This document shows positions 1-20,738 of a stretch of 20,738 bases of DNA, piece after piece. Position numbers and translations under genes: made by a program. Numbering within the stretch: the stretch's first letter is position 1; each line of letters starts with the position of its first letter. The stretch is taken from IMG/VR virus record IMGVR_UViG_3300025407_000157, positions 1 through 20,738 of that record; one strand, given 5' to 3'. This DNA is from a virus. Under the pieces are notes generated by a model that saw only the letters and a list, made by a program, of their open reading frames with translations, made no database searches and was not told the DNA's origin.

Positions 1-2849
1 ATTTAACATTCGTAGCACAAAGTGTAGGTGTAACTACATTAGGTTTAGTGGGTGAGACTTTACAAGGTCCAGCATTCGAACCGATTTTAATTTCGAGTTT
101 TGACAGTTATAAGTCATATTTCGGACCAACTTCTCCTGAAAAAGACGGAGCAAATAATCCAAAATATGAATTAGGATATGTTGCTAAATCTTATTTACAA
201 GAGTCTAATCAACTTTTTGTAACAAGAGTTTTAGGTTTAACAGGATATAATCCAAACAAAACATTTGGTATTGTATCACAAGGTGGTATTTTAGTAGACC
301 ATTTAGAGGAGTATTTAGCAGGAACTTACACAGGTAATACCGCTTCAAACTTTTCATTCAATCCAAATAATCCAACCGCATCAGATATCTATGTAGATTT
401 ATCAGGTGTTACCGCTTATAACGGTATGCCGATTTTAGATTATATTAGTGAAATGTATAGTGGTTTAACAAGTTCAGATTCAGGAAAATGGTTTGCAATT
501 GGTTTTATTCCTGCTGCCGACCCTATTTTTGTATCGTTAAATCGTACAAAAGAACAAGTTTCTCCTTTAACAGGAAAAATTTACACTGAAAATGAAAATA
601 GACAAGAGTGGTATAATACATGTTTCCGTGAATCAGTACCAGGTGACGAAACTACAATTTATGACGTAGCAAGTTATTTGTTCAGATGGACAGGTGGAAC
701 TTCATTTGATGGTGAAAGATTTGAATTCTTAGCAAGTATGGACGCTGACTATGATAATGTTGTAGTTGCAGCTTTAAGATCAAGAGGTCATTATCACCAA
801 GAAAATTTAGTTTTAGAAGTAACACAAAACTCAAATATTTCATTAACAGATACAGGTGGTATTGTATCAAATCCATTAGCAGAATTCCAAATTGATGTTA
901 CAGGTACTACAGGTGGACATAAATCATTCACAATTTCTTTAGATCAAACATCTTCAAAATATATTACTAAAGTTTTGGGAGTTGAGAATTATGACCAATC
1001 ATATGTAGACCATCCGGTTTATGTTCATGAGGTTTATCCTAATTGGTTGAAAAACGCTTTCGAACAAGGTAAAATTAGAGGTTTACAACTTACATATGTT
1101 GTTGATGATGCATCTACTGATTTCATAAAAGAATTTGATACTCCAATGAGTAATACAGTTGTTTCTGAAGTTCGTGGTGGTAAAGTTGACGAGTTGTTTA
1201 ACATTATTACTATTTCGGATGGTGAATCTGCTAACAATCAAGTAAAAATTACAATACAAAATATTAATTTAGATTCAGGTGAATTTGATTTATTAGTACG
1301 TGATTTTAATGATACTGATGATAATATAGTAGTATTAGAAAAATATTCAAGATGTTCAATGAACCCTGATGTTGCAGGATATATTGCAAACAAAATCGGT
1401 ACATCTGATGGTGAATATACATTAAACTCAAAATATATTATGTTGACTATGGCAGATAATGCTCCTGTGGATGCGGTACCTGCTGGTTTTAAAGGATTTA
1501 CAAATAAAAATAGTTTTGGTGACGATAGTAAATTAGGTGCTGTTACATATAAAACAAATTATTTTGACCCAGGTGAAACAATGTATTATAAGCCAGACGG
1601 AACACCAGTTTTGTCAAGTGGTGACAAATATAAGAAAGTATCTTTAGGTTTATCAAGTCAAAATGCATTTACCTATGATAGTGATTTATTGAAGTTTAAA
1701 GGTGTAACTGCATCAGGAACTACAAAAGGTTTCCACTTATCAACAAACGCATCAACAATTACAGGAACAACATACATTACAACTCCATATGATTTAGAAG
1801 GTCAATCTGACCCAACAAATAACAAATTAACAGATATTAACTATCGTAAGTTTACTTTTGCTGCATTTGGTGGTTTTGATGGTTGGGATATCTACAGAAA
1901 TGTAAGAACTAACACCGACCAATATATTTTCAATACTCACACATATATTTCAGGTAATACGAATAACGGTGGTGTATTCAGTTCTACAGTTGGAAATTCG
2001 GATTATTATGCATACTTACAAGGTATTATGACATATCAAAATCCTGAGGCAGTTGATATCAACGTATTTGCTACACCGGGTATTGATTTCTTAAATCATA
2101 GTTCTCTTGTTACTCAAGCAATTGACATGATTGAAAACGATAGGGCCGATTCAATTTATATTATTGGTGCACCAAATGAAACAGATGCATCAAATGTGGT
2201 TGATGATTTGGATTCAGTTTCGATTGATTCTAACTATTCAGCAACATACTGGCCTTGGATACAAATTAGAGATACAGATAATGCAACTCAATTATATATC
2301 CCACCAACAGGTGAAGTTGTTAAGAATATTGCCTTAACTGACAACGTATCTTATCCTTGGTTCGCGGTTGCGGGTTATTCAAGAGGTTTAGTAAATGCAA
2401 TCAAAGCACAAAAGAAATTAACTTTAGACGAAAGAGATAATTTATATAAAAATAGAATCAACCCAATTGCCACTTTCTCTGATACAGGAACAATCATTTG
2501 GGGTAACAAAACTTTACAAGTTAGAGAGTCTGCATTAGACAGAATTAACGTAAGAAGATTGTTATTAAGAGCAAGGAAATTAATTTCCGCAGTTGCAGTA
2601 CGTTTGTTATTTGAACAAAATGATGACCAAGTAAGACAAGAATTCTTAAGATTGGTAAATCCTATCTTAGAAGCAATCAAGAAAGAAAGAGGTTTATATG
2701 ACTTCCGTGTAACTGTATCAAGTGCACCTGAAGATATAGACGCAAACACACTTAGAGGTAAAATCTATGTGAAACCAACTCGTTCTTTAGAATTCATTGA
2801 TTTAGAGTTTGTTATCACTCCAACAGGAGCTTCATTTGAAAATATCTAA
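1..2849 (+). CDS. 18: Tail sheath protein (T4 gp18-like), 5' end outside window
   Basis: This protein forms the contractile sheath around the tail tube. The reading frame is open from base 3 (Leu-Thr-Phe-Val-Ala-Gln...), so the GTG at 48 is not the start and the gene begins upstream; at least 949 residues are present, against 659 in T4 gp18. The last ~130 residues carry the conserved sheath C-terminal domain: a basic helical stretch (INVRRLLLRARKLI), then FEQNDDQVRQEF, a mixed strand region with LRGKIYVKPT and a final EFIDLEFVITP strand. The N-terminal part (GETLQGPAFEPILISSFDSY) matches the usual sheath opening. The extra length lies in the middle and probably forms surface insertions on the sheath. 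The TAA stop is followed within 30 bases by a hairpin terminator. The family call is by recalled resemblance and is strong. Confidence 0.93.
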   Translation, partial: LTFVAQSVGVTTLGLVGETLQGPAFEPILISSFDSYKSYFGPTSPEKDGANNPKYELGYVAKSYLQESNQLFVTRVLGLTGYNPNKTFGIVSQGGILVDHLEEYLAGTYTGNTASNFSFNPNNPTASDIYVDLSGVTAYNGMPILDYISEMYSGLTSSDSGKWFAIGFIPAADPIFVSLNRTKEQVSPLTGKIYTENENRQEWYNTCFRESVPGDETTIYDVASYLFRWTGGTSFDGERFEFLASMDADYDNVVVAALRSRGHYHQENLVLEVTQNSNISLTDTGGIVSNPLAEFQIDVTGTTGGHKSFTISLDQTSSKYITKVLGVENYDQSYVDHPVYVHEVYPNWLKNAFEQGKIRGLQLTYVVDDASTDFIKEFDTPMSNTVVSEVRGGKVDELFNIITISDGESANNQVKITIQNINLDSGEFDLLVRDFNDTDDNIVVLEKYSRCSMNPDVAGYIANKIGTSDGEYTLNSKYIMLTMADNAPVDAVPAGFKGFTNKNSFGDDSKLGAVTYKTNYFDPGETMYYKPDGTPVLSSGDKYKKVSLGLSSQNAFTYDSDLLKFKGVTASGTTKGFHLSTNASTITGTTYITTPYDLEGQSDPTNNKLTDINYRKFTFAAFGGFDGWDIYRNVRTNTDQYIFNTHTYISGNTNNGGVFSSTVGNSDYYAYLQGIMTYQNPEAVDINVFATPGIDFLNHSSLVTQAIDMIENDRADSIYIIGAPNETDASNVVDDLDSVSIDSNYSATYWPWIQIRDTDNATQLYIPPTGEVVKNIALTDNVSYPWFAVAGYSRGLVNAIKAQKKLTLDERDNLYKNRINPIATFSDTGTIIWGNKTLQVRESALDRINVRRLLLRARKLISAVAVRLLFEQNDDQVRQEFLRLVNPILEAIKKERGLYDFRVTVSSAPEDIDANTLRGKIYVKPTRSLEFIDLEFVITPTGASFENI

Positions 2850-2873
2850 TCTAAAAGGAGATATAAAAAAGAG

Positions 2874-2903
2874 AAAGGAGGGTAGAAATACCTTCCTTTT
2901 TTT
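2874..2903 (+). terminator. Rho-independent terminator after tail sheath
   Basis: An 11-bp stem (2874-2884 with 2889-2899, one G-U pair) closed by a GAAA tetraloop runs straight into a T-run ending at 2903. It lies 25 bases after the sheath stop codon and separates sheath from tube transcription. The AAGGAGGG in its left arm looks like a Shine-Dalgarno sequence, but no start codon follows it at useful spacing. Confidence 0.88.
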
Positions 2904-2908
2904 ATTAA

Positions 2909-2926
2909 ATGTTCCACGTGGAACAT
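2909..2926. promoter_or_regulatory. parS-like 18-bp perfect palindrome (candidate ParB-binding site)
   Basis: ATGTTCCACGTGGAACAT is a perfect 18-bp palindrome. Its inner 16 bases, TGTTCCACGTGGAACA, fit the bacterial chromosomal parS pattern TGTTnCACGTGnAACA; Pseudomonas-type parS sites have this core. ParB binds such sites as a dimer, loads CTP and spreads along DNA. The match is seen directly; binding by a host or phage ParB is inference. No parA or parB gene lies in the window. A phage repressor operator is the main alternative. Confidence 0.62.
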
Positions 2927-2932
2927 ATTTTC

Positions 2933-2944
2933 CCAGTATACTGG
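2933..2944. repeat. 12-bp palindrome CCAGTATACTGG
   Basis: This perfect 12-bp palindrome starts 6 bases after the parS-like site. Its left half (CCCAGTATA, 2932-2940) also has an inverted copy TATACTGGG at 3014-3022, so it could pair locally or across 73 bases, or serve as an operator with a distant half-site. Confidence 0.7.
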
Positions 2945-2950
2945 TATATT

Positions 2951-3016
2951 CTGGAACCGGTTATTAAAGTATTTATATTATATATTATATTAAAGTAGTA
3001 AACTGGAACTGGTTAT
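2951..3016. repeat. Direct repeats CTGGAACYGGTTAT (x2) and ATTAAAGTA (x2)
   Basis: CTGGAACCGGTTAT at 2951-2964 recurs as CTGGAACTGGTTAT at 3003-3016 (one mismatch in 14), offset 52 bases or about five helical turns. ATTAAAGTA occurs at 2963-2971 and 2989-2997. The hexamer TGGAAC inside the long repeat also forms half of the parS-like palindrome (2919-2924), giving three copies in line. They look like iterons or operator half-sites. Confidence 0.6.
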
Positions 3017-3048
3017 ACTGGGTGACTGTAAAAAACTACGGAAAATTT

Positions 3049-3075
3049 TTGACAAAATCAAGTATTTCGTATAAT
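3049..3075 (+). promoter_or_regulatory. Sigma70-like promoter pair upstream of tail tube
   Basis: TTGACA (3049-3054) and TATAAT (3070-3075) are both exact consensus hexamers, but the spacer is 15 bases, shorter than the preferred 17. Transcription would start near 3082, giving a leader of about 75 bases before the tube ATG. Bacteroidetes primary sigma factors favour a different pattern (TTG / TAnnTTTG), so use by the suggested host is uncertain. Confidence 0.38.
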
Positions 3076-3155
3076 ATCTTAAAAAAAAATTATTTTCTAA
3101 TATTGTTATATTTATAAGAAAGTAAATAATACAAAAAAAACTTAACTAATACAAC

Positions 3156-3644
3156 ATGGCAGATTTACTAATGAAAATGCCGGTTCCTTACGAACCGAAA
3201 AGAGTCAACCGATTTATACTAAGATTCCCATCATCTTTGGGTATCAACGAATGGTATGTACAATCGGCTGCAAGACCTAAAGCTAAAATTAACGTTACTC
3301 CAATTCCGTTTTTAAATACATCAACTTATGTTGCAGGTAGATTTGAGTGGGAAACTATGAACGTAGTATTCAGAGATCCAATTGGACCATCTGCAGCTCA
3401 AGCACTTATGGAATGGTTCCGTTTACATGCAGAATCTGTTACAGGTCGTATGGGTTATGCTGCTGGTTATAAGAAGGATGTAGAATTAGAATTATTAGAC
3501 CCAACAGGTGTAGTAGTTGAAAAATGGATTTTACAAGGTACTTTCTTATCTGATTTGGATTTCCAAAACTTAGATTACTCAGACGATAAATTGGCTACTA
3601 TCCAAGCTACTTTAAGAATGGATAGATGTATCTTAGTATACTAA
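3156..3644 (+). CDS. 19: Tail tube protein (T4 gp19-like)
   Basis: This is the subunit of the rigid inner tail tube through which DNA passes. It has 162 residues, almost the same as T4 gp19 (163). Recognisable features are the opening MPVPYEPKRVNRFILRFP, the strand FEWETMNVVFRDPIGPSAAQALMEWF, and the closing DLDFQNLDYSDDKLATIQ followed by ATLRMDRCILVY, all typical of myovirus tube proteins. It starts after an A/T-rich leader with no Shine-Dalgarno sequence; the next in-frame Met (residue 6) is less likely to be the start because family members begin with a short leader before the MPVP-like segment. It is a single-gene unit, bounded by a terminator on each side. In T4 the portal gene follows gp19; here the tail assembly genes follow instead. 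Confidence 0.95.
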   Translation: MADLLMKMPVPYEPKRVNRFILRFPSSLGINEWYVQSAARPKAKINVTPIPFLNTSTYVAGRFEWETMNVVFRDPIGPSAAQALMEWFRLHAESVTGRMGYAAGYKKDVELELLDPTGVVVEKWILQGTFLSDLDFQNLDYSDDKLATIQATLRMDRCILVY

Positions 3645-3666
3645 TATTATAATTTTAATTTATATG

Positions 3667-3700
3667 AACCGACATACCAGAAATGGGTGTCGGTTTTTTT
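3667..3700 (+). terminator. Rho-independent terminator after tail tube
   Basis: A perfect 8-bp stem AACCGACA (3667-3674) / TGTCGGTT (3688-3695) is followed by a run of seven T ending at 3700. It lies 22 bases after the tube stop and 45 bases before the next start. Confidence 0.9.
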
Positions 3701-3725
3701 ATTGAAAAACTTTACTTTATCATAG

Positions 3726-3736
3726 TTATAGTATAA
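3726..3736 (+). promoter_or_regulatory. Promoter-like 11-mer TTATAGTATAA before the gp26-like gene
   Basis: TTATAGTATAA sits 25 bases after a terminator and ends 9 bases before the ATG at 3746. The identical 11-mer occurs at 19801-19811, also between a terminator and the next gene, which suggests a shared promoter element (-10 type). No convincing common -35 was seen. Confidence 0.42.
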
Positions 3737-3745
3737 ACTTATATT

Positions 3746-4495
3746 ATGGAAGATTATAGAATAGACCCAACAATTGCATACGATGTAGTAGAATTACCAA
3801 CTAAAGGAATTTACTATAAAAATAAAAAGAAATCAGTAAGAGTAGCTTATTTAACTGCAGCAGATGAAAATATTTTATCATCACAAAATTTAATTGCTTC
3901 AGGTAAAGTGGTTGATGAATTATTAAAAAGAAAAATTATTGATAAAGATTTATCCGTTGATGAAATTGTAGAAGAAGATAGACAAGCTGTTTTAATATTT
4001 TTAAGAAATACCGCTTTTGGATCAGAATACACATTAACTGCAAATGACCCAAAAACAAATGAACAATTTAGTGTAGACGTTGATTTAAGTCAACTTAAGG
4101 TTAAAGATTTTACATTAGAAGAAGATGTAAATGGTGAATATCCATTCTATATGGAAAAAAGTAAGACTAACATTACTTTTCAGTTTTTAACAATGAAACA
4201 AGAAAAAGAAATTGATGAAATTAGAAAAAGTTGGAATGGTAATGGAGTTGCACCTGTTATTACAAAACAACTTGAATTTATGATTAAATCAGTTGGGGGT
4301 AATAAAGAACAAATGTCTATACGTCAATTCATTGAAAGTTTACCAATTAAAGACTCTCAAGATTTTAGAAAATACGTTGCAGAAAATAAACCAGGGTTAG
4401 ATTTAACCCAAACAGTAACCACCCCATCAGGAGATAGTGTCCAAATTGAAATTGGATTTGGGGTTGAATTTTTTCGCCCTTTCTACGGATTATAA
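3746..4495 (+). CDS. 26: gp26-like baseplate/tail assembly protein (T4 baseplate family)
   Basis: This 249-residue protein resembles the T4 gp26 baseplate-hub family (Pfam T4_baseplate). Recognisable features are the N-terminal VELPTKGIYYKNKKKSVRV, then the characteristic YLTAADENILSSQNLI and GKVVDELLKRKI, then EEDRQAVLIFLRNTAFGSEY. In relatives this protein sits next to the tape-measure gene and probably works as an assembly chaperone rather than a bulk structural part. The C-terminal end is short in this frame (FFRPFYGL-stop). A +1-frame ORF overlaps it and continues past the stop, so the full product may be a 293-residue frameshift fusion. It follows a terminator and a putative promoter. 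The family call is confident; the chaperone role is inferred from the gene order. Confidence 0.82.
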   Translation: MEDYRIDPTIAYDVVELPTKGIYYKNKKKSVRVAYLTAADENILSSQNLIASGKVVDELLKRKIIDKDLSVDEIVEEDRQAVLIFLRNTAFGSEYTLTANDPKTNEQFSVDVDLSQLKVKDFTLEEDVNGEYPFYMEKSKTNITFQFLTMKQEKEIDEIRKSWNGNGVAPVITKQLEFMIKSVGGNKEQMSIRQFIESLPIKDSQDFRKYVAENKPGLDLTQTVTTPSGDSVQIEIGFGVEFFRPFYGL

Positions 4496-4628
4496 GAAAA
4501 TTCAATTAGATGAGATTTTATTTTTAATTACCAGAGGTTTTACTTATGGTGATGTTTTAAGTATGCCGATATTTGTAAGGAGATATTATATCAACTTTCT
4601 AATTGAAAAACAATCAGAAAATAGTTAA
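4437..4628 (+). CDS. Short +1-frame ORF, likely C-terminal extension of the gp26-like protein (gp51-like?)
   Basis: This frame overlaps the end of the gp26-like gene and ends 19 bases before the tape-measure candidate. No ATG lies in the overlap; only GTG (4437) or TTG starts are available, with no ribosome site. The informative part is downstream of the overlap: YKKIQLDEILFLITRGFTYGDVLSMPIFVRRYYINFLIEKQ. A helix, an aromatic-Gly turn, then MP-hydrophobic-x-RR-aromatic is the pattern I associate with the second half of tape-measure chaperones and with gp51-like proteins of T4-type phages. If joined at TTT-TTT-C (4469-4475), the fusion adds 50 residues after residue 243 of the upstream protein. 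The ORF is probably real protein; whether it is translated separately or by frameshift is open. Confidence 0.68.
   Translation: MSKLKLDLGLNFFALSTDYKKIQLDEILFLITRGFTYGDVLSMPIFVRRYYINFLIEKQSENS
4469..4477 (+). promoter_or_regulatory. Candidate +1 frameshift site TTT TTT CGC
   Basis: In the gp26-like frame the codons are GAA TTT TTT CGC CCT. A ribosome with tRNA-Phe on the second TTT can move one base forward onto TTC, also Phe, and continue as GCC CTT TCT ACG into the open +1 frame. The next 0-frame codon, CGC, looks rare in these genes, where Arg is nearly always AGA or CGT; a slow A-site codon favours slippage. The 0-frame stop follows six codons later. Confidence 0.5.
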
Positions 4629-4641
4629 TTAATCTATTTAT
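4628..4641 (+). repeat. Intergenic 14-mer ATTAATCTATTTAT, copy 1
   Basis: This exact 14-mer begins on the last base of the stop codon of the short ORF and ends 6 bases before the tape-measure ATG. It is identical to 6581-6594, which also lies directly between a stop codon and the next start. It may be a phage late promoter or a translation-initiation element. Confidence 0.55.
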
Positions 4642-4647
4642 TAGGAT

Positions 4648-6579
4648 ATGGGAGATTCAAAAATTAATTGGTCTGAAAGATATGAAGCTAATGGTGGTAA
4701 TGAAAAAGCATTAAAGGCTGCCGGTATGCCTGATGATGTTTTTGAAACATTATCTAAAAAGGCACCAACTTCCGCAAGATACGGTTCTACAGGTGATGCT
4801 ATAAAAAATGTAACAAGTGGTGATTATTTTACTAAGGCTGCTAATAGTACATTTGTAGGTAGATTAGGTGGAATGTTAAGTGATTTTACAAGAGGTTTAG
4901 CGAATGGTATAAATGGTATTATATCAACACAATTCGGAGCAAAAGAAGAACAAAATGCTGCAGGTTCGATTCTTAATGTTCTTGGTAAAGGAGGTTTAAA
5001 TCCTGCTAAATTAATTCAAAAAGGTGGTGCGGAAGTTATACAAGCATTAAATACAGAATTAACAAATGAATCTAAATTATTAACTGAAATTAATTCTAAG
5101 ACAGGTATTAGTGGTGAATTATCAAAAGGTTTACAGGACGATATGAAACAAGCTTCAATTGAGGCAAGTAAATATGGTATTACTATAAATGAACTTGGAG
5201 ATTTTTATACTAAATTATCCGATAATTCAGGAAAATTTGCTTTAGTTAATAGGGGTATATTAGATTCTGCAGCACCTGTTGCAACTGTTTTAGGTAAGAC
5301 TATGAGTGAAATGGCCGATATCATGTCACAATATGAAACAGTTGGTTTAGGTGTTGATAAAACAATTAAAGAATTAGATAATGCGGCAACAAGAACTATT
5401 GGTTTAGGTTTAAATGCGAGAACGGTTAGTAAAACTATGACAGAACAAATCGGTAGATTAAATGAATATGGTTTTCAAAATGGAATACAAGGTTTAGAAA
5501 GAATGTCCCAAAAGGCTGTTGAATTTAGAATGAGTATGGATCAAGTATTCAAATTAGCTGATAATGTTTTTACCCCTGAAAAGGCTATTGAATTATCTGC
5601 AAGTTTACAGGTATTAGGTGGTGCTATGGGTGATTTTAATGACCCAATCAAATTGATGTATATGGCAACAAATAATGTGGAAGGATTACAAGACGCATTA
5701 ATTGGTGCCACACAAGGGTTAGCAACATATAATCAAGAACAAGGTAAATTTGAAATTACAGGTATCAATATAAGAAAGGCACATGAAATGGCTAATGCTT
5801 TAGGAGTTGATTATAAAGAACTTACAAAATCGGCAATAGCAGGTGCGGAAAGAATGTCTGCAACAAATGCTTTAATGGCTAACAGTATTACAAGTAATAT
5901 GAATGACAAGGATAAGGAATTTCTTATCAATATGTCACGTATGGAAGGTGGTGAGATGAAAATAGTCGTTCCCGAATCTCTACAAAAAAGTTTTGGTAAT
6001 GTTACAGAAATTGCAATGGATAAACTTACAAGTTCACAAGTAACGCAATTGACAGAATATCAAAAACAATTTGAAAAAATGGATTCTAAAGCAATTGCTA
6101 TGAGTCAATTAACTGAAACTCAAAAAATGGTAAGAGATTTGGATGTTGTGGCATCATATTATAGAGTTCAAACAGCACAATATCTTAGAGGTGCAGGTAC
6201 TGCTTTCTTAAAGAGCGAACTTGGAAAAAGTATGCAGAGTGCTTTGAATAATATGAGTGAAGAAGATAAGAAAAAAAATATATATGGTTCATCAAAAGAG
6301 GCAGAAGATAAAATAGTTGGTATGACAAATGCAATAGGTAATGCCGCAAATAAAGCATTGGACATTGCTAAAGAAGGATGGGATAAAGTAACTGGTAAAA
6401 ATAGTCCAACAACACAACCTACTACACAAAATGTTAATGTAACATTTTACCATAAATCTGAAGGTACTATTACCGATTCTGTATTTGATGGGGTTCGTAA
6501 AAATCCAACATCCATGTCTAATTTTGTTTCAATGTCCCCCAAAGATTTTACAACACCAAATCCAGCACATAAAAAATAG
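4648..6579 (+). CDS. Putative tape measure protein (gp29-like position)
   Basis: This 643-residue protein is mainly helical, rich in Ala, Met, Lys, Asn and Glu, and poor in Cys. It lies straight after the gp26-like/frameshift pair, the place of the tape-measure gene in contractile and siphovirus tails. Residues ~65-130 (FVGRLGGMLSDFTRGLANGI onward) are amphipathic and Gly-rich. The long middle contains many heptad-like helices. The last ~60 residues change to a Thr/Pro/Asn-rich linker (SPTTQPTTQ) and a strand (VNVTFYHKS). T4 gp29 has 590 residues, so if it is a ruler, tail length should be about that of T4 or slightly longer. I do not recognise sequence motifs specific to gp29, so the call rests on order, size and composition. 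The start follows ATTAATCTATTTATTAGGAT. Confidence 0.65.
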   Translation: MGDSKINWSERYEANGGNEKALKAAGMPDDVFETLSKKAPTSARYGSTGDAIKNVTSGDYFTKAANSTFVGRLGGMLSDFTRGLANGINGIISTQFGAKEEQNAAGSILNVLGKGGLNPAKLIQKGGAEVIQALNTELTNESKLLTEINSKTGISGELSKGLQDDMKQASIEASKYGITINELGDFYTKLSDNSGKFALVNRGILDSAAPVATVLGKTMSEMADIMSQYETVGLGVDKTIKELDNAATRTIGLGLNARTVSKTMTEQIGRLNEYGFQNGIQGLERMSQKAVEFRMSMDQVFKLADNVFTPEKAIELSASLQVLGGAMGDFNDPIKLMYMATNNVEGLQDALIGATQGLATYNQEQGKFEITGINIRKAHEMANALGVDYKELTKSAIAGAERMSATNALMANSITSNMNDKDKEFLINMSRMEGGEMKIVVPESLQKSFGNVTEIAMDKLTSSQVTQLTEYQKQFEKMDSKAIAMSQLTETQKMVRDLDVVASYYRVQTAQYLRGAGTAFLKSELGKSMQSALNNMSEEDKKKNIYGSSKEAEDKIVGMTNAIGNAANKALDIAKEGWDKVTGKNSPTTQPTTQNVNVTFYHKSEGTITDSVFDGVRKNPTSMSNFVSMSPKDFTTPNPAHKK

Positions 6580-6580
6580 A

Positions 6581-6594
6581 ATTAATCTATTTAT
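6581..6594 (+). repeat. Intergenic 14-mer ATTAATCTATTTAT, copy 2
   Basis: Identical to 4628-4641. It continues as ATTAAAATACAATA up to the ATG at 6609. The core TATTTATA (6588-6595) recurs at 17432-17439 with nearly the same distance to the next ATG (13 versus 12 bases between motif and ATG) and at 3109-3116 in the tube leader. Confidence 0.55.
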
Positions 6595-6608
6595 ATTAAA
6601 ATACAATA

Positions 6609-9600
6609 ATGCCAAGTTTTTTAGATTTTAATTCCACAAAAAGTTTTAGAGATAAGATATTAGGAAGAACTTTACAACAACCTAATGGACCTCAAACTTT
6701 TAGTAGTACAGGATATCCTGAACAAAATCTAAGTGATATTCCTAATATATTTTTAGGTAATGTAGATACAAATAGAACGAGTGATTTAAAAGGAATACAA
6801 TCTTTAAATTTATATAAACCAGATACTTTTTTTATTGAAGAGAATATTGATACTTTACCAAGAAGAGCGAACTTAAGTTTATATCCATATTTTACACCAG
6901 GTGATTATAATTTATTTGGTATTATGAATACTAATAATTATGATACTGAATCTGAATTATTCAAATTTGCCGCATATAATATTAAAAATAACACAAGTGG
7001 TCCTGTTTATGCAAGAATAGCTCAGAATGTTGAAAAAACAACATTAGGTAGAGTAAGAATTTTAGATGCTATAAATGGTAATTCAGCTACCGCATTAAAT
7101 ATTATAACAGGTAGAGAACCATTAGTAGAATCTAATTATTCTATTACAATTAACCCAACAAATCCATCAGGAGTACCTACAGATTTTTTATCTGCGGTTG
7201 AAGGTGAATCAACACCATATAGTATTATACCTGGTGATTATTTAAGTAATCCACAAAATCCATTAAATTACAATTCACAAAATCCGTTACAATTAGGTAC
7301 ATTATTAAATGATGCCACGGGTGCAATTGCATCTATGGTTGGAATACAAGGAAAACCAAAAATTAGTCCAAGACCTTCTGACATAATGATTCAGTACATG
7401 GGTCCAGGTCAGAAAAATAGATTATTTGATTTATTAAGTTATTCAAGATATTCACCAAATTACACATTATTATCTGAGGTTAATAACGTACTACAAAATG
7501 GATTACAAATTAAATCCCCAATACAAGTCCCTGGTAACACTTACATAGGTGATGATAGATATTTTGATGTAAAATACTCTATGAGTGATTTTTGGGATAG
7601 AACAGTACGAGGAAACTACTATACAAGTTTAATGTTTGATAGTGGTTCTGCAGAATTATTTCATAAAAGTAAAAATTATTCAGAAGGTGGTCCTATAGGT
7701 GGTAATTTAACATGGTATAGTAAAGGTTCAAAAAACCCTTTAGGAGCTAACAATAATGAATCAGGTAGTACTCTTAATATTCTTGAAAGTTCTCTATCAA
7801 CAAAATTTGATTATAGAAGAGATTCTATTTTAGGTAATACACAAGAAATATTAAACTCATTACCTTCTGATGGAGGTATTTCTCGTTCTCATGTTGCGAA
7901 TGCTATTGACCAAACAAGTAGAATATTCCAAGAAGGTGATGTAAAAATATCAAGAGGTTCCGCGATAAAATATGTGGATAAATACGGTCAAGAATCTGGT
8001 GTTGAATATTGTAGAGTATGGACTAAAGATAGACCATACCTTCATTTAGATGATACTATGAAAAGAACTGACATTATCAGAAAATATGATGGTAGTGTTT
8101 TAGGTGGTAAAGGAAGACCATGGAATATGAGTATTGCACCAATGTCGAATGGTAAAAAATCATTTGACAATTCAAGTAATATTGTTGATGGATACCCATA
8201 TGGAGGAGGATTTTATGCAAAAAAATATATGTTTTCAATTGAGAATTTAGCATGGAAAACATCTAATAGAGATGGGTTTAGAGTATCGGATTTACCTTAT
8301 TGTGAAAGAGGACCTAATGGTGGTAGAGTTATGTGGTTCCCACCATATGATTTAAAAGTTAGTGAACAAAACTCTGCGAGATGGGAAGAAAATGAATTTT
8401 TAGGTAGACCAGAACCAATTTATACATATAAAAATGCATCAAGATCAGGACAAATATCATTTAAAGTGGTAGTTGACCATCCGAGTATTTTAAATTTATT
8501 AACAAGAGAAGTTTTTGGTAAAATGTCAGATGATGTTGCAGAAAATTATATTAATGCTTTTTTTGCTGGATGTGAAGAATTAGATTTTTATAGTTTAATA
8601 CAAACATATACAACATTGGACCAAAATGATGTTTCTTTAATACAAGCATATTTGAATGCAGGTACACCTAAAGAAACAATTAAAAAATACAAATATACTT
8701 CTACAGATACTACAACTGAAGTTCCTAATACTGCTCCTGATCAAACAAATCAAATTCCAAATTTTAATACTGAATTATATTTCATGAATGATTTTCCAAA
8801 ATCATCTGGAGGAGTAAGCGGACAAACAAAATCGTATTATTCTGATTTAGGTACAACATATTATCAATCTAAAAATAATTACTTAACACAATTAAGAAAT
8901 GATTTAAATAAATTGATACCAGACACATCAGTTAATGCACAAAAAGATAGAGAAACTATTTTTGGAAAAGCACCAATAGTACCTGCAACAAGTGGACAAA
9001 CAATTGATGCTAAAGTTACAGATTTAAGTAACGCATTTGAAAAACTTAATACTAATATAAATGATTATAAAAATTATTTATCAACTTTAAAAACCGCTAT
9101 AAGTAATAATACATTACAAGATGTACAAATTTGGTTATTTACTTCTACTTCTGAAGTAGCTGAAGATAATTATAATTTCTATTTGGGAGTTAGGAGAGGA
9201 TATTCTGTTTTAACTGAAATTTTTAAAAGTATTACCGCAGATGGTGCACAACCACCAACTTTAGTTTGGAAAACCGATGAACAATTAAAACAATATTCAT
9301 CAAAAAGTATAATAGAATTTAAAGATACCGTACAAGAATATACATTTGATAAATTTGGTTACAAAGGTAATACTGGTAAATTAACTGTTTATTTTGGTAC
9401 AAAAGGAGAAAATGCAAAATTAAATAATGGTGGAGGAGGAAGTGAATTAAATTTAGATTGTCATACAAAAATCTACACAAATTATGGTTTAAAAAATTAT
9501 GCACCGGTTGCCTTTTATTGTAGACAATCTAATCTTGTTATAACAACAACAAAAAGAGAACAACAACCTACAAAAAATAAAACAGTAAAAATACCTAAAT

Positions 9601-11312
9601 TAACTGTTAGTCCAGATGATACACAAGTTTTTAATAAGAAACCAAGTATTGATGTAATGAAAAGAATTATAATGAAAACATTAACAGAATGTTTTTATTT
9701 TAAACAATTAGAAAATAATTCACCAATAGTTTTTGATTCTCTTAAAGAAAAATTAAAATATTTTCATCCAGGGTTTCACTCAACAACACCAGAAGGATTG
9801 AATAGTCGTTTAACATTTTTATTACAATGTTTAAGACCTGGAGATACAATACCTATTAAAGGTTTATCGGATGATGCGGATTTAAATTCAAGAAATACTT
9901 CATTTGGACCACCTCCTGTTTGTGTAGTTAGAATTGGCGATTTTTACCATTCTAAAATAATCATCAGAGATGTTGGGATAACATATGACGATGGACCATG
10001 GGATATGAATCCTGAAGGAATAGGATACCAACCAATGATTGCCAATGTAACTTTACAAGTAAGTTTCATTGGAGGACAAGGTTTAGAAAAACCAGTTGAA
10101 AGATTACAAAACGCTTTATCATCTAATTTCTTTGCCAATACTGAAATTTATGATGAAAGGTCCGAATCTACAACAACAACAATAAATGGTAAAACAACAG
10201 ATCAATTTACAAAAGAATTTTTAGAACAACTTACTAAAAAACCTGAATATCAATTAATTACCGATTTGAAGGACCAGTCTGTAAATGTAGTACAAGGAAA
10301 ATATCTTGGTACGATTTCGGGTACTAATATGGATTATACAAATCTTGTTAATTTAATTTTTAGTACTGTTGGTAATTACACAAATACATATCAATCAACA
10401 TATAATAAATTATTGACTACATATGGTATTGAAATTACAAGTACATTATTAAACCCAAAATATAGAACTATCAAGAATATTACTATCCAAAATAGTCCAA
10501 CAAGTACTTTAACATATTCGATGTTAGGTTTACAAAATACTGATAATGATTTTCCCACAATTGTAAGGAAAATAAAAACAATAATGGATTATTCTTTAAC
10601 AAATACAAACATAACATCATTTATTTTTGAATTTTTTGATATTTCAGATACTAAATCTTCCATTACTGAAAATATAATAAAAAGTTCAATACAAAATTTA
10701 GTTTCAACTTTAATTGATGGAATAGTAGATACTAAATCAATAAAAGACTTAGAGTCATCAAGAAATGATATTATAAAAAATATAGATGAAGTTAATTTCT
10801 TAGTAAAATATGAACATGATGCACAAATATCGGGAACAACATACACTCAATTACCTTTAACAAGTTTTAGTGGTTCTGATTTTTATAGTCAATATTCTAA
10901 TGTTTTAACATATATGAATAATTCTAATACACCATTTACTCAAGATTTAACTTATGATTTATTATCAACTAATCAATACACAACTGAACAAATAAAGAGT
11001 ATATTATCAGTATTATTATCGGGAAGTAAAGATGAATTAAAACAAATCATAAAAAATGATGTATTCAGTGCTGCCGATATTGAGAATATGAATGCGATTA
11101 TTGATTTATTTGTGAAAACACCACCACAAAAAGTTTTTAATTTAGATAAATTTCCTATTAGAAAAAATGATAAAGCAATAACGTATCAATCAGGTACTTC
11201 TTCAGAAATAGATGTTAAGGATACAACACAAAAAGATAATTTGAATAATATATTCATAAATAAAAAAGGTATTTCCGGTACCACAAATGTATTAAATTTC
11301 TATAAACCATAA
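6609..11312 (+). CDS. Very large baseplate/tail-tube junction structural protein
   Basis: This 1567-residue protein lies between the tape-measure candidate and two baseplate genes, so a baseplate or tube-initiator role is likely. The clearest conserved-looking segment is residues ~1100-1182: PPVCVVRIGDFYHSKIII, then GPWDMNPEGIGYQPMIANVT, then VSFIGGQGLEKPVERLQNAL and FFANTEIYD. It resembles the region in T4-type baseplate-tube proteins (gp48/gp54 class) that fixes the first tube ring, but I cannot assign it to either gene. Residues 280-310 (RPSDIMIQYMGPGQKNRLFDLL) form another compact block. After residue 1190 the protein turns Asn/Thr/Ile-rich and helical, of unknown role. It has no signal peptide or membrane segment. 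The stop (TAA) is one base before the next ATG, so the genes are probably translationally coupled. Confidence 0.6.
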   Translation: MPSFLDFNSTKSFRDKILGRTLQQPNGPQTFSSTGYPEQNLSDIPNIFLGNVDTNRTSDLKGIQSLNLYKPDTFFIEENIDTLPRRANLSLYPYFTPGDYNLFGIMNTNNYDTESELFKFAAYNIKNNTSGPVYARIAQNVEKTTLGRVRILDAINGNSATALNIITGREPLVESNYSITINPTNPSGVPTDFLSAVEGESTPYSIIPGDYLSNPQNPLNYNSQNPLQLGTLLNDATGAIASMVGIQGKPKISPRPSDIMIQYMGPGQKNRLFDLLSYSRYSPNYTLLSEVNNVLQNGLQIKSPIQVPGNTYIGDDRYFDVKYSMSDFWDRTVRGNYYTSLMFDSGSAELFHKSKNYSEGGPIGGNLTWYSKGSKNPLGANNNESGSTLNILESSLSTKFDYRRDSILGNTQEILNSLPSDGGISRSHVANAIDQTSRIFQEGDVKISRGSAIKYVDKYGQESGVEYCRVWTKDRPYLHLDDTMKRTDIIRKYDGSVLGGKGRPWNMSIAPMSNGKKSFDNSSNIVDGYPYGGGFYAKKYMFSIENLAWKTSNRDGFRVSDLPYCERGPNGGRVMWFPPYDLKVSEQNSARWEENEFLGRPEPIYTYKNASRSGQISFKVVVDHPSILNLLTREVFGKMSDDVAENYINAFFAGCEELDFYSLIQTYTTLDQNDVSLIQAYLNAGTPKETIKKYKYTSTDTTTEVPNTAPDQTNQIPNFNTELYFMNDFPKSSGGVSGQTKSYYSDLGTTYYQSKNNYLTQLRNDLNKLIPDTSVNAQKDRETIFGKAPIVPATSGQTIDAKVTDLSNAFEKLNTNINDYKNYLSTLKTAISNNTLQDVQIWLFTSTSEVAEDNYNFYLGVRRGYSVLTEIFKSITADGAQPPTLVWKTDEQLKQYSSKSIIEFKDTVQEYTFDKFGYKGNTGKLTVYFGTKGENAKLNNGGGGSELNLDCHTKIYTNYGLKNYAPVAFYCRQSNLVITTTKREQQPTKNKTVKIPKLTVSPDDTQVFNKKPSIDVMKRIIMKTLTECFYFKQLENNSPIVFDSLKEKLKYFHPGFHSTTPEGLNSRLTFLLQCLRPGDTIPIKGLSDDADLNSRNTSFGPPPVCVVRIGDFYHSKIIIRDVGITYDDGPWDMNPEGIGYQPMIANVTLQVSFIGGQGLEKPVERLQNALSSNFFANTEIYDERSESTTTTINGKTTDQFTKEFLEQLTKKPEYQLITDLKDQSVNVVQGKYLGTISGTNMDYTNLVNLIFSTVGNYTNTYQSTYNKLLTTYGIEITSTLLNPKYRTIKNITIQNSPTSTLTYSMLGLQNTDNDFPTIVRKIKTIMDYSLTNTNITSFIFEFFDISDTKSSITENIIKSSIQNLVSTLIDGIVDTKSIKDLESSRNDIIKNIDEVNFLVKYEHDAQISGTTYTQLPLTSFSGSDFYSQYSNVLTYMNNSNTPFTQDLTYDLLSTNQYTTEQIKSILSVLLSGSKDELKQIIKNDVFSAADIENMNAIIDLFVKTPPQKVFNLDKFPIRKNDKAITYQSGTSSEIDVKDTTQKDNLNNIFINKKGISGTTNVLNFYKP

Positions 11313-11313
11313 A

Positions 11314-11640
11314 ATGAGTAGACAATATTACGATAGATATCAATTTTTTGAAAATGATGGTAACTTCCTAATAGTACCTGGAATTGAATTACCTATTAAA
11401 GGAACTGACAAATATATTCAATATAAGAGAGGTAAAGATAGAATGGATATGTTATCACAAGAGTATTATGGTTCACCTACTTTTGGTTGGTTAATTATGT
11501 TAGCTAATCCATTAGCTGGTAGTATTGAATTTTTAATACCCGATAATTTTTACATAAGAATACCATTTCCTTTATTAGATTCTTTACAAGATTATAAAAA
11601 TGGTGTAGAATTGTATAAATTATATTATGGCGAACAATAA
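11314..11640 (+). CDS. Small baseplate protein with LysM-like fold (gp53 / tail protein X class)
   Basis: This 108-residue protein is a likely baseplate wedge or hub adaptor. Features in order: aromatic N-terminus (YYDRYQFFENDGNF); IELPIKGTDKYIQYKRGKDR; then the signature DRMDMLSQEYYGSPTFGWLI plus MLANPL; then FLIPDNFYIRIPFPLLD. The pattern of a start-up turn, helix with YYG, W-helix ending in Asn-Pro and an I/L-P-x2-hydrophobic-R-I-P strand is shared by LysM-like baseplate proteins, including T4 gp53 (196 residues, so this one is shorter) and P2/Mu-type tail protein X. Its C-terminus overlaps the next gene by 14 bases, which indicates coupled translation. Family class is fairly sure; equivalence to gp53 is inference. 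Confidence 0.66.
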   Translation: MSRQYYDRYQFFENDGNFLIVPGIELPIKGTDKYIQYKRGKDRMDMLSQEYYGSPTFGWLIMLANPLAGSIEFLIPDNFYIRIPFPLLDSLQDYKNGVELYKLYYGEQ

Positions 11641-14600
11641 CTTAAATAAGACTGAAAACATACTTGTAAAAGTTGACCAAAACAATGTCATTCTTATCGA
11701 CCCCAATAGTGTGGTTGATGGGGGTAATGTTTCTATGAGAAATGTTGAACAGGAAAATTTGGTTATGTATGTAAACTTGGAGGCTGATTTAGTACCAAGA
11801 ACAGTATTAAACATAAATGGTGGACAAACAACAACAGGAAATCTACAATCAATTGCTAAAGGAACTCTTAATATTTTAAGAAACGCTAACGGTAGTGATT
11901 TAGATACAAGTTGGACAAATTCGTTTGATGAAAAAAATCAAATTAAAACAGATATAAATGGTAAAAGTACCACTTTGTTTGATAACTCTTCAGATACTTC
12001 AGCACAAACTTTTGGTATCGAAAGTATAAACATTGTAATCAAAGGTGTTAATTTTATTCCACAGGTAAATATAAATTTTGTGGATGTTAGAGGTAAGACA
12101 CTTTTTGATTCACCTAAAAATTCACCGTATGCTGCTTTCTTTCATTTACCTTGGCCTATATTTTATTTAACAGTAAAAGGTTATTATGGTAAGGCTATTA
12201 GATATAGATTACATTTAACTAAGTTCAATTCAAAGTATAATGGTTCTAATGGTAATTTTGAAATTGCAACAACTTTTGTAGGTTCCACATATGCGTTCTT
12301 AAATGATATTCCTTTAACAGGTATATTAAACGCACCTTATATGTATGCTATAGAAACTGAAAAAAATACCAAACAAAATGGAAACACTAACGAAACAACA
12401 AAGATAGTTTCAAAAACAAGTAAAGGTTATACTTTATTAAAATCTGTTTATAGTGATTATGTGTCAAAAGGTTTGTTACCCAAAAGTTTTTTACAAAATC
12501 CAAAAACATTAAGAGAAATTATTAGTGTTGCAAAAACTTTGGATAAAATATTAGAAAGAGAAATTTTAGATCAAAAAGTTGATTTCCATATATTTGATGG
12601 GGTAAAAGAATTTGAAAAATTAGTACAAAATTTTTTAGCTTCAATCGATGCTTGGGCTCAAAAATACTTGAGTAATAATTTTGCAACAGTTAATAATACA
12701 AAATTAACATATTTGGCACCAACGGAAAAGAATTTAAATACAAACATAATTGGTCCAAAAAATAGTAAATCATTGGAATCTATTTTAAATGAATATACTA
12801 ATAAATTAAATAAAACTACAATTTTTACTGAACATAAATTAAATGCTTCTGGAGTCGATTTTAAAGGACAAACATTTAATTTTTTAAACAACATACAAAA
12901 TATTAATTTTTATGTGGATCAAGTAGGAGGTAATATAGTTGTAAAATATGAATTATTAAGAAATCAAATTTTAGATATTGAAAGGGCATTTGTAACTCAA
13001 AGAAACAAATTACAAACATTTGTGGAGGATGAAATGAATAAGATTATAAGAGACCCATCTAAAGGAATAGGATTCAATCCCACAATCAGAAATATTTTTG
13101 GAGTAATAATGGCAAATGCAGATGTGTATATTAAACTTTTAAAAGATGTACACATAAGGGCGTTTGATGTTGCAGAAAAAAGAAAATCATTATTAAAAGG
13201 TTATGCAACAGATGAAACAATTGGAGACCCTATATATCCTTGGCCTCAAATTAAAAAAATTGATTCTAACGGTAAACAAAAAGTATTAGCATATCCAGGT
13301 GACCCTGATTTACAAGTTGCATTACAATCAACAGACCCTAATTTATGGCCCGAAGTTGACTTCGTAGAAAACTATCATGGTATTGGTACAAAAAGAGTTG
13401 ATACTACGGCAGAAAAAGAAGGTGGAGTTGGTTTAATAAATTACGTTTTTGAGAACAATACTCCCAATGTTGATATATTAAATATTGCTAATGGATTTGA
13501 TGTTGTAAATGCAGTTCCTTATGGAGATAAAACAATATCAAATATTTTATATGAAATATTTGAAAGAGCAAGATATGCTACTTTATTAGATACGTTTCAA
13601 CCAAAATCAATTCAAGAATTGGCCACAAATGAATTTGATAATATTTCAAAATTATTCAAAGAGGATAGTGACATTATAGACATTTTAAGAACCGTAACCA
13701 ATAGAACTAAATTTGATGAATATTTGTTATCGTTTTCACCATTCGAAAGATATCCATACTTACAAGATAAATTACCAACAATAACCTATCTAAAAACATT
13801 AGAAAACTATAATTTTAATTTAGAACAATACGGACAAACTGTAAAATCATTAAAAGATAGTTCTTATTCTGGATTAAATCAAAATCTAATAAGTTATGTT
13901 TCAGAAGATTATAGAAAATCAATTTATCCATTTAACTCAAATTTATATTTAAATTATCTAAATAAAAAACAATTCAATTCTGACGATTTGAATATAAAAA
14001 ATTTCTTGAATATTAATACAAAAGAAGGTTTTATAAGTTCAAAGTTAGATTCTAAAATGTGGGTTAAGGATGGTTACGATACTAATTTATTTAGTCAAAA
14101 TTTAAACATATTAAATAATGGTTCGGTTAATATTTTAAACACACCATATTTTCATAAACAATTATTTACAGATTTTACTAAGACTAATTCTTCAGGGAAA
14201 TTTGTTGGTTCGGCATATCTTTTATTAAATTCATTACCATTTTTAGATTTAGAAGATACTATAGTTTCATATACGGGTCCAAATGGTAATATATTGGTTA
14301 ATCCAAATAAAGCAAGAATGTCTTCTTTATTTAGAGAAGTAAACGCATCACATTATATTCCATATCATTTAATACTTAAATGGGGTTCAATTTATAATAG
14401 ATATAAAACTTATATTAATAATGGTGTTGATATATTGAATGGTTTTTTATTAAGTGATAATACAACAACACCTATAGATGGACAAACATTTTTTAACGAT
14501 AATCAAACGGGAAGTACATATGAAACATTTGTAACACCATTCAAACAAGTTACATATAGTAATAAAGATTCAGTTGGATTACATCCTTTTTATGATACCA

Positions 14601-17419
14601 TTTTTAATCAAATTGTTAATGGTTATGGTAACTATAGTGCTTCTTTAGGTAACACCGATTATTTTGATTCTATCACAAATGGAACAACAAATATAACCGA
14701 AAAATCGGTTGGTGACGGTATTACATATTTTACTAATTATGTTAACAACTCCACTATTGTATCGACAGATACTTTTTATACTTTACTACCTTCCGTAGGA
14801 GATAACTCAATAACTAATTTAACAAATAAAACTGTTAATAGTTTTGGATTCAATCAAAAAGACCAATCGGGATATAGAATTATATGGCAAGATGAATTAC
14901 TTACAACAGAATTTAGTGGAAAAACGTTTGCGGATTATTCACAATATAATAGAAGTTATGTTAGTACCTTACCAAAAGTAAATGATAATCAATATAGTAT
15001 AAGTTCTAATTATAGAAAAGTTATGGATTTAATTGCAACATTTAGTCCATCAATTTTAGATGAATTTGAAAATTGTTTTTTAGATTTTGCAACAGAAAAA
15101 ATTAACGATGAAATACCATATTATAAATTTGAACCATATTCAGGTACATCAAGTACACATATAGTGACTTATCAAAAATTTCAAGATTTATTAAAAGATA
15201 TTGTTACAGTTAAAATACAACCAACAGATCCGACAGATAAAAATTCATTAATAAATGTCTTAAAAACACAACAAGTTAATAATTTAAAAACAATTACTAA
15301 TAAGATTTTAAGTCATGATAATTTAATTAAATTTACATTAGGAAATACTAAAGAAATATCTCCATATATTTGGTACGGATTTATTAATTCAGATAATAAT
15401 ACAACCACATTTAAGTATAATTCATATAACGAATCAACTCAATCAAGTAATATATCGTTTATTAAATTATATGTGGGTGAAGACATCGATGGAAATTATT
15501 TAAAATTCTTCTCAACTAACGATGTTGAATTGAGTGAGGAGAATGTTTTATTATTCAGACCATTAATTCAAATTTTTGCGGGAGGTTTAAATGATGGTAA
15601 GTTTACAGATAAGAAAGGATTCCAAACTTATCTTAAAACTATAACTGATAGTGCAGACACAAGATTAGGTATATATTTAAATCAATTAATACCAAAATTA
15701 CCATCATTACCACAAACAAACGCAAACCTTAATCAGTTAACGGTATTCAGTGGTTATCAAGATACGAATTTAAAACTTGAAGAATATAACTACTTTAAAA
15801 TTTTTAATGATAAATGGGTTGCAGGTAATTCATTAGGATACAGGTCATTAATGGAAGAATTTTTATTTTTAGATAAGGCAAATAAAGATATTGGTGATGT
15901 TGCTTACCTAAGTTTAGATAAGTTATTATCATTAGAAGATCCTAAAAATGATAAGGCGGATTTATATAGTGTAATTTCTATGTTAATTCAAGGTACTGGT
16001 TTTGATATGAGGGCGTTACCAGCGTATGTCAATTTCTATGGTACTAATTTTTCAACAAAATCAAGAACAACACCATCCAAAAAAGTTGCACAAAATTTAT
16101 TTGGTACTTTTTTAGATGTTGACTATCAAGAATCCTCACCTAAAATTATTATACAATATACAGGACCAACTTCTAAACAATTAGAATTATCAGATATTGC
16201 ACAACAAGAAAATAAATTTAAAAACGATAGTGGTAATTTATTCCAAAATGCACAAAGTCCATTAGTTTATACATTAGACAATAATACTAATTTAGGTGAT
16301 TTATACAAATCCAATAAAGTTATTGCATTTGAAGTAAGTGCGGGAGATGAAAATCAATCAATGTTTAAAGGTATAACACTTGACCAATCATCACAAAGAG
16401 AGACTTCAGAATCAATGCAAGCTCTTGAAAATATGGGTAGATCTGAATCTGGTTCAGGTGTTGGACAAATGGATACAAGTTTATTCGACACTTATAGATT
16501 AAGGTCATATACATGTGACGTTACTATGATGGGTAATGTTATGATTCAACCCACAATGTATTTCTATCTTAAAAACATTCCAATGTTTAGAGGTTCTTAT
16601 TGGATTACAGATGTAACACATAGTATTAGACAAGGAAATATAACAACAACATTTAAAGGTACAAGAATACCTTATCAATCTTTACCTAATCCTAAAGATT
16701 CATTTTATTCAAGTTTCAGAGTATTGTTTGATAAATTATCAAAAGCAGCAACAGCAAAAGTTAAAGATGAGACAACAATATTAAACGGACCAACAGCTAA
16801 AGAATCTATATTACAAACTGATAATGGTTCATTCTTGATTGATACAGGAACAACGGTTACTAAAGGTGAAACAATTCAATTAACTTCAGGTGAAAATGAA
16901 TTTGGAGTTTCTTGGGGTGGATATAATAGTGAAAAATATATTGTACAAGTTAAAAATAATAAACTTAAAGGAGATAAAGTTTATTTCAGAGCGGTTGCTT
17001 GTGTTATGGGTGGTAAAAGTTATAATATTGATGATACAATTGCAATGTCAGTTTTGGCAATGGTTAAAAATAAAGTACCGGTTTCAAATGACCCTAATCA
17101 TACGAATATATTATGGTATGATATTAAGAATGATAGAAGTCATTATTTTTATGCAATAAAATTTGATTTAATTGGAGTAACGGCAGACCATATTATTTCT
17201 GCTAAAACCACCTTTACAAATCCTAACACAGGAAAATCAATATTAGTAAATCCAATTGACCAATCAGCACAAACTATGGATTCAAGAAATTTAAGAGGTC
17301 CAATTCATAAAGGACCTGGTGTAGTTGGATTTGGTATTGGTTTATCACCAAAATTAATGGGTGATTTAGGTCTTGTTGATGGTGATGTTGTATATTTTAC
17401 AATGGAGAAAGGATATTAA
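11627..17419 (+). CDS. Giant baseplate hub protein with possible C-terminal double-psi beta-barrel
   Basis: At 1930 residues this is the longest gene in the window; T4 gp27 has 391. Residues ~133-243 (INIVIKGVNFIPQVNINFVD, FFHLPWPIFYLTVKGYYGKA, RYRLHLTKFNSKYNGSNG, ILNAPYM) look like a tube-fold structural domain. Residues ~1622-1689 match phage hub proteins: YRLRSYTCDVTMMGNVMIQP, MYFYLKNIPMFRGSYWITDV, THSIRQGNITTTFKGTRIP. The last ~70 residues (FTNPNTGKSILVNPID ... GFGIGLSPKLMGDLGL-VDGDVVYF) resemble the second half of RlpA/expansin-type double-psi barrels (NxxNGKSxxVxVxD ... IDLSxxxAxxLGxxxG). The usual Asp before LS is Gly here, so binding rather than catalysis is more likely. The middle ~1300 residues are Asn/Thr/Ile-rich and unassigned. 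The ATG overlaps the previous gene by 14 bases. Confidence 0.62.
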   Translation: MANNNLNKTENILVKVDQNNVILIDPNSVVDGGNVSMRNVEQENLVMYVNLEADLVPRTVLNINGGQTTTGNLQSIAKGTLNILRNANGSDLDTSWTNSFDEKNQIKTDINGKSTTLFDNSSDTSAQTFGIESINIVIKGVNFIPQVNINFVDVRGKTLFDSPKNSPYAAFFHLPWPIFYLTVKGYYGKAIRYRLHLTKFNSKYNGSNGNFEIATTFVGSTYAFLNDIPLTGILNAPYMYAIETEKNTKQNGNTNETTKIVSKTSKGYTLLKSVYSDYVSKGLLPKSFLQNPKTLREIISVAKTLDKILEREILDQKVDFHIFDGVKEFEKLVQNFLASIDAWAQKYLSNNFATVNNTKLTYLAPTEKNLNTNIIGPKNSKSLESILNEYTNKLNKTTIFTEHKLNASGVDFKGQTFNFLNNIQNINFYVDQVGGNIVVKYELLRNQILDIERAFVTQRNKLQTFVEDEMNKIIRDPSKGIGFNPTIRNIFGVIMANADVYIKLLKDVHIRAFDVAEKRKSLLKGYATDETIGDPIYPWPQIKKIDSNGKQKVLAYPGDPDLQVALQSTDPNLWPEVDFVENYHGIGTKRVDTTAEKEGGVGLINYVFENNTPNVDILNIANGFDVVNAVPYGDKTISNILYEIFERARYATLLDTFQPKSIQELATNEFDNISKLFKEDSDIIDILRTVTNRTKFDEYLLSFSPFERYPYLQDKLPTITYLKTLENYNFNLEQYGQTVKSLKDSSYSGLNQNLISYVSEDYRKSIYPFNSNLYLNYLNKKQFNSDDLNIKNFLNINTKEGFISSKLDSKMWVKDGYDTNLFSQNLNILNNGSVNILNTPYFHKQLFTDFTKTNSSGKFVGSAYLLLNSLPFLDLEDTIVSYTGPNGNILVNPNKARMSSLFREVNASHYIPYHLILKWGSIYNRYKTYINNGVDILNGFLLSDNTTTPIDGQTFFNDNQTGSTYETFVTPFKQVTYSNKDSVGLHPFYDTIFNQIVNGYGNYSASLGNTDYFDSITNGTTNITEKSVGDGITYFTNYVNNSTIVSTDTFYTLLPSVGDNSITNLTNKTVNSFGFNQKDQSGYRIIWQDELLTTEFSGKTFADYSQYNRSYVSTLPKVNDNQYSISSNYRKVMDLIATFSPSILDEFENCFLDFATEKINDEIPYYKFEPYSGTSSTHIVTYQKFQDLLKDIVTVKIQPTDPTDKNSLINVLKTQQVNNLKTITNKILSHDNLIKFTLGNTKEISPYIWYGFINSDNNTTTFKYNSYNESTQSSNISFIKLYVGEDIDGNYLKFFSTNDVELSEENVLLFRPLIQIFAGGLNDGKFTDKKGFQTYLKTITDSADTRLGIYLNQLIPKLPSLPQTNANLNQLTVFSGYQDTNLKLEEYNYFKIFNDKWVAGNSLGYRSLMEEFLFLDKANKDIGDVAYLSLDKLLSLEDPKNDKADLYSVISMLIQGTGFDMRALPAYVNFYGTNFSTKSRTTPSKKVAQNLFGTFLDVDYQESSPKIIIQYTGPTSKQLELSDIAQQENKFKNDSGNLFQNAQSPLVYTLDNNTNLGDLYKSNKVIAFEVSAGDENQSMFKGITLDQSSQRETSESMQALENMGRSESGSGVGQMDTSLFDTYRLRSYTCDVTMMGNVMIQPTMYFYLKNIPMFRGSYWITDVTHSIRQGNITTTFKGTRIPYQSLPNPKDSFYSSFRVLFDKLSKAATAKVKDETTILNGPTAKESILQTDNGSFLIDTGTTVTKGETIQLTSGENEFGVSWGGYNSEKYIVQVKNNKLKGDKVYFRAVACVMGGKSYNIDDTIAMSVLAMVKNKVPVSNDPNHTNILWYDIKNDRSHYFYAIKFDLIGVTADHIISAKTTFTNPNTGKSILVNPIDQSAQTMDSRNLRGPIHKGPGVVGFGIGLSPKLMGDLGLVDGDVVYFTMEKGY

Positions 17420-17431
17420 TGATAATATAGA

Positions 17432-17439
17432 TATTTATA
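17432..17439 (+). promoter_or_regulatory. TATTTATA late-promoter-like element
   Basis: TATTTATA ends 12 bases before the ATG at 17452. The same octamer lies in the gaps before 6609 and 3156, and TATTTATT before 4648. It differs from the T4 late -10 (TATAAATA) at two central positions on this strand; its reverse complement is exactly TATAAATA. Function is unproven, since such octamers are not rare in AT-rich DNA. Confidence 0.35.
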
Positions 17440-17451
17440 TAAAAAACCTTT

Positions 17452-17655
17452 ATGGAAAACAATAGATTAAATAATACCGTAGACCAGTTCTTAAGTCCTA
17501 AACAGGTTAAAAGAACATCTAATGATGGTATGGAAAGAGAAGAATGTGATTTAGTAACAGGAGAATGTTATACAATCAGAGAAAAAGACGGAATTGTAGA
17601 AAGAATAAATAAAAAATACGTTACAAACGACGGTAGACAATTATTACAAGATTAA
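17452..17655 (+). CDS. Small conserved-looking protein with a CDLVTGEC motif, function unknown
   Basis: This 67-residue soluble protein has a basic N-terminus, then EREECDLVTGECYTIREKDG, then IVERINKKYVTNDGRQLLQD. Two cysteines spaced C-x6-C lie in a turn-like DxxTGE context and could form a disulfide or metal site, though one pair alone is weak evidence. The compact pattern (acidic Cys turn, REKDGIVERINKK, DGRQLL) looks under selection. It starts after an A/T-rich leader containing TATTTATA, 32 bases after the hub gene, and is followed after 3 bases by the coiled-coil protein, so the two are probably co-transcribed. I do not recognise the family. Confidence 0.7.
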   Translation: MENNRLNNTVDQFLSPKQVKRTSNDGMEREECDLVTGECYTIREKDGIVERINKKYVTNDGRQLLQD

Positions 17656-17658
17656 GCC

Positions 17659-18315
17659 ATGTTAGAACAAAAATTACAAGAAGAATTAAATCGTTACAAA
17701 GCCATTAACACATATGGTAAAACGATGATAATGGAACAAGCAGCACCTCCTCCACCGGCACCTGAAGATGCACCGGCGCCAGACGCGGGAGCACCTGCAC
17801 CTGACGCAGGAACTCCACCGGTAGACCCAACAGCAGGAGCTGCACCAACAGACCCAAGTGCACCAGCACCTGCGGGAGCTTTACCTGAATCTGATACACA
17901 AGAATTAGATATTACTGATTTAGTTGATATGACAAAAAGTATCAAAAAAGATTTGGAATCACATACACAAGACAATAGTTCTGTTATGAATAAAATGGAT
18001 GATGTTTTTACTAAACTTAATGATTTAGAATTAAAACTTGGTGAAATGAATCAAGTTATTTCTAAGATTGATGAGTTAGGTGCTAAGATTGAACAAATGA
18101 AACCAGAAACTCCTGTTGAAAAATTGGAAATGCGTTCATTAGATTCATATCCATTTAATCAAAATCCTAAGGAGTTTTTCAATCACAAACAAGATGAGAT
18201 GAGAAAAACAGGTAAAAACGAGTATGTTTTAACTAAAGATGATGTAACAAATTACGATTCACAAATAAACAAGTCATTTAATCCTCAGGAAGAAGAAGAT
18301 GAATATAGGTTCTAA
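17659..18315 (+). CDS. Pro/Ala-rich linker and coiled-coil protein, unknown function
   Basis: This 218-residue protein has three parts. Residues 1-27 form a charged helix. Residues 28-75 are almost only Pro, Ala, Asp, Gly and Thr with PAPDAGAPAPDAG-type repeats, an extended flexible linker. Residues ~82-147 form a predicted coiled coil with heptad-spaced Leu/Ile/Val/Met (DLVDMTKSIKKDLE, MNKMDDVFTKLNDLELKLGE, QVISKIDELGAKIEQM). The acidic C-terminus contains SYPFNQNPKEFF and ends in EEEDEYRF. It suits a multimeric virion or assembly scaffold component, but no family was recognised. The linker DNA is markedly richer in G and C than the rest of the window. Its end overlaps the next gene by 17 bases, so the two are likely translationally coupled. 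Confidence 0.72.
   Translation: MLEQKLQEELNRYKAINTYGKTMIMEQAAPPPPAPEDAPAPDAGAPAPDAGTPPVDPTAGAAPTDPSAPAPAGALPESDTQELDITDLVDMTKSIKKDLESHTQDNSSVMNKMDDVFTKLNDLELKLGEMNQVISKIDELGAKIEQMKPETPVEKLEMRSLDSYPFNQNPKEFFNHKQDEMRKTGKNEYVLTKDDVTNYDSQINKSFNPQEEEDEYRF
17740..17883 (+). repeat. GC-rich low-complexity Pro/Ala/Asp codon tract
   Basis: This tract encodes the PAPDAG-like linker of the coiled-coil protein. It is locally GC-rich in an AT-rich window because Pro, Ala, Gly and Asp codons dominate. It creates open frames on the opposite strand that are not genes. Confidence 0.75.
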
Positions 18316-18670
18316 AATAAAGTTCTTAATAGAACTTCAAAATCAAACTAAAATTAATCATTGGCAAACTAAAAGTTATGCGAGACATAAAGCATTTGAC
18401 AAACTTTTTGATGGTTTAATTGATTTGACGGATACTTTCGCAGAAGCGGCAATGGGAAAATATGGTAGATTTAAATTAGAAGAAGATGATAAAACAATCA
18501 ATCTTGTCAATTTAGGTGAATTGGATTTAAAAGAAATGTTAGAAACTTCTAAAGATGCTTTAATTCAATGGACCGAAGAATTTGACCCTAAAGATACTGA
18601 TTTAATGAATATCCGTGATGAAATTTTGGGATTACTTAATAAAATAACATATCTATTAACATTAGAATAA
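18299..18670 (+). CDS. Dps/ferritin-like four-helix protein
   Basis: This 123-residue all-helical protein has the Dps ferroxidase-type pattern: INHWQTKSYARHKAFDKLFD then GLIDLTDTFAEAAMG. His21, His30, Asp34, Asp45 and Glu49 line up with the H-H-D-D-E iron ligands of Dps. The spacings His30-Asp34 (4), Asp34-Asp45 (11) and Asp45-Glu49 (4) are as in Dps; only the first interval is three residues shorter (9 instead of 12). Two more helices follow (DLKEMLETSKDALIQWTEEF; MNIRDEILGLLNKITYLLTL). It is shorter than typical Dps (about 150-170). Dps stores iron and protects DNA from oxidation; in phages the role is unknown and it could be purely structural. The start overlaps the preceding gene by 17 bases, so it is read from the same late transcript. 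Confidence 0.66.
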   Translation: MNIGSKIKFLIELQNQTKINHWQTKSYARHKAFDKLFDGLIDLTDTFAEAAMGKYGRFKLEEDDKTINLVNLGELDLKEMLETSKDALIQWTEEFDPKDTDLMNIRDEILGLLNKITYLLTLE

Positions 18671-18687
18671 AAAAAACATAAATAAAA

Positions 18688-19737
18688 ATGCAATCAGGTT
18701 CAGCAGCAATAATAGCTTCAAACGCAACTACAGGTTCTTTATCGTATATTGATACATTAGTATCAGGTGCAACGGCTCAAGGTCTATATCAAATTACAGT
18801 AGATAGTCGTTACATGAATATGACAATGGCGAGTACATTAATAAATGTATATGGATATAATGTGTTCCAACAAAATAGTTACAATGGTACAGATAATGAT
18901 TATGTAATTAGTTGGTTACCGGCACCGACCCCTACACCAACACCAAGTAATACTCCAACAAATACACCAACACCTACTCCAAGTGTTACATCAACACCTG
19001 CAGCACCAAGTCCAACACCAACACATACGGCAACGTCTACAATGACACCAACACCAACATTAACACCGAGTTCAACGCCATCAGCTCACGTTGCAGGTTT
19101 GGATTTTACAATAGAATGGTGGATGAAAGTTACAAACTGGACATCACCAACATATCACCCAAGACCATATTCACTTGGTACAGCTCCAGCACCTAACGCA
19201 GTATCGATAGAAGGTGGAGGTGACCATATATATTGGTGGACAGGTTCAGGATATCAAGTGGATTTTGCTGGATTAGGTCTACAAAATAGTACTTGGTATC
19301 ATTTTGCGGTTACAAGAAACAATGGTCAGTTAGCAATATATGTAAACGGACAAAGAAAGGCAACATCAACATATAATAACGCTATACCATCAGGAGGTAA
19401 TGTTTTAATGATTGGTGCGGAACCTAACGGAGCGAGTGCTCAAAGTAATGTAAATGGTTTAATGACAAACTATAGATGGAATACAAGTGTTAAATACACA
19501 GGAACATCATTCACAGTTCCAACATCACCATTAACGTCTGATGCAAATACTAAGTTCTTAATGTTGGCAACTGATAGTGGTCATTTAACAACAGATTCAT
19601 CTACTTACAATAGAACTATTACAAACAACGGAGCAACTTGGAGTTCAGATTCTCCATTTGTAAGTGGAGGTGGTAGTGTGAATTTTGCAGGAACAGGATA
19701 CTTTACAGTTCCGGCTTCTTCAGATTGGGATTTATAA
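18688..19737 (+). CDS. Virion/adhesin-type protein: N-terminal domain, Pro-Thr linker, LamG-like lectin domain
   Basis: This 349-residue protein may bind cell-surface or environmental glycans. Residues 1-77 form a small domain (AQGLYQITVDSRYMNMTMAS ... GYNVFQQN ... DYVISW) that probably attaches it to the virion. Residues 78-133 are a PTPTPSNTPTNTPTPTPS-like linker. Residues 136 onward are a concanavalin A/LamG-like fold: GLDFTIEWWMKV, WYHFAVTRNNGQLAIYVNGQ, LMIGAEPNG, SNVNGLMTNYRW, FLMLATDSG. The last ~24 residues (GGSVNFAGTGYFTVPASSDW plus DL) are what normally precedes the DFTIEWW strand in this family, so the domain appears circularly permuted, or a second repeat is cut short. It ends in tandem stops (TAA TAA) ahead of a terminator. 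There is no signal peptide. The lectin class is sure; the ligand is unknown. Confidence 0.74.
   Translation: MQSGSAAIIASNATTGSLSYIDTLVSGATAQGLYQITVDSRYMNMTMASTLINVYGYNVFQQNSYNGTDNDYVISWLPAPTPTPTPSNTPTNTPTPTPSVTSTPAAPSPTPTHTATSTMTPTPTLTPSSTPSAHVAGLDFTIEWWMKVTNWTSPTYHPRPYSLGTAPAPNAVSIEGGGDHIYWWTGSGYQVDFAGLGLQNSTWYHFAVTRNNGQLAIYVNGQRKATSTYNNAIPSGGNVLMIGAEPNGASAQSNVNGLMTNYRWNTSVKYTGTSFTVPTSPLTSDANTKFLMLATDSGHLTTDSSTYNRTITNNGATWSSDSPFVSGGGSVNFAGTGYFTVPASSDWDL
18919..19086 (+). repeat. Pro-Thr-Ser linker coding repeats
   Basis: Imperfect tandem ACACCAACACC-like units encode a linker of about 56 residues made mostly of Pro, Thr and Ser. Such a tract is prone to slippage and length variation between related phages. 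Confidence 0.8.
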
Positions 19738-19764
19738 TAAAAAAAAATACTTTTAAAATAATTG

Positions 19765-19793
19765 AACCCAGATTTTATAGTCTGGGTTTTTTT
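19765..19793 (+). terminator. Rho-independent terminator after the lectin-type gene
   Basis: A perfect 8-bp stem AACCCAGA (19765-19772) / TCTGGGTT (19781-19788) with an 8-base loop is followed by a T-run ending at 19793. It closes the late structural transcript before the gp32-like gene. Confidence 0.9.
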
Positions 19794-19800
19794 ATGTATA

Positions 19801-19811
19801 TTATAGTATAA
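19801..19811 (+). promoter_or_regulatory. Promoter-like 11-mer TTATAGTATAA before the gp32-like gene
   Basis: Identical to 3726-3736. It follows the terminator by 7 bases and ends 26 bases before the ATG, so it is well placed to start transcription of the gp32-like gene separately from the structural genes. The sigma factor is unknown. Confidence 0.45.
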
Positions 19812-19837
19812 CAATTTTAATAATTAAATTTTAGACT

Positions 19838-20680
19838 ATGAGTACATTTGACGCAGTACTTGCTCAGTACGAACAAAACAAGAACGCCGCAAGCGGCAAC
19901 GCAAACAAGATGTCTTCTGAAGACAGATTAAAACGTTATTTCACAACCGTATTACCAAAAGGTTCTAAAGGTGAAGAAAGACGTATCCGTATCTTACCAA
20001 CTAAAGATGGTTCATCACCATTTAAGGAAGTATTCTTCCACGAAGTTCAAGTAGACGGAAAATGGGTAAAATTATATGACCCAGCACAAGAAGGAAAACG
20101 TTCACCATTAAATGAAGTAAAAGATGCTTTAATGGCAACAGGGGTAGAATCAGATAAAGAGTTGGCAAGAACTTATCGTTCTCGTAAATTCTATATCGTT
20201 AAAGTAATTGACCGCGACCACGAGTCTGATGGAGTTAAGTTTTGGAGATTCAAACATAATCACAAAGGTGATGGTGTTATTGATAAAATCTTCCCAATCT
20301 TCCGTAACAAAGGTGATGTTACCGATACTGAAAAAGGACGTGATTTAATCTTATCATTAGCTTTAACAAAATCAGGACAAGGTAAAGAGTATACTGTAAT
20401 CAATTCAGTATTAAACGACGACCCAAGTCCATTACATACAAATGCTGATGTTGCTAAAACATGGGTAGATGATGAATTAACATGGGCGGATGTTTATTCT
20501 AAAAAAGGTGAAGATTATTTAGACATGGTTGCTAAAGGTGAGGTTCCACGTTGGGATAGTAACAGCAACAAATGGGTATCTAATTCCACATCTGAAGAAA
20601 CTTTTGGTACTACTAAATCTTCAACACCAACAGTTGATCCACAAGATGACGCTGATGTTGATGGAGATCTTCCTTTCTAA
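19838..20680 (+). CDS. 32: Single-stranded DNA-binding protein (T4 gp32-like), zinc-free, SSB-like C-terminal tip
   Basis: This 280-residue protein coats single-stranded DNA in phage replication, recombination and repair. The core aligns by eye with T4 gp32: RRIRILPTKDGSSPFKEVFF (T4 [20 protein letters not shown]), DGKWVKLYD (T4 NGKWYIETC), RTYRSRKFYIVKVIDRDHES, KFWRFKHNHKG, IDKIFPIF. T4 gp32 binds zinc with His64, Cys77, Cys87 and Cys90; this protein has no Cys at all, although His68 is kept and the T4 Cys-Pro is Ser89-Pro90. The N-terminus lacks a KRKS-type basic LAST motif. The C-terminus is a Ser/Thr linker plus acidic DDADVDGDLPF, whose last residues look like the bacterial SSB tip. Arg codons are often CGT rather than AGA, unlike the large structural genes, consistent with high expression. 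No Shine-Dalgarno sequence is present. Confidence 0.9.
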   Translation: MSTFDAVLAQYEQNKNAASGNANKMSSEDRLKRYFTTVLPKGSKGEERRIRILPTKDGSSPFKEVFFHEVQVDGKWVKLYDPAQEGKRSPLNEVKDALMATGVESDKELARTYRSRKFYIVKVIDRDHESDGVKFWRFKHNHKGDGVIDKIFPIFRNKGDVTDTEKGRDLILSLALTKSGQGKEYTVINSVLNDDPSPLHTNADVAKTWVDDELTWADVYSKKGEDYLDMVAKGEVPRWDSNSNKWVSNSTSEETFGTTKSSTPTVDPQDDADVDGDLPF

Positions 20681-20691
20681 TTAATAATGGA

Positions 20692-20723
20692 GGGGTGGAG
20701 ATAACGTCAGAAACCCCATTTTT
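20692..20723 (+). terminator. Possible weak terminator after the gp32-like gene
   Basis: GGGGT (20692-20696) can pair with ACCCC (20713-20717) around a 16-base loop, followed by five T (20719-20723). The stem is only 5 bp, so termination may be partial, or the hairpin may act at the RNA level (for example as a control site). Confidence 0.4.
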
Positions 20724-20734
20724 AAAAACAAATT

Positions 20735-20738
20735 ATGG
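20735..20738 (+). CDS. Possible start of the next gene (cut by window end)
   Basis: ATGG at the very end follows an A-rich leader (AAAAACAAATT) like the other starts in the window and lies 11 bases after the weak terminator's T-run. Only one codon is visible, so nothing can be said of the product. Confidence 0.25.

Follow-up and report, generated by a model that had tools for sequence, protein, structure and literature searches.

The spacer between the tail sheath and tail tube genes of a phage of the T4-like group contains a perfect 18-bp palindrome with the sequence of a bacterial chromosomal parS. We consider it somewhat better than an even chance (a probability of about 0.55) that this is a host parS carried by the phage, which would serve to recruit the ParB protein of its host. 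The DNA analyzed, termed the window throughout, is the whole stretch of 20,738 nucleotides of the IMG/VR record IMGVR_UViG_3300025407_000157.

A chromosomal-type parS in the sheath-tube spacer

The palindrome ATGTTCCACGTGGAACAT occupies positions 2909 to 2926 and is perfect over exactly 18 bp. Its 16-bp core, TGTTCCACGTGGAACA at 2910 to 2925, is an exact parS of the chromosomal type, for which the consensus is TGTTNCACGTGNAACA. When the window (70% A+T) is modeled as a first-order Markov chain, the exact 16-mer is expected 2.5e-6 times and the consensus 7.6e-5 times. The palindrome is the sole match to the consensus with two or fewer mismatches in the whole 20,738-base record. The initial annotation of this DNA had pointed to a perfect palindrome with a parS core, to the improbability of a 16-base match arising by chance and to its location in a long gene-free stretch, and had proposed a search for further copies. 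All three claims hold, the stretch being the longest between the main ORFs of the window in the ORF list, and the search gave no second match.

The spacer is 306 nt in length. It is preceded by the tail sheath gene (48 to 2849, plus strand; phrog_23, E = 1.4e-58), whose true start possibly lies beyond the window, and followed by the tail tube gene (3156 to 3644, plus strand; phrog_4542, E = 8.4e-25). With these two genes on its sides the site lacks neighboring parA and parB genes. A ParABS cassette of a phage-plasmid was considered and rejected, given that the sheath and tube genes adjoin the site and that the window has no match to PF02195 or TIGR00180. The sheath gene is followed by an intrinsic terminator (2873 to 2905, plus strand), assigned by RNA folding, with a 12-bp stem, a GAAA loop and a U-run. 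The stem (2873 to 2900) folds with −16.2 kcal/mol and z = −4.43, and a scan for consensus terminators gave no report of this hairpin. There are 8 nt between the terminator stem and the palindrome.

Several other elements lie between the palindrome and the tube gene. An A+T-rich array of CTRG-type (CTAG or CTGG) units at 2932 to 3022 was recognized by eye, and a search confirmed that the motifs bounding it, CCCAGTATA and TATACTGGG, are present. By eye, its units change rapidly and its architecture is kept in many relatives. The array might serve as an origin or as a region with multiple sites for a regulator; GC skew of a 288-kb relative indicates no clear origin near the parS-like site. In that relative the string CCCAGTAT has a single spacer copy, which is located here, and one other copy inside a gene for a ParB-like protein. 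The block GTAAAAAACTACGGAAAATTTTTGACAAAATCAAG at 3028 to 3062 is similar in many relatives and includes a promoter-like TTGACA at 3049. It comprises ACTACG and an imperfect palindrome TTGAC-N3-RTCAA, and occurs even where a relative is without the parS-like site, as in L052 and L075. The octamer TATTTATA (3109 to 3116, plus strand), identified by comparison with relatives, is probably the late promoter for the tail tube gene. Of 47 representative relatives, 45 have it 40 to 56 nt upstream of the tube start, and we take its reverse complement to be the T4 late motif TATAAATA. The same octamer precedes gene starts at 6588 to 6595 and 17432 to 17439 of the window, and in Flavobacterium phage immuto it is found upstream of both sheath and tube genes. 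An Rfam search of 2800 to 3300 gave three matches at E ≤ 1, all far under their gathering scores. Elsewhere in the late region (18299 to 18670) there is a small protein matching phrog_858, starvation-inducible transcriptional regulator, which is presumably Dps-like.

Conservation of the site in tail-tube relatives

Four scans of IMG/VR for the tail tube yielded 261 loci. A tube start is recognizable in 257 of them (4 were dropped), and 242 of these have at least 345 nt upstream (15 dropped). Collapsing duplicates left 121 distinct spacers. A parS-like site was defined as a 16-mer agreeing with that of the window at 12 or more of the 16 positions. By this measure 66 of the 121 distinct relatives have a site in the sheath-tube spacer, compared with 1 of 121 after each spacer was shuffled, and in the relatives it lies about 240 to 340 nt upstream of the tube start. 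Six further relatives have a site in the next spacer, downstream of the tube gene (searched from +470 to +640 relative to the tube start). The remaining 49 have no detected site in either spacer beside the tube gene, one of these loci being too short for the second spacer. These 49 would be expected if the palindrome had arisen by chance and lacked function, but that is contradicted by the conservation of the site among relatives, by its presence in the next spacer of six others and by the very low number of copies expected in the window, so we regard it as highly improbable.

The 66 sites comprise 31 distinct sequences. G2, T4 and A13 are invariant in all 31, and C6, A7 and C15 are each kept in 30. 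The most variable positions are 1/16, 9 and 10. Positions 5/12 exchange C with T and G with A, which is the degeneracy of TGTTNCACGTGNAACA. The center is ACGT in 26 of the 66 sites and ACAT or ATGT in 14; the other 26 have ACAA, ACGA, ACGC or ACGG (25 in all) or GTGT (1). At least one intact half-site, GTTCCAC or GTTTCAC, is present in 62 of the 66; among the 55 spacers that have no site, 2 contain one. On a tree of the tube gene the ACGT center is scattered over several separate places, as are ACAT, ACAA and ACGA. The initial annotation had held that absence or free divergence of the palindrome in close relatives would speak against a parS. The relatives divide on this: the same spacer keeps a site in more than half, but the ACGT center is altered in 40 of 66 and no site is found in 49 of 121, so that absence and divergence are both seen in part.

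Three large records (288, 233 and 310 kb) have one exact copy each, and their other matches carry two mismatches. No such palindrome was seen in the spacers before the tube genes of Flavobacterium phage immuto, Microcystis phage Mel-JY01 and RM378, nor in the 400 nt upstream of the LR756508 tube gene, the sheath gene of LR756508 being located elsewhere. Across 50 kb of immuto and 50 kb of Mel-JY01 there are 3 and 11 matches to TGTTNCACGTGNAACA, respectively, all with two or three mismatches. Some loci are unusual in other respects. The gap between sheath and tube genes is about 1.0 to 2.0 kb in L016, L017, L021, L024 and L063, compared with the usual 0.3 kb or so, and these therefore have extra DNA between the two genes; our guess is that it consists of homing-endonuclease-like inserts. 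L063, counted among the 49, has two matches at 14 of 16 positions, some 1.8 kb ahead of the tube gene and beyond the inserted DNA. In L474 and L517 the sequence upstream of the site also looks different.

Half-site symmetry and placement behind terminators

The palindrome might act as RNA, for example as a second terminator or a structure at a 3′ end. As RNA it folds with −8.4 kcal/mol and z = −3.2, a T-rich stretch often follows the site (by eye), and in L075, one of the relatives with the site in the next spacer, it caps a terminator-like stem, lying at the apex (by eye). Yet a much stronger hairpin is already present upstream, and pairing is not kept among the relatives. The inner stem (pairs 2 to 6) is complete in 22 of the 31 distinct sites on the plus strand and 24 on the minus strand, an inner pair being broken in 9 and 7 respectively. 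Changes at 3/14 and 5/12 hit either half, causing mismatches on one strand or the other, and A7 and C8, which would be in the loop, are conserved nearly as well as the stem. An intrinsic terminator or other RNA hairpin was thus rejected as a candidate, and we attach little probability to an RNA element. Because the substitutions strike both halves and the would-be loop is conserved, a symmetric protein bound to duplex DNA is the preferred reading of these sequences.

The site also has a characteristic position. In 56 of the 66 spacers it is located 5 to 41 nt downstream of a terminator-like stem, compared with 186 of 1320 random positions in the same spacers. The sites in the next spacer were inspected by eye. 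Those of L421 and L422 come directly after a terminator-like stretch, and those of L442, L481 and L482 follow one by some tens of nucleotides. Among contigs without similarity to the tail proteins of the window, L084, L090 and L161 have an exact site after a hairpin and T-run (by eye), and in L145 the exact site is no more than 6 nt after a gene matching a virion structural family.

The motif in Bacteroidota chromosomes and the probable host

The 16-bp sequence of the phage site is present in all nine chosen Bacteroidota genomes. With up to one mismatch it is matched in 40 of 41 Bacteroidota genomes, with 114 forward matches compared with 24 for a reversed control (summed by hand), so the earlier description of the motif as chromosome-type was well founded. 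Among the matches listed, sites occur as pairs 1.88 to 2.02 kb apart in 12 Bacteroidota genomes, chromosomal sites fetched with the 16-mer cluster, and a ParB is encoded in 21 of 116 chromosomal stretches around the motif, not dereplicated; of these 21, 16 were assigned by record title, and none of the 16 is from Bacteroidota. Variants were compared in 17 Bacteroidota and 63 other chromosomal loci, sorted by record title. Among the matches listed the Bacteroidota sites vary at 1/16 and 5/12. Changes at 3/14, which are present in phage sites, are absent among the chromosomal variants of all 17 and 63 loci.

The centers were examined in 395 genomes. Of 60 matches with an A-center, counted by hand, 34 have ACAT, and AA, AC and AG account for 12, 7 and 7, with 31 matches for the reversed control. 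In G049 and G050 an ACAT center belongs to one member of a 1.9-kb pair. Centers ACGA, ACGC and ACGG gave 19 matches, compared with 50 for the reversed control. Judged from these matches, Bacteroidota chromosomes tolerate the ACAT/ATGT center that 14 of the 66 phage sites have, but show the centers ACAA, ACGA, ACGC and ACGG (25 of 66) at about background level. The phage sites therefore resemble the chromosomal parS of the Bacteroidota ParABS system in the 16-bp sequence itself, in variation at 1/16 and 5/12 and in the ACAT center. They differ in that the phage site is single, parAB does not adjoin it, and many relatives have only one good half-site.

Half-sites have a precedent. According to the passages of PMC7022226 that treat them, the half-parS GTTCCAC/GTTTCAC is bound by several ParBs including that of Pseudomonas aeruginosa, in which such binding yields narrow peaks only, and 9 of the 19 ParBs considered show no half-parS binding. 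The heptamer in most of the phage sites is of this kind; the phage sites differ from the half-parS of those passages in retaining a recognizable second half and a typical location. With their intact half-sites, the phage sites with altered centers could be weaker ParB sites from which the protein does not spread, or sites for another protein.

One such protein would be a regulator encoded by the phage, binding symmetrically to TGTTCCAC-NN-GGAACA upstream of the tube promoter and controlling the late region, the likeness to parS being a coincidence. Symmetric half-sites with a loose center are typical of repressor operators, the site is present as a single copy in a spacer ahead of a probable promoter, and 25 of the 66 centers are not those of Bacteroidota chromosomes. 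Nevertheless six relatives have the site after the tube gene and not before it, its place is close behind terminators and some 240 to 340 nt ahead of the tube start, the window sequence is an exact parS, and phages of other hosts also have parS-type palindromes. We therefore regard an operator as a rather unlikely explanation, and return to the binding of host ParB.

The identity of the host bears on this. Shine-Dalgarno-like motifs precede 1 of 11 genes in the window and 14 of 232 in the 288-kb relative; the corresponding values are 3 of 35 for immuto, 14 of 37 for Mel-JY01 and 12 of 17 for phi29. Bacteroidota typically lack Shine-Dalgarno sites, so that their scarcity points to a host of this phylum. 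By tube identity the nearest cultured phages infect Microcystis first and then Flavobacterium, with Rhodothermus also among the nearest, and the assignment is therefore probable rather than certain. On these sequences the phage group probably infects Bacteroidota.

ParB and ParA candidates in the phages

ParB_N (PF02195) was matched in none of 12 and none of 7 family records, i.e. none of 19 including the window, many of them fragments. It was likewise absent from 21 other contigs with exact sites, again many of them fragments, among which L111 is a family member. TIGR00180 matched below cut-off in 2 of 9 family records, and this led to a ParB-like protein of 251 amino acids. Three of 23 family records, the majority of the 23 being fragments, encode this protein. 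They are the 288-, 233- and 310-kb records, the first two with an identical protein, and in the 288-kb relative its gene is at 903 to 1655 of L333 on the minus strand. It has kin in phages of Flavobacterium, Enterococcus and Streptococcus. The search for parA- and parB-like genes that the initial annotation proposed thus gave no canonical ParB in the 19 records, of which many are fragments, and a remote ParB-like protein in three of 23.

The site might be a centromere for this protein. The perfect 16-mer is present in all three records that encode it, it matches the PHROG of ParB-like partition proteins with E = 6e-22, and a Foldseek search with its predicted model places KorB, ParB and Noc on top. 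The model is weak, however (pLDDT 65), and the top ten structures have TM scores (query) of 0.24 to 0.29 and rmsd of 11 to 16 Å. The Pfam ParB_N match has E = 0.088, under the cut-off, and in profile comparison with 21 bacterial ParBs the alignment is restricted to residues 24 to 71 in the N-domain, outside the helix-turn-helix that reads parS. Moreover the protein was not found in G003 and G008, which are shorter records with a perfect site. Flavobacterium phage lillamy encodes a relative of it, and no parS match there exceeds 12 of 16 in 28.6 of its 38.3 kb. Neither motif nor phmmer searches gave a ParA-like ORF in the 288-kb record, the sole record searched for ParA. A centromere for a phage-encoded ParB consequently seems improbable to us, and recruitment of host ParB remains the preferred reading.

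parS-type sites in other phages and mobile elements

Among 50,697 named phage records, 191 matched a 30-nt query around the site, and for 86 the identity was at least 99%. An evenly spread listing of 60 has 27 at this level, of which, counted by hand, 11 cover the whole 16-mer and 26 the inner 14 bp GTTCCACGTGGAAC. The first of two scrambled palindrome controls matched 20 phage records, none at ≥99%. The second matched 22, with 19 at ≥99%; the seven of these that were listed all consist of half the palindrome plus flank, from one type of Vibrio phage. Among virus contigs TGTTCCACNNGGAACA has the GT center in 58 of 121 and AT in 31, and TGTTTCACNNGAAACA has GT in 86 of 143 and AT in 30, in each case among the matches listed, which were not dereplicated and may include prophages with host flanks.

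Individual phages provide examples. The genome of phi29 (EU771092) has four copies of TGTTCCACGTGAAACA, three of them inside genes and one 3 nt downstream of an annotated Rho-independent terminator. In the Pseudomonas phage phiPsa374 (Otagovirus) TGTTCCACGTGAAACA is in the direct terminal repeat (L520, 3003 to 3018), and related records match too. Pseudomonas phage XD2 has two parS-type sites within 6 kb of its sequence, and Mycobacterium phage Bane2 has one that differs at a single position. In Klebsiella jumbo phages the exact 16-mer is inside a baseplate gene; PMC7022226 describes Enterobacteriaceae as lacking chromosomal par genes, so not every phage match can be functional. Two further observations concern multiple copies. 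L118 has two exact parS copies at 1505 and 1802 (297 bp apart), and encodes a distant relative of the 1930-aa protein of the window. The virus contigs L572, L622 and L561 have three to five exact copies of TGTTTCACGTGAAACA, and may represent host flank or phage-plasmids.

The use of a host parS by a phage has precedent in phi29 and Spo0J. PMC9437464 recounts, with reference to Meijer et al. (2005, EMBO J), that Spo0A stops the lytic development of phi29, which lets Spo0J trap the phage chromosome in the spore. It too is a virulent phage with host-type parS, one of its sites is directly behind a terminator, and its record has no ParABS annotated. The present phages differ in having a single site in a spacer, where those of phi29 are mostly intragenic (3 of 4), and in belonging to a T4-like group whose host is probably of the Bacteroidota. 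Bacteroidota are not known to make spores. A second parallel is SGI1, a mobile element whose parS-like sites use the ParABS of IncC plasmids (PMC10954446), thereby borrowing the ParB of another replicon. SGI1 differs in that its parS and the ParB are plasmid-type and not chromosomal, and in having two copies.

Discussion

The initial annotation had suggested that the phage may recruit ParB, either that of its host or its own. The parS sequence, its conservation in the same spacer, the use of the motif by Bacteroidota and the lack of a canonical ParB in the 19, often fragmentary, records of the family all favor recruitment of the host protein, but the altered centers (40 of 66) and the relatives without a site (49 of 121) do not. 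Silencing of neighboring late genes and titration of host ParB, which the initial annotation had named among the possible roles, look the same as segregation at the level of sequence. It had also noted that it knew of no T4-like phage described with such a site, and none was found in the literature searched, with subscription journals largely outside its coverage. What sets these phages apart is a single transcription-sheltered site that many members of a large T4-like group have kept, with half-good versions in many relatives. That many members of the group carry a host-type site suggests that they borrow host ParB.

ParB loads at parS as a CTP clamp and slides. In the mechanism we propose, a dimer of host ParB would bind the phage palindrome, as a copy of the chromosomal parS of the host, during infection, and would then load as a CTP clamp and slide onto the adjacent phage DNA. 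The phage would keep one such site in untranslated DNA right after a strong late-gene terminator, where elongating RNA polymerase should rarely pass. The phage genome could thereby be tied to the ParA and SMC segregation machinery of the host, and be held with the nucleoid or shared between daughter cells while lysis is delayed, in slow growth or a carrier state. The use of Spo0J by phi29 for entry into the spore would be a parallel. We infer that segregation or anchoring in a slow infection is the most likely use; the identity of the host, the binding and loading of its ParB and the benefit to the phage are all putative.

More tentatively, borrowed centromeres might be widespread. Many unrelated virulent phages would then keep one or a few copies of a host parS, the T4-like group of Bacteroidota having a single transcription-sheltered site, and host ParB, ParA and SMC would partition or shelter the genome in a delayed infection. 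On present evidence we rate this broader idea as possible, and rather less probable than recruitment in the group itself.

The sites provide natural sets of full, center-altered and half sites for research on ParB. If our reading is true, virulent phages far from sporulating Bacillus would also use the chromosome-segregation machinery of their hosts, and host parS in phage spacers would be a cheap computational signature for finding more cases and for linking phages to hosts. It would also provide a testable account of how the genomes of lytic phages persist in slow-growing aquatic bacteria.

What the first reader, a model, noticed from the sequence alone, without database searches (positions are those of the whole stretch)
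18299..18670. Mini Dps/ferritin-like protein in a tail/late operon
His21, His30, Asp34, Asp45 and Glu49 reproduce the Dps H-H-D-D-E ligand set, with all spacings but the first identical, in a 123-residue protein coupled to structural genes. A phage Dps could protect packaged or replicating DNA from iron-driven damage, capture host iron, or serve as an iron-bearing virion part (compare the proposed use of iron in phage tails to exploit siderophore receptors).
Basis: partly seen in the sequence, partly recalled or inferred. Interest (0 to 1): 0.68.

Follow-up and report, generated by a model that had tools for sequence, protein, structure and literature searches.

The report
Phage mini-Dps-like protein (DUF5856)
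A small phage protein from a tail-gene operon belongs to a widespread but functionally unassigned viral family (it includes phage T4's RI.-1) that folds like the bacterial iron-storage protein Dps and keeps its four core metal-binding residues, and published work finds relatives inside purified phage particles, so it may be an iron-handling virion component.

Summary
ORF 18299-18670 encodes 123 aa with H21, H30, D34, D45 and E49; spacings 4, 11 and 4 equal those of E. coli Dps, and only the first differs (9 instead of 12).

The protein belongs to Pfam DUF5856 / phrog_858, whose best-known member is T4 RI.-1. It is not in Pfam Ferritin (PF00210). Evidence for a divergent, shortened Dps-type protein:
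- The family profile against all PDB sequences has only Dps/NapA proteins in its top 11.
- HHalign against a diverse Dps profile gives 89% (shuffled controls at most 1.1%).
- An AlphaFold model (pLDDT 95.5) retrieves Dps throughout its top 50.
- In a diverse 21-member alignment only H21, H30, D45 and E49 are invariant. The fifth residue, D34, is Gly in 79% of relatives.
- RB49 RI.-1 restores the exact Dps spacing.

H30 and D45/E49 lie about 22-28 Å apart on one helix, so a shared site must be between subunits, as in Dps.

Overlap with an upstream coiled-coil gene is exactly 17 nt in 140 of 146 relatives. Ackermannviridae homologs (LIMEstone1 ORF78, Sajous1 gp217) were found in virions by published mass spectrometry; gp217 was already called "ferritin". 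Iron binding, dodecamer formation and virion location are untested for this phage.

The parts
18299..18670 (+). CDS, 123 aa, DUF5856 / phrog_858 protein with Dps-like fold
   Evidence: PF19174 E 2.4e-22, 80.2 bits against a cut-off of 34.6; phrog_858 E 4.9e-19; AF2 model pLDDT 95.5; Foldseek top 50 all Dps
18359..18361 (+). codon of His21 (Dps H51 equivalent, end of helix A)
   Evidence: invariant in 162 of 162 relatives and in the diverse set
18386..18388 (+). codon of His30 (Dps H63 equivalent, start of helix B)
   Evidence: invariant
18398..18400 (+). codon of Asp34 (Dps D67 equivalent; variable in the family)
   Evidence: Gly in 128 of 162 relatives
18431..18433 (+). codon of Asp45 (Dps D78 equivalent, helix B)
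   Evidence: invariant
18443..18445 (+). codon of Glu49 (Dps E82 equivalent, helix B)
   Evidence: invariant
17659..18315 (+). upstream coupled gene, 218 aa, Pro/Ala-rich segment plus coiled coil, conserved C-terminal half
   Evidence: same neighbour in 147 loci; overlap of 17 nt with the DUF5856 start in 140 of 146
18299..18315 (+). 17-nt overlap of the two reading frames (likely translational coupling)
18688..19737 (+). next gene of the same unit: 349 aa with Pro/Thr repeat linker and Laminin_G_3 domain
   Evidence: PF13385 E 1e-14; phrog_3545 E 9.8e-21 and phrog_13163, baseplate wedge, E 9.3e-13
19764..19789 (+). intrinsic terminator-like stem-loop closing the unit
   Evidence: 11-pair stem plus T run; consensus scan only
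11627..17419 (+). 1930-aa protein upstream, probable baseplate component
   Evidence: position among tail genes; same family found upstream in 119 loci; no PHROG match

Best explanation
The gene encodes a mini-Dps-like protein of the viral family DUF5856. Shown here by computation: a Dps-type four-helix bundle, and invariant His-His at the helix A/B turn with invariant Asp-Glu further along helix B. Inferred: two subunits pair antiparallel, as in Dps, so that H21/H30 of one and D45/E49 of the other bind metal (most likely iron) at the dimer interface, and the dimers assemble into a small cage or stay smaller. Inferred: it is made late with the tail proteins, coupled to an upstream coiled-coil protein, and either becomes part of the virion (as its Ackermannviridae homologs do) or acts in the cell at assembly time. 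There it oxidises or sequesters Fe(II) and so limits peroxide/iron damage to phage DNA and proteins.
For: DUF5856 80.2 bits. Family profile against 177,635 PDB sequences: the top 11 are all Dps/NapA, E 8e-4 to 9e-3, aligned through both His and the Asp-Glu with a 3-residue gap. HHalign DUF5856 against diverse Dps: 89.1%, E 2.2e-6, score 41.5; 40 column-shuffled controls reach at most 1.1% and score 16.8, reversed control 0.3%. NCBIfam Dps model E 0.0011 on the single window protein, below cut-off. AF2 pLDDT 95.5, pTM 0.88; Foldseek PDB top 50 all Dps, probability 0.97-1.00; VIA Z 13.3 over 123 residues to MsDps2. Only H21, H30, D45 and E49 are invariant in the diverse set; the same four are invariant in true Dps. 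RB49 RI.-1 has HFGVTGPGSYAKH, the 12-residue Dps spacing. Helix B spans residues 27-55, so H30 to D45/E49 is about 22-28 A along the helix and cannot be one intra-subunit site. Virion mass spectrometry of homologs: LIMEstone1 ORF78, 3 peptides, 28.2% coverage (identity of the ORF); Sajous1 gp217, 10 spectra (identity). Conserved 17-nt coupling.
Against: No match to PF00210. Foldseek E-values are modest (best 0.035), and VIA Z 13 is near what helical bundles can reach by chance, as the tool warns. The aligned sequence region is helices A-B only (55 columns). D34 is lost in most relatives. No dimer model, metal or activity data. In T4 the homolog lies in the rI lysis-inhibition operon and its overexpression only slightly delays lysis-inhibition collapse, which does not point to iron. 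The virion evidence is from other phages at about 26% identity.
Confidence: 0.7

Rival explanations
1. Virion iron carrier: the protein is built into the tail and presents iron (or another metal) that helps adsorption to iron-uptake receptors (the 'ferrojan horse').
For: The window gene sits in a tail/baseplate unit. Sajous1 gp217, a DUF5856 protein, was found in CsCl-purified virions beside a tail completion protein, and the authors proposed this mechanism.
Against: The same authors saw equal plating on TonB- and FeoB-deficient Salmonella. The neighbouring Sajous1 and LIMEstone1 proteins start like T4 internal head proteins, which suggests head rather than tail. Members in other lineages lie beside nucleotide-metabolism, methyltransferase or lysis genes, not tail genes.
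Confidence: 0.12
2. Internal head protein: packaged with the DNA and perhaps ejected, protecting packaged or incoming DNA from iron and peroxide.
For: In Ackermannviridae the gene follows virion proteins whose N-termini (MKPFIEYFKEQ, MKGFPDFLKEA) resemble the N-termini of T4 ipII/ipIII (MKTYQEFIAEA); in 141 ORFs of the fetched pieces the pattern hit only these and the T4 internal proteins. Several RI.-1 proteins start MKFSDF, MQTFNEV or MPSFTEF. Homologs are found in virions.
Against: The pattern was drawn up after seeing the sequences. gp217 and the window protein themselves lack such an N-terminus. Low peptide counts could be carry-over from lysate. A podovirus homolog follows the portal gene, but that is position only.
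Confidence: 0.2
3. Regulatory or accessory protein of lysis timing that kept the Dps fold but not iron chemistry, as suggested for T4 RI.-1.
For: T4, RB49 and GAP161 homologs directly follow rI. Plasmid overexpression of rI.-1 slightly delayed lysis-inhibition collapse in T4 (Golec et al. 2010, as described in PMC6832632).
Against: Kuttervirus, podovirus and window-lineage members have no rI neighbour, and Klebsiella phage RaK2 has an RI.-1 homolog but no T holin or RI. Invariance of exactly the metal ligands argues for retained metal binding.
Confidence: 0.12
4. A four-helix protein with chance resemblance to Dps; the conserved His/Asp/Glu serve folding or another ligand such as Zn.
For: Helical bundles match each other easily; Foldseek E-values are above 0.01.
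Against: Sequence-only searches rank Dps above all other PDB proteins, controls fail, and the exact Dps spacing recurs in RB49.
Confidence: 0.06

Closest known systems
DUF5856 (PF19174) / phrog_858, including T4 RI.-1
   Same: Full-length match above the curated cut-off; same four invariant residues and about 120 aa; T4 RI.-1 keeps all five ligands.
   Different: Only 26-35% identity to the Straboviridae and Ackermannviridae members; different operon (tail genes rather than rI); lacks the N-terminal extension of RI.-1.
Dps (DNA protection during starvation; E. coli Dps, H. pylori NapA, B. subtilis MrgA)
   Same: Four-helix bundle over nearly the whole chain; HH...D..E ligand pattern with the 15- and 19-residue offsets of D and E from the second His identical.
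   Different: Shorter (123 against 150-167 aa): A-B loop 3 residues shorter, no N-terminal basic tail, BC region reduced to a 4-residue helix; below Pfam Ferritin and NCBIfam Dps thresholds.
Phage-encoded classical Dps (Gratiaviridae, crAss-like phages, Lactobacillus phages)
   Same: Dps fold in phages.
   Different: Those are recognised by Dps/ferritin models; the window virus and ten related records have no PF00210 match.
Sajous1 gp217 / LIMEstone1 ORF78 (Ackermannviridae virion proteins)
   Same: DUF5856 members with H-H-D-E; gp217 was assigned to ferritin by Phyre2 in 2024.
   Different: Different phage family, about 26% identity; the fifth position is Gly.

Membership tests
DUF5856 (PF19174) | Score above the curated Pfam gathering cut-off | tested here: met
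   80.2 bits against 34.6, profile positions 1-94 of 94
DUF5856 (PF19174) | Shared conserved positions (H, H, D, E; Asp in the last helix) | tested here: met
phrog_858 | Significant full-length profile match | tested here: met
   E 4.9e-19, positions 19-128 of 129
Ferritin/Dps Pfam family PF00210 | Match to PF00210 above cut-off | tested here: not met
   no PF00210 hit with max E 10; none in the whole window record
Dps (NCBIfam NF006975) | Score above the equivalog cut-off | tested here: not met
   19.1 bits against 114; E 0.0011
Dps | Dps-type four-helix subunit fold | tested here: met
   AF2 model, Foldseek top 50 all Dps with TMq 0.58-0.78; prediction only
Dps | Ferroxidase ligands H-H (one subunit) and D-E (partner) with Dps spacing | tested here: met
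   residues and D/E offsets conserved and invariant; the inter-subunit geometry itself was not modelled
Dps | Fifth ligand Asp (D67 in E. coli) | tested here: inconclusive
   present in the window protein, Gly in 79% of relatives; this column also varies in true Dps
Dps | Dodecameric cage | not testable with these tools
   no multimer prediction available
Dps | BC helix at the dimer interface | tested here: inconclusive
   only a short helix 62-65 in the model
Dps | Fe(II) oxidation / iron core; DNA protection | not testable with these tools
   needs purified protein

The most novel reading that the evidence does not exclude
DUF5856, including T4 RI.-1, is a virus-specific branch of the Dps lineage whose dimeric metal site is loaded into virions (with the DNA or in the tail) across unrelated phage families; that is, phage particles of this group carry an enzyme-like iron-handling protein into or onto the host.
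Probability: 0.25. Interest if true: 0.7.

Novelty: new member of a known kind. Interest (0 to 1): 0.45.

Why it matters
More than a thousand sequenced phages (1392 records, T4 included) carry a DUF5856 gene that is annotated as hypothetical or as 'starvation-inducible transcriptional regulator'. Recognising it as a shortened Dps with a conserved inter-subunit metal site gives a testable biochemical function to T4 rI.-1, a gene known since the early T4 maps, and joins it to virion proteins of Ackermannviridae. It also makes the question whether phage particles carry iron directly testable in laboratory phages by deletion, virion metal analysis and two point mutations.

Tried and rejected
Genome-contig scan with the family alignment: no cellular relatives; in 398 Pseudomonadota genomes one weak member only, so a host-derived Dps gene is unlikely. 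HHalign against a single E. coli Dps sequence gave only 11.8% because the template had no depth; repeated with a diverse Dps set. A homology link between the window's coupled upstream protein and the Sajous1 operon proteins gp214-216 was not found. T4 late-promoter motif TATAAATA is no more frequent than chance in the window, and all four hits are on the minus strand. A 'second spacing' of 10 or 12 in the automatic survey came from the pattern catching an earlier His; only RB49 truly has 12. RB49-like spacing was read from the alignment. A dimer could not be folded: the tool takes single chains and unchanged sequences. Golec et al. 2010 and the Ferrojan Horse paper are not held, so they are cited through papers that describe them.

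Full report
What is there. Checked against E. coli Dps fetched from MG1655, spacings are 9, 4, 11, 4 against 12, 4, 11, 4. Shuffled versions of the same protein give the five-residue pattern 11 times in 200,000.

Family. Pfam assigns DUF5856 (PF19174, E 2.4e-22); PHROGs assigns phrog_858, 'starvation-inducible transcriptional regulator' (E 4.9e-19), a name taken from Dps. The phage collection holds 1392 records with a match, mostly T4-like and ViI-like phages, all under 60% identity. T4's member is RI.-1. IMG/VR holds hundreds of closer relatives. Cellular genomes almost lack it: 1 of 398 Pseudomonadota genomes. A structure search of viral models adds giant viruses of eukaryotes (a Pithovirus and Fadolivirus protein at 32-34% identity) and crAss-like phage proteins named DpsA or DNA-binding.

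Is it related to Dps? Four independent lines agree. First, a profile of 80 members searched against all PDB sequences puts Dps/NapA proteins in the first eleven places (E 8e-4 to 9e-3), aligned through HW, the second His, Asp and Glu with a three-residue gap in the A-B loop. Second, HHalign of a diverse DUF5856 alignment against a diverse Dps alignment gives 89.1% (E 2.2e-6), while 40 column-shuffled and one reversed Dps control give at most 1.1%. Third, the AlphaFold2 model is confident (pLDDT 95.5; helices 3-23, 27-55, 62-65, 77-94, 100-120), and Foldseek's fifty best PDB matches are all Dps; VIA-align gives Z 13.3 over all 123 residues to M. smegmatis Dps2, with bacterioferritins and YciE close behind. 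On its own this would be weak, because helical bundles reach such Z by chance. Fourth, RB49 RI.-1 has HFGVTGPGSYAKH, restoring the 12-residue Dps spacing, so the one spacing that differs is a loop indel inside the family.

The metal site. Across 162 distinct relatives H21, H30, D45 and E49 never change, while D34 is Gly in 79%. Some of those loci were found with a search pattern containing HWQTKSYA, so the stricter test is the 21-member alignment that adds members found by tblastn or profile search without it: there the only invariant columns are those four. The same four are invariant in the Dps alignment, where the D34 column also varies. H30, D45 and E49 lie on one helix, 15 and 19 residues apart (about 22 and 28 A), so they cannot share a metal within a subunit; in Dps the His pair and the Asp-Glu pair come from opposite subunits of a two-fold dimer. 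That arrangement is inferred here, not modelled. Other nearly invariant positions (T24, R57, D107, Y118) have no assigned role.

Setting. Upstream lie tail sheath, tube, baseplate hub and very large baseplate proteins. The gene starts 17 nt inside the preceding gene, which encodes a Pro/Ala-rich coiled-coil protein; this neighbour occurs in 147 loci and the 17-nt overlap in 140 of 146, a strong sign of translational coupling. Downstream is a Laminin-G-like protein, then a terminator-like stem-loop at 19764-19789, then a gp32-like SSB, followed in relatives by UvsX-like and exonuclease genes. So in this lineage the gene belongs to the tail transcription unit. In other lineages it sits in the rI operon, after a portal gene, or near nucleotide kinases, methyltransferases and NUDIX genes, so the tail setting is not general.

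Virion evidence from the literature. LIMEstone1 ORF078 is a DUF5856 protein annotated as a confirmed structural protein with a putative late promoter directly upstream; its mass spectrometry gave 3 unique peptides and 28.21% coverage, and the authors state that all twelve unknown structural proteins have structural counterparts in phage ViI (PMC3296691). Sajous1 gp217, also DUF5856, gave 10 spectra from CsCl-purified virions, was matched to ferritin by Phyre2 and was proposed as part of a 'ferrojan horse' entry system; TonB- and FeoB-deficient Salmonella were infected as well as wild type (PMC10892097). A lead of mine: Sajous1 gp215 and gp216 begin like the T4 internal head proteins (MKPFIEYFKEQ, MKGFPDFLKEA against MKTYQEFIAEA), which would favour the head interior over the tail. 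The pattern was chosen after looking, and gp217 and the window protein do not carry it.

Mechanism. Most likely: a Dps-like dimer (perhaps a cage) that binds and oxidises iron at the subunit interface and is made with, and possibly incorporated into, the virion. Shown here: family, fold prediction, ligand invariance, coupling. Shown by others for homologs: presence in virion preparations. Inferred: dimer geometry, iron as the metal, protective role. Against DNA binding in the E. coli manner: the chain starts at helix A with no basic tail and the protein is acidic (pI 4.9).

Novelty. The protein is a new member of a known family of unassigned function; a ferritin assignment for one member is already in print. 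What is added here is the family-wide link to Dps, the demonstration that exactly the inter-subunit ligand set is invariant, its extension to T4 RI.-1, and the conserved coupling. I found no held paper linking RI.-1 or DUF5856 to Dps, but most subscription papers are not held.

Noticed in passing
window 17659-18315: Pro/Ala-rich plus coiled-coil protein with a conserved C-terminal half (EKLEMRSLDSYPFN..FF..KQ.EM...GKNEY.LTK) always preceding and overlapping the DUF5856 gene; no family match above chance. Likely functional partner.
   Followed up: partly
L245 (Sajous1) gp214-216 and L352 (LIMEstone1) ORF079-082: N-termini resemble the capsid targeting N-terminus of T4 internal proteins ipII/ipIII; these may be internal head proteins encoded next to the DUF5856 gene.
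   Followed up: partly
L246:1507-1902 (-), RB49 rI.-1: Three-residue insertion gives the exact Dps H-x11-H spacing with a GP-containing loop, as in Dps.
   Followed up: yes
L331:1459-1815 (-): DUF5856-like ORF with all five ligands in a roughly 0.9 Mb bacterial genome (G230), the only one among 398 Pseudomonadota genomes; small-genome host, phage origin not determined.
   Followed up: partly
BFVD hits A0A481ZC29 (Pithovirus), A0A7D3V608 (Fadolivirus), M1HGL9: Giant eukaryotic viruses have close structural matches at 32-37% identity, so the family crosses from phages to giant viruses.
   Followed up: no
BFVD hits A0A8S5MNG7 (713 aa, NUDIX hydrolase) and A0A6J7WPK9 (763 aa, prohead protease): Dps-like domain apparently fused to larger phage proteins.
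   Followed up: no
window 18688-19737: Pro/Thr-repeat linker (PTPTPTPSNTPTNTPTPTPS) joined to a Laminin-G-like domain; probable fibre or adhesin of the baseplate.
   Followed up: partly
window 6609-11312 and 11627-17419: Very large (1567 and 1930 aa) proteins among the baseplate genes without any PHROG match.
   Followed up: no
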